From NCBI RefSeq assembly GCF_000195295.1, contig NC_015388.1, positions 1,550,001 through 1,614,000 on the forward strand: 64,000 nucleotides of DNA. Direction: 5' to 3'. Made by a program: the position numbers and the translations under genes. Positions within the stretch are counted from its first letter, which is position 1. Each line of letters opens with the position of its first letter. The stretch is from Desulfobacca acetoxidans DSM 11109. Its GTDB lineage: Bacteria; Desulfobacterota; Desulfobaccia; Desulfobaccales; Desulfobaccaceae. Shown here in pieces: positions 1 to 64,000 of this stretch. The notes below the pieces were generated by a model. The model saw only the letters and a list, made by a program, of their open reading frames with translations, was not told the DNA's origin and ran no database searches.

Positions 1-1
1 T

Positions 2-949
2 TTGGGAAAACTCTTCTTTGAGAACCAGGACACAAGCTCTTTAATCGTTGTGAAGGACAATTTTACCCGCCAACGGCATTGGCCGGTGCTGGAACAGACC
101 GCGCTGTTGCCGCAGATCATCCGGGCGGGCGTCAATCGGGGTGTTTGGTGTCTCTTCCGCCTGGCCAGTAGTGAGAGTGTAAAACCGGAAGAATTTTTTA
201 GTCGGGACACCGGCGAACTCCCTTTTGATTTAGACCTCACCCAGGAAGGTTGGTCTCTGGTTACCCTGCCCGGGGCCAAGAAGCGGGGCTGGGGGCCGGC
301 GGCTATAGACAAAAAGAAGCTCGAACACTTAGTGATTCACCAGATTGAAGAGAAAGAAGCCGTCACTGTTAAAGACGTCCAGGCTGAGACCCTGAAAAAC
401 TTTGGTGAGGTCCCGGAGGAAATCCTCTACGATGTTATTAAAGACCAGTTGCGCCATGGCAAACTGGCGGCTTATCCTGGGGTTGCCGATCAGCAGGAAA
501 AACCGCCGGGTTTATATTTAGGCAAAACTCCGCTAACGCCGCCCATTACGCCTGACCTGGTATTAACCACTCCGGCGGCTGTGGCGGTCAAGGGCTGGGT
601 GACGGCAGGACCGAATGCGTTCAAATTAGCCGGAACTGACGGGGCGCACCGTTTCTTTCCGTTACTGGGGCGATTGGGCAGTCTGTATGCCAGGGGAGCC
701 CAATCAACCATAAAATCTTTGGAACTGGTGGATTATGAAACTCCCGGCGGCGGCGCCTTGCGCTTGACTCTGGAAAATATCCCGCCCGAAGGGATGAAGC
801 GGCTCGAGGAATTCTTTGAGGTGCTGGGAGGAATTATTAGCCCTGGCCAGGACTCTGAGATATATTTAGAAATTGAGGACCCGGACGACTCATGTCCGCT
901 GGTGCAGGAGTTGAAAAAAAGATTCCATAACATGACCATTTCCGGTTGA
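2..949 (+). CDS. C-terminal part of a DUF499-like ATPase-type defence protein (cut by window edge)
   Basis: The frame is open to the left edge, so only the last ~315 residues are present and the start lies outside. No Walker motif is visible in this part; the ATPase core would be upstream. The visible portion has an LPFDLDL segment, a stretch running into a GW-rich loop near residue 95, and a C-terminal alpha/beta domain. Its place just ahead of a DUF1156 methyltransferase and a PLD/SNF2 helicase matches known loci in which a DUF499 protein, a DUF1156 methylase and a helicase occur together. The DUF499 assignment therefore rests mainly on context and general resemblance. The stop codon lies 11 nt before the next ATG, which suggests one operon. 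Confidence 0.55.
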   Translation: MGKLFFENQDTSSLIVVKDNFTRQRHWPVLEQTALLPQIIRAGVNRGVWCLFRLASSESVKPEEFFSRDTGELPFDLDLTQEGWSLVTLPGAKKRGWGPAAIDKKKLEHLVIHQIEEKEAVTVKDVQAETLKNFGEVPEEILYDVIKDQLRHGKLAAYPGVADQQEKPPGLYLGKTPLTPPITPDLVLTTPAAVAVKGWVTAGPNAFKLAGTDGAHRFFPLLGRLGSLYARGAQSTIKSLELVDYETPGGGALRLTLENIPPEGMKRLEEFFEVLGGIISPGQDSEIYLEIEDPDDSCPLVQELKKRFHNMTISG

Positions 950-960
950 AACATAAGCGC

Positions 961-1578
961 ATGGCAAACCACCATTCCGATCTGTTAGCCTATTACCAGA
1001 AGCACCTGGCCTCTTTGGTGACAACGTATCCTTTTGTTCTGCGCCTCGCGGAATGGAAGGATTATCCGGTGCCCATCCTGGTGGTGAAAGAACGGCGTGA
1101 ATTCATCAGCGACGGCAATGGCAAAAATCAATCATCGCTCCATGGGTCCACTAGAAAGATACTGTTGGAAATCGGTCATCTGGCGGGAGCCGCCCAACGG
1201 CGCTGTCTGCCCATCATCCGTCATCTGGTGGCGAAAGTCCGGGATAAGGCGGATGTTCCGCTGGAATTGCACCGCTTTCTGTCCAACGAGGGCCTGCGGC
1301 TGCGGCTCAGCCTGCCTTTGGATGAAGAGGCCGGAGCGAAATTGGGACTGATCTTCCGATTACAGGTGCGCCTGAAAGAACTGGATCGGGTGGAATTGAT
1401 TGCCCGGCGGGTGGCCAATTGCAGCCGGGAAGAGGCCGCTTATCTCCTCTCCCGCACCCTGAGGTTCGGCCCCGACGCCAACCGCTGGGCCATTTCCGGC
1501 CTGCGCCTGATGCTGGGCGGCCAGCCAGGCGACCCGGCCGTGGAAAAGATGCTGGCAAGGTTGCGGATCTCGGGGTAA
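961..1578 (+). CDS. Unrecognised 205-aa protein of the defence locus
   Basis: I do not recognise a family. The protein is mostly helical by appearance, basic and Leu/Arg-rich, with no Cys cluster, Walker motif or membrane segment. A TTG at 946 overlaps the upstream stop by 4 nt and would add five residues; the ATG at 961 is taken as the start, although neither has a clear Shine-Dalgarno. It lies between the DUF499-like gene and the antitoxin-like gene on the same strand with 11- and 24-nt gaps, so it is probably co-transcribed. An accessory or adaptor role in the defence complex is inference from position only. Confidence 0.7.
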   Translation: MANHHSDLLAYYQKHLASLVTTYPFVLRLAEWKDYPVPILVVKERREFISDGNGKNQSSLHGSTRKILLEIGHLAGAAQRRCLPIIRHLVAKVRDKADVPLELHRFLSNEGLRLRLSLPLDEEAGAKLGLIFRLQVRLKELDRVELIARRVANCSREEAAYLLSRTLRFGPDANRWAISGLRLMLGGQPGDPAVEKMLARLRISG

Positions 1579-1602
1579 CATTCGCCAAAGGAGGCAATTA
1601 TT

Positions 1603-1839
1603 ATGAAAAGCGTCTTGAATATCGAATTACTTAATAAATTTCAAGCAGTAGCACAAGGGCCGGATGGCGATCTTTTAATCAATCTCTTGGATATCCTCTA
1701 TGCCAGAATTGCCGATCAAGAGAATGATGATCAATATCTATCCCCCGATGATTTAGAGGCCATTAGACGCGGTCAGGAAGATATGCAGGGCGGCCGCTTT
1801 CTTTCTTTGGAGGATTACCGGAGTGGTAAGCGGCTATGA
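1603..1839 (+). CDS. Small antitoxin-like protein (78 aa), orphaned
   Basis: A strong ribosome binding site (AAAGGAGG) lies 8 nt ahead of the ATG. The acidic C-terminal half, with a D-D-L-E-A-I-x-x-G-x-E-D-x-x-x-G-R pattern followed by LSLEDY, resembles the toxin-binding tail of RelB/Phd-type antitoxins. Its stop overlaps the ATG of the next short frame (ATGA at 1836-1839), the usual antitoxin-toxin arrangement, but that toxin frame is only 28 codons and appears broken. Family assignment is by pattern, so moderate. If it is an antitoxin, it now has no intact partner here and may only autoregulate or be a relic. Confidence 0.6.
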   Translation: MKSVLNIELLNKFQAVAQGPDGDLLINLLDILYARIADQENDDQYLSPDDLEAIRRGQEDMQGGRFLSLEDYRSGKRL

Positions 1840-1922
1840 AATACGCCGTTTCTCAGGGTGATGAGCAAAATGTAGCAAAATGTAGGGTGGGCATTGCCCA
1901 CCCTACGGGAATCATCACATGA
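1836..1922 (+). pseudogene. Remnant of a toxin gene (28 codons) coupling two genes
   Basis: The frame begins with MKYAV, a common start of RelE/ParE-like toxins paired with antitoxins of the upstream type. After about 15 codons it runs into a perfect palindrome (1882-1906) and stops at 1920-1922. Both ends are ATGA overlaps: with the antitoxin-like stop and with the methyltransferase ATG at 1919. The simplest reading is that a toxin gene lost its body when the palindromic repeat arrived, leaving a short frame that still couples translation into the methyltransferase. The toxin origin is inferred from five residues plus context. Confidence 0.45.
1882..1906. repeat. Perfect palindromic repeat, 12-bp arms
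   Basis: Arms gtagggtgggca and tgcccaccctac are exact reverse complements separated by one base. A related palindrome with arms ggtgggc and gcccacc lies at 5782-5798 inside the start of the helicase gene, and a half copy (gtagggtgg) lies near 17013. It behaves like a dispersed REP-type element and here sits inside a broken toxin frame. Confidence 0.8.
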
Positions 1923-4900
1923 ATTTTTCTGACAAGCGCCTCATCGAACACGGCTTCCCCTGCCACCAGGTGGGGGCGGAGACCCAACGGGAACGGGGAG
2001 CCAGTTCTGCTTTGCCACCTCTCTATTATTTGCATGTCTGGTGGGCCCGCCGGCCTTTGACCCCCAGCCGGGCGGCCATCCTGGCGTCCCTTCTCCCGGC
2101 GGACACCGACCCGGAGAGGTTCATCCGCCGTCTGGGCATTGAAAAAGTTCAGGTCCTGGTGCGCGGCCAGGCGTGGACGTTGACGGGGGGCCTTCTGGGA
2201 AAAATCCAACGCGACGGGGCAGGACGGGAATTCCTCGCCGTGGATGCCGCGGTGGTGCGGGCCTTGGCGCGAGAGAACCAACAACGGTTGGAAAACCGGG
2301 CGTTGATAGCCCAGTTGCAGGCCAAAGACCCAGGAATAGCCAGCGATCCGGTGGTGCAGCGGTGGCATAGGGAAAGTCAGCCTCTGGCCAACCTATGGCC
2401 TGAGGAAGGAGAAGAACTACCGGTGCAAAGGGTGATGGGGGACCCGGCGTGGTATAAACAATTGCTTGCTATTTGTAAAGTATATAATACGAGGATACCT
2501 AACCTCTATGGATACGATAGAGCATTTGCCAATCCAACCAATCCAACCGATTTAGAACCTCGTGATATCATTATATTAGACCCAACTGCGGGAGGTGGCT
2601 CGATACCCTTTGAAGCTTTGCGACTGGGCTATAAAGTTTTTGCTAACGAACTCAATGCTATAGCAGCAACAATTCTTTACGGCACATTAGATTATCCAGC
2701 CAAATACGGCATTGGTTTGTTAGATAAGATCGAAAATTATGGAAAGATATTATTAGAAGCTTTGGACGATCAACTATCTAATATTTTTCCTAAAATAGGG
2801 AAATTGCCAAAACAAGAAAAGAATGAATTAGAAAATTATCTATGGCACTGCCCTGAATATTCACTAAAGTTCGATAAAGAAGAAGTTACAACTTTCCTCT
2901 ACACCCGGCAAGTCACCTGCCCCCACTGCCGGGGGGAAGCGCCGCTCTTAAATTCCTGTTGGCTGTCCAAAGAAGCCGGCGATGCCTGGGGGGTGCAGGT
3001 TATTCCCGATGGCAGTCTTAAACAGGGTAGGGTTCGCTTTGCCACCTACCGGGTACAGAAGGGAAAAGGCCCCAACGGCGAAGACCCCAACCTGGCCACA
3101 GTGAAGGACGCGGTGGGAACTTGCGTGCACTGCCGCCAGGCCATTGACGGCGATGAAATCAAGGCCCAGGCCCGGGGCGAGTCGCCTTTGGGGCAATGGC
3201 AGGATCGGCTGTATTGCGTAGTGGCCCAGCGTCTGGAGCCGGTGTTGGACAAAACCGGCCAACCGGTGCGTTATGCCAGTGGCGGGAAAAAAGGCGAGAT
3301 CAAGACCCGCAAGGTGCGCTTCTTTCGGCCCCCCAACGAGGGGGACCTGGAGGCCCTCAAGGAGGCCGAACGGCGATTAAGGGAAAAATGGCCCCGGTGG
3401 GAGGCTCAGGGGCTTATCCCCACAGAGAAATTTCCTGAGGGCAACGATAACCGGCCTATTTCCTATGGCATGCCCCGCTGGTGCGACATGTTCACCCCCC
3501 GGCAGCTCCTGGGCCACCTCACCCTGGTGGAGGGGCTGAATGCGCTCAAGCCTCAGATTATTGAGGCATTGGGCTTTGAGAAAGGCCGGGCCGTGGTGAC
3601 CTATCTGCAATTCGCCATTGATAAGGGAGTGGATTATAATAGTCGGCAGACAAGGTGGGAATATACGAGAGGGATAGTAAAAGGAAACTTTGGTCGCCAT
3701 GATTTTTCCCTGAAATGGACCTTTGGGGAAATGATTTTCACCGGCCCCAATTCCGGTGCATCTTGGGGTTTGTCACAGGTGTTGGATGCCTACGCCGGGA
3801 TTGCCGCCCTGGTGGAGCCGGTTCACCGCCATAACTCTAACTCGCTGCCCTTGACCATTCTGCACGGCACCGCGGCCCATATGCCGCAGGTACCTGACCG
3901 ATCCGTGGACCTGGTGTGCATGGACCCGCCCTATTACAATAATGTGCAGTATGCCGAGCTTTCGGATTATTTCTATGTCTGGCAGAAACGCACCCTGAAA
4001 GACCTCTATCCTGAGCTTTTCAACCGCCGCCTCACCAACAAGCAGGAGGAGGCAGTGGCCAACCCGGCCCGGGACGGCTCCGCTAAGGGTGCCAAGACGG
4101 CGTATGAACGCATGATGGGAGAGATCTTCGCTGAATGCCGCCGGGTTTTGAAAGATGAGGGGCTGCTGACCCTCATGTTCACCCATAAGAGTCAGGATGC
4201 CTGGGAGGCGCTCATCCGGTCACTGATAGAATCGGGCTGGATAATCTCCGCCTCATTTCCGGTGGAATCGGAAGCCGCTGAATCAATGCACCAAAAAAAC
4301 CTTTCTTCTGCCGCCAGCTCCATTTTTCTCTCCTGCCGCAAGCGGGAGGAGGAGCCGGCCTTACCAGCCATGTGGACCGGTTTGGGGGGACAGGGGGTGC
4401 AGGTGCAGATCCGGCAGGCAGTGGAGGCCGGGTTGCAGGAGTTCGCCCCGCTGCAGCTCAATCCGGTGGATCAGATGGTGGCCTGCTATGGCCGGGCCCT
4501 GCGGGTGTTGTCGGAGCAGTGGCCGGTTATGGACGGCGATGAGCCGGTATCGCCGTTGCGGGCCATGAACGAAGCCAGCCGGGTCGTGGCGGAGCATCAG
4601 ATAGGGCGGCTCACCGAGGGGCGGTTGAGCGTCGACGACCTGGACCCGGAAACCGCCTTGGGGCTCACCGCCTTCGGCATCTGGGGTCTGCATGACTTTG
4701 CCTTTGACGAGGCCCTGAACCTTTCCAAGTCGCTGAATATCGCCCTGGTAACCAAAGCGGGCGGTTATCGTCTGGAAGGCCGCATGGCGGGCGTCAATCA
4801 GGAAACCGCGGCGGGAAGGGCCAAAAGGCCGCGGGGCCAAGAACACCAGGAGGCCAGCGGCTACAGCGCCCCCTTGGTAAAAAAAGGCTCTAAGTTGCGG

Positions 4901-5143
4901 CTGGCCCAACCGGAAGAGCGCAGCCCGCAGCGGCTGGCCGATCCCTTGACTGACTGGGATGTGGTGCAGGGAGTCGTCATGGCTTACCGCCAGGGGGACA
5001 TCCCCCTGGTGCGGGATTATCTGGACAGGCGCGCCGCGGATAAGAAAGGCAAGATCAAAGACCTGCTTCAGGTCTGGGCCGCGGAGGTGGATGATCAAGC
5101 TTTGCGGCAAGAAGGGGAAGCGATTCTTTTCGGGCTGAGATAA
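1919..5143 (+). CDS. DUF1156-type adenine-specific DNA methyltransferase (defence-associated)
   Basis: A 1074-aa protein with the family N-terminus: the WWARRPL-SR segment near residue 42 is the DUF1156 hallmark. Methylase motif I (DPTAGGGS) is near residue 221 and the catalytic DPPY motif near 670, giving an N6-adenine or N4-cytosine methylase. Two CxxC pairs (about residues 333 and 402) probably bind zinc. A C-terminal region of about 250 residues follows the methylase core. In known defence loci such proteins accompany DUF499 proteins and helicases and presumably mark self DNA. The ATG overlaps the preceding 28-codon frame by ATGA. Bases 2455-2900 are visibly AT-rich compared with both flanks and cover motif I, suggesting a recombined segment. 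Confidence 0.88.
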   Translation: MNFSDKRLIEHGFPCHQVGAETQRERGASSALPPLYYLHVWWARRPLTPSRAAILASLLPADTDPERFIRRLGIEKVQVLVRGQAWTLTGGLLGKIQRDGAGREFLAVDAAVVRALARENQQRLENRALIAQLQAKDPGIASDPVVQRWHRESQPLANLWPEEGEELPVQRVMGDPAWYKQLLAICKVYNTRIPNLYGYDRAFANPTNPTDLEPRDIIILDPTAGGGSIPFEALRLGYKVFANELNAIAATILYGTLDYPAKYGIGLLDKIENYGKILLEALDDQLSNIFPKIGKLPKQEKNELENYLWHCPEYSLKFDKEEVTTFLYTRQVTCPHCRGEAPLLNSCWLSKEAGDAWGVQVIPDGSLKQGRVRFATYRVQKGKGPNGEDPNLATVKDAVGTCVHCRQAIDGDEIKAQARGESPLGQWQDRLYCVVAQRLEPVLDKTGQPVRYASGGKKGEIKTRKVRFFRPPNEGDLEALKEAERRLREKWPRWEAQGLIPTEKFPEGNDNRPISYGMPRWCDMFTPRQLLGHLTLVEGLNALKPQIIEALGFEKGRAVVTYLQFAIDKGVDYNSRQTRWEYTRGIVKGNFGRHDFSLKWTFGEMIFTGPNSGASWGLSQVLDAYAGIAALVEPVHRHNSNSLPLTILHGTAAHMPQVPDRSVDLVCMDPPYYNNVQYAELSDYFYVWQKRTLKDLYPELFNRRLTNKQEEAVANPARDGSAKGAKTAYERMMGEIFAECRRVLKDEGLLTLMFTHKSQDAWEALIRSLIESGWIISASFPVESEAAESMHQKNLSSAASSIFLSCRKREEEPALPAMWTGLGGQGVQVQIRQAVEAGLQEFAPLQLNPVDQMVACYGRALRVLSEQWPVMDGDEPVSPLRAMNEASRVVAEHQIGRLTEGRLSVDDLDPETALGLTAFGIWGLHDFAFDEALNLSKSLNIALVTKAGGYRLEGRMAGVNQETAAGRAKRPRGQEHQEASGYSAPLVKKGSKLRLAQPEERSPQRLADPLTDWDVVQGVVMAYRQGDIPLVRDYLDRRAADKKGKIKDLLQVWAAEVDDQALRQEGEAILFGLR

Positions 5144-5262
5144 TTGTTGGCGACATCCTGACCGGCATTGTCTATGGCGCCGAAATGGCCCGGACGCTCT
5201 GTTGAGATTTCCTTGGAGTCCCAGAATAGATCTGAAGTTGGTATTGTCAAAAAGGAGTCCTT

Positions 5263-5592
5263 ATGAAAAAAACAGTCTGGATTGCCTATGATTTAGGGGT
5301 AAAAGGTGATTACGAGGGTCTCTATTCTTGGCTTGATAATCACGGGGCCAATGAGTGCGGCCATAATATTGCAGTTCTGGAATATGACGTTAAGCAAAAT
5401 CTTATCGAGGAATTACAAAAGGACATAATCGAAAACGTTACTTTAAGTAAGCAGGATCGAATATATCTGATCTGGCGGGAAGGTGGCAAGATCAAGGGTA
5501 AATTTATTGTTGGTAAGCGCAAAGCCGCGCCCTGGTTCGGTTATGGCGCCCAAGAACCACAAATTGACGAAGAAGTGGAACAGCATGGCTAA
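5263..5592 (+). CDS. Small protein with possible Cas2/VapD-like fold, partner of a PIN remnant
   Basis: A 109-aa protein with a good ribosome binding site (AAAAAGGAG, 7 nt ahead of the ATG). The N-terminus (YDLGVKGDYEGLYSWL) resembles the first strand and helix of small ferredoxin-fold proteins such as the Cas2/VapD/SinR group. The middle carries DRIYLIWR and the end is basic (GKRKAAPW). No catalytic residues can be named. The next frame starts inside it (8-nt overlap) and is the front of a PIN-domain protein, so the pair looks like a toxin-antitoxin operon with this gene as the putative antitoxin. The fold is a suggestion, not a firm match. Confidence 0.6.
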   Translation: MKKTVWIAYDLGVKGDYEGLYSWLDNHGANECGHNIAVLEYDVKQNLIEELQKDIIENVTLSKQDRIYLIWREGGKIKGKFIVGKRKAAPWFGYGAQEPQIDEEVEQHG

Positions 5593-5743
5593 AAATCTCT
5601 TGCTGGACTCCGGATTCTGGTTCGCTCTCTATGATAGCAGAGATCGCTACCACGATGAGGCACAAATCCTTGCTGATCTATTAGATTTTCATAACTTGGT
5701 CATCCCTATGATAAACTCTTTGAATCCACTGTGCTGCGAATGA
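5585..5743 (+). pseudogene. Truncated PIN-domain toxin (52 codons)
   Basis: The frame starts MAKNLLLDSGFWFALYD, the typical first strand of a PIN nuclease with its first acidic residue, and continues through the first helices to NLVIP. It then ends after 13 unrelated residues, whereas PIN toxins usually have about 130-150. Bases 5709-5755 read in another frame give YDKLFESTVLRMM, which looks like a later PIN segment. An internal deletion with frame change is therefore likely. The remaining acidic PIN residues are missing, so it should be inactive. It lies between the Cas2-like gene and the helicase. Confidence 0.6.
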
Positions 5744-5750
5744 TGCAATT

Positions 5751-8700
5751 ATGACCGATCAGCCTGGAACTGAACGTTTTATGGTGGGCAGCGCCCACCC
5801 TACCGACTTTCGCGACCATCCCTGGCGCCTTTCCTATCGCAGTTCCGCCACTGGCCCGGGCGGCAAACCGATCAATATTCTCCACGATTTCTATATTCCA
5901 GTGTTACAGTGGGCCGTCCGCTACGACCGGGTGGCGGGATACTTTCGTTCTACCTCCCTGGCTGCGGCTTCCCAGGGCTTTAGCGCTTTTGCTGGCCGGA
6001 AGGGGAAAATCCGTTTGATTGTGGGGGCAGATTTAGACCCCAAAGATGTCCAGGCTATTCTCAATGCCTATGCCCAACAGGGGACTGATGGGTCACCAAC
6101 TGACAACTTGTTGGAGCAGGCTCTCCATGGCAGCCTTGATCACCCTGAAGCTTGGCCGGAAAATGTCTGCCACGGAGTACAGCTTTTGGGGTGGCTTATC
6201 GCCAGGCAGGTTTTGGAGATCAAGGTGGCCCTGCGGGTTCATGCCCGCAGCGGTGTGCCACTGCCCTTTGATTCGGTGGAAGATGGCTATGTCCATATGA
6301 AATGGGGCGTGTTTGCCGATGCCCTGGGTAATCGGATGTATATCAGTGGCTCCCTGAACGAATCAAAGACAGCCCTCACCCTGAATGCCGAAAACATTGA
6401 TGTCCACTGTGAATGGCGAGGGGAAACGGAACAGCAAAGAGTGGAGGAAGCAGATCGGGAGTTTCAAAATCTCTGGCAAGATCAGGCGGGCGGGTTGCGG
6501 GTGCTCAGCCTCCCAGAAGCCGTCCAGCAACGCTTGATTAACATTTCCGCAGGCATGTCCCGCCCCCGGGAAATTGACGGCGCCAGCGCCGCGCCGCTGG
6601 AAATCTCTCCTCCTTCAGCTCTGGAAAGGCTCCAATTTGCCCTCATCAAGGATGGCCCTCTTTTACCGGGAGGCAGGTTTGTCGGACTGGAGACTGCTCC
6701 CATTACTCCCTGGCCGCATCAGCAAATCGTGGCGAGGCGGGTCATTTCCACCTGGCCCTTTAGCTATCTCCTCTGCGATGAGGTCGGTTTGGGAAAGACC
6801 ATTGAAGCGGGGCTGATTATCCGTTCCCTCTATCTGTCCGGTTTGGCGAAACGGGTCCTCATTGCCGCCCCGGCGAGTTTAACCAGACAATGGCACCGAG
6901 AAATGGCCAGCAAGTTTTTTCTCCCCTTTGGCCGAGCCGTGGGAGGAACGCCTCTGACCCATGAATATCTTTTACCGGTGGAGGAAAAACAACCTGCGCC
7001 ATCACTTGTGGCTCCTAATCTCACTATTATTTCCACCGGTTTGCTGGTAAGAGCGGAACAGCAAGCTGTCCTTCAGGCTGCCGGGAGATACGATATAACC
7101 CTCATAGATGAGGCCCACTATGCTCGGCGGAAGAATCCGACGCAAGGCCTGCGGGCGGAGCCGAAACTTGGCAAGCTCTACCGGGTTATCGCCGAAATTC
7201 TCCGGCCACGGAGTACATGTCTCTTAATGGCCACGGCCACCCCGATGCAATTAGACCCGGTGGAGGTATTCGATCTGATCCGGTTAACGAACCGTTTAGG
7301 GCCTTTTCAATACGACCCTGGTTTGTGCCAATGGTATTATGACATATTATCTCGCCTGGTCCGGGGGCAGGCCGTTACAGAGATCGACTGGTCTTTTCTC
7401 CGGCAAGCCGTATTGGATGTCCAACGTCATGATCCGCTGTATTATGACTATGTACTCCGGGTGGTGGTGGATGGCAGAATCCGCCTGGCTTTGCGGCGGT
7501 GGCTGGATGATGGGCAGATTCCCCGTAGAAATGATTTGCCGGGATTCATCCGCCTGATTTTTTGCACCGCGCCGCTTTCCCGGGTCATGCTGCGTCATAA
7601 TCGTTCCTTATTGGAAATATATCGCGCCCATGATCAACTCCACGCCAATCTGGCCAAACGGGAAATTCTGCCACTGCCGGCGATTCGTTTTACTCCCCAG
7701 GAACAGACCTGTTATGACCAACTGGAAGAATATTGCCAGAAATTAGCCTCGCATATCGCTTCTGGCCTGGAAGCGGACCAGAAGGCGGCTATCGGGTTTT
7801 ATCTGAGTTTTTTGCGCCTGCGCTTTGCCTCCAGTCTTTTTGCCATTCGTCAAACGTTGGAACGCCGTTTAGCCAAGGTGAAATATACCTTAACCCATTT
7901 AGCCGACCGAGGAGAGACGGGTCAGGATGAGCTCGATTGGGAAGACCTTTTAGATGAGGGCGACGATGACCAATTAGTCGCTGAAACCATGCTGGCCAAC
8001 CGCAAGCCAGAAGACCTGCAATGGGAAATGCAGTATCTGCATTCCATGCTCTTGCCGTTACGTGATCTCTCCGGCACTTCTTCCAAAATGCAGGTTCTGT
8101 TGCGGGTGCTTGGCGACCGGAGAATCGCGGGTACCCATCGCATCCAGCCGGTGGTGATTTTTACCCGCTTTTTCGACACCCTTACCGATATTGTCAAGAG
8201 GCTCCGTACCATTGATATCCGTCTGCTCATCGGCGCCTATTCCGGCCAGGGGGGACAGTATATTGATCCGAAAACCTTTACCTTAGTCGGAGTCGAAAGA
8301 GAGGAGATCAAACGGCGATTCCTCCGGAGTGAGATTGACATATTAGTCTGCACCGACGCCGCCGCTGAAGGGTTAAACCTGCAAGGCGCCGATCTTTTGA
8401 TTAATTTTGATTTACCCTGGAATCCCATGAAAGTTGAGCAGCGCATCGGTCGTATAGATCGCATCGGGCAAAAATATGAGACTGTTTATGTGCTTAATTT
8501 GTGCTACGCAGGATCGGCGGAAGAAATCGTTTATGGGAGACTGCTCAGTCGATTAAGCCAGATCGGTTTGATTGTGGGCGGGCAACAATTGTCGCTGCTG
8601 CCCGTTACCAGGGAAGAATTCCAAGAATTGGCAGAAAGAAAGCTCAGTGAACCGGAGTTGGAAAAGCGTGCCAAAGAGAGAGCGAAACTGGCCAAAGAGC

Positions 8701-9680
8701 GGATCAAAGCCCGAGAAATGCCTGCCGAAGACCTGTATCAGATCTATTCCAGGCTCAGACAGGCAAATGATGCAAGTAAGGCCCCGGTTACCTTAGAGAC
8801 TATCTGGGAGGTCCTCTCCCGTTCTCTTTACCTACAGGATTTAGGTTGTCAGATCTGGGCCGAGGTGGAGAAGAAGACCATAATGTTACACAATATCCCC
8901 GGAATTCCTGATGGCACCGCCCTCACTGCTTCCCGGGATACCTATGAGTATGGCATTGAACAGTTGGAGCGGCCCCTGCATTTTGCCACCTATGGCGATC
9001 CTGTCTTTGATACCTTATTGAATCATATGGCGACGTTTGCATTGCCCGAATGTATCAGGCGATTGGAAATTCAAGGACCAATAAGTTCTTTGGTGGGCTA
9101 TGCCATAGCATCGTTAGAAAAAAACGGCCAACCACAAATCAGGTTACTTTACTCAGGGGAACGTCTCAATATAATTCAATTAGTCGAGGATATGTCTATT
9201 TCCGAGGCGGACAGCGAAACTCTCCGGACAGAACTGAATAACCTGATGATTACGGAGAATAACCAACCTAAAATTGCTCCCCAGATTGAAACCCTCAACC
9301 ACCAAGCAGGGCTTTCTCAGGTGACACTCGGTTATTTAATCATCCATTATCTTATTCGGTTTCGGCAAAAAATGGGGACCGGTGACGAGCATTTCTGGCC
9401 GGAGGTCAGGGGGCTGGAAAATTTGTGCCGCGATAAAGCAGTCATTCTGATTCCTGATATCCCGAAGGCTCAGGTCCAGAAACTTTACGGTCTGCTATTC
9501 GATCTGCATATTCCGGCATTGGGAGATAGCGCTAGAATTACTGCTCCAACCCCAATAGTTCTCGGAGCTCTGGAGGCAACCTGTCGGTTAGCAAATAAAT
9601 TGCACGTGAGGAGGGCTGATTTGCTGACTAGAGATGTCCTGAGAAGATTAGATCGGGAAATTAACAATATCCTGTCATAA
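5751..9680 (+). CDS. PLD-domain / SNF2-type DEAD-box helicase of the defence locus
   Basis: A 1309-aa protein. Residues ~25-260 form a phospholipase-D-like domain (RYDRVAGYF, then one HxK motif HMKWGVFAD near 182 and GSLNES). A superfamily-2 SNF2-type helicase follows: Walker A GLGKT near 345, DEAH near 453, ATATP near 493 and RIGRIDRIGQ near 898. The last ~300 residues are unassigned. Similar PLD-helicase proteins are annotated in prokaryotic defence systems, and DISARM-type helicases share the SNF2 core. The ATG at 5751 has no clear ribosome binding site. Residues 11-18 (MVGSAHPT) are encoded by a palindromic repeat, so the ancestral start was probably downstream, near FRDHPWRLSYRSS. Confidence 0.9.
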   Translation: MTDQPGTERFMVGSAHPTDFRDHPWRLSYRSSATGPGGKPINILHDFYIPVLQWAVRYDRVAGYFRSTSLAAASQGFSAFAGRKGKIRLIVGADLDPKDVQAILNAYAQQGTDGSPTDNLLEQALHGSLDHPEAWPENVCHGVQLLGWLIARQVLEIKVALRVHARSGVPLPFDSVEDGYVHMKWGVFADALGNRMYISGSLNESKTALTLNAENIDVHCEWRGETEQQRVEEADREFQNLWQDQAGGLRVLSLPEAVQQRLINISAGMSRPREIDGASAAPLEISPPSALERLQFALIKDGPLLPGGRFVGLETAPITPWPHQQIVARRVISTWPFSYLLCDEVGLGKTIEAGLIIRSLYLSGLAKRVLIAAPASLTRQWHREMASKFFLPFGRAVGGTPLTHEYLLPVEEKQPAPSLVAPNLTIISTGLLVRAEQQAVLQAAGRYDITLIDEAHYARRKNPTQGLRAEPKLGKLYRVIAEILRPRSTCLLMATATPMQLDPVEVFDLIRLTNRLGPFQYDPGLCQWYYDILSRLVRGQAVTEIDWSFLRQAVLDVQRHDPLYYDYVLRVVVDGRIRLALRRWLDDGQIPRRNDLPGFIRLIFCTAPLSRVMLRHNRSLLEIYRAHDQLHANLAKREILPLPAIRFTPQEQTCYDQLEEYCQKLASHIASGLEADQKAAIGFYLSFLRLRFASSLFAIRQTLERRLAKVKYTLTHLADRGETGQDELDWEDLLDEGDDDQLVAETMLANRKPEDLQWEMQYLHSMLLPLRDLSGTSSKMQVLLRVLGDRRIAGTHRIQPVVIFTRFFDTLTDIVKRLRTIDIRLLIGAYSGQGGQYIDPKTFTLVGVEREEIKRRFLRSEIDILVCTDAAAEGLNLQGADLLINFDLPWNPMKVEQRIGRIDRIGQKYETVYVLNLCYAGSAEEIVYGRLLSRLSQIGLIVGGQQLSLLPVTREEFQELAERKLSEPELEKRAKERAKLAKERIKAREMPAEDLYQIYSRLRQANDASKAPVTLETIWEVLSRSLYLQDLGCQIWAEVEKKTIMLHNIPGIPDGTALTASRDTYEYGIEQLERPLHFATYGDPVFDTLLNHMATFALPECIRRLEIQGPISSLVGYAIASLEKNGQPQIRLLYSGERLNIIQLVEDMSISEADSETLRTELNNLMITENNQPKIAPQIETLNHQAGLSQVTLGYLIIHYLIRFRQKMGTGDEHFWPEVRGLENLCRDKAVILIPDIPKAQVQKLYGLLFDLHIPALGDSARITAPTPIVLGALEATCRLANKLHVRRADLLTRDVLRRLDREINNILS
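5782..5798. repeat. Palindrome inside the helicase start region
   Basis: Arms ggtgggc and gcccacc surround agc. The outer base pattern (ccctac) matches the palindrome at 1882-1906. It is translated in frame as part of the extra N-terminal residues of the helicase. Confidence 0.6.
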
Positions 9681-9686
9681 CGGCGC

Positions 9687-10355
9687 CTACCTCTGCGTTC
9701 CGCCTAGTTCTTTTTCAAGGAAATTCATCATTCTGTCAAGCATGCCGTCGCTTTCTCCGACCGGTTGCCTGCCGGGAACCTGTTTACCGACATACTTCTC
9801 GGAGTGTTCGGAGTGCTGGCGCCAGTTCTCCAGATAACGCAACGCCAACCGAGTATCCTGGATGATGAGCAGATTTTCGGCGTTCCTCTCCTCAGCCGCC
9901 CGGGTGAAGTTGAAAGAGCCGGTAATAACCGTCTGGTCGTCGATAATCATAACTTTATTATGGGCGATAGCGTGGGCGGCATCAATATAGGTCGGTATGC
10001 CGGCATTGACCAGAAAATCGGCCGAGGAGTATTTCTTAGAGCGTTGGCTCTTATCCAGGATAACCTCCACCTTGACCCCGCGTTTGTGGGCCTGCACCAA
10101 GGCTTTGGCAATCGGGGCAGACGTAAAGGAATATGCCTGGACCAAGATACTCTGTCGGGCCTGATTCAGGGTGTTAACGATGGCTTTGGTAGCCCCGCCC
10201 TTGGGAGAAAAATAAAGCTCCCATTGGGCCGATTGACTGAACGGCTCCGCCGCCGCTGGCAGGGGCGCCGATACAACAGCGGTAAGCCATAGCAGCAGGA
10301 TTATTGTAAGTTGCTTGGGGCGAATACAAGGTTGGCTCCTATAGTTAGTCGCCAT
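9687..10355 (-). CDS. Secreted phospholipase-D-family nuclease
   Basis: A 222-aa protein with a signal peptide: a basic N-terminus, a hydrophobic stretch around residues 15-33 and an A-x-A-like cleavage region (PAAAEP). One HKD motif is present (HNKVMIIDD, followed by GSFNFT), the single-motif architecture of Nuc/EDTA-resistant nucleases that dimerise to form the active site. It should cleave DNA outside the cytoplasm. It is convergent with the helicase gene and ends 7 nt from it. Co-location with defence genes may be chance, since the signal peptide argues against a role in the cytoplasmic system. Confidence 0.88.
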   Translation of the reverse strand: MATNYRSQPCIRPKQLTIILLLWLTAVVSAPLPAAAEPFSQSAQWELYFSPKGGATKAIVNTLNQARQSILVQAYSFTSAPIAKALVQAHKRGVKVEVILDKSQRSKKYSSADFLVNAGIPTYIDAAHAIAHNKVMIIDDQTVITGSFNFTRAAEERNAENLLIIQDTRLALRYLENWRQHSEHSEKYVGKQVPGRQPVGESDGMLDRMMNFLEKELGGTQR

Positions 10356-10460
10356 CCGGAAAGTCCTTTATTTTTTGGGGTTATCCCTTATAGGGGCGTG
10401 GTAACCCCGCCTCGACAACACTGTAACCCCGGCAGGCTCATCCGTAGGGGCGAACCCGGT
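10317..10460. repeat. Decayed GGGGCGAA-type palindromes
   Basis: A ggggcgaatacaag half with an imperfect complementary half (10317-10343) and further taggggcg copies near 10391 and 10444. They match the better-kept palindrome at 16961-16986 and the one at 34826-34850. No gene is visible between 10356 and 10593. Confidence 0.5.
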
Positions 10461-10593
10461 CTTCTCCCAAAAAAACTGAAGTATTACAATAGCTTGAACA
10501 TTAAGGTACGCAGTGACCATAAAGTTAAACCTTGAGGGTTCCCGGAAGTGTCGATTGCAGCGATAGGGCGCAAGCTGGATGAAGCCGGATTGC

Positions 10594-11310
10594 TTACCGG
10601 CAATCACGGCAGATCAGGTAGCGCTCCACCGGGTCGCCGGTGAGCTTGGCCCAGTATTCGAGTTGGGCCATAGGGGCGATGTAGTTGCCGCACGATTCAC
10701 ACTTTACCAGCTCAAAGTCCCGGCCCCAGATCGTACGGATGCCGTTTTTCTCAGTATAAGGAATAACATTGTTGGGACAGATAAAGGCGCAGGAGCCGCA
10801 GCCGATGCAGGCATCGGATTTTAATTTGAACGGTGTGGCGACTTGTTTCTCGGGAGTGCGATTGATCATACTGATGGCGCTGACTCCGACAATATCCCGA
10901 CAGGTGCGGACGCACAGACCGCAGAGGATGCAGAGTTCCTCCGGGTCTTCAGTTTTGAAGCGGGATTCAGTGACGCCCAGTTCAGCCGCCATCTCCCGGA
11001 TGAGCTTGGATTTGGGAGCACGGGCCAATAGAAGCTCCAAGATGACTCGGCGGGCGTCCAGAACTTTTTCGGAATGGGTCTGCACCGACAGCCCTTCTTC
11101 CACCGGATAGGTGCAGGAGTTTACTAATCGGGTGCGGGGCCATTCACCGATTTCCACGACGCAGAGGCGACATTGGCCTTCAGGTTTTAAATCAGGGTGA
11201 TAACAGAGGGTGGGAATTTCTATATCGAGCTGCCGCGCCGCCATCAAAATAGTAGTGCCAGCAGGAACTTTAACATACAAACCGTTGATGAGAAGGCTAA
11301 CTTCTCCCAT
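10594..11310 (-). CDS. HoxU/NuoG-like iron-sulfur subunit
   Basis: A 238-aa protein corresponding to the N-terminal electron-transfer part of NuoG, as in HoxU and related subunits. It has a ferredoxin-type [2Fe-2S] site (Cys pattern from CYHP through CRLC to SC), a His/Cys-associated middle segment, then two [4Fe-4S] motifs (CILCGLCVRTC and CIGCGSCAFIC) and a C-terminal CxxC/CxxC pair. It lacks the molybdopterin-like domain of full NuoG and there is no hydrogenase gene beside it. It probably relays electrons between the flavin of the NuoF-like subunit and ferredoxin or another partner. It is the last gene of the minus-strand redox cluster, with a TGGAGTG ribosome binding site. Confidence 0.85.
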   Translation of the reverse strand: MGEVSLLINGLYVKVPAGTTILMAARQLDIEIPTLCYHPDLKPEGQCRLCVVEIGEWPRTRLVNSCTYPVEEGLSVQTHSEKVLDARRVILELLLARAPKSKLIREMAAELGVTESRFKTEDPEELCILCGLCVRTCRDIVGVSAISMINRTPEKQVATPFKLKSDACIGCGSCAFICPNNVIPYTEKNGIRTIWGRDFELVKCESCGNYIAPMAQLEYWAKLTGDPVERYLICRDCR

Positions 11311-11428
11311 GATCCACTCCAGTTTCTGAAGAGATTGGCGTTACTCGGTACCGACACTCGGTCAGGTTAAGGGCGCCGGCGTCAAGACGTTGATAACTTC
11401 GGTGGCATTATCAGCGTTCTTTTTGGGT

Positions 11429-13282
11429 TTATTCCACCTTGACGGCATCAAACTGACAGACGTCGTGACAGAGACCGCATTTAATGCACAGATCCTGGTT
11501 GATGACCTGAGGTTCTTTTTTGGGGCCGCTGATGGCGCCGACGGGACACTCACGGACGCAGGCCAGGCAACTGGTGCACTCATTGGGATCAATTGTGTAA
11601 GTCAGTAACTGACGGCATACCAAGGCAGGACATTTTTTATCGACGATGTGCTTGGTATATTCCTCGCGAAAATATTTCAGGGTGCTTAAAACCGGGTTCG
11701 CCGCGCTTTGACCCAAACCGCACAGAGAAGCGGAAGCCATAGTCCGGCAGAGATCTTCCATCATGGCGAGATGTTTTTCTTCGCCCCGACCGGAGGTGAT
11801 GTCCGTCAGGATGGCATGCAATTGTTTTAAACCTTCCCGGCACGGGGTACATTTCCCACATGATTCCTGCATGAGGAAGGAGATAAAATAGCGGGCCACA
11901 TCCACCATGCAACTTTTGGTGTCCATGACAATCATGCCGCCAGAGCCCATAATGGAGCCGACCTGCTGGAGGCTGTCGTAATCTACCGGCAGGTCGAGAA
12001 ATTGTTTAGGGATGCACCCGCCAGAGGGGCCGCCGGTCTGGACGGCCTTGAACTCGTGGTTTCCGGGGATACCACCGCCGAGGTCATAGACAATATGGCG
12101 GAGGGAGGTTCCCATGGGGACTTCTAACAGGCCGGTGTTATTGACCGCGCCCACCAGGGAAAAGACCTTGGTGCCTTTGCTCTTCTCGGTTCCGAGGGCG
12201 GCGAAATGCTCTGCTCCCAGGTTAATGATCTCTGGGATGTTGGCCAAGGTTTCCACATTATTGATTACCGTCGGCAGGCCAAATAACCCCGCCTGGATCG
12301 GATAAGGCGGTCGTGGCATGGGCTCTCCGATCCGTCCTTCGATGGAGGCGATCAGGGCTGTTTCCTCGCCGCAGACAAAGGCCCCAGCTCCCTGGCTGAT
12401 TTTGATATCAAAGCTAAACTTGGAGCGCAGGATGTTGGTGCCCAGGAAACCGAAGTCGCGGGCCTGTTCCACGGCTCTGGTCAGTCGCTTCACTGCCAGA
12501 GGATATTCGTGGCGCACATAGATATAGCCCTTCAAGGCCCCGATGGCGTAAGCGCCGACGATCAAACCTTCAATCACGGCGTGGGGATCTCCTTCCATAA
12601 CCGCCCGGTCCATGAAAGCCCCCGGGTCGCCTTCATCGCCATTGCAGATAATGAATTTGACCTCTCCAGGAACCTGTCGGCAAAGCCGCCATTTGCGGCC
12701 GGTGAGAAAACCGCCGCCGCCCCGGCCTCGTAGGCCGGACTTTTCCACCTGATCAATGACCCGTTCGGGAGTCATCTGAAAGAGAATCTTCCGCAGGGTG
12801 CGGTAGCCGCCGAGGGCTAGATAATCGTCCAGACTCTCCGGGTCGATGGCGTCTAGTTTGCGAAGGACAAGGGGATTTTGGGTCTGATAAAAGGGGATGT
12901 CGGCTTTGTGGGGGCAGAATTTACCGTCAATAGGGTCTTGATAGAGGAGGCGTTCCACCAGTCCCCCATTTATCAGAGTAAGGTCAACGATTTCAGCTAC
13001 GTCCTCGGGTTGGACTTTTTGATAGGCGATCTCTTGCGGCCGGATGAGGACCCTGACGCCGTGGGAGCAGAGGCCGTGACAGCCGGTGGTTTTTAAAATG
13101 ACTTTGCCGTCTATGCCTTTGGCTTCCATTTCGGCTTTGAAGGCGGCAACCAGTTCTTCGCTTCCCAACGGCAGGCAGCCAGGTCCACCGCAGACCAGCA
13201 CCTGCAACTGGTTCGGATCCCGTTTAGCCCGCACCAGTCGGCGATATTCCGTAAGATGGTCGATTGATTCAATAAAGGGCAT
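11429..13282 (-). CDS. NuoF/HydB-like flavoprotein, NAD(H)-binding subunit
   Basis: A 617-aa protein with the three-part layout of HydB-type subunits: an N-terminal thioredoxin-like [2Fe-2S] domain (residues ~25-110), the NuoF core with the glycine-rich FMN/NADH site (GLRGRGGGGF near 184) and the ESCGKCTPCREG [4Fe-4S] motif, and a C-terminal two-cluster ferredoxin domain (CTSCLACVREC and CIKCGLCHDVC). This architecture occurs in NAD-linked and bifurcating hydrogenases and formate dehydrogenases. The extra C-terminal clusters suggest transfer to or from ferredoxin. It lies 89 nt behind the NuoE-like gene. Confidence 0.93.
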   Translation of the reverse strand: MPFIESIDHLTEYRRLVRAKRDPNQLQVLVCGGPGCLPLGSEELVAAFKAEMEAKGIDGKVILKTTGCHGLCSHGVRVLIRPQEIAYQKVQPEDVAEIVDLTLINGGLVERLLYQDPIDGKFCPHKADIPFYQTQNPLVLRKLDAIDPESLDDYLALGGYRTLRKILFQMTPERVIDQVEKSGLRGRGGGGFLTGRKWRLCRQVPGEVKFIICNGDEGDPGAFMDRAVMEGDPHAVIEGLIVGAYAIGALKGYIYVRHEYPLAVKRLTRAVEQARDFGFLGTNILRSKFSFDIKISQGAGAFVCGEETALIASIEGRIGEPMPRPPYPIQAGLFGLPTVINNVETLANIPEIINLGAEHFAALGTEKSKGTKVFSLVGAVNNTGLLEVPMGTSLRHIVYDLGGGIPGNHEFKAVQTGGPSGGCIPKQFLDLPVDYDSLQQVGSIMGSGGMIVMDTKSCMVDVARYFISFLMQESCGKCTPCREGLKQLHAILTDITSGRGEEKHLAMMEDLCRTMASASLCGLGQSAANPVLSTLKYFREEYTKHIVDKKCPALVCRQLLTYTIDPNECTSCLACVRECPVGAISGPKKEPQVINQDLCIKCGLCHDVCQFDAVKVE

Positions 13283-13371
13283 AGGTCATTCTCGTTCTAT
13301 TAGGTTCGGGGCTTGATACCGGGGCACTCCCAACGACGAGGGATATTGGCCCAATGTCTCGCCTTCCTTAC

Positions 13372-13827
13372 CTATTTCTGATATTTTTTCAATATCTTAG
13401 GTACCTTATCGACAGTTACGCGCGCGTGATAGGTGTCATCGATCATCATTACCGGGGCTTGCGCACAAGAGCCCAGGCATCCCACAGTTTCCAGAGTAAA
13501 TCGCATATCTTTGGTAGTGTAGCCGATATCAACTCCCAGACGGTGGCTGATCGATTCGGCCAGTCGCTGGCCGCCTTTCAGATGACAGGTCGTTCCCAGG
13601 CAGACACGACAGATGTGTTTGCCTTTGGGGGTAAGGCTAAACATCTTGTAGAAGGTAGCGACGCTGAAAATCCGGGTCAGGGGGATATTGAGGCGTTCCG
13701 CCACTACCTTCATTTCATCCTGGGGAAGATAGTTATAGCTATCTTGAATATCTTGTAAAACAGGTATGAGATCGGCCGGCTGACAATCGTAGCGGGATAA
13801 AATGCCGTTTAAGCGTTCTAGGTCCAT
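13372..13827 (-). CDS. NuoE/HydC-like [2Fe-2S] subunit
   Basis: A 151-aa protein of normal length for the 24-kDa subunit of NADH dehydrogenase and relatives. A helical N-terminus is followed by a thioredoxin-like [2Fe-2S] domain with the four cysteines of the family (C-x4-C near residue 80 and C-x3-C in VGCLGSCAQAP). Its ATG shares one base with the porB stop (TAATG at 13825-13829). This links the NADH-dehydrogenase-like module to the pyruvate oxidoreductase genes in one transcript and probably by translational coupling. Confidence 0.93.
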   Translation of the reverse strand: MDLERLNGILSRYDCQPADLIPVLQDIQDSYNYLPQDEMKVVAERLNIPLTRIFSVATFYKMFSLTPKGKHICRVCLGTTCHLKGGQRLAESISHRLGVDIGYTTKDMRFTLETVGCLGSCAQAPVMMIDDTYHARVTVDKVPKILKKYQK

Positions 13828-14816
13828 TATTCACCTTCTTCCAGGGGCGCGAGTGAAGGAAACTCCGGATAGGGGGCCTCACATTTCTTCAATAACAGAT
13901 CATACCGCTCCAGAACCTGCTGCTGAATGAAATTGACTTCCGGTTCCCGAAGATGCCGAAAGCGGCCTTGAGGTTTGAGATAATCCTTTACCGGCCGTAT
14001 CTTGGGAATCTCGATGGTTAAGCGGTAGCGGCCGTTTACTACCTCATACAGGGGGAAGACCGCGGATTCCACTGCCAACCGTCCGAGACGGACGGTGAGA
14101 TCGGTAGCGGAGCGCCAACCGGTGGGACAGACCGAGAGAACATGAATATAGGCCGGTCCAGGGGTCTCGAGAGCCTTCTTGACCTTAAAATATAAATCAA
14201 ACGGGTAGCTCGGATTGGCGGTGGCCACATAGGGAATGCCGTGGGCCACGGCGATGGCTACCATGTTCTTTTTCCAGGTATGTTGGCCGATACTCAGGCG
14301 ACCGGGCGGTGAGGTGGTAGTCATGGCGCCGTAGGGGGTGGAGCTGGACCGCTGAATACCGGTATTCATGTAGGCTTCGTTGTCCCAACAGACGTAGGTG
14401 AAGTTATGTCCCCGCTCCATGGCTCCGGACAAAGATTGGAGGCCGATGTCGGAGGTGCCGCCGTCGCCGCCCATGGCCACGACCTTGGGGAGATGGGCCA
14501 ATTTGCCTTTGCGGTGGAGGATGCGATAGGCGGTTTCGATACCGGCGGCTACCGCCGAGGTGTTTTCGAAGGCCACGTGAATCCAGGGGTGTTTCCAAGC
14601 GGTTTGGGGGAAGCCGGAAGAGACGATTTCCATGCAACCGGTGGCGTGGGCAATGACGGCATCTTTGCCGATGGCCTTGCAAACCCAGCGGACGGCCAGG
14701 GCTTCGCCACAGCCCTGACAGGAGCGATGGCCGGAGGTAAAGAATTCTTCCCGAGGCATCAGGCGGGAGGCGTACACATCAAATTTTTGGCTGTTGGCCA
14801 CACCGAATTTATCCAT
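13827..14816 (-). CDS. porB: Pyruvate:ferredoxin oxidoreductase, beta subunit (TPP-binding)
   Basis: A 329-aa protein that binds thiamine diphosphate in the enzyme oxidising pyruvate to acetyl-CoA and CO2. It has the cluster-binding CQGCGE near residue 34, the GDGGTSDIG thiamine-diphosphate motif near 148, and the NTGIQRSSSTP region typical of PorB. Its ATG overlaps the porA stop by one base (TAATG) and its own stop overlaps the nuoE-like start the same way. A related 2-oxoacid specificity cannot be excluded, but PorB is the best match. Confidence 0.93.
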   Translation of the reverse strand: MDKFGVANSQKFDVYASRLMPREEFFTSGHRSCQGCGEALAVRWVCKAIGKDAVIAHATGCMEIVSSGFPQTAWKHPWIHVAFENTSAVAAGIETAYRILHRKGKLAHLPKVVAMGGDGGTSDIGLQSLSGAMERGHNFTYVCWDNEAYMNTGIQRSSSTPYGAMTTTSPPGRLSIGQHTWKKNMVAIAVAHGIPYVATANPSYPFDLYFKVKKALETPGPAYIHVLSVCPTGWRSATDLTVRLGRLAVESAVFPLYEVVNGRYRLTIEIPKIRPVKDYLKPQGRFRHLREPEVNFIQQQVLERYDLLLKKCEAPYPEFPSLAPLEEGE

Positions 14817-15991
14817 TAACCTCGCACTCCATAGAGATGATATTCCTGTTTGGGACCCTGGGCGGATTCATCCCGGGCCAGAGCAACGATTTCTTTAAAA
14901 GAGACGGGTGAGACGTCGCGTCCGCCCAAGCCGATGATATAGCCTAGGGTCTCCGGACGTTGACTTAAGGGGTAAAGGGCGCTTCTGACCTCTGCCAGGA
15001 CCGGTGGAGCAGCGCCGCCGGGTGAAACCGCCCGATCACAGACGATGACTAATTCGGCGTTCCTAAGGGCATCCCGTAGTTCGGCGAAGGGAAAGGGGCG
15101 CCAGAGACGCAGTTTGATCAGTCCTACCGGCTCGCCAGCAGCCTGCAGCTCGTCGACGGCAATTTCGGCGACCTCGCCCAGGCACCCCATGGTGAGAAGC
15201 AGTATCTTGGCGTCGTTGGCCTTATACCGCTCGACCGGATGATACTGCCGCCCGGTTAGCTTACCCCATTCCTCCCATACCTTGATTATCCGTTCATAGG
15301 AGTTCATCAGAGCAACTTGATGGTTCATTTTTACTTCGGCGAAGATTTCCGGCATGGCAAAGGCCCCCATGGTAACCGGATATTTGGGATCAAGGGTATG
15401 CCGGGGCAGATAAGGTGGTAAGAACTTATCGACTAGATCTTGATCGACCATATTCATGGCTTCGACCACATGCGTCAGGATAAAACCGTCCATATTGATT
15501 ATAGTTGGCATAAGCACTTTGGAATTTTCGGCAATCTTGAAGGCCATGACGGTATGGTCGAAGGCTTCCTGGCCGTTTTCGACAAAGATCTGAATCCAGC
15601 CGATATCTTTGGCCGCCATGATATCGCTGTGATCATTCCAGATGCTGAGGGGGCCCGACAAGGCCCGATTGGCCACGGTCATGACGATGGGCAGGCGCAG
15701 TGCCGAGGCAATGAAGAGAATTTCGTGCATGAGGGCCAGTCCTTGGGAACTGGTGGCGGTATAGGTTCTGGCACCGGCGGCGGACATGCCGATGCAACAG
15801 CTCAGAGCGGAATGCTCCGATTCAACATTAACGAATTCGGCCTCCAGATCGCCATTAGCAACCATGGAGGAGAGGTGTTCAACAATGTGGGTCTGGGGAG
15901 TGATGGGGTAGGCGGCGATAGCCTCGGCACGGGCTAGTTGCACCGCATGGCTGACGGCAATTGATACTTCCATACCTGCTCGGTGGCCCAT
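14816..15991 (-). CDS. porA: Pyruvate:ferredoxin oxidoreductase, alpha subunit
   Basis: Starts at the ATG at 15989-15991, where a GGAGGAAG ribosome binding site precedes MGHRAGMEVS; the frame is open 14 codons further but without support. The 391-aa protein has the PITPQT segment, the E-x-E-H-x-A-L-S motif and the TSSQGLALM region of the pyrimidine-binding domain, and a C-terminal domain II for CoA binding. It pairs with PorB, PorC and PorD to oxidise pyruvate. Its start overlaps the porD stop by one base. Confidence 0.94.
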   Translation of the reverse strand: MGHRAGMEVSIAVSHAVQLARAEAIAAYPITPQTHIVEHLSSMVANGDLEAEFVNVESEHSALSCCIGMSAAGARTYTATSSQGLALMHEILFIASALRLPIVMTVANRALSGPLSIWNDHSDIMAAKDIGWIQIFVENGQEAFDHTVMAFKIAENSKVLMPTIINMDGFILTHVVEAMNMVDQDLVDKFLPPYLPRHTLDPKYPVTMGAFAMPEIFAEVKMNHQVALMNSYERIIKVWEEWGKLTGRQYHPVERYKANDAKILLLTMGCLGEVAEIAVDELQAAGEPVGLIKLRLWRPFPFAELRDALRNAELVIVCDRAVSPGGAAPPVLAEVRSALYPLSQRPETLGYIIGLGGRDVSPVSFKEIVALARDESAQGPKQEYHLYGVRG

Positions 15992-16284
15992 TATTCTTCC
16001 TCCGGTACCATAGTAATGCAGCCGGTGACGCACTCACGGGCACAGATGCCGCAACCTTTACAATAATCGGGGTCCATATCAAAGTAGCCGTTCGGCTCCT
16101 GGATAATGGCCGGTTCCGGACAGACAGTCCAACAGACGCCGCAGCGGATACAGCGGCTTTTGGTCCAGACCGGGTGCTGCGACCGCCAGTCGCCGGTGCG
16201 ATAAGCTCGGGCATTGCCGGGTTCACGCAGGAGGGCGCCTAATTCAATATCTTGCCAGGTCATCTGGTCTAGCGGCTTGCTCAC
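15991..16284 (-). CDS. porD: Pyruvate:ferredoxin oxidoreductase, delta subunit (2[4Fe-4S] ferredoxin)
   Basis: A 97-aa protein with two classical ferredoxin motifs (CIRCGVCWTVC-P and CKGCGICAREC-V). It carries electrons out of the Por complex. The start is a GTG at 16282-16284 that overlaps the porC stop (GTGA). The length and the W-x-R-x-x-R-P-V-W-type stretch before the clusters fit PorD. Confidence 0.93.
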   Translation of the reverse strand: MSKPLDQMTWQDIELGALLREPGNARAYRTGDWRSQHPVWTKSRCIRCGVCWTVCPEPAIIQEPNGYFDMDPDYCKGCGICARECVTGCITMVPEEE

Positions 16285-16838
16285 GATTTTGCCTCCCCCA
16301 CCACAGTTTTTTCAAATGCCGTCTGGAGTGCAGTGATGTTCTTTACCGCCATAGGTCCAAACCGCTCTTTCAGGGGCTGGGTCATGGAATCGACCTTGAC
16401 GGCACCGGTGGCGCGGATCAGGGCGCCCAACATAGTGGTATTGGTGATGGGCACCCCCAAAACCTGGCGGGCGATTTGATTGGCATCAACCACGGCCAGA
16501 CGATGCTTAAAGCCAAATTCCCGGCGGGTGTCGGCAATGGATTTATTGGTATTCAAAACAATGACCCCCTCCGGCTTGAGGTCGGCCGCGGGGTTTTGGA
16601 TGCGAATCAGACTGGGATCAAGGATGAGCACGACATCAGGATTGGCAATTTTGCAGCGCAGGCGGATATGGTGGTCGTCAATGCGCAAGAAGGCCAAAAC
16701 CGGCGCTCCCCGACGTTCAGGGCCAAAGCTTGGAAAGCCTTGAGCAAACTTGCCTTCCTCGATGGCGGCTACAGCCAGAAGCTCAACCGAGGTTACAGCC
16801 CCTTGCCCGCCCCGCCCATGAAAACGGATTTCTAACAT
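16281..16838 (-). CDS. porC: Pyruvate:ferredoxin oxidoreductase, gamma subunit
   Basis: The frame is open up to 16973, but MLEIRFHGRGGQGAV is the normal PorC start, so the ATG at 16836-16838 with GAGGG ahead is chosen. The 185-aa protein has the RFHGRGGQG motif, FPSFGPERRGAPV and the TMLGA segment of the CoA-binding gamma subunit. It is the first gene of the redox operon, so the promoter should lie between 16839 and about 17400, although no convincing -35/-10 was seen there. Confidence 0.93.
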   Translation of the reverse strand: MLEIRFHGRGGQGAVTSVELLAVAAIEEGKFAQGFPSFGPERRGAPVLAFLRIDDHHIRLRCKIANPDVVLILDPSLIRIQNPAADLKPEGVIVLNTNKSIADTRREFGFKHRLAVVDANQIARQVLGVPITNTTMLGALIRATGAVKVDSMTQPLKERFGPMAVKNITALQTAFEKTVVGEAKS

Positions 16839-16960
16839 GAATAAAACCCTCGTTCCATACGATTTGCAATCAACATGGCGGCAGACGCTTGTGGGAACCA
16901 CGCCAGGTACACTTGTACCGGCGTGTTGAATTATCAACTGATGTAACACTTCAGTTGTTT

Positions 16961-16986
16961 GGGGCGAACACAAGATTCGCCCCTAC
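16961..16986. repeat. GGGGCGAA palindrome
   Basis: Arms ggggcgaa and ttcgcccc around a 7-base spacer (cacaaga). Related copies, more decayed, lie at 10317-10343 and 34826-34850. Confidence 0.75.
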
Positions 16987-17469
16987 AGACGGGTCTGTCG
17001 ATACTGCGGTGCTGTAGGGTGGCCACCGCCAACCATGTTCCTGATCAATTATCTCAGATAGCTGAAGTATTACCAACTGATTATTGTATCTGAATATCTT
17101 CTTGGCACAATATTTTTTGCACCAGGATTGAGAGTCTCACGTCGATGTGCAACCAGAAGTAAAATGCCATATAGCAGCGAATCTTGTATTCGCCTCTCAA
17201 CCGGCGGTCGAACCATATCGTTTATTATCTATTGATTGTGAATATGTACCACATGCAGGATCTTAGAGCTAAAGTATTTTCGGTAACAAGGTCTCGGCCT
17301 GGGACCGCATTACCCGGTTAATTCTCTGCGATTTATGATGGAGTCGAGTTCCAGCCCGACCGCCGCGACAGAATATCCCCTCAATCCGGCTGAGAGGTTT
17401 TCTATAATCAATTTAGGCTAATCCGAAGCTGAGTGAAAGTCAATAAAAATGTGCTGGCGACGCCTGATA

Positions 17470-17610
17470 CTAATTTGATGTCAAATATAGAGTAATTGGA
17501 AAACTTTCGGTGGCACAGGCGTCCCGCCTGTGCAATATTGAACAGGCCGAAAGCCTGTTCCACCTTCTTTAAGTCATCTGTTCTAAACTCTAACTTTGAT
17601 GTTAAATTAG
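17470..17610. mobile_element. MITE-like element: imperfect terminal inverted repeats around two hairpins
   Basis: Bases 17470-17493 and 17587-17610 are imperfect inverted repeats (24 bp, about six mismatches by eye). Between them lie two perfect hairpins: cacaggc/gcctgtg (17514-17532) and gaacaggc/gcctgttc (17540-17560). There is no coding capacity. The layout fits a small non-autonomous element, but no target-site duplication was confirmed. Confidence 0.5.
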
Positions 17611-17873
17611 TCTGAGAAGAGGTAATCCGGGTAAAACGGCAACAATCGGTAATCAATACTCTTTTTAAAGATGATAAAATTATTCGCCTGTGGGAATTAT
17701 TTCACTTGACTAAGTTTAATATTCATTGCATATTAGTGTAGAGTTTAGAAAGCCTGTTGGCAGACTTTTAAAAATAAGTATTCGGCTGTCGGCGCAAAGG
17801 GGAGATTTGGCCAGGTTGAATGGTTGTTTTAGTTGACGGCCGATAACTGGGAGCTGAAAAAGGTAAAGGATAG

Positions 17874-18083
17874 ATGCCGGCGTTAGAGAAAATGGGGGTC
17901 ATGTGTATTAATAAAGAAATACAGGGAGTTTGTCAGAATTGCCTCTGGCTGGAATGGAATCCGCAACTGAAGAGATGTAACAACTATAACACCTGTGTCT
18001 GCCGTCTCGGGCAGAGAGCGGTGTCATACAATTATGAACCGTTGCAGCCGATGTTTTTGGCTCTGAAAGATCCCTATCTGTGA
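17874..18083 (+). CDS. Small Cys-rich protein, possible metal-binding
   Basis: A 69-aa protein with AAAGGAT ahead of the ATG; a second ATG lies at 17892. Cysteines are spaced as C-x8-C-x2-C and C-x6-C-x-C around NCLWLEW and CNNYNTCVC, which could hold one zinc or iron-sulfur site. I recognise no family. The stop codon overlaps the end of the convergent endonuclease V gene by 10 nt. The coding status rests on the ribosome binding site, an upstream promoter-like sequence and the Cys pattern. Confidence 0.5.
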   Translation: MPALEKMGVMCINKEIQGVCQNCLWLEWNPQLKRCNNYNTCVCRLGQRAVSYNYEPLQPMFLALKDPYL

Positions 18084-18781
18084 CGTCTCGAGGGGGGAGA
18101 GATTTCTTGTCGGCGAATGGTGTTGCTCAAGAGGTGGGCCTCCCGTAGAGGGAGGGGGAGCCGATATTTTCTAAGGCAGAGCCGGACAATGGTGAGCGAT
18201 TCGGCCATTGTTACCAGATGTCCCGGAGAAATAAAGAGCGGCCGACAGTTGTTTTTCGAACGCAGTACCCAGCCAAGCTGCTGACCATGCCAGGATAGGG
18301 GGCGGCAGCTTCCTGCTTGGTCTCCCAAAGTATCGAAGTCACCCCATAAGCGACTCTTGGCACAGCCGATAGTCGGAATTCCAGATAACAGCCCCAGGTG
18401 CGAAGCCAGACCCAGCCCGCGAGGATGAGCTATGCCTTGGCCATCTACCAGGATCAATTCGGGACGGTGTTGGATTTTGGCTAACGCCTCAAGCAGGATA
18501 GGGGCCTCGCGAAAGCTCAACAGACCGGGAATATAAGGAAAGCGTTCCTCGCCAGTCATCCCCGCAGTTTCCACAACCGTCATCTCTGGAAAGTTCATGA
18601 TCACTATTGATCCGAAGATTTTTCTTTCGGCCTTGGAATAGGAGACATCAACCCCGGCTAGCAGCCGCGGTGGATGGGGCAAGGGGGCCAACCTCACCTG
18701 GGAGCGCAGGAGCGCCTGAAGCCGGCGGGCTTCCTCGTAGGTTGGGGGCCAATCCTCTGTCCACATAGACGTCTCAGTCAT
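18074..18781 (-). CDS. nfi: Endonuclease V
   Basis: A 235-aa DNA-repair nuclease that nicks next to deaminated bases, mainly hypoxanthine. The family motifs are in order: the catalytic Asp in AGVDVSYS (near 44), Y-x-PG-LSFRE with the catalytic Glu (near 92), and VDGQGIAHPRGLGLASHLG with the second Asp (near 113). Then comes GCAKSRLWG and the final strand VLRSK. The length is normal. It stands alone between a small convergent gene and a permease gene. Confidence 0.95.
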   Translation of the reverse strand: MTETSMWTEDWPPTYEEARRLQALLRSQVRLAPLPHPPRLLAGVDVSYSKAERKIFGSIVIMNFPEMTVVETAGMTGEERFPYIPGLLSFREAPILLEALAKIQHRPELILVDGQGIAHPRGLGLASHLGLLSGIPTIGCAKSRLWGDFDTLGDQAGSCRPLSWHGQQLGWVLRSKNNCRPLFISPGHLVTMAESLTIVRLCLRKYRLPLPLREAHLLSNTIRRQEISPPSRRHR

Positions 18782-18988
18782 CTCGCACCAGTTCAGCGCA
18801 GTTCATAATCCGCTTTATGCATGAGGTTTAGAAAGTTCTGGATAAGCTATTAAAATATCATAGATGATAAGATTTGACCAAAAACGGCCTGTTCTTTGCG
18901 CAGCCTGGAAAACCTGGCCCACCGGTCAGATGCTATTTAATTGAATTATCCGGGATAAGAGCCTCCCATCCTTTAGTTTACCTGTACG

Positions 18989-19963
18989 TTAGCCCACCCG
19001 TAGACGGGGGTCAACCAGGGCGTAGGAAATATCTGCCAGGAGGTTGCCAAAAAGGGTCAAGACCGCGCCGATGACCAGTTCGCCCATGACCAGGGGGTAG
19101 TCCCGGGACATGACGGCGCCGTAGAACAGTTGCCCCATACCCGGGATGGCGAAGATGGACTCAAAGATGACGCTGCCGCCGATCAAGCCGGGTACCGATA
19201 ATCCCAAGATAGTTACTACCGGCATGAGGGCGTTGCGCATAGCGTGTTTGAAGATTACCGTGCGTTCGGCCAGGCCCTTGGCCCGAGCGGTGGTAATATA
19301 ATCCTGGCGGATGACTTCCAACATATTGCCCCGCATATAGCGCGACATGCCGGCCAAACCGCCGAAAGCCGAAACCAATACCGGCAGGGTCAGGTGCTCT
19401 GCCAGATCGCGGATTTTTTCCCAGAAGGTGAAGCGCTCATAGAACAGCGAGGTCAACCCGGAAAGAGGCAGCCAGTCCAGATAGACCCCGAAGAACATCA
19501 TCAACAGCAAGGCCAGCCAGAAACTGGGCATGGCGAAACCGAGAAAGACGAACAGGGTGGTACCCCGGTCGAACCAGGAATGAGGGTGAGTGGCGGCGAT
19601 GACCCCGATAGGGATGGCTATCGCCAGAATCAACAGCATGGCCAGGAGATTAATAGTAATGGTGACAGGCAGACGCTCCCTGATTTTGTCCCAGACCGGG
19701 CGGCCATCAGGAGAGAACGAACGGCCCAAATCCAGGCGGGCCAGCCGGGATAGCCAGTCGACGTACTGTAGGTGCAGCGGTTTGTCCAGGCCATAGAGTT
19801 CCCGCAGTCGCTTCTGGGCCTCCAGAGAGGCCTTGGGGTTCATCATGGTCTGCAGGTCCGTGGGAGAGCCGGGGGCCAGATGGATCACTACGAAAGAAAC
19901 CAGCGTGATTCCGAGGAACATGGGAATCAGCAAGAGAATGCGGTTTATCAGGTAACGCAGCAT
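18989..19963 (-). CDS. DppB/OppB-type ABC transporter permease
   Basis: A 324-aa membrane protein with six predicted membrane segments, the N-terminal [25 protein letters not shown] signature region of DppB-like permeases, and the cytoplasmic EAA loop ([21 protein letters not shown] near 215-235). An AGGAGA ribosome binding site precedes the ATG. Such permeases act with a DppC-type permease, ATPases and a substrate-binding protein for peptides, nickel or similar solutes. None of these is next to it; the flanking genes are nfi and tilS. It is either a split operon or an orphan. Confidence 0.93.
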
Positions 19964-20072
19964 GGGTTGTTAAGTTCTCCTGTACTCGCTTCCCATTAGA
20001 ACATGTTTAAGCCGTTCTGGCAACGATTGAGCAGTTTTCCCGGCCCCGGCCCAGCATTAGAAGTGTGGAGGA

Positions 20073-21485
20073 TTAAGGGGTATGTTCTCGGATAGCTCGC
20101 GCTTCCACCTTGAAGATCTGGTGCGTTTCGGCAGTAATTTTTACTGTCTCGGCCAGCCGGTAGCCGACCACCCAGATGATCTGCTCCCGACTCAGCAGCA
20201 GGGGGATAAAAGGGCGCTCTTGTCGGGGGACCTTGGCATCCACGAAAAAATCCTGCAGTTTTTTGACGCCGGTCATTCCCAAGGGCTGAAACCGGTCACC
20301 GGGCCGGAAGGTGCGCAACCGTAAGGGAAAATCCAAGCGCTGTTGGTCCATCAGGGCGATAGAAGGATGGGCAGAGGAGAAATCATAGTTTTCGGCTGGC
20401 AACTCGCTGGTCCAGGTGAAGGTGCGACCGAGGGCGTTAAGCATGCCACCCCCTTGCTCCGGGAGGATGAATTCTGACCAGGGTGTTGGGACCGGGGATT
20501 CCTTGGTGAACTGAAGCTCGGAATATTGGCGCACCAGCCGCCAGCCACCCGGTAGGGATATTTCTCCGGCCGGTTGGGGACGTTGAGCTAGTTTCCGAGC
20601 GGCTTCTACATGATCGAAGGTCAGACGGTTCAGGTCGACCCCGGCCTGGGCCAGGGCCAGGCGCAGCACCCTTCGCTGTATGGCCGGCGGGAGGGCTAAC
20701 AGTCCATCTACTGGCAGACTCGGGCAAGCGGCGGCGGCGGTCTTAAGCCGGTCCAGGTTAATAGCCGCCTCCTGGCTGAGATATTCTTCCTGTTCCTGAA
20801 GTAATGCCTGGAGGTGTTCCACCGCCGCCGGCAGTCGGGGATTATAGGACAGGAGTTGCGGCAGCAGGTCCAACCGCAGTTGATTGCGGCGGTAATGTCG
20901 ACTCAGGTTGCTGGCGTCCTCCCGGAAAGGAAGCTGGCAGGAAGCCAGCCAGGCCAAAATCCGGGTCTTGGGAGTTCCTAACAGCGGCCGGATGATACCT
21001 GTCGGACTCTGCGGCCACATGCCCTTTAATCCCTCCGGGCCGCTGCCGCGCAGCAACCTTAAGAAAAATAGTTCTAGTTGGTCATCCGCGGTATGACCGA
21101 GGGCCAGTTTGTGATAGTGATGCCGCTGCCTAATCGTGTGGAAAAATTTTAGCCGTAGTTGGCGGGCCGCCATCTGCACCGAGATTTTTTCCTGTTGGGC
21201 ATGACGCCTGACATCTCCCTCACCGTGGAAAAAAGGCAGTTTCAGGGCTTCGGCCAATTTTGCCACCCAGGCAGCGTCGTCTTGAGAGTCAGCCCCTCGC
21301 AACTTATGGTCAAAATGCGCCACTCCCAGGGAAATCGGCCAACCGGGTGCTAGCCGGTGCAGCAGATGCAGCAGGGCGGTTGAATCAGGTCCGCCCGAGA
21401 CTCCCACCAGGACGCGATCGTGGGGTTGGATGAGGCGATGGGTTTGAATATAGGTAGAGACGAGTTTGGAAAGAGTTGTTGTCAA
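20073..21485 (-). CDS. tilS: tRNA(Ile)-lysidine synthase
   Basis: A 470-aa enzyme that makes lysidine at the wobble C of the AUA-reading tRNA. The PP-loop ATP motif SGGPDST is at residues 30-36, followed by HFDHKLRG-DS and the LGHTADDQ-E segment of TilS. The C-terminal half has the TilS substrate-binding domains, including the LRTFRPGDRFQPLGM motif. The start is TTG. It lies 17 nt downstream of the receiver-protein gene and is probably co-transcribed with it. Confidence 0.94.
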   Translation of the reverse strand: MTTTLSKLVSTYIQTHRLIQPHDRVLVGVSGGPDSTALLHLLHRLAPGWPISLGVAHFDHKLRGADSQDDAAWVAKLAEALKLPFFHGEGDVRRHAQQEKISVQMAARQLRLKFFHTIRQRHHYHKLALGHTADDQLELFFLRLLRGSGPEGLKGMWPQSPTGIIRPLLGTPKTRILAWLASCQLPFREDASNLSRHYRRNQLRLDLLPQLLSYNPRLPAAVEHLQALLQEQEEYLSQEAAINLDRLKTAAAACPSLPVDGLLALPPAIQRRVLRLALAQAGVDLNRLTFDHVEAARKLAQRPQPAGEISLPGGWRLVRQYSELQFTKESPVPTPWSEFILPEQGGGMLNALGRTFTWTSELPAENYDFSSAHPSIALMDQQRLDFPLRLRTFRPGDRFQPLGMTGVKKLQDFFVDAKVPRQERPFIPLLLSREQIIWVVGYRLAETVKITAETHQIFKVEARAIREHTP

Positions 21486-21501
21486 GTCGGTGCTGGGGAT
21501 C

Positions 21502-21882
21502 TCAGGCGATTCTCGGTTCTGGCGGCGGGCATAGAGCCGTCATGACCTCCAGGAGATCGGATTTGGAAAAAGGCTTGATGAGGAAACGATCTACTACGGC
21601 CGGCAGTCCTTCGGCGTGGCGCCAGGGTTGATATTCCGAGGAGATCAAAATGGTGCGGCAGTCTGGCCACCTCTCCCGCAAACTTTGAGCAATTTCTAGA
21701 CCGTTGCTAATGGGCAGGTGGTAGTCGATAATTGCCGCGGCAAAACTCTCCCCGGACAACATGTCTTCCAAACCTAAACCCGAGGCTAAAGATTTCACTT
21801 CATACCCGGCACGGCGTAATATATCTTCCAGTGCCATTCGAGTCCACTGGTCATCATCAACAACAAGAACCTTGACGGCCAT
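21502..21882 (-). CDS. Single-domain response regulator (CheY-like receiver)
   Basis: A 126-aa protein consisting only of a receiver domain: acidic pocket VVDDDQ near residues 8-11, phosphoacceptor Asp53 in IIDYHLP, a conserved Ser in ILISSEY and the Lys in LIKPFSKSDL. There is no output domain. A strong GAGGAGGGG ribosome binding site precedes the ATG. The histidine kinase encoded 195 nt upstream on the same strand is the obvious candidate partner. Confidence 0.93.
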   Translation of the reverse strand: MAVKVLVVDDDQWTRMALEDILRRAGYEVKSLASGLGLEDMLSGESFAAAIIDYHLPISNGLEIAQSLRERWPDCRTILISSEYQPWRHAEGLPAVVDRFLIKPFSKSDLLEVMTALCPPPEPRIA

Positions 21883-22077
21883 GGATTCTCCCCTCCTCGA
21901 TACATCATAATAAAAAATTTCTCTGCAAGCAAGATGCCATACAAGAGAAAAGGCCAGGGCGCGTCAAAACAGCGAGAGATTAAGAGAGGTTACAATCCTT
22001 TCGGTTATAATGCATTAAATATTAGGGATTAATTTTCCCGGAATTCCCTATCTTTTTGACAAGAAAGCGGCGTCGGT

Positions 22078-23907
22078 TTAGAGATTGTCTTCAATCTGGG
22101 AGTCTGGTGGCAGAGATTGGTCTGATCCGGTGATATCTCCGCAAGGCAGCACCAGATGCATTTTCATTCCCTGACCGGGCTGGCTTTCGGCCCAGATCTG
22201 ACCGTGGTGAGCCTCCACGATGGTCTTGCAGATATAGAGTCCCAAACCGGAGCCGCCGGCGCGGTGTTTGCGACTGTAGCTTCCTCGCCCGGGATATTTC
22301 TGGAATAGATTTTTAAGGTCATCCGGGTCTAGACCACAGCCGGTATCGCCGACGATGATTTCGACGGCGGCGGCGCCGTTATCCAGAGTCAGGGACCGGG
22401 CGGCAATCTCTATCCGGCCGCCGGGTGAAGTGGCCTCCAGGGCGTTGGCGATGAGGTTGAACAACACCCTTTCGAGGTAGCGTTCATCAGCCCACACCGG
22501 CGGCAGGGTGGGCGGTATCAGTGCCTGCAAGGTAATCCCTTGATTGTTGGCCATGTTGGAATATTGATTGATAAGCCGCTGAATAGTGAAGTCCAAATAT
22601 ACTTCTTCGGGTTGGAGTTTTAGTTGGCCTGATTCATAGCGGGAGATGTCTAAAACGTTGTGCAGGTGTAACAACAGCGCCTCACTGCTTTCAATAATGC
22701 CCTGCAATTTATGGCTGATCTCGGGAGGAAGCGATTCATCCTGCAAGGTTTCGATGGTCAGCCGCACGCCGGTGAGGGGGGCCTTAATATCATGGACGAT
22801 CATTGAAAGGAAATCGGCATTGGCCGCAATGCGATCCCGTTCTTCCTGCAGGAGGCGGGTTTTTTCCCGCAGGGCCCGGGTCATGGCGTTGAAGGACTCG
22901 GCCAATTCTCCTAGTTCATCCCGGTTGGTAACCGGGATATCACCGGCCAATTCCTCCTGCGCCGCCCGGCGAGTGCCCTCGGCCAGATGAAAGATCTGGC
23001 GGCGCATACCTAACGAAAGCAGGAAACTGAGGGAGAGGCCAACCAGGGCAGCACCCCCGCCGACGCTGAAGATAACCAGGTGCAGGGCCCTTTCGGCGGC
23101 GTTCACCTGGTCCTGGCTCACTCCGACGACCAAGAGGTTTTCCCAGGGTTGTTCTTCCTGTTCCAAGGGCAAAAAGTTAAGCGTATATTTCTTATTGCCT
23201 AAAACGAGGCTCTGGATCCGGTCTAATCCTACCGCAGCTCTATTTTTGCCGAATTTCAAAACCTGGAAGGCGGATTCGGGCAGGTCCTTAAAAGAATTGA
23301 CTACTGGATGATCAGCGAAGAAGATGGCTACTTCAGCTCCGGTGCCTTGGGAGAGGGATTCCACAAAACTTTTGTCTACTAACATGCCGGTGAGCACTAC
23401 TCCCACCACCTCATCATTGTAATAGAGTGGAGCCGCGGCACTCAGGGAAATGCTATCTTTCCACTGGGTCATGCGGCTGCTGCGCTTGCCTTTCAGGGCC
23501 GCTTTGATCAGCGGGTTGCCGGAGATGTCAACCCCGATGGCGCGCGGAGCATGCACCCGCACTGCAATAACCCCCCGTCGGTCAGTGATGGTGAGAATAT
23601 TCAGGCCCACCTCCCGCATCTGATGGCTGGCCAACCGGGCCAGTTTCTCGATCTCATTGTAATAGAGGAGCTCGCCATAATTAACATTGTTGGCCAGAAT
23701 GTCGGCGTACTGCACCACCCGCTGGTTTTTGCCGCGATAATCGGCCAATACCAGGCTGGCCACCAACTCCACCTGTTGGCGGTGCCAGGTTAAGATCTGT
23801 TCCGCCGCCAGGTATTGGATAACGATTAACAGGCCGATCAGGGCGAACAACAGGGAGGCCAGGTTGACCCCCATTAATTTCATGCCAACTTTATTTTTGA
23901 TAAACAT
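22078..23907 (-). CDS. Membrane sensor histidine kinase (Cache-HAMP-HisKA)
   Basis: About 609 aa from the ATG at 23907 (a TTG five codons upstream is possible). Membrane segment near residues 10-35, a large periplasmic Cache-like sensor domain to about 270, a second membrane segment, HAMP, then the phosphorylated His in IVHDIKAPLTG near 373. The ATPase domain has the N box (NLIANALEAT), DTGCGLD and GSGLGLYICKT. It senses an extracytoplasmic signal of unknown nature. The receiver-only protein just downstream is its likely partner. Confidence 0.94.
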   Translation of the reverse strand: MFIKNKVGMKLMGVNLASLLFALIGLLIVIQYLAAEQILTWHRQQVELVASLVLADYRGKNQRVVQYADILANNVNYGELLYYNEIEKLARLASHQMREVGLNILTITDRRGVIAVRVHAPRAIGVDISGNPLIKAALKGKRSSRMTQWKDSISLSAAAPLYYNDEVVGVVLTGMLVDKSFVESLSQGTGAEVAIFFADHPVVNSFKDLPESAFQVLKFGKNRAAVGLDRIQSLVLGNKKYTLNFLPLEQEEQPWENLLVVGVSQDQVNAAERALHLVIFSVGGGAALVGLSLSFLLSLGMRRQIFHLAEGTRRAAQEELAGDIPVTNRDELGELAESFNAMTRALREKTRLLQEERDRIAANADFLSMIVHDIKAPLTGVRLTIETLQDESLPPEISHKLQGIIESSEALLLHLHNVLDISRYESGQLKLQPEEVYLDFTIQRLINQYSNMANNQGITLQALIPPTLPPVWADERYLERVLFNLIANALEATSPGGRIEIAARSLTLDNGAAAVEIIVGDTGCGLDPDDLKNLFQKYPGRGSYSRKHRAGGSGLGLYICKTIVEAHHGQIWAESQPGQGMKMHLVLPCGDITGSDQSLPPDSQIEDNL

Positions 23908-23965
23908 AGACTTCACAACCAAAATGTCGCTGACGCATTATTATACCTAATTGTCATAACCGATA

Positions 23966-24081
23966 AATCACCCGCAAACCATGAAAATAATCTCTATAGG
24001 GACGGCCCTTGGTGGGCGTCCCAACTATTGGCGGCCCCTTAACCTGGTTCAATATATCAAAATAGCAAAATTTTTCATGGG
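23966..24081. repeat. Inverted-repeat-bounded element between divergent genes
   Basis: ccatgaaaat near 23979 and atttttcatgg near 24069 form inverted repeats about 90 bp apart, enclosing a gggacg/cgtccc hairpin near 24000. The left arm is part of the dispersed sequence attttcatggttngcgggt (reverse orientation here), also found near 27192, 34751 and 49387. No coding capacity. Confidence 0.5.
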
Positions 24082-24214
24082 AATGCAGCTTAATTTTCGG
24101 ATTTGAAATTGTCTTGCGGACGTGCGTGCAATACAATATAACATTGCCGTATGGTTAAACGGGGTTAAACCGATTGCAGAACTGAAGCAGGATGAGGCAA
24201 GGAGAGAAGGTATA

Positions 24215-26851
24215 ATGCAGCGATTGAAGCGGTGGCTTTTGACACTACTGATCGGTGGGTTGCTTTTCGTGGTGGGTTATTTTCTTTTTGCCGTGCTGTT
24301 TACCGAATTCATGGTGGATTTGTGGTGGTTCCGTTCTCTGGGGTATGAAAAGTATTTCTGGTTGCGCCTGGGTTACCAATATCTTATTTTTGCTGCTTTC
24401 ACTCTGCTGTTCTTTTGTACCTTCTTCCTTAATTTCTGGATCGGCTCGAGATACTTAGGCAATGTGGAGCCGCCGATGCCCACTGATCAGGCAAGATCGA
24501 AGTACCGGGAACTGGTCCGCCACTTCCGCGTCGGTTCTCTGAGGGTCTATGGACCTTTCAGTTTAGCTCTGGCTGTGCTGGTGGCCTGGCCGCTCTATAA
24601 AAAATGGGATGCCGCCCTGTTATATGTCTTTAGCCAACCCGCAGGGTTTCAAGACCCGTACTTTGGCGTGGATATCAGCTATTATTTCTTTTCTCTCCCA
24701 ATATATCAGCTTTTATTGAATGAGATGTTGGTGGCGCTGCTACTCCTTACCAGCGGCCTGTTGCTCCTGTATTGGCTGGAGCGCCGCCTGCTGGCCAGAC
24801 AGGAACTGCATCTGCCAAAGGGTGCCAGGATTCATCTAAGTCTCTTGCTATGCCTGCTCTTCGGCCTGGCTGCCTGGAAGTTATTTCTGCAACGCTATGA
24901 ACTGCTTTACGAGACAAACCACGCCCCTCTCTTTTATGGCCCCGGTTTTGTTGAGATGCGGGTGATTTTGCCCCTGATATATATTTCTCTGGCTGGGCTT
25001 ATCGGTTTAGTCTGTTGTCTGCTCTACTACATCCATACGCGCCGGGGTCTGAAACCTCTGGCGGTGGCTGGCATCATTCTAGTATTGGCCCTGGGAGCCC
25101 GGTATTCCCAGTCGCTCTCCAATGCTGTGCAAAAATATATTGTCAAACCGAATGAGATCAGTCGTGAGAAAGATTTTATTGAAAAAAATATTGCTGCAAC
25201 TCTGAGGGCCTACAATTTGCACGAGGTGGAAATCCGGGAATTTTCCCTGGATGATCTTCCCTGGGACGATAAAGCGCCCCAGATCAAGGCCAATCTGAGG
25301 AATATTCCGGTGTGGGATAAGGAAGTGCTCGGAGACGTCTTTGAACAACTGGAACAACTGCGGACCTACTATGATTTTACCGGCGTGAGTGTGGATCGGT
25401 ATAATGTCAACGGCCTGCATCAACAGGTGTTTCTGGCTGCTCGGGAGCTGAATCTGCAAGAACTGCCCGAGGGCGCCCGAAATTGGGTAAATGAGCGGCT
25501 GAAATATACCCATGGCTGCGGCGTGGTCATGGTTCCGGCGGCCCAGGCCGGGGATGAACCTATGACCTGGTTCATTCAAGGAATTCCGCCGACGTCGGCC
25601 TACGGCTTTCAGATAGACGAACCCGCCATCTATTACGGCAGGGCAAAATACGGCCCGGCTATTGCTCCCAATGATAGCGGTGAGATGGGTTATCCGACCG
25701 CGGACACAATTTCGATAGTCAATTACCTTGGCAAGGGAGACGTGCAGGTATCGAATCTCTTCCGCAAGCTGATTTTTGCGCTCTATTTTGGCGAGAAAGA
25801 TATTTTCTTTACTACGAAGACCAACCGTGACAGCCGGATGCTCTTTCGACGCAACATTGTAGAGCGGGTCAAGGCCCTGACGCCTTTCTTTACTATGGAT
25901 AAGGATCCGTATGTGGTAGTGACGCCGAAGGGATTGTTTTGGCTGCAAGATGCCTATATCACCTCTGACCGCTATCCCGGAGCCCAACCATGTGAGTCGG
26001 GATTTAACTACATCCGCAATTCTGTCAAGATCGTAATCGATGCCTATGACGGAAGTGTGGATTACTATGTCGCCGACCCGCAAGATCCAGTCATTCAGGC
26101 TTATCGGCGCATTTATCCGGGCCTGTTGAAAAACCTGGAGGAGCTGCCGGAAGGGCTAAAGGGGCATGTCCGCTATCCAAAAGATTTTTTCGACGTCCAA
26201 ATGGGCGTTTACAGCAAGTACCATCAATATGACGTGGAAGAATTCTACAAACAGGAGGATATGTGGGAGTTTCCGGAAGCAGGGATGGGCAGCAGACTCA
26301 GGAGAATGAACCCCTACTACCTCAGCCTCAATATCATCGATCCCCGGCGGATGGATTTCCTGCTGCTCTGCCCCATGACACCCAAAGCCAGGGCCAACCT
26401 GAGGTCGCTGTGTGTAGTGGGCTGCGACGAGCCAAACTACGGCAAGATCATTATCTATAGCTTCCCCAGGGGGTCTCTGATACATGGACCTTCCCAGGTG
26501 GATGCCATGATTAATCAGGACACCAGGGTAGCCGAGCAATTCACCCTCTGGAACCAGATGGGATCGCAAGTGGAGCGGGGAAATATAGTTGTTCTGCCGG
26601 TAGATGGATCTATTGTCTATATCCAGCCGGTTTATCTCAAGGCTGCGGGCAAATTGAAGATTCCGCAATTGAAAAGACTTTTGGTTTGCAAAGGCGAAAC
26701 CGTGGTGATGGCCCCATCCCTGGAAGAAGGATTTGAGATCTTAAATGAGCGGTTTCAGGCCCAATCAGAGAGAATCAGGAGGCGGCTAAAACCCGGTATT
26801 CCTGAGGCCGGTGAGGTTCCCAACGGGGAGGAGAAGCCGCCATCCCGGTGA
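24215..26851 (+). CDS. UPF0182 family integral membrane protein
   Basis: 878 aa from the ATG at 24215, which has an AAGGAG ribosome binding site; the frame is open 31 codons further upstream without support. The first ~310 residues hold about seven hydrophobic membrane segments. The remainder is a large soluble domain with the conserved regions of UPF0182 (YTHGCGVVMVPA, the YYGRAKYGP region and LRRMNPYYLSLN). Its function is unknown; these proteins are widespread in bacteria. It is monocistronic, with repeat-rich DNA on both sides. Confidence 0.93.
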   Translation: MQRLKRWLLTLLIGGLLFVVGYFLFAVLFTEFMVDLWWFRSLGYEKYFWLRLGYQYLIFAAFTLLFFCTFFLNFWIGSRYLGNVEPPMPTDQARSKYRELVRHFRVGSLRVYGPFSLALAVLVAWPLYKKWDAALLYVFSQPAGFQDPYFGVDISYYFFSLPIYQLLLNEMLVALLLLTSGLLLLYWLERRLLARQELHLPKGARIHLSLLLCLLFGLAAWKLFLQRYELLYETNHAPLFYGPGFVEMRVILPLIYISLAGLIGLVCCLLYYIHTRRGLKPLAVAGIILVLALGARYSQSLSNAVQKYIVKPNEISREKDFIEKNIAATLRAYNLHEVEIREFSLDDLPWDDKAPQIKANLRNIPVWDKEVLGDVFEQLEQLRTYYDFTGVSVDRYNVNGLHQQVFLAARELNLQELPEGARNWVNERLKYTHGCGVVMVPAAQAGDEPMTWFIQGIPPTSAYGFQIDEPAIYYGRAKYGPAIAPNDSGEMGYPTADTISIVNYLGKGDVQVSNLFRKLIFALYFGEKDIFFTTKTNRDSRMLFRRNIVERVKALTPFFTMDKDPYVVVTPKGLFWLQDAYITSDRYPGAQPCESGFNYIRNSVKIVIDAYDGSVDYYVADPQDPVIQAYRRIYPGLLKNLEELPEGLKGHVRYPKDFFDVQMGVYSKYHQYDVEEFYKQEDMWEFPEAGMGSRLRRMNPYYLSLNIIDPRRMDFLLLCPMTPKARANLRSLCVVGCDEPNYGKIIIYSFPRGSLIHGPSQVDAMINQDTRVAEQFTLWNQMGSQVERGNIVVLPVDGSIVYIQPVYLKAAGKLKIPQLKRLLVCKGETVVMAPSLEEGFEILNERFQAQSERIRRRLKPGIPEAGEVPNGEEKPPSR

Positions 26852-27649
26852 GCCAATGTTTTATCCGGACGGCTAAAATTCTCCGATATCCTTCAGTTTC
26901 AAGGATCGAACGTCCACTTATGAGTCAGCCGAAGAGAGCAAATTCTGGATGCGGGTGCTGGCAGTATTGCAACTTCCTAAATTTTAACCCAAAATCTGAA
27001 CACTAAGAGCAGATTTTGATTGACCTCAGCCGCCTCTTTCTGCGATTATTATCTAGAAAAGGGTTTAATTTTCAGCTCGGACGATACATGAACTGGAAGC
27101 TTAAGGTGATGATATATTTTATTTAGGAGATAAGTTTCGAGTTGCAAGGTTCGAGTTGAACGGATCAACATCAGCAGATCGTTGCGGTCTTATTTTCATG
27201 GTTTGCGAGTAACTTGTATAAAAACAGTGAGCCGTGAGCCGTGAGCCGTGAGCAGCAAAAACATTATTGTGAGCAGCCGCCACGATTCTGTTTTTATGCT
27301 TCGTTGTGTTCGGCAGAACATGTGAACTTATATAAAAACAGTGAGCCGTGAGCCGTGAGCAGCAAAAACATTATTGTGAGCAGCCGCACCGATTCTGTTT
27401 TTATGCTTCGTTGTGTTCTTGAGAACATGTGCACTTATAAGTAATTATAATAACTTTTGATTTTCCAGACCTTAGGGCAGGGTGTAGTACGAATAGCCGA
27501 TTTTGTCTGTTGAAATGGGGTGTGCGTGCCTTTTCAGCCTAGATTGTCGCAGCAGTCTCAATTTATAACGGTTTAACGGATAAACCATGGCCTTGCCGCA
27601 TGCCAAGAGAGGGTCCAAGTCGCCTGTCGGTGGATCTAACCCGAGTCCC
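26852..27649. other. Repeat-rich intergenic region
   Basis: About 800 bp without a supported gene. It contains one copy of the dispersed attttcatggttngcg sequence (27192) and a two-unit tandem repeat (27212-27440). The rest is AT-rich sequence in which I see nothing. Confidence 0.7.
27212..27440. repeat. Tandem 114/107-bp repeat with inner GTGAGCC heptamers
   Basis: Two units beginning acttgtataaaaacag (27212) and acttatataaaaacag (27326), with a third start at 27433. The units differ by exactly one heptamer gtgagcc (three versus two full copies), which gives the 114- and 107-bp spacing. Each unit contains an ataaaaacag/ctgtttttat inverted pair and a gttc/gaac mini-palindrome. The same unit lies in the opposite orientation at 37737-37979. 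Confidence 0.88.
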
Positions 27650-28024
27650 ATGGAGAAGATTTCAGGAGGGAGGCTTTACTGGGTTCTGTTGGCGCTCCTC
27701 GGCCTGGCTCTCGGAGCTACATTGCTTTTCGGTAACAAAGGGCTCTATCATTTGTATCAGTTGCGGCAGGAGAGGGAGCGTCTGTTTCAGGCGAATCTCA
27801 GTCTGAAAGACGAAAATGAGCGTCTGGTGAAGACTATCGATCGCTTACAGAACGATCGGGAATTTATCGAAGATACAATCCGGAAAGAGCTTAATTTTAT
27901 CAAGAAAAATGAAGTGATCTATCAATTAGCACCGGAGGTGGGTTCTGGTCCGAAAGTTACCCAGGCGCCTGCCTTAGGTCCCCCACCCAATCCTACGGCC
28001 AGAAGCAAACGGACCGGCCGTTGA
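27650..28024 (+). CDS. ftsB: FtsB/DivIC-like septum formation initiator
   Basis: About 124 aa from the ATG at 27650; the frame is open to 27587 but the added residues look non-native. One membrane segment (about residues 10-28) is followed by a heptad-rich coiled coil (LYQLRQERERLFQ-N-L) and the FIE-x-IRKELNFIKKNEVIY stretch typical of FtsB/DivIC. The C-terminal tail is Pro/Lys-rich. It acts in the divisome at midcell. No strong ribosome binding site is visible at either start. It lies upstream of efp on the same strand. Confidence 0.82.
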   Translation: MEKISGGRLYWVLLALLGLALGATLLFGNKGLYHLYQLRQERERLFQANLSLKDENERLVKTIDRLQNDREFIEDTIRKELNFIKKNEVIYQLAPEVGSGPKVTQAPALGPPPNPTARSKRTGR

Positions 28025-28191
28025 TCTAGAAATTCGGAGTTCAGCCGCAAGCTGATTGAGGTAACTTACGACGATGGGAATAACCGATCATCCATCCAGA
28101 TTGTGAATCTACTCCCCGGCGTATTGTATTAGCTGAAAGCTGCAAGTCTCCTAATATTTTTCACTAAACCATCGGGATTGAAAGAGGTATC

Positions 28192-28752
28192 ATGTATTCT
28201 ACGGCAGATTTTCGCAAGGGATTAAAGATCGAATGGGAGGGAACACCTTACCTTATCGCTGATTTTCAGCATGTCAAACCTGGCAAGGGTGGGGCCTTCG
28301 TCCGCACCAAGCTGAAAAACTTGGTCAATGGTCGGGTTGTTGACCAAACCTTTCGCTCCGGAGAAAAAGTCGAGCGGCCGGACCTGCAGGAAAAAGATAT
28401 GCAGTATCTGTATCGCGAAGAAGATCGTTTCTGCTTTATGGACAACGAGACATATGAACAGATCTGGCTCACCGCCGATCAATTGGGTGACGGCAAAGGT
28501 TTTTTGCAGGACAATTTAAACCTCAAGGTGATCTATTACAAGAACCAACCCATAACTGTTGAATTGCCCACTTTTGTAGAGCTGACGGTGAGCCATACCG
28601 AACCCGGGTTTCGGGGAGACACCGCCAGCGGTGGCAACAAACCGGCCACCATGGAAACCGGCGCCGTCATTCAGGTGCCTTTGTTCATAGAGGTGGGGGA
28701 CCGCCTGAAGGTGGATACCCGCACCGGCTCCTATGTAGAGCGTCTAAAATAA
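28192..28752 (+). CDS. efp: Elongation factor P
   Basis: A 186-aa factor that relieves ribosome stalling at polyproline. It has three beta-barrel domains in the normal layout. The modification loop PGKGGAF carries Lys32 at its tip, and the C-terminal signature lies in [24 protein letters not shown] precedes the ATG. No EpmA/EpmB-type modification genes lie in the window. Confidence 0.97.
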
Positions 28753-28851
28753 TTCACCCTGCTACACTCAAAGAGCCGCACCTATCGGTGTTCTAGAAAT
28801 GATAAGCAGTAGCTGCCTAACAGGATTAGGCGATTACCAGGTTCGCGCCCA

Positions 28852-29208
28852 TTATACCATTTTCACGAGTAAAATATTGCGTTTCACTCCGAAGCGAGCG
28901 GCCTTGGAACGGGATTTAAACCAGATGTCAGCCTGTTGCCTTTTAGAGCGCGCCATCCGGTCATGGAAGGTAAAGGTTCCTAAACCTTCCAAGTTGACTT
29001 TTTCGCCAAATTGCATATCGAGGGTTCGCTCTAGATCGCGGCTGAGAGCAACTACGCCGGGTTGCACGCGCACGCCGGAAGCCGTTCTACCGGTGTGGGA
29101 ATAGGCTGTTACCTTGACTACCGCCATAGTGAGAGAAACTGTGGGTTGGGGAGCGGAAAAAACCGCTAGACATATACCCAATAATGATAATAGTATAATC
29201 TTTCTCAT
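28852..29208 (-). CDS. Secreted 3D-domain protein
   Basis: A 118-aa protein with a signal peptide (MRKIILLSLLGICLAVFSA) and a 3D domain named for its Asp residues: VTAYSHTGRTASG, VALSRDL, HDRMARSKRQQADIWF. This fold occurs in MltA- and Rpf-like cell-wall enzymes. Here only the 3D part remains, so hydrolase activity is uncertain. GGAGGT precedes the ATG. It is convergent with efp. Confidence 0.85.
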   Translation of the reverse strand: MRKIILLSLLGICLAVFSAPQPTVSLTMAVVKVTAYSHTGRTASGVRVQPGVVALSRDLERTLDMQFGEKVNLEGLGTFTFHDRMARSKRQQADIWFKSRSKAARFGVKRNILLVKMV

Positions 29209-29893
29209 TGGTTACCTCCGAATTGACCCCTGCTCAATTTTTAGGAATACTCTTCCTCCCGATTCTTGGGGACATTTCCCCCAGAATAGGTACAATGGGG
29301 GTGCTGGTTTAGAAGGAAGTTGCCGGGACGAGAATGAATCGAGGATCCCGCGGTGGATCGCCTCAATAGCTTGCTTTAATGCCTACGTGGTTAGCTTATA
29401 GGTTAGAGCTAAAGCATGCCCCTCCCCGCCTTTACAGGCTGGGGATTCACCCATATATGTGGTTCCCCCGCTCTCCCCTGAATGAGAGATTCGGCTAACT
29501 ATTTTTGGTCCTCCAACCAGCGTTACTTATCATGACTGTTTAGATTGCCCTACCTTGTATCCCATTTCACAATAATTGTCAACAAAAAAGTGGCCTGATT
29601 CTCATAACCTTTAGATAATATATAGAAATTATGTTCATTGAGGAGAAATCGGCACCTTGTATTATGCACTTGGTTCAGTATGTGATAATGTAGGCGTATC
29701 TGCTTTATCCAGAGCAATATGAATAGGTTAACCTCTCCAAAGTATGGAGATGTCGGCCTCATCAAGCAGGCTCAGGGCCGAGTATTTTTGCCTTTAATGG
29801 TAAGAATATTTTTCCTGGGTCTTGACCGGCTTATGCCAGTCTGCCGGGTATGATCCAGACATGTTCATGGTATCGGCATTATTAACTTTAAAC
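29209..29893. other. Intergenic region with a possible IS200/IS605-type end hairpin
   Basis: No supported gene in 685 bp. At 29416-29447 a ccccgcc/ggctgggg hairpin follows ttagagctaaagcat, a layout reminiscent of IS200/IS605-family element ends. No transposase or TnpB frame is nearby, so it would be a relic. The rest is AT-rich. Confidence 0.4.
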
Positions 29894-29923
29894 TTGACAT
29901 GTAGATAAAATAATATTTATATT
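29894..29923 (+). promoter_or_regulatory. Sigma-70 promoter of the rplU-rpmA-obg cluster
   Basis: A perfect TTGACA (29894-29899) is followed 18 bp later by TATATT (29918-29923). This leaves a leader of about 20 nt before the GTG start of rplU at 29951, with its ribosome binding site at 29938-29946. Confidence 0.75.
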
Positions 29924-29950
29924 AACCTGTTGATGTTAGAGGAGGGTAAT

Positions 29951-30265
29951 GTGTACGCAATCGTTCAAACCGGCGGGAAACAGTATCGGGTGCAACCCGG
30001 CGACGTGCTGCGTGTAGAGCGTCTGGCAGGAGAAGTAGGGGACGATATCACGTTGGACCAGGTCCTTTTGGTAGCGGCCGAGGATGAATTTCAAGTAGGG
30101 CGGCCCCTGATTGACGGCGCCTTCATTAGGGGTCAGATCCTACGTCAGGGCCGGGCCAGAAAAATTCTGGTCTTCAAGAAGAAGAGACGCAAGGATTATC
30201 GGCGCTTACAGGGACATCGGCAGCAATACACCGCCTTGCAGGTTAAAGAGATCAGGTTAGCATAA
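29951..30265 (+). CDS. rplU: 50S ribosomal protein L21
   Basis: 104 aa from a GTG start placed 5 nt after AGAGGAGGG; the in-frame upstream TTG at 29930 would consume the ribosome binding site. Family features are YAIVQTGGKQYRV at the N-terminus and KKRRKDYRRLQGHRQQYT at the RNA-binding C-terminus. Followed by rpmA as usual. Confidence 0.97.
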   Translation: MYAIVQTGGKQYRVQPGDVLRVERLAGEVGDDITLDQVLLVAAEDEFQVGRPLIDGAFIRGQILRQGRARKILVFKKKRRKDYRRLQGHRQQYTALQVKEIRLA

Positions 30266-30341
30266 TAGTGCGTCCTGTGGGAGCGGTCGTCGGGTAATGG
30301 CGGCGTGGCTACCGAGCGTACTATGAGAGGAGGGTATAGTC

Positions 30342-30599
30342 TTGGCACATAAAAAAGCCGGCGGTAGTTCCCGCAACGGCCGTGACAGTCATGGGCAGAG
30401 GCGTGGCGTCAAGCGTTTTAGCGGTCAAATGGTCCAGGCCGGCAATATTTTGGTTCGCCAATTGGGCACCCGTATTCATCCGGGAGAGAATGTCGGTATG
30501 GGCAGGGATTACACTCTGTTTGCCAAGGTTACCGGGGTGGTAGCCTACGAGGCTTTTGGCCGCAACCGGAAAAGGGTCAGCGTCTATCCGACACCGTAA
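30342..30599 (+). CDS. rpmA: 50S ribosomal protein L27
   Basis: 85 aa starting with TTG after GAGGAGGG. It has the Gly/Arg-rich N-terminus [15 protein letters not shown] that reaches the peptidyl-transferase centre, then QRGTRIHPG-type and GRDYTLFAK segments. No N-terminal extension, so no Prp protease processing is needed. Confidence 0.97.
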
Positions 30600-30610
30600 A
30601 GGGGAACAGC

Positions 30611-31636
30611 GTGCCGCAACGGCGCTTTGCCGATGAAGCCGATATCGTTGTTGAGGCCGGGTGCGGCGGTGCTGGTTGTGTGAGTTTTCAGCGGCGGCGT
30701 TTTCAACCTAGAGGAGCGCCGGACGGGGGTGATGGGGGTGATGGTGGCGATGTCATCCTGGTAGCCTGCAGTTCGCTGCGGACGTTAGCCAATTTCCGCC
30801 ATCAACGTCACTTTCGGGCCCAAAAAGGCGAATCTGGCCGCGGTCAGTTAAAAAAAGGGGCACATGGGGCCAACTTGGAAATTCCTGTCCCTCCCGGTAC
30901 TATGGTGCTCGATGCTGGCAGCGGGCAATTATTGGCGGATTTGGTCAAAGTGCCTGATACCGTCGTAGTGGCTCAAGGCGGACGGGGGGGGAAAGGTAAT
31001 GCTCATTTCGGTTCTTCTCGATTGCGTTCGCCGCGTTTTGCCCAATCAGGCGAGCCGGGGCAGCAGCGCCAGCTCCGCTTGGAATTACACCTTTTGGCTG
31101 ACGTCGGTCTCATCGGGTCTCCCAATGCCGGTAAGACGACGCTTCTTGCCAGGCTGACGGCCTCCAAGGCCCGTGGCTCGAGCCATCCTTTCTCTACTTT
31201 AGAACCCAACTTAGGCGTCATCCAGCATGAAGAACATGATTCCATCATTGTGGCCGATATTCCGGGACTTATTACCGGGGCCCATTTGGGCAAAGGTCTA
31301 GGCGACCGTTTCCTGCGGCATGTGCAGCGTACTCGCCTGCTCCTGCAGGTGGTGGATGCTTCCGTGCTGGACCCGACGGCGCCCTGCGCTCCGGTAGAGC
31401 TCATTCGTAAAGAGCTGGGAACGTATGATCCTCAGCTGCTCCTCAAAAAGTATCTGGTGGTCCTGAATAAAATCGATCTGTTGTCTCAAGATTTCCCGCT
31501 GCCGGCAGTTATTGCCGCCTTACAACGGTGCGGTTGGCCCTGTTTGGCCCTTTCGGCGCTCACCGGTCAGGGCGTGGCGCGTCTGGAAGAAATGATCTGG
31601 TGCCAGTTAGAAACTCTTTCTGATGTTGCAGCCTAG
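30611..31636 (+). CDS. obg: GTPase Obg/CgtA
   Basis: A 341-aa ribosome-assembly GTPase. The Gly-rich Obg domain (residues ~8-160) precedes the G domain: P-loop GSPNAGKTT near 168, DIPGL (G3) and NKIDLL (G4) near 287. A GTG start lies 11 nt after the rpmA stop. The reading frame overlaps proB by 14 nt. There is no long C-terminal OCT extension. Confidence 0.96.
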   Translation: MPQRRFADEADIVVEAGCGGAGCVSFQRRRFQPRGAPDGGDGGDGGDVILVACSSLRTLANFRHQRHFRAQKGESGRGQLKKGAHGANLEIPVPPGTMVLDAGSGQLLADLVKVPDTVVVAQGGRGGKGNAHFGSSRLRSPRFAQSGEPGQQRQLRLELHLLADVGLIGSPNAGKTTLLARLTASKARGSSHPFSTLEPNLGVIQHEEHDSIIVADIPGLITGAHLGKGLGDRFLRHVQRTRLLLQVVDASVLDPTAPCAPVELIRKELGTYDPQLLLKKYLVVLNKIDLLSQDFPLPAVIAALQRCGWPCLALSALTGQGVARLEEMIWCQLETLSDVAA

Positions 31637-32780
31637 TCAAAGGAAACTTCTCCAAAGTCAGATTATTGCCCGAACCCGGAGGGTGGTCATCAAGGTGGGC
31701 AGTGCGGTGATGACTACCGCTGAGGGTTTGAATCAGGCGGCCATCGATGAATTGACCGATACTATGGCGCACCTGCTCCGGGAAGGGCGTGAGGTTGTCT
31801 TGGTATCCTCAGGTGCCATTGCCGCCGGTTTCAAGAAGATCGGTCTGACGGCCAAGCCCAGGTCAATCCCGCAGAAACAGGCGGTGGCTGCTATCGGTCA
31901 GACCACGCTGATGCAAAAATACGAGCAGGCCTTTGCCCGCCACGGTGTCAAGGTGGCGCAGATCCTCTTGACCCGCAATGATCTGGCCAATCGGCGCCGC
32001 TATCTAAATGCCCGCAACACTCTCTTTACCCTGTTAAATTGGAAGGTGCTGCCGGTTATTAACGAAAATGATACGGTGGTAGTAGAGGAGATTCAATTCG
32101 GGGACAACGATAATCTTTCGGCCCTGATCAGCAGCGTCGTTCAAGCCGGTCTTTTGATCATTTTAACGGATATCGATGGGTTGTACGATCAGGATCCCCG
32201 CTTACACCCGGAGGCCAAATTAATTCCGCTGGTCGAAAAAATCGATCTCCGGTTGGAGCGCGCTGCCAGTCGCCAACCTGGTATCATCGGTTCCGGAGGG
32301 ATGTTCAGCAAGATTCAGGCGGCCAAAAAAGCCGCCAGCGTCGGCATTCCCACCATCATTGCCCACGGCTTGAAGCCGCGCATTATCCAACGGCTGTTTG
32401 ATGGAGCCGAAGAAGGGACCTTATTTTTGTCGCCCGCCGCCAAATTGAGCAGCCGGCAATACTGGCTGGCTTACACTACTAATCCGGCCGGGGAAATTGT
32501 CGTGGACGATGGCGCCCGGCAGGTTTTGCGGTATCAGGGGAAGAGCCTGTTGCCGGCTGGGATTATCGGGGTCAACGGCCGCTTCAGTGCCGGAGCGGCG
32601 GTTCGTCTCTTGGACCGGGGCGGGGAGGTCATCGGCATCGGGCTCAGCAATTATTCTGCCAGTGACATAGCCTGTATTAAGGGTCTGCAGACCTGCAACA
32701 TTCAGCAGTCGCTGGGGTATAAGGGCTATGATGAAGTAGTGCACCGGGATAATATGGTTATTTTTCCGGAATCGTCGTAA
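31623..32780 (+). CDS. proB: Glutamate 5-kinase
   Basis: A 385-aa enzyme for the first step of proline synthesis from glutamate. The amino-acid-kinase fold has [10 protein letters not shown] near 20, SSGAIAAG near 60 and [17 protein letters not shown] near 140. A C-terminal PUA domain (about 280-370) is present as in the full-length form, with end-product inhibition by proline expected. It overlaps obg by 14 nt and is followed by proA. Confidence 0.96.
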
Positions 32781-32824
32781 AGGCAGCTTGCTTTGTACTC
32801 AGCACTCGAAGAAAGACCGATACT

Positions 32825-34081
32825 ATGGACATGGCTACAGTTGTAAAGCATATGGCCCAGGAGGCCAAGGCGGCGGCTCGCAGTTTGGCGGTGCTGCCCA
32901 CCGCCGTGAAAAACCAGGCCCTGGCTGGTTTGGCCCAGAGTCTGGAACAGCATAGGGAACTTATCCAGGAAGAAAACCAGAAGGACATTGTGGAGGCAAA
33001 AAAGCAGAATTATCCGGCGGCCTTTATTGATCGACTCACTTTGTCCGATAAGGTTCTTAAGTCTATGGTACAGGGCCTCCACGATGTTATCCACCTGCCT
33101 GATCCGGTGGGGGCGGTCACTTCTATGTGGCGGCGTCCCAATGGCCTGTTGGTGGGACGGCAGCGCATTCCTTTAGGGGTAATCGGGTTTATTTACGAGT
33201 CGCGGCCAAATGTTACGGTTGACGCCGGAGCGTTATGTCTCAAGAGCGGTAACGCAGTCATCTTGAAGGGCGGTAAAGAGGCCATCCGCTCTAACCTGGC
33301 TCTCAGCCGCCTCATGGCGCAGGCCCTATCCGAGGTCGGCGCTCCGGCGGCCGCCGTGCAGGTCATTCCCACTACGGAGCGGGAAGCGGTGGTGGAGCTG
33401 TTGAAACTTGATGAACTGATCGACATTGTCATCCCGCGCGGGGGAGAGGGGCTGATTCGTTTTGTGGCGGAGAATTCCCGTATCCCGGTGCTGAAGCATT
33501 ACAAAGGTGTTTGCCATATCCTGGTGGATGCCGACGCCGATCTGGAGATGGCCGAAACTATCTGTTTCAATGCCAAGGTGCAGCGTCCGGGGGTGTGCAA
33601 CGCCATGGAAACCCTGCTCATTCATCAGGATGTGGCGCGGCGTTTTATTCCCCGCATGTTTGCCCGTTTTCGGGAGGCAGGGGTTGAGCTCCGGGGTTGT
33701 CCCGAGACTTGTGCACTGGATCCCCAGGTAAAGCCGGCCGTTGCCACTGACTGGGGCTATGAATTTTCAGACTTGATTCTAGCAGTGAAAGTTGTTCCCG
33801 ATCTGGAGGCCGCCCTAGATCATATCGCCCGCTACGGCTCGTATCATACGGAAGCTATTGTGACGCAAAATTATGGTCATGCCCAGCGCTTTTTGAATGA
33901 GGTGGATTCTTCGGTGGTGCTGGTGAACGCTTCTACCCGGTTTAACGACGGCGGAGAGTTGGGGTTGGGCGCCGAGATCGGCATCAATACCTCGAAACTG
34001 CATGCCTTCGGGCCCATGAGCCTGGAAGAGCTGACCACCACCAAATTTATCGTTTATGGGTCGGGACAGATCCGACAATGA
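32825..34081 (+). CDS. proA: Gamma-glutamyl phosphate reductase
   Basis: A 418-aa NADPH-dependent enzyme making glutamate semialdehyde from the ProB product. The catalytic Cys is in [13 protein letters not shown] near residue 257, with ESRPNVT and the [19 protein letters not shown] region near the C-terminus. It lies 44 nt behind proB. proC is not in the window. Confidence 0.96.
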
Positions 34082-34090
34082 TGGTGCACC

Positions 34091-34735
34091 GTGCGCCTGG
34101 GACTTTTTGGGGGCACTTTTAATCCGATTCATTACGGTCACTTGCGGGCTGCTGAAGAAGCTGTGGAGATTCTGCAGTTGCAGCGCCTCCTGTTTATTCC
34201 GGCGGCTCGGCCCCCCCACAAGAACACCAAGACAGTAACCCCTTTTGCCATCCGGCTGGCCATGACCCGCCTGGCGGTAGCTGAGATCCCGCATTTTGAT
34301 GTCTCAGATATCGAAAATCAGCGGCCGGAAAAGTCTTACTCCATTGAGACCCTGCGGCTCTTTCGTCGGCAATTTGGCTCCGAGGTCGAGATTTTTTTCA
34401 TTGTCGGTCTGGATGCCATGCTTGAGATCGACACCTGGAAAGATTATCAAGACCTGTTTACCCTCTCTCATTTCTTTGTATTAGACCGGCCGGGCTACGA
34501 CCCCTGCGATTTGGAACGGATTTTACGCCGCAAAGTTGACCCGCAGGGTGTCTATCAGGCGGATGCCAGAGTTTTCCAACACTCGTCCGGTAATTGTATT
34601 TATTTTCGTCCTACTACCCATTTGGATATCTCTTCCAGTCGCATCCGCCTCCTGGCTAGTCGGGGGCAATCACTGCGTTTCCTCTTGCCGGAGGAGGTAA
34701 GACGGTTTATATTGGATAATAAGGTATATGGTTAG
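34091..34735 (+). CDS. nadD: Nicotinate-nucleotide adenylyltransferase
   Basis: A 214-aa enzyme of NAD synthesis. The nucleotidyltransferase signature GGTFNPIHYGH is at residues 7-17, PAARPPHK follows near 36, and the ISSSRIR motif is near the C-terminus. A GTG start lies 9 nt after proA. The order proA-nadD-rsfS is common in this lineage. Confidence 0.95.
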   Translation: MRLGLFGGTFNPIHYGHLRAAEEAVEILQLQRLLFIPAARPPHKNTKTVTPFAIRLAMTRLAVAEIPHFDVSDIENQRPEKSYSIETLRLFRRQFGSEVEIFFIVGLDAMLEIDTWKDYQDLFTLSHFFVLDRPGYDPCDLERILRRKVDPQGVYQADARVFQHSSGNCIYFRPTTHLDISSSRIRLLASRGQSLRFLLPEEVRRFILDNKVYG

Positions 34736-34750
34736 ATTAGAACATAGATG

Positions 34751-34850
34751 ATTTTCATGGTTCGTGGGTGGCCGATAGGTATTGGCAATTATTTAGAAAT
34801 GATTCTCAGGGGGAGCAGCAATCCTGGGGGCGAATACAAGCTTCACCCCT
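34751..34850. repeat. Two short dispersed repeats upstream of rsfS
   Basis: A copy of attttcatggttngtgggt (34751) and a gggggcgaatacaag/cttcacccct palindrome (34826-34850) related to the one at 16961. They separate nadD from rsfS, which are usually closer. Confidence 0.55.
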
Positions 34851-35057
34851 AGAGAGGTGATTTCAAGGTTAAAGAATGATTATTGAAGCATGGCAATTAT
34901 CTAGCATCTAAAAAAACGATTATTTCTTCTAAGAATTTGGACCACGAAACTCTATAGGTACGGGAGAAACCTTACGGCAGAGAGCAAATCCACTTTAAGC
35001 GCTCAGGAGAAGGTTGATTTATGCGTCAACAGTCTTAGGGAAAAAAAGGCTATTGAT

Positions 35058-35363
35058 GTGGTGGTCCTGGATGTTCGGCCGATGTCCTCCTTTGCCGACT
35101 TTTTTATCATCTGCTCCGGTGCCTCGCATCGGCAGGTGCAAGCTCTGGCCGAACATGTCGAAGCGGTCATGCGGCAGCACGGTTTGAGGCCTTTGGGGGT
35201 GGAAGGGTCGCAGGAGGCGCGGTGGATATTGTTGGACTGCAACGACGTCATCATTCATATTTTTTATCAACCATGGCGGGAATTCTACGATCTTGAAGGA
35301 CTCTGGCTGGAAGCTCCCCGGCAATCTGCGCCTGAGTCGATTGTCCAGGGTGCTGAAAGTTAA
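35058..35363 (+). CDS. rsfS: Ribosomal silencing factor RsfS, start uncertain
   Basis: Binds L14 and blocks subunit joining under starvation. The RsfS core is clear: SFADFFIICSGASHRQVQAL, then HIFYQPWREFYDLEGLW. The GTG at 35058 is the only canonical start in the open frame, but it begins inside strand one. The frame upstream reads LSAQEKVDLCVNSLREKKA, which looks like the normal first helix of RsfS. No ATG, GTG or TTG precedes it back to the stop at 34902. An ACG at 34974 stands 6 nt after GGGAGA and is one possible non-standard start; a sequence error or mutation is another. Confidence 0.88.
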   Translation: MVVLDVRPMSSFADFFIICSGASHRQVQALAEHVEAVMRQHGLRPLGVEGSQEARWILLDCNDVIIHIFYQPWREFYDLEGLWLEAPRQSAPESIVQGAES

Positions 35364-35408
35364 ATTTTTTAGGGTCGGGACGGTTAATCTTTTCAAGGAG
35401 TGGACCTG

Positions 35409-36827
35409 ATGATGCAGTCAATGCGGCGAAGCAGACTGCTGGCGCCGTTCACTCTCATGCTGTGCTGGGTGCTTGCTTTTCCACCGGCTGCTTTTGGCTT
35501 TTTCGGCAGCTTGACAATTGAGAAGGAGAAGCAGATCGGCGAGGAATTCTGTCTCCAGTTGCAGCAGTATTATCCAGTGGTGCGGGACCCCTTTCTGGCT
35601 TCCTACATCAATGCTGTAGGCCAAAAACTGGTCCAGCAGTTAGGTTCGCAGCCCTTCCAGTTCCGTTTTTTTATTATTGAAGACCCTTCCTATAATGCCT
35701 TTGCCGTACCCGGCGGCTATGTCTTTGTGAATACTGGTCTTATCCGCATCATGGAACGGGAGGATGAGTTGGCCGGGGTGTTGGCCCATGAAATCACCCA
35801 TATTCATCAACGTCACATGGCCAAGCGTATGGATAAGGCCAAGTTTGGCAACATTGCCGCCCTAGTCGGCGGCTTGGCGGCGGTGCTGCTGGGCGGTGCG
35901 GCGGCCGCGCCCATTCTGGCCGGCACCATGGCCGGGGCGGAGACCGCCATGCTCAAATACAGCCGGGATGATGAACGGGAGGCTGACACTCTGGGGTTTA
36001 AATGGGCCACCAAGGCGGGCTACGATCCCCGCTACATGATGTCGGTATTCCGAAAGATGGCACGCCAACGCTGGTTTGAGGGTTCTGATATCCCGGTCTA
36101 TTTAAAGACTCACCCGGAACTGGAAAGCCGTATCGTAGACCTCTCCCATCTCTACGCCACCTATGAGCTAAACCATCAGGAGCGTCCTATTAATCCGGCC
36201 TTTACCTATTTCAGGCAGCGCATGGAGGCCTTGTATGGCAATCCCCAGAGGATGAAGCGGGAGCTGCTCATACGCCTCTCTCATGAGCCGGACAACGTAC
36301 CTTACCGATATTCTCTGGCCCTGATCTATAAGCGGTTGGGTGATCGCAGCAAGGCTGCCGAGGCTTACCAACAGGCCCTGAATCGGGACCCGTATAACGA
36401 CATGATCAAACGGGATCTGGCTATCTTTTACTATGAATCGAACCGTCCGCAGGAGGCCCAGACCCTTTTCAAAGAGTTGCTGCAGCGCAATTCCCGGGAT
36501 GAGGTCTCCCTGTATTATTTAGGGCTGATTCTCCAGGATCGCCGTCAGGTGGACGAGGCCCTGCCTCTTTTTGAAAAATTGCATGGCATCAATCCTGCGT
36601 TTACCGAGGTCTATTATAATCTGGGGGCCCTCTATGGGGAAAAGCAACGCCTCGGACCGGCGCACTATTATTTAGGTCTTCACAGCCGCATGGCCAAAGA
36701 TCTGCCCACGGCCCTCTTTCATTTCCGCAAGGCTCTGACCTATCTGGGAGCGCAGGAGAAATACCACGATGAGGCCCAGGCCGAGGTCTTCCGCCTGGAA
36801 CGGATGCGGGTGCGGGTTTCGAATTAA
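35409..36827 (+). CDS. BepA-like periplasmic M48 metalloprotease with TPR repeats
   Basis: 472 aa from the ATG at 35409 (AAGGAG 8 nt ahead). A signal peptide is followed by an M48 protease domain with the zinc site HEITH near residue 127 and the downstream Glu in DDEREADTLG. A Gly/Ala-rich segment lies between. From about 290 to the end there are tandem TPR-like repeats (PYRYSLALIYKRLGD, PYNDMIKRDLAIFYYES, YYNLGALYGEK). Related to BepA/YfgC, which cares for outer-membrane assembly and LptD. It is probably outer-membrane quality control here. Confidence 0.92.
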   Translation: MMQSMRRSRLLAPFTLMLCWVLAFPPAAFGFFGSLTIEKEKQIGEEFCLQLQQYYPVVRDPFLASYINAVGQKLVQQLGSQPFQFRFFIIEDPSYNAFAVPGGYVFVNTGLIRIMEREDELAGVLAHEITHIHQRHMAKRMDKAKFGNIAALVGGLAAVLLGGAAAAPILAGTMAGAETAMLKYSRDDEREADTLGFKWATKAGYDPRYMMSVFRKMARQRWFEGSDIPVYLKTHPELESRIVDLSHLYATYELNHQERPINPAFTYFRQRMEALYGNPQRMKRELLIRLSHEPDNVPYRYSLALIYKRLGDRSKAAEAYQQALNRDPYNDMIKRDLAIFYYESNRPQEAQTLFKELLQRNSRDEVSLYYLGLILQDRRQVDEALPLFEKLHGINPAFTEVYYNLGALYGEKQRLGPAHYYLGLHSRMAKDLPTALFHFRKALTYLGAQEKYHDEAQAEVFRLERMRVRVSN

Positions 36828-36936
36828 AGCACGAATAGCCGGTAAGGGCGTTGTTTATAAAAATCCCGCTTTCAGGATCGGGTTTGAGAATCCGGAGGGA
36901 AGCGGGGCACACATGTCAGGGAGGAATTGTTGATCG

Positions 36937-37296
36937 ATGCCTATCTACGAATATCAATGCCAGGTCTGCAAAGCCGTCTCCAGTTTTTTAATTCTTCATC
37001 GTAAGGAACCTTTTACTCCGGTCTGCAAACGATGCGGGGCCAGCAATCTCTCTAGGGTGCTTTCCCGGGTCAATGTTCGCCTGTCGGAAGAGACGCGCCT
37101 GGAGCGCCTGGCCGATCCTGCCCGCTTAGGCGGTCTGGATGAGAACAACCCCCAAAGTATGGCCCGCTTTATGAAGGACATGGCCGCCGCTACCGGCGAA
37201 GACTTGGGGGCCGAAGAGATAGACCAGATGATGGAAGAAGCGGCGGGCGCCGGGAACGGTATGGGGGCCGAAGATATGGCCGGAGACGATTTTTAA
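36937..37296 (+). CDS. FmdB-type zinc ribbon protein
   Basis: A 119-aa protein starting MPIYEYQC. Two CxxC pairs (C8/C11 and C30/C33) form a zinc ribbon as in the FmdB regulatory family. The C-terminal half is acidic with Met/Gly-rich ends (EEAAGAGNGMGAEDMAGDD) and appears disordered. The role of this family is poorly known. Confidence 0.88.
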   Translation: MPIYEYQCQVCKAVSSFLILHRKEPFTPVCKRCGASNLSRVLSRVNVRLSEETRLERLADPARLGGLDENNPQSMARFMKDMAAATGEDLGAEEIDQMMEEAAGAGNGMGAEDMAGDDF

Positions 37297-37518
37297 AGAA
37301 CCACCGGTTGTTGATTTCTTCATGGTGATAGGTTAGGATTCCTCAGGATATTCAGGATGACAATAAAACCCGATCCGACCAAGATTCATCCCACCTTTTT
37401 TAATTTTTCCTTAAGCACACTATTTTCCGAGACATTTTACCTCAAATGTGGTAGCCTGGCGCTGTTGTCACAACCGAGTGGGGCGTCCGCCCTCGAACCT
37501 CAGCCAATGTTATATGTC

Positions 37519-37660
37519 CATATGTTCTGAGGCACACAACGAAGCATGAGAATGCCGATTAAGGCACGATGGTCTGCGCTTTGGCTTACGCCGATCTGCG
37601 ATTCCCGCTACGAGGTATGAATCAGGAGATCGACCTGTCAAAGAAGGCATTCTCATAAGT
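37519..37660. repeat. Structured repeat with covaried stem
   Basis: Begins with tatgttctgaggcacacaac and gaagc, matching the gttc/gaac-acaacgaagc flank of the 114-bp units. The second stem here is atgagaatgcc (37546-37556) with ggcattctcat (37646-37656), followed by aagt. The stem bases differ from those in the 114-bp units on both sides, so pairing is kept while sequence changes. Confidence 0.7.
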
Positions 37661-37736
37661 ATTTATGGCTAAAAATCACAGCGAAGCAGAGAAACAGTCG
37701 ATTTTCAGCGGATTGCCCTTACCCCTTACCTATAAC

Positions 37737-37979
37737 CTGTTTTTATATAAGTCCACATGTTCTGCCGAACACAACGAAGCATAAAAACAGAATCGTGGCG
37801 GCTGCTCACAATAATGTTTTTGCTGCTCATGGCTCACGGCTCACGGCTCACTGTTTTTATATAAGTGCACATGTTCTGCCGAACACAACGAAGCATAAAA
37901 ACAGAATCGTGGCGGCTGCTCACAATAATGTTTTTGCTGCTCACGGCTCACGGCTCACGGCTCACTGTTTTTATATAAG
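37737..37979. repeat. Tandem 114-bp repeat, inverted relative to 27.2 kb
   Basis: Starts of ctgtttttatataag at 37737, 37851 and 37965 give an exact 114-bp period, two full units plus a partial third. Each carries ggctcac heptamers, the ctgtttttat/ataaaaacag pair and gttctgccgaac. This is the reverse complement of the units at 27212-27440. Confidence 0.9.
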
Positions 37980-37990
37980 GGAAGCGATCG

Positions 37991-38788
37991 ATGCGTCGAA
38001 CAGTCCTGTTTTTTGCCTGCCTGGCGTTAGCGGTGTGGTGTGGCTGTGAATCAACTGCGGCGCAGGAGCCGGTAGGCGTTCCGGTGCTAAACTACCACCG
38101 TTTTGGCATTGCCGTTGCCGATGGCATGACCGTAAGCACGAGGGTCTTTGAGGCGCAGTTGCAGTGGCTACAGGACAACGGCTATATTGTCATTCCGCTG
38201 CGGGTCCTGGTGGATTACCTGCGCGGTGAAGGTTCCCCGCCGCCGAGTAAGTCAGTGGCGATTACGGCTGATGATGGCCACAAGACAGTTTATACCGATA
38301 TGCTTCCCCTGGTTCGGCGGTATAATATTCCTGTGACCCTTTTTATCTACCCTTCTGCCATTTCGAATGCCTCTTATGCCATGACCTGGGCCCAGTTGCA
38401 GGAATTGCAGCAGACCGGTCTGTTTGACGTGCAGTCGCACACTTTCTGGCATCCGAACTTTAAGCATGAAAAGAAAAAGCTGAAACCGGAAGACTATCAA
38501 AGACTGGTAGAAACGCAGTTGGTAAAATCCAAAGTCATTTTGGAGAAACGCTTTGGCTGTGTTGTCGATCTATTGGCCTGGCCTTTCGGGATTTATGATC
38601 ACGAACTTGAGCAAGCGGCCCGGAAGGCTGGCTATCGGGCCGCTTTCAGCATTGAGCGCCGTCCGGCCAGTTCAGTCGAAGGGATTATGGCGCAACCCCG
38701 TTACCTGATGACCAATAGCGACGGGGTCAAGAATTTCGCTGCCATCATTTCCGGCAAAGTAGTGGAGAAGGGACACCGCACTTACTAG
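37991..38788 (+). CDS. Polysaccharide deacetylase family protein (PgaB-like catalytic part)
   Basis: A 265-aa protein with an N-terminal signal sequence ending near a Cys (WCGCES), so possibly a lipoprotein. The NodB-type motifs are an ADDGH variant of the F-DDG motif near residue 92 and SHTFWHP near 150, the metal-binding part. Overall similar to the deacetylase half of PgaB. It would remove acetyl groups from an extracellular glycan. The start follows GGAAG and lies 11 bp after the repeat. A frame shift or truncation is not evident. Confidence 0.88.
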   Translation: MRRTVLFFACLALAVWCGCESTAAQEPVGVPVLNYHRFGIAVADGMTVSTRVFEAQLQWLQDNGYIVIPLRVLVDYLRGEGSPPPSKSVAITADDGHKTVYTDMLPLVRRYNIPVTLFIYPSAISNASYAMTWAQLQELQQTGLFDVQSHTFWHPNFKHEKKKLKPEDYQRLVETQLVKSKVILEKRFGCVVDLLAWPFGIYDHELEQAARKAGYRAAFSIERRPASSVEGIMAQPRYLMTNSDGVKNFAAIISGKVVEKGHRTY

Positions 38789-38901
38789 TCTGGTACCTAA
38801 TTGGAAGATTAAGCAAACGGGTATTGAGAGAGTTCATGCTGCCACATCTTTAAAACGGAAAGCGGAAACATATTCTTTCAGATAACATAAGGGAGGCGGG
38901 G

Positions 38902-40173
38902 ATGAAAAGGCTCATGGAGGTGGTGATTCTTATCGGCGTCACGTGTCTGAGCGTAGTTGCTCAGGCTTATGAGGGCCGGGTTATTGACGCCCACAATCAG
39001 ATCCCTATTGCTGGAGCCGTGGTGACTTTGGGTGACCAGGCGGTACGCACCGATTCCGAGGGGGTATTCCGTCTCGAGGGAAGCGGGGAAAACCTACGGC
39101 TGCGGGCCCCGGGATATAAAACCAGGGAGCTGGCCCCTTCGGAATTGGGCAACCCTCACAGCGAGATCTCTCTGGAGCCTTTTAAGGTGACCGGCCTGTA
39201 TCTTACCGTCTACGGCATCGCCAGTAAAAAACTGCGGGAGGCGGCCCTGACGGTCCTGGAAAGAAATCGGATGAATGCCCTGGTCATAGATGTTAAAGGA
39301 GATCGGGGTTTTATCCCTTTTAAGATTGACCTGCCGCTGGCCGAAGCCATCGGGGCGCAGAAAATCATTCTCATCAAGGATATCAAAGCTACCGTGGCCG
39401 ATTTGAAGGAGCGGGGGCTCTATCTCATTGCCCGCATCGTGGTCTTTAAAGATGATCCGCTGGCCGCAGCGAAGCCGGAATGGGCTGTCAAGGCCAAGGG
39501 CGGCGGCGTCTTCCGCGATCGGGAGAAACTGCGTTGGGTGGATCCCTTCCGCCAGGAGGTCTGGGATTATAACATTGCCATCGCCAAGATTGCCGCTGAA
39601 GTCGGTTTTGATGAAATACAGTTTGATTATATCCGCTTTCCCGATAACCGGGGCACGGGATATTCCCAACCGGCCAACGAGAATAGTCGCACCGAAGCCA
39701 TTACCGGCTTCCTGCAGGCGGCCTATAAGGCTCTGGTGCCTTACAATGTCATGGTAGCGGCTGATATCTTCGGCTATGTCCTATGGAATGCCAACGACAC
39801 GGACATCGGCCAGAAAATCGTCCCGCTGGTCAATGCCGTGGATCTGGTCTCGCCTATGCTCTATCCGTCCGGCTATCAGTACGGCATTCCCAACTACCGT
39901 AATCCGGTGAAAAATCCTTATGAGATCGTTTATCTTTCCCTGAAACGGGCCCAGGAGCGGACCGGCGCCTCGCCGAGGCAGTTCCGGCCCTGGCTTCAGG
40001 CCTTTCGAGACTATGCCTTTGGCGGCGGCGATTTCAAGGAAGAGCGGATGCGCCTCCAGATAAATGCCGCTGAGAAGTTTGGGGCCAGCGGTTATATGTT
40101 CTGGAACCCGAGAAACATATATCCTACCGGCGAGTTTGGAAATCGAACAGACAGGGTAGAATTGCAGGACTGA
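38902..40173 (+). CDS. Putative glycoside hydrolase (DUF4015-like) with Cna-like N-terminal domain
   Basis: A 423-aa secreted protein: signal peptide (about 1-22), then a small carboxypeptidase-regulatory-like beta domain (about 22-95, AHNQIPIAGAVVTLG), then a TIM-barrel catalytic domain with VIDVKGDRGF, ARIVVFKDD, QFDYIRFPDNRG and VSPMLYPSGY. These match the putative glycosidase family DUF4015. The Asp in FDYIRFP is a likely catalytic residue. It follows the deacetylase on the same strand with GGGAGG ahead of the ATG. Together they suggest processing of a surface glycan, which is inference. Confidence 0.88.
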   Translation: MKRLMEVVILIGVTCLSVVAQAYEGRVIDAHNQIPIAGAVVTLGDQAVRTDSEGVFRLEGSGENLRLRAPGYKTRELAPSELGNPHSEISLEPFKVTGLYLTVYGIASKKLREAALTVLERNRMNALVIDVKGDRGFIPFKIDLPLAEAIGAQKIILIKDIKATVADLKERGLYLIARIVVFKDDPLAAAKPEWAVKAKGGGVFRDREKLRWVDPFRQEVWDYNIAIAKIAAEVGFDEIQFDYIRFPDNRGTGYSQPANENSRTEAITGFLQAAYKALVPYNVMVAADIFGYVLWNANDTDIGQKIVPLVNAVDLVSPMLYPSGYQYGIPNYRNPVKNPYEIVYLSLKRAQERTGASPRQFRPWLQAFRDYAFGGGDFKEERMRLQINAAEKFGASGYMFWNPRNIYPTGEFGNRTDRVELQD

Positions 40174-40185
40174 GCCATGTTTTCT

Positions 40186-40899
40186 TTAACTCAACAATAC
40201 GGCGATAACGCCGCTCAAGAAGACTCCGTCGAACGTCCCGGCACCGCCGATGGAGGCAACCGGGGCTCCCATATTTCGAATATCTTTTAATCGCAGGAGG
40301 TCGGCGCCGATGAGGGTGCCGAGGGTTCCAGAGATATAGGCTACCGGTGCCCGGTACTCCGGCGCGGCGAGCAGATATGCTGCCAGGGCCGCTACCAGGG
40401 GCGGGATGAGAGCTGGAATGCCTATCCCCACCCCCCGGATGGGTCGGGCCAGACGGCTGACCACCACGGTAACAATGAGAGTGGCTGCGAAGGCCGGAAT
40501 GATATCAGACATCTTGTATAGCAGATAAACTGAGATTAACAATGGCATGAGGGCGCCGCCCAGGTTGATGGCTAACACCGTTTTTTGCCGCCGGTAGATC
40601 TGGGGGAGCCGATAGCGAACGCCGAAATACCGAACCTCTTTGGAGTCAACTACCTCGCCGCCTTCCATTTCTCCGATAGGGATATTGATGAAGCTTCCCA
40701 ACAAGGTTAGGAGGAGAATGCCGAAGAGATATTCCGGCGGCAGGCCTAACTTGCTGAAAGCTATGCCGATGAGGCCAACCTGAAGAAAGGCGAAGAGGAA
40801 AATAATAAGAAAAAAGAAGATGATAATGAAAAATAACAAAAGAGGTGGAAAAAACATAAGATTACCTAACAAACCTTTCTCAAGATGCTTGTTTAACAT
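40186..40899 (-). CDS. DUF1614-like membrane protein
   Basis: A 237-aa protein with about six hydrophobic segments. The N-terminus is strongly hydrophobic (FFIIIFFFLIIFLFAF). The segments NIPIGEMEGGEVV and GGAGTFDGVFLSG fit DUF1614. The function is unknown. It is convergent with the glycosidase gene (12 nt apart). A second ATG at 40854 would drop 15 residues; the first has AGG nearby. Confidence 0.78.
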   Translation of the reverse strand: MLNKHLEKGLLGNLMFFPPLLLFFIIIFFFLIIFLFAFLQVGLIGIAFSKLGLPPEYLFGILLLTLLGSFINIPIGEMEGGEVVDSKEVRYFGVRYRLPQIYRRQKTVLAINLGGALMPLLISVYLLYKMSDIIPAFAATLIVTVVVSRLARPIRGVGIGIPALIPPLVAALAAYLLAAPEYRAPVAYISGTLGTLIGADLLRLKDIRNMGAPVASIGGAGTFDGVFLSGVIAVLLS

Positions 40900-40943
40900 C
40901 CTGGTTTCATTTCATTGCCCTTCCTAATCCTTCGCCTCTGTTC

Positions 40944-41903
40944 TTAATGGCTTTCCTGCCAACGATAGGCCCGTAGTTTAAAATCCAATTCCTCCTGGGA
41001 GATTCCCAGAATCTGGGCAGCCTGTTGCCGGTTGCCGTCCATTTTTTCCAGGGTGCGAAAGATCAGCTCTCTTTCCAGATCCATCAAGGAAGGTTCGCGA
41101 TCGTCAATTATCTGGGGTGGAGTGAAGCCGGTGTGTTTTGGCTGGAGGTAGTCCGGCAGATTTTCTGTGGTCAGGGTTGGGCCGGTGCAAAAGATGACGG
41201 CCCGCTCGATGACATTCTCTAATTCCCGGATATTGCCCGGCCAGGGGTAGCGCCGGAGGAGCTGTAAGACCTTGGGGTCGATGTCATGGATGGATCGGTT
41301 GTTTTTTTGGACGAAATGATCAAAAAAGTGATACGCCAACAGCGGGATGTCCTCAAGTCGCTGTCGCAAGGGGGGTAGGGTCAACACTACGATATTTAAC
41401 CGGTAGTAGAGATCTTCCCGGAACCGGCCTTCCCTGACGTCATCTGACAGGTTTCGGTGGGTGGCGGCAATAATTCGAACATCAACCTTCTGGATGCGGT
41501 TGCTGCCTAGGGGTTCGACCTCTTTAAACTGCAACACCCGTAAAATCTTCGCTTGAATAGGGAGAGGGAGTTCGCCGATCTCGTCCAGGAAGATAGTACC
41601 GCCGTGGGCCATGGCGAAGCGGCCGATTTTCCGGGAGAGGGCGCCAGTAAAGGCTCCCCGCTCATGGCCGAAGAGGTCGCTTTCCAATAGAGTTTCGGGG
41701 ATGGCGGCGCAGTTGACTACTACGAAAGGATCATCCCGGCGGGGGCTAGTGTGATGTATGGCCCGCGCGATCAACTCTTTGCCGGTGCCGGTTTCTCCTA
41801 GAATCAACACCGTGGCATCGGTCGGGGCGGCGAGAGCCAGTTGCTCAAAAATTTCTTGCATACGGGGTGATTCCCCGATGATGCCGGTGAGATCAATCGT
41901 CAA
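40944..41903 (-). CDS. Sigma-54-dependent transcription activator without a receiver
   Basis: A 319-aa protein of AAA+ and Fis-type HTH only. Walker A is GETGTGKE near 36, the sigma-54 contact loop GAFTGA near 84, Walker [12 protein letters not shown] near 100, and the [11 protein letters not shown] segment near 161 holds the arginine finger. The C-terminus has a Fis-type helix-turn-helix ([12 protein letters not shown]). The start is TTG. Control by an N-terminal domain is missing, so activity may depend on expression or a partner. Confidence 0.93.
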
Positions 41904-41924
41904 CGACAGACTCCCTTGTTGAAT

Positions 41925-42578
41925 CTAATCCGTTTGGATGCAATGACTGACGCCGTGACAGCGGCAGGCGGTGCTGATGAGAATCTTGCCGGTTAGCGCC
42001 AATACTTGTTCCCACAGGTGCCATAAATCAGCCGGGCGATAGCCCCCCACCCCGGGTGCTAGTTGTTGGCTGCGAACGACCAGAGAAGAGTAATCCCTAC
42101 AGGAGAGATTTTCCAAATAACCGTAGAGGTCGAAAGGCCTTTTAAACCCGGTGAGATAGCATGAATCCGCCGGTGACGGGCAATCATCGGGACAGAGCAC
42201 GGTACTGAGGCTGAGATATAATTCACCTTCGGCACCGATCTGGCGAAAGGGCAGGTTCTGTCCGACTTCCGCCGGGGCTTCCACCCGGTGCCACCGACAT
42301 TCGGGCGGTCGGCGTCGCCACAGCCAGTTAAAAGCTACGTGCCTGGGGATGGCCGGGATAATCCATTCCGGCGGTGAAGCCCAGTTCAGGGCCTCTTCCA
42401 GGAAAGCTATGGCATCCGTACCTACCAGGTGGGTAGCGGAATCTTTTAGGGTCACGTCGCTTAGCTTCTGTGGGTTGAAATCGACCAGCCAGAATTCGGA
42501 TCTAGGCGACCGCAGGTGCAGGCGCTGCAGGGCCAGGTGGCCGAACTTTCCGGCGCCCAGAATAAGGTAGCCAGCCAC
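41925..42578 (-). CDS. Rossmann-fold protein with Cys-rich C-terminal part
   Basis: A 217-aa protein. The start MAGYLILGAGKFGHLAL carries a GxGxxG nucleotide-binding motif, so binding of NAD(P) is plausible. Later there is LCPDDCPSP-x3-C and a C-terminal TACRCHGVSHC, giving six closely grouped cysteines that could bind a metal or cluster. I do not know its function. A GTG start lies 6 nt after the preceding gene's stop, with GGAAG ahead, so it is probably co-translated with the phosphodiester glycosidase-like gene. Confidence 0.7.
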   Translation of the reverse strand: MAGYLILGAGKFGHLALQRLHLRSPRSEFWLVDFNPQKLSDVTLKDSATHLVGTDAIAFLEEALNWASPPEWIIPAIPRHVAFNWLWRRRPPECRWHRVEAPAEVGQNLPFRQIGAEGELYLSLSTVLCPDDCPSPADSCYLTGFKRPFDLYGYLENLSCRDYSSLVVRSQQLAPGVGGYRPADLWHLWEQVLALTGKILISTACRCHGVSHCIQTD

Positions 42579-42583
42579 AGGGG

Positions 42584-43411
42584 TTAATCTTCCCGGGGAA
42601 ATACCCCGATTACCGTGGGTAACAGCGAGGCCTCGGCGTCAAAGAGTTCTCGGGCGCTCTGTTCCAGGAAAGAAGGCGAGGCCAACGTGAATCTGGAAGT
42701 ATGAATCAATAACTGGGCTTTTGAGCCGCCATCCAAGTTTAGGGCCAGGTCTATTTCCAGCGGACTGGCCTTGAGGAATTTTGCCAGCTCATACAGCGAA
42801 AAATAATCTCCGGCGCTGTGCAGAATCAAAATATTTCCTTTGCGGTCGGTACAGATAACCGTGCGTTGGGCTGATTGATTGCTGCTCCTAACCCGGATGC
42901 GTCCTTGGGAGTCCAATAGCAGAGGAAAAGACATCAAACCCTGGGTCCAGGGAAGTTTCTGGATATTTACCGGAGCCGCGGTCAGATCCAGGATAGTAGC
43001 CCGTGGCAGATCTGGAGAGACACCCCTGGGCTCCGCCACAAACATGCCGCGCATCGCGGAATTTCTCAAGGGCCCGTAGAGCTTATCGTCGATTTTGACC
43101 AGTCCGCAAGGCTGTCCGTTAGGGGTATAGTAGCTGCCGTTGATCAGGACTGCGGCTTGGGTCAAATCCCTCCATTCCGACATCCGACGCGCCTTGCCAT
43201 GAAACAGCCGGAAAGAATTATAGTTGGGATCGATGCGCACGAGCGACAACGATTCAACGACATCTCCTTTCTCAATGACATCCAGGCGGGAAAAACTGAG
43301 ACCTTTACCGATCTCTTGCCAACTGACGGTAGTGTGATGCAGTTCCTGTGCCTGGGCTGATACGGGGTTTGGTAACAGGCAGAGAAGCACCAAGAGAAAG
43401 ATGCCGAACAC
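42584..43411 (-). CDS. Secreted phosphodiester glycosidase-like protein (NAGPA/DUF2233)
   Basis: A 275-aa protein with a signal peptide (about 1-20). The family motifs are LINGSYYTPNG near 90, QRTVICTDRKGN near 184 and the conserved LNLDGGSKAQL near 227. Homologues remove phosphodiester-linked sugars, but the bacterial substrates are mostly unknown. The start is GTG. It is divergent from tatD. Confidence 0.88.
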   Translation of the reverse strand: MFGIFLLVLLCLLPNPVSAQAQELHHTTVSWQEIGKGLSFSRLDVIEKGDVVESLSLVRIDPNYNSFRLFHGKARRMSEWRDLTQAAVLINGSYYTPNGQPCGLVKIDDKLYGPLRNSAMRGMFVAEPRGVSPDLPRATILDLTAAPVNIQKLPWTQGLMSFPLLLDSQGRIRVRSSNQSAQRTVICTDRKGNILILHSAGDYFSLYELAKFLKASPLEIDLALNLDGGSKAQLLIHTSRFTLASPSFLEQSARELFDAEASLLPTVIGVFPRED

Positions 43412-43487
43412 TTCCTATCCTTGCGAGTCTGATAATTTTCGTTTATCTTATCATAGCAGCTTGGTTTCGTCTATAGGACTCCTGACT

Positions 43488-44279
43488 ATGTCTACTCTTC
43501 GTTTTGCCGATTCCCACACTCACCTGGATATGCCTGAATTTGCTGATGATCAGGAGCAGATCATTGAACAGGCCAGGGTGGCGGGGGTTGAACTCATGAT
43601 CAATGTCGGCATCAGCCTGGATAATTCCCGCCAGGTGCTTGCCACGGTTCAGGAACGCTCAGGGCTTTACGCCGCCGTGGGCATCCATCCCCATGGAGCC
43701 AGCACCGTTACGGAAGAGGCACTTGCCGCGATCGCAGATCTGCTGGAAAGGCCGAAAGTTGTGGCCTTGGGCGAAATCGGCCTGGATTTCTATCGCCTCC
43801 GGTCCCCGGCGGCCCTCCAGGAAACGTGGTTTCGCCGGTTTTTAGACCTGGCCGCCGAGCGGCAGAAGCCGGTGATCATCCATACCCGCGAGGCCACTGA
43901 GGCGACCTTGAATATCCTCAGGGAGTATCGGGGTAGGCTTCGCGGCGGTGTCATGCACTGTTTCAGCGGCAACTATGAAGAAGCCAGGCTTTTTTTAGAC
44001 CTGGGATTAGAAATCTCTTTTTCTGGCGTGCTCACTTATCCAAATGCCAAAATCCTGCAGGAGGCGGCCCGCCGGCTGCCCCTGGATAGGCTCCTGATTG
44101 AGACGGACGCTCCCTATCTGAGCCCTCAGCCCCGCCGGGGCCGACGCAATGAACCGGGGTATGTGGTATTCACCGCTCAGGCCCTTGCCGAGCTCAAAAG
44201 TCTTCCCCTCGAGACCATTGCTCAACAGACGTGGAACAACACCTGCCGCCTGTTTGGTCTTGACCGCCGGGTGAAGTAA
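43488..44279 (+). CDS. tatD: TatD family metal-dependent hydrolase
   Basis: 263 aa from the ATG at 43488 (AGGA ahead). The frame is open to 43401 but those residues are unlike TatD. The metal site is D-S-H-T-H near 8-12, with GEIGLDFY near 90, VIIHTREA, MHCFSG and ETDAPYLSP. It is a deoxyribonuclease/hydrolase of broad role. It ends about 150 nt before the convergent restriction enzyme gene. Confidence 0.93.
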   Translation: MSTLRFADSHTHLDMPEFADDQEQIIEQARVAGVELMINVGISLDNSRQVLATVQERSGLYAAVGIHPHGASTVTEEALAAIADLLERPKVVALGEIGLDFYRLRSPAALQETWFRRFLDLAAERQKPVIIHTREATEATLNILREYRGRLRGGVMHCFSGNYEEARLFLDLGLEISFSGVLTYPNAKILQEAARRLPLDRLLIETDAPYLSPQPRRGRRNEPGYVVFTAQALAELKSLPLETIAQQTWNNTCRLFGLDRRVK

Positions 44280-44426
44280 TTATTGCCGGTATCGGCATTT
44301 TCCGGTTAGGAAATCGCAGTGAGAAGAATGGCGGGCAATACCAACCACCGGCAATTTCATGCCGTTTCATGCCGGATTATTGTTAGAGGAAGATTATTGG
44401 ACGAATCTTTTATTCGCCGCTCCATT

Positions 44427-47400
44427 TCAATACCTTTTTGATTGTGGATCGATATGGGGATTTAATAATAGTTTCTGGAGAGATTCATAGATCTTTTCCT
44501 GCAAATCCTCATCTACGGTTCTCTTGGCGATGAGTTCTCTTAAGACGGCCTCTCTCTGATAGAGAAACTCCTGGAAGGCATTCCCCACGCGTTCGCACTC
44601 CTCACCTGCGTGGGGAACCCGAACCAACCCCCGTACATTATTTTCCGCCAGCAAGACAACGAAAGGAACGTGCTCAGGTATCGCCACGGGAACGAGGCCG
44701 ATCTTTTTGGCGCCTTTCATGAAGACCACGGCGCTGTCGTGATACAGATCTCGTAAGGGCGCCGGATGTCCTTCGGCGGGTAGGTCAAAGACGTCATAGG
44801 GTTTTGATACGTCCAGAAAGTCAGGTTCATACCGGCGGAGCAGCAGCGGATAATCGTTTTGGATTTCGGTCAATATCTGGCTGGCCATCGTTTGCGGGTT
44901 GACCTTGACTTTCCGGCGGGCCGCGAGCTTGTTGAGAATGGCCTTTTCTTCCTTCTGGCGGGTCCACTCAAAGAACTGTCGGAGATAGGCGTAGAGTTCA
45001 TCGATCAGGGCCTGCCGACGGTCCGGGTCGGCCACGCCGAGCATTTCCAGGACGGCGCCGTCCAACTCCCGGCGGTCCGGCATGTCTAGTTCGCAGAGGT
45101 CGGAGAGCTGCTCCAAATCGGCTTCCCGACCCTTCTGGCGATAGGCCATCTCCCGCAGCCGGCGTTCTGAGAGGAATTGCAGGGCCGGACGCTCTTTCAT
45201 TTTTAGAAAAATTAGCGATATTCTTGATAGTAATTTTTTACTTCCTTTGAATGGATTGGGTATAAGCATTATATTAGCGTCAACCACTTGCGTTTTATAA
45301 TTTCCTTCTACACCCACAGGACGGCCATATTGGAATTTTGATAATACAACCAGGGATGAATTTAAAATGCCTGCAATAACAGTAGGATCAATATGTTCTT
45401 GTAAGATAACATCATACAGATTAGCATTACAAAGTATATTATGCTCATTAATGGGAATAGCGTGTTTATATTGCTGGGACATCGGCCAAAAAAGAATACC
45501 TCTTCGATGGCCAGTGAGATCGTACCAATATCTACCTTCCTTAGTACGGGAATAACACGTCGGTCCAGTGTGAAAGTCCTGTTTTTCACCCCAACGGATA
45601 TAATCCAAAACGTGTTGATTCCGTAATTGCGATTTTTTCTTACTAACCAATAAGATAAGACGAGAGCAATCCTGCGGCGAAACAGAAAAACCGGATACTT
45701 CCATGAGGCTATGTATCTCCGGCTCCAGATATTTCGCTTCAATCGGTTTGATTTCGCCCCGTCCTTCGCCGCACCGCACCAATTTCACCTTCCCGGAAGC
45801 GACTTTTTTCCGGGAAACCCCAAATCTATCTTTAAAATCCCGTGGGTCTTGACATTGCGCCAGGCAGTCGGTGCTGCAATCCTTGGGGAAGAAAAAACAG
45901 TCCTTGCCGCTTTTCACGCCGAAGCGAACTTCGGCGATTTCTCCTAACGGGACAAATCCTGAGCTGAATTCATCCAACAATTCAAACCAGAGGTCCGGGG
46001 CGCGTAAATAAACTCCCCACTTGCCGCCGTAGTATTCCCCCTGCTTGAGATCATTTTCGCCGTTTTCCGGCAGGGTTTTGCTCATGATGCGGCCCAACCG
46101 GATGCCTTCCTCCCGCAAATCCCCCTGGCGTACCAGGCGGGCGCGGTAGCGGGCGTTGACCGTATTACCGGTGAGGGAAAGAATTTCATCCCTAAAGACA
46201 TCCACCGCCATAACGGCCCCGGCGCTGGTGCCGTCGTGGATAAGGATTTCCCGGAGCGGGCGGCGAAGCTGTACGAAACGGACGACATTGTCCCGGCGGG
46301 CGTCGTCGTCAGGCTGGCGGCGGAGGATGGTCACGGCAGTGGCCACCCTGGCCCCCACAAACCAGGGCTCCACCAGGCTTTCGAACACGGCGGCGATGGC
46401 GAAATGGTCCAGCAGCCAGCGCTGCAATTTAAAGCCGTACTCCACATCCAGCCACTGGCTGGAGGTGAGCAGGCAGAGCCAACCGTCTTCTTTCAGGAAG
46501 GTGGCGGCGTGGGGCCAGAAGTAACAGTGAATATCGCTGCGCCCGGACAGCTCGGCCCCCGCCTCCTGTTCCACCAGGACCTGGTAAAACTCTTTGGTGC
46601 CGGGCTCCGGGGTTTTCTTATCTTTGGCCCTGGGAATTTCTTCCTGACGGATATACGGGGGATTGCCCACCACGGCATCGAGGGGAGGAATCTCCGCGTG
46701 GCGATGTTGTAATTTCCCCAAACCTTTTACTTTCAGCTTGACCGGTAAGGTCACAAACGGGTTATGGGTTTTGAGGTTGAAAAAATCGCTCCGGGCGATC
46801 TGCGGATAATTGTCGGCGTCGATGAGGTCCCGGGTGGCCAGATTGATGGTGCTGAGGTGGGTGGCGAAGTGGGAGATATCCACCCCAAAGAGATCATCCA
46901 GGAGCTGACCGTGTTTGCGAGCCGGGGCCAACTCCCGCTTGCGGACGTAGGCCCGCACCAGAAAGGTGCCGCCGCCGCAGGCCGGATCCATAACTTTTTC
47001 GTCCCCGCGGCGGATACAGAAGCTGTTGATGAGGTCCACCACTTCGGGGCGGGTGTAGAACTGGCCGAATTTGTGGCGCTCTTCCGGGGCGATGAGGCGT
47101 TCAAAGACGCTGCCGATGACGTCATAATCCAGCAAGGAAAAATCAAAGTCGTGGATTTCATTGATGAGGGAGCGCCAGTGGGGGACGGCGGCGTCGCTGT
47201 AAAAGGGCAGGCGATTGCCGATGCTGATGTGCTCTTCCCCAAAAACGGTTTCGTAGTCCTTTGTTACGTCTTTGGCTTCGGCAAAATGTTTTTCGAGATG
47301 GAGCCGGAGTGTGTCCCCTTGAGAGATATGGTCGGGAATAACGATCTTGGTTAATTGGCCCCGATAACGCTTGAGGAGGGCTTCGAAGAAGACCAGCTTG

Positions 47401-48122
47401 TTGACCAGAGTATAGCAGGAGAATTTGGCCGACCGCTCCAGATTGTCCCGGATGCCTTCAGGGTCATCATAAATAAGCCAGCCCTGTTCCCCCCGCATCC
47501 ATCTGCTCAATTCTTCTTTGAAATGAGGCTGTTGGTATCTCTCTTCCAGCTCAGCGAAGGTGAGTGCTATGGGGGTGCTGAGGGAAGATTCTAGCATTTC
47601 AATAAATTTTTCATCCGGCAGCTTGACGCCCAACGCCGCGGCGCCGCGCTGGATATCGGCAAATTCCCGTAAAAAGTCCAAAAGCCATGTTTTTAGGGAA
47701 TGCACCGTGGCCGGGAGTGACAAATGTTCTGGCTTAAAGACCTTGGTCACTTCCCAGGCTTTGTATTGCCGGTCTTTGGGGGCGGTTTGGGGGGAGAACG
47801 TTTCCCACAGCACAAAGGTGTTGACGTTCCAGGTGAAAAAGAAACTGACCCCGGCGCGTTGAGCTTTTTGGCGGGCATCCTGTACCACGCTTTCAATATA
47901 GGGGCTGCCGCCGTCTTTTTGGAAGGGCAATTTGACTTCGCCAGTGAGAACAATGACCTGATTGCTATCCAGGAGGGTGAGGTCCCGGCGCTTTAAAGAC
48001 TGAGCCCCTCTCTGTTCGCACTTGGCCCGAAGAAAAGGCAGGTGTGGATGTTTGGCCAGGATCTCGTTAATCCAACCGCCAACGTCGGCAGTAAATTCCC
48101 ATTCATTGATGATGACAGGCAT
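44427..48122 (-). CDS. Type IIG restriction-modification enzyme (Eco57I-like)
   Basis: A 1231-aa single-chain protein. An N-terminal PD-(D/E)xK nuclease domain has RDLTLLD (Asp47) and TGEVKLP (Glu62, Lys64). A helical linker reaches about 330. The methylase has motif I DPACGGGTFL near 377 and NPPYIRQEE near 486. A target-recognition region follows (about 650-1000). Such enzymes both cut and methylate. The DNA at 45200-45690 (residues ~810-974) is clearly more AT-rich than the flanks, matching a recently exchanged target-recognition domain. No separate methylase or specificity gene is adjacent. Confidence 0.92.
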   Translation of the reverse strand: MPVIINEWEFTADVGGWINEILAKHPHLPFLRAKCEQRGAQSLKRRDLTLLDSNQVIVLTGEVKLPFQKDGGSPYIESVVQDARQKAQRAGVSFFFTWNVNTFVLWETFSPQTAPKDRQYKAWEVTKVFKPEHLSLPATVHSLKTWLLDFLREFADIQRGAAALGVKLPDEKFIEMLESSLSTPIALTFAELEERYQQPHFKEELSRWMRGEQGWLIYDDPEGIRDNLERSAKFSCYTLVNKLVFFEALLKRYRGQLTKIVIPDHISQGDTLRLHLEKHFAEAKDVTKDYETVFGEEHISIGNRLPFYSDAAVPHWRSLINEIHDFDFSLLDYDVIGSVFERLIAPEERHKFGQFYTRPEVVDLINSFCIRRGDEKVMDPACGGGTFLVRAYVRKRELAPARKHGQLLDDLFGVDISHFATHLSTINLATRDLIDADNYPQIARSDFFNLKTHNPFVTLPVKLKVKGLGKLQHRHAEIPPLDAVVGNPPYIRQEEIPRAKDKKTPEPGTKEFYQVLVEQEAGAELSGRSDIHCYFWPHAATFLKEDGWLCLLTSSQWLDVEYGFKLQRWLLDHFAIAAVFESLVEPWFVGARVATAVTILRRQPDDDARRDNVVRFVQLRRPLREILIHDGTSAGAVMAVDVFRDEILSLTGNTVNARYRARLVRQGDLREEGIRLGRIMSKTLPENGENDLKQGEYYGGKWGVYLRAPDLWFELLDEFSSGFVPLGEIAEVRFGVKSGKDCFFFPKDCSTDCLAQCQDPRDFKDRFGVSRKKVASGKVKLVRCGEGRGEIKPIEAKYLEPEIHSLMEVSGFSVSPQDCSRLILLVSKKKSQLRNQHVLDYIRWGEKQDFHTGPTCYSRTKEGRYWYDLTGHRRGILFWPMSQQYKHAIPINEHNILCNANLYDVILQEHIDPTVIAGILNSSLVVLSKFQYGRPVGVEGNYKTQVVDANIMLIPNPFKGSKKLLSRISLIFLKMKERPALQFLSERRLREMAYRQKGREADLEQLSDLCELDMPDRRELDGAVLEMLGVADPDRRQALIDELYAYLRQFFEWTRQKEEKAILNKLAARRKVKVNPQTMASQILTEIQNDYPLLLRRYEPDFLDVSKPYDVFDLPAEGHPAPLRDLYHDSAVVFMKGAKKIGLVPVAIPEHVPFVVLLAENNVRGLVRVPHAGEECERVGNAFQEFLYQREAVLRELIAKRTVDEDLQEKIYESLQKLLLNPHIDPQSKRY

Positions 48123-48404
48123 GAGATGTCTTTTTGGGGGAAAAGTATTTTGCTAATGAATTTAAGCGCATAATAACATGGTTAATCTTCCGTGACAAGG
48201 ATATTCCTTATATCCCTCTTGGGGAATGCCCATATTCGCCACTCTGCGTCATGGCCACCTCGGGGCCGTAGCGCCGTAAGCAATAGGACAAGAAAGTGGA
48301 GCGCATCCCGTCTTTCGAGCTGGACTTGCGGTGGACAATGAATTGTGTTCTAATATCATTGGAAGGCATTATGAAAGCATGAAAAAAATCGTGTAGAGAC
48401 GAAC

Positions 48405-49136
48405 TTGAGTATTCGCCTTCAGTACCCAAATCCCGTGTCCCAATCATACCCCATCGAAGCATATTACCATACTATTATGGCCAGCATCGCCGCCGCCGCC
48501 CGCCGCGTCGGCCGCGAGCCGGCTGAGATACGCCTGGTGGGGGCCAGCAAAACCGTGGATCTGGCCCGCATCCGGGAGGCCGTGGCCGCCGGACTTGCCA
48601 TTTTGGGGGAAAATTACCTACAGGAAGCCAGGCAGAAGATTGCTGTGCTTGACGCTCCAGTGAGTTGGCATTTTATCGGTCACCTGCAGAGTAATAAGGC
48701 CAATGCCGCCGTGCGGCTCTTTGACCTGATCCACTCGGTTGATCGGCTCTCCTTGGCCCAGGCCCTGAATCGGGCTGCGGCCAACATCAACAAGGTGCAG
48801 GATGTCCTGCTGGAGGTGAATCTGGCCGGGGAGGCGTCAAAATCCGGGATATCCTCCACAGAACTACCGGATCTTATCAGGGTTTGCCATGGATTGTCCC
48901 ATCTCCGGGTGCGCGGCCTTATGGCTATGCCGCCTTGGTTCGCGGACCCCGAACAGGCGCGGCCATATTTTAAGAAACTTAGGATATTGCGAGATCAGGT
49001 GCAATCCCAGGGTCAACCCGGCCTGGAGCTGGTCGAACTGTCCATGGGCATGTCCGGCGATTATGAAGTAGCCATCGAAGAAGGGGCCACCCTGGTCCGG
49101 ATTGGCACGGCCCTTTTCGGTTCCCGCCCGCATTGA
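48405..49136 (+). CDS. YggS-family PLP-binding protein
   Basis: Up to 243 aa from a TTG at 48405; the ATG at 48477 would cut the first helix. The PLP lysine is in VGASKT near residue 49, then FIGHLQSNK, the LLEVNLAGEASKSG region and the phosphate-binding LSMGMSGDYEVAIEEGATLVRIGTALFG region. It keeps PLP and amino-acid pools in balance. It is divergent from the restriction enzyme. The start codon choice is uncertain. Confidence 0.93.
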   Translation: MSIRLQYPNPVSQSYPIEAYYHTIMASIAAAARRVGREPAEIRLVGASKTVDLARIREAVAAGLAILGENYLQEARQKIAVLDAPVSWHFIGHLQSNKANAAVRLFDLIHSVDRLSLAQALNRAAANINKVQDVLLEVNLAGEASKSGISSTELPDLIRVCHGLSHLRVRGLMAMPPWFADPEQARPYFKKLRILRDQVQSQGQPGLELVELSMGMSGDYEVAIEEGATLVRIGTALFGSRPH

Positions 49137-49281
49137 CTTCAGTCGTTATCGTTCTTATATACATAGAAAATAAGGTTTCTGGTTTTCAGTTTACGGTTGT
49201 TGGTCAGAAATTAAGTTCTGCGCTGGCGAGAGCATCATATCGCTTTGCCATGCAGCGGCTGTTCTACCAGAAGATCGGTAG

Positions 49282-49405
49282 CGCAGACCTCCAGGTCTGC
49301 GATATGAGCAGTCCAAGGGAAATAACAGCCGCACAGGTGAGAAAACCTGTGTTACCGGTTAGAAAGTCCGTGCTACCGGTCAGGTGATTTTCATGGTTGG
49401 CGGGT
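49282..49405. repeat. Short palindromes upstream of the thioredoxin gene
   Basis: Hairpins cgcagacc/ggtctgcg (49282-49301) and cacaggt/acctgtg (49332-49351), then a copy of the dispersed attttcatggttggcgggt (49387). The whole 49137-49438 interval has no gene. Confidence 0.6.
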
Positions 49406-49438
49406 AGTTTAAGAATAATGACAATTAAAGGAGCAATA

Positions 49439-49939
49439 GTGAAGAAAAAACAATTATGGGGCAGAATAGTCGGCGGCCTGATCATGCTTTTTCTGTTCGC
49501 AGGTCTGTCGGCGCTTCCGGTGCAGGCCGGCATAGTGGATGGCAATACAGGTAAAGGCGGGGAAAAATGTGACCTCAAGCCGTTTATCAAGCCGGGTCAG
49601 ACGACTGTCATCGACTTTACCAGTCCTTTCTGTCCACCGTGCGAAAAGCTTCTGCCGGTTTTGGAGACGCTGGCCGGGCAGCGATCGGATCTCCACATCG
49701 TCAAACTCAACATTAACCGGCCCTCTATCCAGGGGGCCATTGACTGGGAATCTCCCCTGTACAAACAGCACAGCCTGCCCTATGTGCCTTTTCTGATGAT
49801 CTACAACGGTCAGGGCCAGCTTCAGTCCAAGGGGCGGGAGGCCCTGGACACCGTCCTGAAATGGTATAAGGCCACTCAGGGCCAATCGGATGGAGGACAG
49901 GCTACTTCTCCTCTGCCTGGAACTGCTCAGGATCGATAA
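49439..49939 (+). CDS. Secreted thioredoxin-like protein
   Basis: 166 aa from a GTG with AAAGGAG 6 nt ahead; the frame extends to 49397 without support. A signal peptide or membrane anchor spans about residues 10-30. The active site is FCPPCEK with C65 and C68, and a cis-Pro loop LPYVPFLMIY follows. It would act on disulfides outside the cytoplasm. It is followed by the dehydratase-type gene; a functional link is not obvious. Confidence 0.85.
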   Translation: MKKKQLWGRIVGGLIMLFLFAGLSALPVQAGIVDGNTGKGGEKCDLKPFIKPGQTTVIDFTSPFCPPCEKLLPVLETLAGQRSDLHIVKLNINRPSIQGAIDWESPLYKQHSLPYVPFLMIYNGQGQLQSKGREALDTVLKWYKATQGQSDGGQATSPLPGTAQDR

Positions 49940-49974
49940 GACAGGACAAAGGCGCCATCGCCGGTGAAAAAAAG

Positions 49975-50979
49975 ATGCTCAACGCCAATCTACCACCGGG
50001 ATTGCGGGTGGGTTTCACCACCACCATCCCGGTGGAGGTCATTCTCGCCGCTGGACTGATACCGGTCGATCTCAATAATATCTTTATCACCGCCGCCGAT
50101 GCCTATCAGCAGGTGAACGCGGCGGAGGCGGAAGGCTGGCCCCGGACCGTCTGTGCCTGGATTAAAGGTATCCATTCAACCCTGCAGCGCCGCCCAGACA
50201 TCAAAGTGGTCATCGTCGTTACCCAGGGAGATTGTTCCAACACCCACGCCCTCATGGAGTTGTTGGAGGCGGAAGGCCAACAGCTAGCCGCTTTTCAGTT
50301 TCCTTTCCCCCGGAGCCGGGAGCTGCTTCACCACCAGATAGCACAACTCATGGTCTTTTTTGGCGTAGACTGGCCCATGGTGACCCAAACCTGGCGTGAA
50401 CTGAATCCGGTACGCCTCAAACTGGCCGAACTGGACCGCCTCACCTGGACCACCGGACAGGTCTCCGGGCGGGAAAACTTCCAGTTTCTGCTCTCCGGCT
50501 CCGATTTCAATGGCGATCCCCAGACATTTAGCCGACATCTGACTGAGTTTCTGGCTCGGGTGCGCCGCCGTCCGCATCATGCGGGCTTGGTTCGGTTAGG
50601 GCTCATCGGCATTCCGCCAATTTTTGACAACCTTTTTGAGTACCTGGAGGAACTTGGGGCGCAGGTAGTGTTTAACGAATTTCCCCGCCAGTTCAGTATG
50701 CCGGGTAAACCTCTTGATATGGTAGAACAATATCTCAATTACACTTATCCCTACGATGTTTTCGGCCGCATCGCTGACATCGCCGTTGCAGTGGCCGAAC
50801 GCCGCCTGGATGGGTTGATTCATTATACGCAGAGTTTTTGTTTCCGACAGATTCAGGATCGCCTGCTGCGCCAACGCCTTAATCTGCCTATGCTGACTAT
50901 TGAAGGTGACCGGCCGGCGGCAGTGGATCATCGTACCCGGCTGCGCCTTGAGGCCTTTGTCGATGTCCTCCGACGCTAG
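49975..50979 (+). CDS. 2-hydroxyacyl-CoA dehydratase-type iron-sulfur protein (HgdB/BcrC family)
   Basis: A 334-aa protein. It has GLRVGFTTTIPVEVILAAGLIP at the start and only three cysteines, in TVCAWIKG, GDCSNTH and SFCFRQIQD. Three Cys fit the single [4Fe-4S] cluster of the dehydratase subunits rather than the double-cubane protein, which has more. The next gene is an activase, so ATP-driven injection of a low-potential electron is likely. The usual second dehydratase subunit and the CoA-transferase genes are absent, so the substrate is unknown. Confidence 0.88.
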   Translation: MLNANLPPGLRVGFTTTIPVEVILAAGLIPVDLNNIFITAADAYQQVNAAEAEGWPRTVCAWIKGIHSTLQRRPDIKVVIVVTQGDCSNTHALMELLEAEGQQLAAFQFPFPRSRELLHHQIAQLMVFFGVDWPMVTQTWRELNPVRLKLAELDRLTWTTGQVSGRENFQFLLSGSDFNGDPQTFSRHLTEFLARVRRRPHHAGLVRLGLIGIPPIFDNLFEYLEELGAQVVFNEFPRQFSMPGKPLDMVEQYLNYTYPYDVFGRIADIAVAVAERRLDGLIHYTQSFCFRQIQDRLLRQRLNLPMLTIEGDRPAAVDHRTRLRLEAFVDVLRR

Positions 50980-51757
50980 TTCCCTCCTGGCCCCACTGGT
51001 TCTGGGTCTTGATTTTGGCAGTCGCTTTGTGAAGTTGGCCTATACGACGGACTTCAAACGTTTCAGCCGCCGGAAGGTGGACGCCCTGATATTCTATCGC
51101 GATTATTTTCGCCAGACCGACGGCGGGCTGGAATTTGACTGGCCCAGGCTTAGCATATCGGCACCCAAACAGGTGGTAGTCACGGGCTACGGCAAGCATC
51201 TGTTTAAGAACCTGCTGCCGACCATAACGGAAATCCGGGCCCATTTCTTAGGAGCCAGCTTTCAGACCGGGCTGAATCATTTTATCCTGCTGGAAATCGG
51301 TGGGCAGGACACCAAGGCCCTGTACATCAAAGAGGGGCGGGTTTTTGACTTCCTTACCAATGATCGATGTGCCGCGGGCACTGGACGTTATCTGGAGAAC
51401 ATGGCCAGATTTTTAAAGATGCCCTGGCGCCAGTTTACTTCTTGCAGCCAAGAGCCAGTCGCTATTTCCAATACCTGCGCCATCTTTGGAGAGACCGAAC
51501 TCATCAGCCACCTCCTGGATGGGGTACCGTTGGCCAGTATCGCTGCCGGCGTCAACGATTCCGTGGCCTGCCGGGCCCTGCAGATGATCAAACGCTTTCC
51601 CTGTGAGATCTTGGTGTTTGTGGGCGGCGTAGCCCGCAACCGGGCAGTGGTAGAATGCTTGAGACGCTCGGGGAACTACCAGGTCATTGTCCCCCCGGAG
51701 CCCCAGTTCAACGGCGCTTTGGGGTGTTGTCTGGAAAAAAATACAGATAGCCGGTAA
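50963..51757 (+). CDS. Dehydratase activase, ATP-dependent (HgdC/BadF family)
   Basis: 264 aa from the ATG at 50963, which overlaps the preceding gene by 17 nt. It has an ASKHA ATPase fold (LGLDFGSRFVKL at the start, EIGGQDTKAL near 113). Two cysteines, in DRCAAGTGRYLE and TCAIFGETE, are the ligands of the [4Fe-4S] cluster shared at the dimer interface. GGVARN closes the nucleotide site. It reduces the partner protein using ATP. Confidence 0.9.
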   Translation: MSSDASSLLAPLVLGLDFGSRFVKLAYTTDFKRFSRRKVDALIFYRDYFRQTDGGLEFDWPRLSISAPKQVVVTGYGKHLFKNLLPTITEIRAHFLGASFQTGLNHFILLEIGGQDTKALYIKEGRVFDFLTNDRCAAGTGRYLENMARFLKMPWRQFTSCSQEPVAISNTCAIFGETELISHLLDGVPLASIAAGVNDSVACRALQMIKRFPCEILVFVGGVARNRAVVECLRRSGNYQVIVPPEPQFNGALGCCLEKNTDSR

Positions 51758-51791
51758 TTTTTATCTTAGGAGAAGAATATATATGTATTTG

Positions 51792-52205
51792 TTAAGGTCG
51801 AACTTCTAAAGGAAGTGTTTGTAAAATTGTAAAAAAAACACGGCGCGCCAATGATAACGCCTCATCAGCTTCACAGTTGTCTGGTTCATCCGGGTCGCCA
51901 GGGTAGCGGAATCTCCAGGCATATTCGGTTAACGGACCTGCCTCTCGCAAAATTTCTTCAAGATCTGGAGCATATCGGAGACAATGTTGGCCTAACTCTA
52001 CGAGATTATGGGTTTTACGAAAAGGGTGATCGTGCCAAACCAAAAAACCTTTAATTGCTTTCTCAACCAATTGTTGAGCGTGAAAAACAATATCGGTATT
52101 AATAGGTGGGATAGCGGTTCGTTCATGTTCTGCGGCCCTTAAGTCCGTAGCGGCCTTAACCAGCCAAGCTTTGGTTTCGGCGATCTTCGCAGGGTCGAGC
52201 GGCAT
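51792..52205 (-). CDS. HEPN-domain protein of an MNT/HEPN pair
   Basis: A 137-aa all-helical HEPN protein: AWLVKAATDLRAAEH, FHAQQLVEKAIKGFLVW, RKTHNLVEL. The KTH-L form is the variant of many non-RNase HEPN proteins; the R-x4-6-H RNase motif is not clear. It overlaps the end of the MNT gene by 50 nt in another frame. MNT/HEPN pairs form toxin-antitoxin or antiphage modules. Confidence 0.85.
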   Translation of the reverse strand: MPLDPAKIAETKAWLVKAATDLRAAEHERTAIPPINTDIVFHAQQLVEKAIKGFLVWHDHPFRKTHNLVELGQHCLRYAPDLEEILREAGPLTEYAWRFRYPGDPDEPDNCEADEALSLARRVFFTILQTLPLEVRP

Positions 52206-52551
52206 ATAATAATTTTCCTTCCCGTAAAATAGTAGCGGGTAAAGAAGCCACTAAATGTGTGCGGCTATCAAAGGCACTCTGGGTCCAAACCAGGATATCA
52301 GCCGCCGTTCCTATGCCCCATAAGCTGTGGTATGCCAAGCGGCTACGACGCCTCTCAGTCGGGGCGTTGTCGGGAACTATTACCATAAGATCATAGTCAC
52401 TGTCGGGTCCGGAATCACCCCGGGCTTGGGAGCCGAAGAGATAGATTCGAAGAGGCTCATAAGACTCTATTAATCGCCGGATGATCTCTTCTAAAATGAT
52501 GTCACAGTGAGACGGTTGCTCAGAATTCACATTGTTTCCTAATGAAAACAT
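52156..52551 (-). CDS. Minimal nucleotidyltransferase (MNT) of an MNT/HEPN pair
   Basis: A 131-aa protein with GSQARGDSGPDSDYDL near 41-56: the GSxARG motif and two catalytic Asp. MNT proteins AMPylate HEPN partners and act as antitoxins in such pairs. Its 3' end (ARPCEDRRNQS) overlaps the HEPN start, so the true end could be slightly shorter in function. The pair is expressed as one unit. Confidence 0.87.
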   Translation of the reverse strand: MFSLGNNVNSEQPSHCDIILEEIIRRLIESYEPLRIYLFGSQARGDSGPDSDYDLMVIVPDNAPTERRRSRLAYHSLWGIGTAADILVWTQSAFDSRTHLVASLPATILREGKLLYAARPCEDRRNQSLAG

Positions 52552-52567
52552 GTTTTAATTTTGAAAT

Positions 52568-52795
52568 TCAGGCCGGCAGCTCTCCGTTCCCTGCCAGTTC
52601 AAATTCTAATAAATCTCCTATTTTACAGTCGAAGAAGCGGCAGAGGGCATCAAGGTGCTCTCTTTTCAGTTGGTGCCATTGATTTTCTGCCAGGTGTTGC
52701 AGGGTTTCTTTAGGAATATCGGTCTGTTTGGACAACTGGCCGTAATCGTAAAGGTTGTTTTGGATCATGAGTTCCCTGAGGTTGCAGTAGATCAT
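52568..52795 (-). CDS. Small Cro/CI-type helix-turn-helix protein
   Basis: 75 aa from the ATG at 52795 with GGAG ahead; the frame is open upstream into the protease gene's end without support. HTH-26-like DNA-binding fold: MIYCNLRELMIQNN, then QLSKQTDIPKETLQHLAENQ. It ends 16 nt upstream of the MNT gene on the same strand and could regulate it. Confidence 0.8.
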   Translation of the reverse strand: MIYCNLRELMIQNNLYDYGQLSKQTDIPKETLQHLAENQWHQLKREHLDALCRFFDCKIGDLLEFELAGNGELPA

Positions 52796-52814
52796 GGTTT
52801 TACTCCTTTCAAGT

Positions 52815-53414
52815 TCAGCCGAGCAGAAGTTCCATAAAAAAGCGGAATATCGGCCGCAGTAAAACACCCCATAAACCGCTGTACAGCAGCAAAAGGATCA
52901 GTATAAACCCTACCGGCTCTAATTGGGCATAAAGCCGTTGCAGTGACCGGGGCAGCAGGGGCATGACGATCTTGGAGCCGTCGAGGGGTGGAATAGGGAT
53001 GAGGTTAAACAACATCAGGTAGAGATTTATAATCACCCCGTACTTGCAGAGGTGAAAGAAACCAGGATTGCCGCCGCTCCAGGGCAGCAGTTGGGCAAAC
53101 ACGGCAGCCAGGAGAAGATTGCTCAGCGGTCCGGCGGCGCTGACGGTAATCTCTCCCAAGCGGTAGTTGCGAAAATTCGCCGGATTCACCGGCACCGGTT
53201 TGGCCCAACCGAAGAGGACGCCGCTGTGGGAAAAATATAAGACCGCAGGTACCAGAATAGTCCCTACCAGATCGATGTGCGGCAAGGGGTTCATCGTCAG
53301 GCGTCCATAATCTTTAGCGGTCGAGTCGCCGTTTTTCAGGGCGACATAACCGTGGGCGACCTCGTGAACAATGACCGAAAAAAAGAGCACTACCACCATG
53401 ATCAGGGGTTCCAT
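52815..53414 (-). CDS. Site-2 protease family protein (M50)
   Basis: A 199-aa integral membrane zinc protease. HEVAH at residues 17-21 is the zinc motif. The second site, NLIPIPPLDGSK, carries the conserved Asp, and about five membrane segments are present. The small rhomboid-sized form lacks PDZ or CBS domains. It starts 7 nt after the phosphohexomutase stop. Confidence 0.93.
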   Translation of the reverse strand: MEPLIMVVVLFFSVIVHEVAHGYVALKNGDSTAKDYGRLTMNPLPHIDLVGTILVPAVLYFSHSGVLFGWAKPVPVNPANFRNYRLGEITVSAAGPLSNLLLAAVFAQLLPWSGGNPGFFHLCKYGVIINLYLMLFNLIPIPPLDGSKIVMPLLPRSLQRLYAQLEPVGFILILLLLYSGLWGVLLRPIFRFFMELLLG

Positions 53415-53420
53415 AGCGGC

Positions 53421-54839
53421 TTAGTTCCCTTTTACGAAGTCTTCGCCGGCCTGCCGGAGTTTCTCCAGCCCTTCCGGGGTGTGCGCCTCCAGATACAACC
53501 GGATTACCGGTTCTGTCCCAGAGGGTCTGAGGCAGAGCCAACTACCGTCGGCCAGGATATATTTATGGCCGTCCAGCGTAATATGTTGTACCACCTTCTG
53601 CCCAGCCAGGCTGCCGGGCGGCTGCGGCAGGCGGGCCAGCAGCTTCTCCTTGGCATCGGGTGAGAGCGACAGATTGATGCGCTGGCTATAAACCGGACCG
53701 ACTTTGGCAAAAAGTTCTTCACGGAGTTGAGGCAGGTCTTTTTTAGTCCGGGCGACCATCTCGGCCACCAGGATGCAGGCCAGGATGCCATCTTTTTCCG
53801 GGAGATGGCCCCGCATGGAGAAGCCGTCGGATTCCTCACCCACCATGGTTACCAGGTCCTTGATGATATATTCTCCCAAATACTTAAAACCGACTTTGGT
53901 CTCGTACACCTTCATTCCATGGTAGGCTGCCACCCGGTCGATGAGGTGGGTGGTGGCGACGCTGCGGGTGACGCCCTGTTTCCAACCCCTGGTTTCAGCG
54001 AGATAATCGAGCAATAAGGAGAGGATCAGGTTAGCCTCGTAGTGTTGTCCCCGGCTGTCGACGATGCCGAAGCGGTCAGCGTCGGCGTCCACGGCCAGAC
54101 CTAAATGAGCGTTATAGGCCCGTACCTTCTCCCCCAGTTCGACCAGGAATTCCCCGGCCGGCTCCGGTCGGCCGCCGCCGAAGTAAGGATCGCGCCAGTT
54201 GTGGAGCACCTCAACCTGCAATCCGGCCTCCTGGAGGAAGCGGTCCAGATAGCCCACTGCGGTGCCGTAGAGAGGGTCTACCACGACCTTCATTCCGGAA
54301 CGATTCAAGAGACCGACGTCAATCTTGGTGGCTAGGTCTTGCAGATAGTCCTCGCAGGGGTCGATGTCGTTTACCAGGTAGCTGCTCCGGGCCTTATCGA
54401 GGGGCAGACGCCGGATTTGGTCCGGGGTCAGCGCCCTGATCTTCTCCTCAATAGCATTGGTAACCGTTGTGGGTGCCGGACCGCCCCAATGGGGGGAAAA
54501 CTTTAAGCCATTGTATGGTCCCGGATTGTGGCTGGCAGTGATTGTGATGCCCCCGTCTCGCTGACCCTGAAGAATGGCAAAGGTGACCACCGGGGTGGGG
54601 ATGTCGCGCACTCCCAAAAAGCTGGTAATGCCGTTGCCGGCCAAGACTTCGGCGGCAGCGGCGGCAAAATTTTCGGAGAGAAAACGCGTATCATAGCCGA
54701 TAACCACTCCCCGACTGGTTAATTGTTCGCCGGCGAGATAATCGGCGATGCCTTGGCAGACCAGGCGGGCATTGGCAAAGGTGAAATCCTCGGCAATGAT
54801 GCCTCGCCAACCGGAGGTGCCAAACTTGATTTCAGTCAT
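53421..54839 (-). CDS. Phosphoglucomutase/phosphomannomutase
   Basis: A 472-aa alpha-D-phosphohexomutase. The phosphoserine loop TASHNPGPYNG is near residue 100, the metal-binding loop DADADRFG near 245, the sugar-binding GEESDGFSMRGH loop near 330 and the phosphate-binding LRPSGTEPVIRLYLE loop near 440. GAGGT precedes the ATG. Sugar specificity between glucose and mannose phosphates cannot be fixed from this. Confidence 0.93.
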   Translation of the reverse strand: MTEIKFGTSGWRGIIAEDFTFANARLVCQGIADYLAGEQLTSRGVVIGYDTRFLSENFAAAAAEVLAGNGITSFLGVRDIPTPVVTFAILQGQRDGGITITASHNPGPYNGLKFSPHWGGPAPTTVTNAIEEKIRALTPDQIRRLPLDKARSSYLVNDIDPCEDYLQDLATKIDVGLLNRSGMKVVVDPLYGTAVGYLDRFLQEAGLQVEVLHNWRDPYFGGGRPEPAGEFLVELGEKVRAYNAHLGLAVDADADRFGIVDSRGQHYEANLILSLLLDYLAETRGWKQGVTRSVATTHLIDRVAAYHGMKVYETKVGFKYLGEYIIKDLVTMVGEESDGFSMRGHLPEKDGILACILVAEMVARTKKDLPQLREELFAKVGPVYSQRINLSLSPDAKEKLLARLPQPPGSLAGQKVVQHITLDGHKYILADGSWLCLRPSGTEPVIRLYLEAHTPEGLEKLRQAGEDFVKGN

Positions 54840-54988
54840 CTTACAGACCTCGTTCGATGAAATTAAGGGATGTTATGTGGCTTCTGGTTCCCGGTTTTTG
54901 GTAAAAATATATAACTGAACTAAGTTGTTATGGTTACAGTCGGTTGCAGGGCAGACCGGAACCGGTGTTGTGCCGTTTGCGAGCCAAT

Positions 54989-55045
54989 AAAAAAGGAAAA
55001 GACAAACCGCCTGGTAGGCCCGGGCAAAAGCCTTTTCCTTTTTTT
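54989..55045 (-). terminator. Rho-independent terminator downstream of ahcY
   Basis: aaaaaggaaaag and cttttccttttt form a 12-bp stem with flanking A/T tracts on both sides, about 30 nt past the ahcY stop. It could work in both directions. Confidence 0.75.
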
Positions 55046-55074
55046 ACCACAAAATAACGGCAAGAGGAAACGTT

Positions 55075-56376
55075 TTAGGTACCCATTTCGAAGGAGGATA
55101 GATATTTCACCTGTTCTTCGGTGAGGGTGTCGATGTCCACCAGCATGGACTGGAGTTTTAAACGGGCGATCTCCATATCCAGCTCTGTCGGCAGCATGTA
55201 GACCTTCTTCTCGAATTTGTCGTGGTTCTTGGAGATATATTCTGCGGCCAGGGATTGGTTGGCGAAGCTCATATCCATCACTACGGAAGGATGGCCTTCG
55301 GCGGCGGCCAGGTTGATAAGCCGACCGTCGCCCAAAATATTGACCCGCTTGCCATTAGTCAGAGTAAATTCCTCGACGAATTCCCGGATATGCCGCCTCC
55401 CGACGGTGACCGCCTCCAAGCCGGGGATGTCCAGTTCGACATTGAAATGGCCTGAATTGCAGGCGATGGCACCATCTTTCATGGCCAAGAAATGTTCCTG
55501 GCGGATGACGTTGATATCGCCGGTGAGGGTACAGAAGATATCGCCCTGAGGAGCGGCCTCGGTCATGGGCAGGACCTGAAACCCATCCATAATTGCTTCA
55601 AGTCCTTTCAGGGGATTAACTTCGGTGATGATGACCCGGGCCCCGGCGCCGCGAGCCCGCATGGCAAAGCCGCGACCGCACCAGCCATAGCCGGCTACCA
55701 CGACGACACTGCCTGCCAACAGGCGGTTGGTAGCCCGCAGGATGCCGTCCACAGTACTCTGCCCGGTACCGTAGCGGTTGTCGAACATGTACTTGGTCTG
55801 GGAATCGTTGACCGCGATGACGGGATAGCGCAAGACGCCTTGAGCTGCCATGGCCTTGAGTCGGATGACGCCGGTGGTGGTTTCTTCAGTGCCGCCGAAC
55901 ACCTCGGGAAGCAATTCCTGGCGGGTGCTGTGGAGGGTAAAGACCAGATCGGCGCCGTCGTCCATGGTGATATTCGGCTTGATATCCAAGGCGGCCTGGA
56001 TATGTTGGTAGTAAGTCTCGTTGTCCTCGCCCTTGATGGCAAAGGTGGGAATTTCTTCATCTCTGGCCAGATAGGCGGCAACGTCATCCTGGGTGCTCAA
56101 AGGATTGGAGGCACAGACCACCACCTGGGCGCCGCCGGCCTTGAGAGTGGCCATCAGGACTGCCGTTTCGGTGGTGACGTGCAGACAGGCTGCGAGGCGG
56201 AGACCCTGAAGCGGTTTTTCCCGCCGGAAGCGGTCGGCGATGCCGCTGAGCACCGGCATGTCCTGACGGGCCCATTCTACCCGCAGCTTACCCCGGTCGG
56301 CTAGAGAGATATCTTTGACGTCGTAGCCGACTTTAAAAGGCATGAGGTCGGCTGCCTTCACAGATATTTTTTGCAT
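55075..56376 (-). CDS. ahcY: Adenosylhomocysteinase
   Basis: A 433-aa enzyme splitting S-adenosylhomocysteine to adenosine and homocysteine. The NAD-binding [10 protein letters not shown] motif is near residue 222. [10 protein letters not shown] and the C-terminal LSSFEMGT are typical; the usual K-P-D-H-Y-R-Y end is absent, as in some bacterial forms. The order metK-ahcY with a 37-nt gap forms the methyl-cycle pair. Confidence 0.95.
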
Positions 56377-56413
56377 AGTTTACCTCATGAAACAATGGAG
56401 TGGCCTCAAGGGC

Positions 56414-57580
56414 CTAAAGGCCGGCCTTTTCCCTTAATAAATCAACGCGGTTGGTCTGCTCCCAGGTGAAATCGGGATCCGGACGGCCAAAATGCCCATA
56501 CGCAGCAGTTTTCTTGAAAATCGGGCGCAACACGTCGAGATAGCTGATCATAGCTGCCGGCTTGAAACTGAAGGTATTGCGGATGATCTCTAGAAGCTGG
56601 AGTTCTGGAATTACTCCGGTGCCATAGGTGTTGGTGACAATCGACAGGGGATCTGCGACCCCGATGGAATAAGCCACCTGTACTTCACACCGCCGGGCCA
56701 GCCCTGCGGCCACGATATTTTTGGCCACATGCCGCAGCATATATGAGGAGGTGCGGTCGACTTTGGATGGGTCTTTTCCTGAGAAGGCGCCGCCGCCGTG
56801 GTAACCGGCGCCGCCGTAAGTGTCAACGATAATCTTGCGCCCGGTCATGCCGCAATCGCCCAGCGGTCCGCCAACGACAAAGCGACCGGTGGTGTTGACC
56901 AAAAAGCGGGTGTCCGAATGCAGCAATTCGGCGGGGACGGTTTTTTTAATAACTTCCTCGATTACTGCTTCCTTCACCTGGTTATAGCTGACCTCCGGGT
57001 TATGTTGGGCGGCGATAACGACGGTGTGAATAAATTGGGGAGCACCGTTTTCATACCGGACCGTGACCTGGGTTTTGCCGTCAGGCCGGAGAAACGGGAC
57101 AATGCCTTCTTTGCGCACTTTGGCCAGGCGTTCAGCCAGGCGGTGGGCATACCAGATCGGCATGGGCATGAGTTCCTCGGTTTCGTCGCAGGCAAAGCCG
57201 AACATCAAACCCTGGTCGCCGGCACCTTGCTCCGGAAAAATTCCCCGGCCATCTATCCCCATGGCAATATCGGGGGACTGTTTATCCAGCGAGGTTAGGA
57301 CGGCACAGGTTTCCCAATCAAAACCCATGGAAGAATCGTTATAGCCGATTTCTTTGATGGTCTGTCGGACGATGCTGGGGATATCGACAATCGCAGTGGT
57401 AGTAATTTCCCCGGCGATAAAGGCTAGACCGGTGGTTACCAGGGTCTCGCAAGCCACACGGGCATATTTGTCCTGTGCAATGATGGAGTCTAAAATTGCG
57501 TCAGATATCTGATCCGAAACCTTATCTGGATGTCCCTCCGTAACCGACTCGGAGGTAAAGAGAAAGTCTGTTATGGCCAT
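56414..57580 (-). CDS. metK: S-adenosylmethionine synthetase
   Basis: A 388-aa enzyme making SAM from ATP and Met. It has [20 protein letters not shown] near the N-terminus, [15 protein letters not shown] near 266 and the DxxT loop of this family. It is the first gene of the metK-ahcY unit and follows a long leader of about 490 bp. Confidence 0.96.
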
Positions 57581-58071
57581 GCCGCCCGCTCCTTATAGGA
57601 ATGAAATAGGGAAAGCCGAGCTCTCCCGGCTTGACATTCTGTACTGCAAAACAGGCCGAAGACGGAGAAAGAACCGATTCAAGACCGTCTTGTAATTCTG
57701 ATTAGGGTTCTAGACGTAATGAAGAATTACGCGTTTCGCAGAGCTTGTTGCCATTCACCTTGAGGCTGTTATAAAAAGCTGGTAAACGGGAAGTCAGGCT
57801 CTGAGGGATACCGCGCATTGCATCCCTAGGGCTCAAGAATACGAAATAAAAATTATCTTGAACCTTTTAAACAGTTAATCTGACAATGGCAACAGTCTGG
57901 TCTTCTCGATAACAACTCAACAGGGTTTTGAAATGGGGCCAAGGATGCCAGCGGTTGGAAGACCCGAGGCTTTTAGAAGACAGAATGAACCTACTCTTTT
58001 GGTTATTGTCCGAGTATCCGGAGACCGGCCCGCTTTTTCCAACAAAACCATCTCAATATAACCAAAAATCT
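57581..58071 (-). other. Long leader/intergenic region upstream of metK
   Basis: No gene and no recognised SAM- or SAH-type riboswitch core was found. Visible structures on the minus strand are an aagccg/cggctt hairpin just ahead of metK (57613-57632) and an agggat/atccct hairpin (57804-57829). It could be a plain promoter region or an unassigned leader RNA. Confidence 0.45.
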
Positions 58072-58449
58072 TTATAAAGCCAAAACTTTTTTTGGACTGG
58101 ACAACTTCGGGCGATTGCAGGCGTCTACATATACGAGCTTGGGTTGGTGTTCTTCCAGTTCAGCGGCAGCAAACCCGGCAAAGGTAGTGATGATAATCAG
58201 ATCTCCGGGCATACCCTTGCGGGCCGCCGCCCCGTTCAGGCACATTACGCCACTGCCGGCTTCCCCGGCGATGGCGTAGGTTTCAAACCGTTCACCATTG
58301 TTGATATTATAGACATAGACCATTTCGTAAGGAAGAATATCGGCCATCTCCATGAGTTGATTGTCAATGGTCAGGGAGCCTTCATAGGAAAGGTCGGCTT
58401 GGGTAATGGTAGCGCGGTGAATCTTGGATTTGAGTATCGTACGGACCAT
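58072..58449 (-). CDS. panD: Aspartate 1-decarboxylase
   Basis: A 125-aa enzyme making beta-alanine for CoA. The self-cleavage site is YEGS with Gly24-Ser25, which yields the pyruvoyl group. [16 protein letters not shown] and [12 protein letters not shown] are family motifs. It ends next to the metK leader and is 2 nt downstream of panC. Confidence 0.95.
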
Positions 58450-58451
58450 GA

Positions 58452-59300
58452 TTAGGGTACCTCTAACAGTATATTATCTATGAGACGGGTGCGTCCCACC
58501 CAAGCGGCAATCGCCAGGCGGGCCTGTCCCCGGATAGTGTCGATTTCTTTTAAGGTCTGCGGATCGACCAGATTCAGGTAATCGAGGTTGATCTGCGGGT
58601 CACAGGTAAGTATGGGTTTTAAAGCGGCAAAAAGCCGGTCGCGGGAAGTTTCCCCTTTGGCTGTAAGTTCACAGGCTTTAAACAGAGCCCGGGAGAGATT
58701 GAGGGCCGAACGCCGTTCGCCAGGACTAAGATAGACATTACGGGAACTCATGGCCAAGCCGTCCGGCTCCCTCACCAAGGGCCGGCCGATGATCTCCACC
58801 GGGAGGTTGAGATCTAGAGCCATCCGTTTCAGGGTTATCAATTGTTGATAATCCTTCTCACCAAAGATAGCCGCCTGGGGTTGTACCAGGTTGAAAAGTT
58901 TGAGGACTATCGTGGCAACACCGCGAAAATGGATCGGGCGAGAAGCGCCGCAGAGCCCTCGTGTTACCTGCTCAACGGTGACATAGGTTTGGAAATCCGG
59001 CGGATATAACTGGTCTGCTTCCGGGGCAAATATGACATCTACCCCGGCTTCCTGGGCCAGCTTACAATCTTGGTCAAAATTGCGGGGGTAGCAATCCAGA
59101 TCTTCATTGGGGGCAAACTGGGTAGGGTTGACGAAAAGGCTGACCACCAGACGCCGTCCGATGCCGCGGCCATATTCCATCAGGCTTACGTGTCCCCGAT
59201 GAAAGTAGCCCATGGTAGGGACCAGGACGATCATATCTCCCCGGGCCCGCCAGCTCAGGGCCAGGGCCTGCATCTCTTGGGGAGAGCGTATTACCTGCAT
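58452..59300 (-). CDS. panC: Pantothenate synthetase
   Basis: 282 aa from the ATG at 59300, the usual length; the frame is open to 59420 without family similarity. [15 protein letters not shown] near 29 holds the HxGH motif of the nucleotidyltransferase fold, then [20 protein letters not shown] and SSRNVYLSP. It joins pantoate and beta-alanine. panD lies 2 nt downstream. Confidence 0.95.
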
Positions 59301-59817
59301 GTGGGGCAGTTTCAATACCTCAAAAAAAAACTCCAGACTGATTCGCTGGAGGTTGCGGTTGGAGCACACGGCGAGTCTCAGTCCATCCTTGGTGGATCCA
59401 AGCTCCTGGTATATAAACAATTGTATTATAACAATGAATGCGAAGAATTGTCAAGGAAGAAGGATGTCTTGCCCTGTGGTGCAGGCTTTCCAGCCGGCAC
59501 GCTGATGCACAGGCCAGGAGGCCTAGGCCACCAAATATTTTTTCATATCTGGTTGGGTTCTCGAGAATATGAGGACTTTTATAAAAACAGTGGGCAGTGG
59601 GCGGGGAGCAGGAAAAAAATTATTGTGAGCAGCCCCCACGGTTCTGTTTTTATATTTCGTTGTGATCATCAGAACATGACAACTTGTACGAAAAAACCGG
59701 AACGGTTAAACCTGTGCCAGTGATGTATCCAGGTGCAGGAAGGCCAGTTTTTTTGGCCTAAGGACCGATTGAACCTGATACAATAAAGCAGATACATTTC
59801 TTGTTGAGGAAATTGTT
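59301..59817. other. Repeat-containing intergenic region
   Basis: No gene supported in 517 bp. Two diverged copies of the structured repeat family lie at 59486-59570 and 59574-59696. Confidence 0.65.
59486..59696. repeat. Two diverged structured repeats
   Basis: The first (59486-59570) contains caggccaggaggcctaggcc, the reverse complement of a segment at 62145-62164, and a ttctcgagaa mini-palindrome. The second (59574-59696) follows the 114-bp unit: ataaaaacag, degenerate gtgggc heptamers, attattgtgagcagc, then ctgtttttat and agaacatgacaactt. Confidence 0.7.
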
Positions 59818-60300
59818 ATGAAAGAAACGGCCAAGGAGGTTATGGCCAGAGAGTTTTTGACGGTACCGCCGGAGATGACCATTGCCGAGGCGGTCCAGGT
59901 TTTCCGCCAGGCCGCCCAGGTCACCGGTCACCCGGTCTTTGGCCTGATGGTGACCGACGCCGAAGGTAGGTTGGTGGGGATGCTGTCCATGTATGACATC
60001 TTTCTGCTGCTGCGCCCCAAACATATCCATATCTGGGGTGAGATGAGCGACCTGGACCTCACCGGGATCATAGACGCCGCCTGTCACCGGGCGAAGGCGA
60101 TGCTGGTGGGAGATATGATGACCACCGATCTTATCACCATCACACCGGATACGCATCTTCTGCATGTGGTAGATATCATGATCAAAAAACATGTCCGCCG
60201 CATACCGGTAATTGAAGACGGGGTTTTGCAGGGGATTGTCTATATTTCACAAGTTTTCTATCACCTGCTCAATAAGCTGACCGAACGGTCGGAAGATTAG
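59818..60300 (+). CDS. CBS-domain protein (two CBS motifs)
   Basis: A 160-aa cytosolic protein of two CBS motifs: VMAREFLTVPPEMTIAEAV near 8-26 and GDMMTTDLITITPDTHLL near 99-116. Such pairs bind adenine nucleotides. No effector domain. It starts a two-gene unit with the next CBS protein (21-nt gap). Confidence 0.88.
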   Translation: MKETAKEVMAREFLTVPPEMTIAEAVQVFRQAAQVTGHPVFGLMVTDAEGRLVGMLSMYDIFLLLRPKHIHIWGEMSDLDLTGIIDAACHRAKAMLVGDMMTTDLITITPDTHLLHVVDIMIKKHVRRIPVIEDGVLQGIVYISQVFYHLLNKLTERSED

Positions 60301-60321
60301 CAGAGGTGGCGCCGAAAGACG

Positions 60322-61212
60322 ATGCCGATCATAGATCATCATCAGGTATTGAAAGGCCTTACCGTGCAGATGGCCATGCGGCGTCAGGTGATCGACCTGC
60401 CTCAGGGGGCGGAACTTGCCTCAGCCATTCGCGCCATGGCCAAATATAAAGTGAATGCCGTGCTCATAACCGGAGAGAGACACCTGCCTCTTGGCGTGGT
60501 TTCCAAAACCGATCTGATGACCGCTTATTATGGGGGGCTGCCCCTGGAGACGCCGGTGGCGGATATCATGGTGGGGCCGCCCCAGTTCTGCCAGTCTCAG
60601 GATTCCCTAGATGCAGCCCTGGACCAGATGCGGCAGCATCGCATTCATCGCCTGTATGTCAGGAGGGGAGAAGATGAAACCGTGTCCGGGGTACTGGCTT
60701 TCCCGGACATTGTCGGTATGCTCTACCGCTACTGCCGCCGCTGTGACCGGAATCTTTTACAGCGGCAGGGAAAAGAATCGGAGATGAACTGGGCTGATCA
60801 GTTTATAGTACGAGAGGTTATGACCCCATCGGTGTTATCGTATTACGCTACCGACAGCCTTTGGGAGGTCATGACGGGATTGGCAGCCTATAAGTTCGGC
60901 GCCGTCCCCATCCTTAACCCTGGAGGGGTGCCCAGCGGGGTGATTTCCAAGACCGATCTGGCTCTGGCCTACCTACACGCGGTTCCGCCGGAACAGGAGG
61001 CTCAGTCAGTCATGAATGCACCGGTGGTGACCTGCAATCAGGATGATCTATTGTTGGAAGTGATCAAGCGGCTGATTTTTTCGGACCTGCACCGGATTTT
61101 TGTTTACAAGGATAATCCCGAGAATCTGGTGGGGGTGCTGTCACTGTCAGATGCTGCCCGGTTCCGCTCCGGTTCCTGTCGGGCCTGCCTGGTGAGCCGG
61201 ATCGAGATCTAA
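60322..61212 (+). CDS. CBS-domain protein (four CBS motifs)
   Basis: A 296-aa protein with four CBS motifs in two Bateman modules. Start segment TVQMAMRRQVIDLP, then VADIMVGPPQFCQS, VREVMTPSVLSYYA, and AQSVMNAPVVTC. A CRRC between the modules (near 139) and a CRAC near the end (near 288) may bind a metal. It probably works with the preceding protein; the target is unknown. Confidence 0.87.
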   Translation: MPIIDHHQVLKGLTVQMAMRRQVIDLPQGAELASAIRAMAKYKVNAVLITGERHLPLGVVSKTDLMTAYYGGLPLETPVADIMVGPPQFCQSQDSLDAALDQMRQHRIHRLYVRRGEDETVSGVLAFPDIVGMLYRYCRRCDRNLLQRQGKESEMNWADQFIVREVMTPSVLSYYATDSLWEVMTGLAAYKFGAVPILNPGGVPSGVISKTDLALAYLHAVPPEQEAQSVMNAPVVTCNQDDLLLEVIKRLIFSDLHRIFVYKDNPENLVGVLSLSDAARFRSGSCRACLVSRIEI

Positions 61213-61237
61213 CCGACTGGATGTTAAGATAATACCA

Positions 61238-61279
61238 TAGAGGCAGATACTTTTTAACATTGTTAAGTGCCTGCCTCTA
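61238..61279. terminator. Bidirectional hairpin between convergent genes
   Basis: tagaggcag (61238-61246) pairs with ctgcctcta (61271-61279) around an inner ttaac-att-gttaa hairpin. It lies between the CBS gene and the end of the GDT1-type gene. There is no long T tract, so termination is inferred from position. Confidence 0.55.
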
Positions 61280-61841
61280 AATTAACAGCCCCATAAATGA
61301 TATAAAACAGCCCAAAAGCGATAAAGATGACCGCAGCGCCGATTTTTAAGGCGCGTTCCGGCAGGCGTTGACCTAATATCTGGCCTGCCCAGATAGCCAA
61401 AGCATCCGATAGCACCATTCCCAGACTGGAACCGAGCCAGACGGGCATGAGATTTTGACTGGCCGCCAGAGTAACGGTGGAGAGCATGGTCTTATCGCCC
61501 AACTCTGCCATGAAGAAGGTCACCGTCACAATGACAAAGGGTGAATTGTAGCACCAGCTTTGATATTCATCTTCATCTACGGAGTCTCCCCGCAATGTCC
61601 ACCAGCCGAAGCCGATGAAGGCCAAACCGGAAAGAACGTAGATCCACCCTGGTGGCAGGAGGTGGCCAGCGCCTCCCCCCAAGGTGACCGAAAAGGCGTG
61701 TACCAGTAGAGTGGCTGTTAAGATGCCGGCCAACACCACCCAAGCCTTAAAGCGGGTGGCGAGCAGCAACGCCACCAGTTGGGTTTTATCCCCCAATTCG
61801 GCCAAAAAAATCAAACCGAGTGATAACCAAAAACCCTCCAC
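61263..61841 (-). CDS. GDT1/TMEM165-type manganese exporter
   Basis: 192 aa from a GTG at 61841 with AGGAG ahead; the frame is open further but that part is the riboswitch. Two copies of the family motif E-x-G-D-K-T (AELGDKTQL near 18 and AELGDKTML near 112) with about six membrane segments. The family moves Mn2+ (and Ca2+). The Mn-sensing riboswitch upstream supports Mn export. Confidence 0.93.
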   Translation of the reverse strand: MEGFWLSLGLIFLAELGDKTQLVALLLATRFKAWVVLAGILTATLLVHAFSVTLGGGAGHLLPPGWIYVLSGLAFIGFGWWTLRGDSVDEDEYQSWCYNSPFVIVTVTFFMAELGDKTMLSTVTLAASQNLMPVWLGSSLGMVLSDALAIWAGQILGQRLPERALKIGAAVIFIAFGLFYIIYGAVNLEAGT

Positions 61842-61855
61842 GATAGACTCCTGGG

Positions 61856-61978
61856 AAAAAAAAAGACCTTTGCACCATCGGTGCAAAAGTCTCGCTGAGC
61901 ATGATCTTGCCGACAACGCCAGGCTTTTGCCAGTATGTTGACGTTGTCCGGAGCAGCTACTCCCCTCTGCTAAGGAGA
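61856..61978 (-). promoter_or_regulatory. yybP-ykoY manganese riboswitch with terminator
   Basis: Minus-strand reading: AGGGGAGTAGCT near 61962, a GTCAACATAC loop near 61937, then GGCAAG and the AGCGAGAC end, the conserved parts of the yybP-ykoY family. A terminator follows: a stem made by agactttgcacc-like arms (61865-61892) and a T run (61856-61864). Mn2+ binding is known to release termination, turning on the exporter. Identified from memory of the consensus, not a model search. Confidence 0.88.
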
Positions 61979-62100
61979 GCATAACGGATTATGAAGTGTT
62001 TGGCAAGACTTTTTTGAATCAGTTCGTAAGGATGGCAACTCCCCCTTCGGTCTGGTGCATCAGCTTGCAGTGGGGGAGCTAGAGCGATTGCCAAAAGTCC

Positions 62101-62179
62101 TTATGTTCCCAGGAACACAACAAAAAATGGAAGAATGATTGATGGCCTAGGCCTCCTGGCCTGCCCCACCATTTTTCAT
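62101..62179. repeat. Diverged structured repeat
   Basis: atgttcccaggaacacaac, then aaaaatgg (62123-62130) pairing with ccattttt (62169-62176). The loop carries ggcctaggcctcctggcctg, the reverse complement of 59510-59529. Same layout as the repeat at 37519. Confidence 0.65.
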
Positions 62180-62277
62180 CTAGGTTCTGACCGATTGAGG
62201 GTAGCTATCGTAGGAATGGGTCCGAGACCTACCCCTAAAAAGAGACTATATTATTGGCAAGCAGTATAACTCTGCCA

Positions 62278-64000
62278 TTACTGGCTGATTATCACATCAG
62301 AGGTTTTTGCGACTGCTTTTTCGGATGCGTTTCTGTTCCGCCCGAGCCAGTTCTTCACCCTTCGATTAAAGTTGTCCAGATAAATGTAAATTACCGGGGT
62401 GATATACAGGGTAAGCACCTGGGAAAAAAGGAGGCCTCCGACAACGGCCAGTCCGAGGGGTTGCCGGGCTTCAGAGCCGGCGCCGATGCCCAGGGCGATG
62501 GGTAGAGTGCCAAAGAGGGCCGACATGGTGGTCATCATGATGGGCCGGAAACGCAGCAGACAGCCCTCGTAAATGGCATCATGGGGTGATTTGCCGTGGC
62601 GGCGCTGGGCCTCCAGGGCGAAGTCGATCATCATAATGGCATTCTTCTTGACGATGCCGATGAGCATAATGATGCCTACAAAGGCATAGAGGTTAAGGTC
62701 CATTTTAAAGAGCAGGAGGGTTACTAAAGCTCCGAAGCCGGCCGAAGGGAGGCCGGAGAGGATTGTCACCGGATGAATAAAACTTTCGTAGAGAATACCC
62801 AACACCAGGTAAATGACCAGTATTGCCATTATCAGGAGGATTCCCAACCCTTTCAGGGAAGATTGAAAGGCCTGGGCGGTTCCCTGGAAACTGGTAGTGA
62901 TGGAAGCCGGGAGTTCTTGAGCGACCTTATTGATCTCGGCTACTGCATCTCCCAGCGCCACTCCGGGTTTGAGATTGAACGAAATGGTTACCGAGGGAAT
63001 CTGTCCGGCATGATTAATAGTCAGCGCTCCAGCGCCGCGGCTCAATTGCGCCACGCTCTCAAGAGGAACCAGTTGTCCGGTGTCGGCGCGTACGTAGAGT
63101 AGACCGAGAGCTGCCGGATCCATCTGATATTGTGGGAGAACTTCCATGATTACCCAATACTGATTTGTGGGGGTATAGATCGTGGAGACCTGGCGCGAGC
63201 CGTAGGCGGTGGCCAGGGCATTTTCCAGTTGTTCGGCGCTGACCCCCAGTGCCGAGGCCTTATCCCGGTCGATAGAGACGAGGATTTCCGGACCATGAAG
63301 TTGAAGGTCACTGTTAACGTCTGTGAGTCCTTCCACCTGACGCATCTTTTCTTCCAAACGAGCCGCCCAGCGATAGAGTTCAGCCATATCAGCCGACTGC
63401 AGAGTAAATTGGTAAGGACTCTTAGTCAACTGACCGCCGATCCGGATAGAAGGAGGCACTTGCATGAAGGCCCTGACGCCGGTAATCTGGCCCAATTGGG
63501 GTCTGAGCCTGGCGATAACTTCATTGACATGTTGGCGCTCCTCTCGGGGTTTCAGGCGAGAGAAAATAATTCCCGAGTTGACCGTCATATTGGTGCCGCC
63601 GGCCCCGACAAAAGACATATAGGAGGCCACTGCCGGGTCGCCGCCGATAATGGCAGCCAATTCCTTCTGGCGCCGCACCATGTTATCAAAAGAGGTGTCT
63701 TGCGGGCCTTCGGTAAAGGTGAAGAGCTGGCCGGTGTCCTGGTCCGGGAGGAAGCCCTTGGGGATTGTCACGAAGAGGTAGGCCGTGAGGAGGAGTATCA
63801 GCCAGAAAATAGCCATGGTGGCGCGGCGATACCTCAGGACCTTTTTTAGGCTCCAGTCGTAGAGCCGCAGCATGCCGTCGAAAATGCGTTCGAAAAATTG
63901 GTAGAAACGGCCGTGGCCCTGTTCTTTCGGGGGCTTTAAAAACCGGGCGCAGAGCATCGGCGTGAGGGAAAGGGAGATAAAACCGGAGATCAGGATAGCT
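62278..64000 (-). CDS. RND efflux permease, C-terminal part (cut by window edge)
   Basis: The last ~574 residues of an AcrB/MexB-type inner-membrane pump; the frame runs past the right edge (AILISGFISLSLTPMLCARF at the edge). Visible are the second porter domain, the membrane bundle with GILYESFIHPVTILSGLPSA, the LIGIVKKNAIMMIDFA segment and the RFRPIMMTTMSALFGTLPIALG region of the HAE1 family. It drives drug or solute export with a membrane-fusion protein and outer-membrane channel that are not seen here. Confidence 0.94.
   Translation of the reverse strand, partial: AILISGFISLSLTPMLCARFLKPPKEQGHGRFYQFFERIFDGMLRLYDWSLKKVLRYRRATMAIFWLILLLTAYLFVTIPKGFLPDQDTGQLFTFTEGPQDTSFDNMVRRQKELAAIIGGDPAVASYMSFVGAGGTNMTVNSGIIFSRLKPREERQHVNEVIARLRPQLGQITGVRAFMQVPPSIRIGGQLTKSPYQFTLQSADMAELYRWAARLEEKMRQVEGLTDVNSDLQLHGPEILVSIDRDKASALGVSAEQLENALATAYGSRQVSTIYTPTNQYWVIMEVLPQYQMDPAALGLLYVRADTGQLVPLESVAQLSRGAGALTINHAGQIPSVTISFNLKPGVALGDAVAEINKVAQELPASITTSFQGTAQAFQSSLKGLGILLIMAILVIYLVLGILYESFIHPVTILSGLPSAGFGALVTLLLFKMDLNLYAFVGIIMLIGIVKKNAIMMIDFALEAQRRHGKSPHDAIYEGCLLRFRPIMMTTMSALFGTLPIALGIGAGSEARQPLGLAVVGGLLFSQVLTLYITPVIYIYLDNFNRRVKNWLGRNRNASEKAVAKTSDVIISQ

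Follow-up and report, generated by a model that had tools for sequence, protein, structure and literature searches.

The window, that is, the whole stretch of DNA analysed here, spans 64,000 nucleotides of Desulfobacca acetoxidans, whose genome (G000) consists of a single contig of 3,282,536 bases. It holds rplU, rpmA, obgE, proB, proA, nadD, rsfS and a gene for an M48 protease, in this order, proA being named from its place and length only. The nadD gene, which encodes nicotinate-nucleotide adenylyltransferase and starts with GTG, occupies positions 34091-34735 of the plus strand and adjoins rsfS on its upstream side. The rsfS frame, on the same strand, is open from an in-frame TAG at 34902-34904, its upstream bound, to a stop codon ending at 35363. 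Its product belongs to the RsfS / Iojap / YbeB family of ribosome silencing factors, with matches above the curated cut-offs of both TIGR00090 (119.2 bits, cut-off 56.9, covering residues 37-134 of the open frame) and PF02410 (115.3 bits, cut-off 21.6).

Reading the frame bears out two statements of a preliminary description of this sequence: no canonical start codon (ATG, GTG or TTG) lies between the TAG and a GTG at 35058-35060, and RsfS sequence is encoded upstream of this GTG, since the family core delimited by the TIGR00090 match (35013-35306) begins before it. The GTG, which is residue 52 of the open frame and follows a weak AAGG, lies within the core; a start there drops the first 15 matched residues, and we rejected it as the main start. 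The ACG behind GGGAGA that had also been described is indeed present: the Shine-Dalgarno-like GGGAGA lies at 34962-34967, its GGAG at 34963-34966, and the ACG at 34974-34976, with a spacing of 7 nt from the GGAG. With this ACG as the proposed start codon, the rsfS coding sequence would cover 34974-35363, corresponding to 129 codons and a stop, and what precedes the Shine-Dalgarno site in the open frame is probably not rsfS coding.

The spacer between nadD and rsfS is peculiar to this genome. The RsfS core lies 280 nt from the nadD stop, as against 54-57 nt in three congeners, none of which has the roughly 240 nt found here between nadD and the ACG. Pieces of a dispersed intergenic repeat lie at 34746-34857 (34746-34801 and 34824-34857), and parts of the spacer are matched at 33 other sites in the genome. 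In the three congeners, the TAA of nadD is in frame with rsfS and sits immediately upstream of the Shine-Dalgarno site. From about position 34946, the window resembles this arrangement: a stretch at 34946-34961 (AAACTCTAT...) is similar to the 3' end of the congeners' nadD, and the aligned stretch includes the Shine-Dalgarno site and partly the ACG. The likeness is weak to moderate, its score being reached by 3 and 4 of 500 mononucleotide shuffles for two congeners and by 221 for the third, which does not rise above shuffles. The ACG and its Shine-Dalgarno site survived separation from nadD, which argues against a dependence on tight coupling to nadD termination. Elsewhere in the order, one genome (G028, locus L045) has a nadD without its relatives' stop that runs into rsfS and ends 16 nt before the RsfS core.

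Conservation of the start region within the order

A search of 29 genomes of the order returned 27 rsfS loci, each of which we read; the two genomes without a match are 84% and 69% complete. Within the genus, all four genomes present GGGAGA or, in the three congeners, AGGAGA, and then ACG, with 7 nt between it and GGAG. Around the ACG, the two preceding codons are variable, and so is every one of the next eight. The nadD TAA of the congeners leaves 17-18 codons available for an rsfS start, and in two of the three none of them is canonical. Over the order, 16 of the 27 loci have ACG in the position 6-8 nt after GGAG and 12-15 codons ahead of the RsfS core, 4 have GCG and 2 have ACC. The rest are one CTG, found 24 codons before the core in G018, three ATG abutting the Shine-Dalgarno site, and an ambiguous case, G017, where TTG and GTC are both possible starts; NC(G/C) thus occupies the Shine-Dalgarno-spaced place in all 22 other loci. 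The second codon of the proposed coding sequence is GCN in 15 of these 22.

In the sister family, ACG follows GGAG by 6-8 nt in all six rsfS loci of genus g6, all three of g4, and the single members of g5, g7 and g8; in g6 and g4 it is constant while the codon directly before it varies. Altogether ACG is found in 6 of 11 genera, and it is invariant in the three of these six that have more than one member. At the equivalent place, the four genomes of g3 have GCG and the two of g11 have ACC. ACG accounts for 65 of the 417 threonine codons in the nadD and rsfS cores of the order, so that 16 ACG among 18 ACN codons at the start place would arise by chance with a probability of about 1e-11 counting sequences or 9e-5 counting genera, values that are uncorrected for shared descent or for the choice of site. 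The ATG of genus g2 (three genomes, L036-L038), which we counted as canonical, directly follows AAGGAG at a spacing of 0; such a zero-spaced ATG would be an unusual way of keeping initiation weak. In six of the 16 loci with ACG (L044, L050, L055 and three others), the codon immediately preceding it is ATC, which may be an older or second start.

Of the two options left by the preliminary description, a rare start codon or a mutation, this comparison with close relatives supports the rare start codon, given an ACG at the homologous spot in every genome of the genus and in 16 of the 27 rsfS genes of the order. The same conservation excludes a recent mutation, and a sequencing error is excluded by the recurrence of the arrangement in three separately assembled congeners. 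In most of the order, rsfS thus shares two features with genes of the infC/sigR type: the lack of ATG, GTG or TTG at the start position, and an odd codon kept in relatives at proper Shine-Dalgarno spacing.

In nine of the 27 loci, no canonical codon occurs between the upstream stop and the start of the core, its first codon included; in a further one, G009, none occurs within 40 codons. The other 17 have an in-frame ATG, GTG or TTG within 40 codons before the core or at its first codon, and except in G013 and G018 these lie upstream of the Shine-Dalgarno site, abut it, or have no scored Shine-Dalgarno match. In the two exceptions, a properly spaced site (GGAGG in G018, GAGG in G013) accompanies a GTG that lies just one or two codons ahead of the core; the pairing is absent from the two congeners of G013, and G018 is the sole member of its genus. 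Within Desulfobacca's own genus (g1), an ATG lacking a Shine-Dalgarno match lies seven codons after the ACG in G002, in a column that reads TTA, ATA, ATG and CTA across the genus. Nor is there a sign that relatives use the equivalent of GTG 35058: the congeners also have a GTG at or next to this place, and it falls inside the family match.

Shine-Dalgarno sites were scored against a generic anti-Shine-Dalgarno complement, which may differ from the 16S 3' end of these genomes. On this scale, the site in the window is moderate, since GGGAGA provides a four-letter exact match, no longer than that of the AAGG before GTG 35058. The site is weaker in g4 (GGGAGTGA), and in g3, g5-g8 and g11 it reads AAGGAG(G), AAGGGAGG or AGGGAGG. 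When 26 start regions were folded and compared with shuffles, z scores ranged from -1.09 to 1.84, 23 of them above 0; these scores, which do not address covariation, give no sign of a conserved RNA structure at the start site.

Other genes were read in the same way. Starts are canonical in 26 of 26 testable nadD loci (of 27, that of G022 being cut) and in 25 of 25 rbfA loci (of 26, a partial one in G022 being dropped), and hpf has ATG exactly at the first model position in all 27 matches above the cut-off, weaker matches being left out. The infC set comprises 25 full-length loci out of 28 listed rows, fragments of G025 and G020 being dropped. All 25 have ATC (23) or ATA (2) before CAG, and in 17 the frame is free of canonical codons; an ATG with its own Shine-Dalgarno site stands ahead of the ATC/ATA in G010. 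The infC gene of D. acetoxidans itself is L106 (G000:C1:2562608-2563105, minus strand). Because of these results, we consider that the procedure recovers the known infC case and leaves nadD, rbfA and hpf unflagged. Within the window, 33 open reading frames were matched in the part of a congener contig that was compared, and for 13 of them the match seemed to begin ahead of any canonical codon; we judge 11 of these, from their coordinates, to be alternate-frame or antisense shadows, the others being obgE and rsfS. The obgE gene (30422-31636) was rejected as a second start-less gene: its flag reflects the L27 frame read out of register, and a GTG at 30611 lies five codons before its TIGR02729 match.

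Starts of rsfS outside the order

We also read 107 rsfS loci from outside the order, where 270 genomes had a match, choosing among the better-scoring places: the 27 with the highest scores, 60 that cover a spread of families, and 20 picked in part for the odd starts of their families. Start scoring used 106 of them, G148 being dropped for its Ns; G054 was anchored on a protein match, not on the model. The best-scoring canonical candidate was ATG in 54 loci, TTG in 32 and GTG in 12, and the remaining 8 had none within 40 codons (4 of the first 87 loci, and 4 of the 19 usable loci chosen later). Across the rest of the phylum, TTG is a frequent start codon of rsfS, and a few lineages seem to have nothing but CTG, ATC or ATA available. 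The E. coli gene also starts with TTG (UUG; PMC10917681): this is the same gene with a weak start, although UUG, unlike ACG, is among the three canonical codons.

In the eight loci without a canonical candidate and in neighbours from their families, the Shine-Dalgarno site points to a non-canonical codon, as read by eye from its spacing and from conservation in the family. This codon is CTG in f58, f52, f44 and f92 (G218 and G300, G115, G170, G281), ATC in f9 (G136, G107, G035), and ATA or ATC in f28 (G090, G151, G177, G201, G246, G305). A canonical codon is present elsewhere in the frame in G107, G035 and G305, and far upstream in G090, G151 and G177. As G107 and G035 carry such in-frame codons in f9 and G080 has an ATG in f44, the ATC and CTG readings concern fewer genomes. 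The f28 loci (L153, L179, L180, L181, L182, L183) have their ATA or ATC behind a GGAGG-like site, mostly with GGCC just before the codon, and this start resembles the infC start of Desulfobacca's order. Judging from these sequences, rsfS seems to have acquired or kept weak starts repeatedly, and the ACG of Desulfobacca's order would be the extreme case.

A probable weak start codon and competing explanations

We consider it likely that ribosomes initiate rsfS at ACG 34974. The codon would be read as fMet by the ordinary initiator tRNA, aided by the well-spaced Shine-Dalgarno site. The 30 of 43 tRNA places that we read in the D. acetoxidans genome include three CAU tRNAs, one of which (L221) carries initiator features, and an ordinary Thr-CGT; no special initiator tRNA was found among these 30. 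On this reading the ACG would be no lesion. It would be a long-standing trait of the order whose weakness selection maintains, as with infC and Streptomyces sigR, and its poor initiation would presumably hold RsfS low. Against the reading stand the codon-by-codon measurements made in E. coli by Hecht in 2017, which reportedly rank ACG as a very poor start, the moderate Shine-Dalgarno site of the window, and those loci of the order that have another codon at this place or a canonical codon in frame nearby. Because Shine-Dalgarno sites are good in most genomes (moderate in the window) and the start regions show no excess structure, ribosomes should bind, and the codon itself should be the bottleneck.

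A weak start may also respond to the state of initiation. RsfS is reported in other species to bind uL14 and block subunit joining (PMC3400551), and IF3 to destabilise complexes on non-canonical codons (PMC5472188). We give about equal weight to the presence and absence of a further property, namely a sensitivity of rsfS translation, conferred by the ACG, to IF3 and to how fast the subunits join. Since joining is the very step that RsfS blocks, abundant RsfS would first affect a start that depends on fast joining, providing a negative feedback similar to that of IF3 on infC. GCG and ACC at the place of the ACG should be even worse starts, a hint that more than simple weakness is involved. One conceivable though very improbable extension is that the middle C of the codon is itself a signal: a C-to-U change in the mRNA, or a special A+.C pairing of the initiator tRNA, would turn these codons into a functional AUG, GUG or AUC, and the start would be switchable.

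The most serious competitor accepts the same start codon and differs from the selected weak start in function alone, so that the probabilities of the two overlap. Here the ACG would be used without any regulatory role: only traces of RsfS being needed, an ancestral ATG would have drifted to ACG, become fixed and been tolerated. We regard this as a real possibility, if clearly not the favoured one. The GCG and ACC of six genomes do look like further decay in a gene that is still kept. However, drift fits poorly with an ACG shared by six of 11 genera and constant in the three multi-member ones while the preceding codon turns over, with the retention of the Shine-Dalgarno site, with the restriction of ATG near this site to three g2 genomes at zero spacing, and with the recurrence of weak or non-canonical rsfS starts in other lineages. 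A start at some other non-canonical codon, or readthrough or frameshifting from nadD, is improbable. The nadD stop often overlaps the Shine-Dalgarno site, the near-cognate ATC precedes the ACG in six of 16 ACG loci, and g1 has its TTA, ATA, ATG and CTA seven codons downstream; yet the ATC is not conserved within g6 and g4, whereas the ACG is, and the g1 column has no well-spaced Shine-Dalgarno site for its only canonical member, G002. As a general mechanism, readthrough or frameshifting was rejected: nadD and rsfS occur in all three possible relative frames within the order, and in G000, G017 and G023 a distance of 215-285 nt separates the nadD stop from the core.

Use of GTG 35058 is more improbable still. 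It is the first canonical codon of the frame and has AAGG at a spacing of six nt, but starting there would cost the family match its first 15 residues, and the four genomes of the genus recognisably share the second half of what lies between ACG and GTG (KV..CV..L..KKA.D). Least credible of all is a sequencing error, a recent mutation or a pseudogene, for which we found no favouring evidence in the loci read: the layout recurs in the three congeners, 12 further genomes of the order have the ACG, and the RsfS core is intact.

Conserved non-canonical starts with strong Shine-Dalgarno sites are already known in infC, sigR, ccpN and cvfC1. The closest parallel is infC, the IF3 gene, which starts with AUU, AUC or AUA and is autoregulated through start-codon discrimination (PMC5472188); in Staphylococcus aureus its start is AUA (PMC13009471). 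Like rsfS, it is a translation-factor gene with a conserved non-canonical start behind a Shine-Dalgarno site. Unlike it, rsfS encodes a silencing factor that binds the 50S subunit, its ACG, GCG and ACC differ in the middle base, and its regulation is putative. Streptomyces sigR, described as starting with GTC and as repressed by IF3 on experimental proof, keeps its odd codon across a genus (32 of 34 GTC, 2 GTT; PMC5472188), as rsfS does, and has an extensive ribosome binding site; it differs in being a sigma factor gene, in its GTC and in the experimental proof. S. aureus ccpN (AUA) and cvfC1 (AUU) resemble rsfS in their conserved non-canonical starts, which in these two genes are aided by an extended Shine-Dalgarno site and lower the yield (PMC13009471); the genes and codons are different ones, and the name rsfS is absent from the main text of that article. 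Our literature search, based on top-ranked results and few subscription papers, returned no report of a non-canonical rsfS start and, for a part that was likewise limited to top-ranked results, none of a conserved bacterial ACG start.

Few bacterial genes are known whose non-canonical start is kept by selection, and the well-studied ones, infC and sigR, are regulated by initiation fidelity. A practical consequence would be that gene callers limited to ATG, GTG and TTG truncate or miss rsfS in many genomes of the order. The conserved odd codon behind a Shine-Dalgarno site points to a deliberately weak, possibly self-limiting translation of rsfS. If this is true, rsfS would be a second translation-factor gene with a selected non-canonical start, and the level of the ribosome silencing factor would be tied to the accuracy or speed of initiation.
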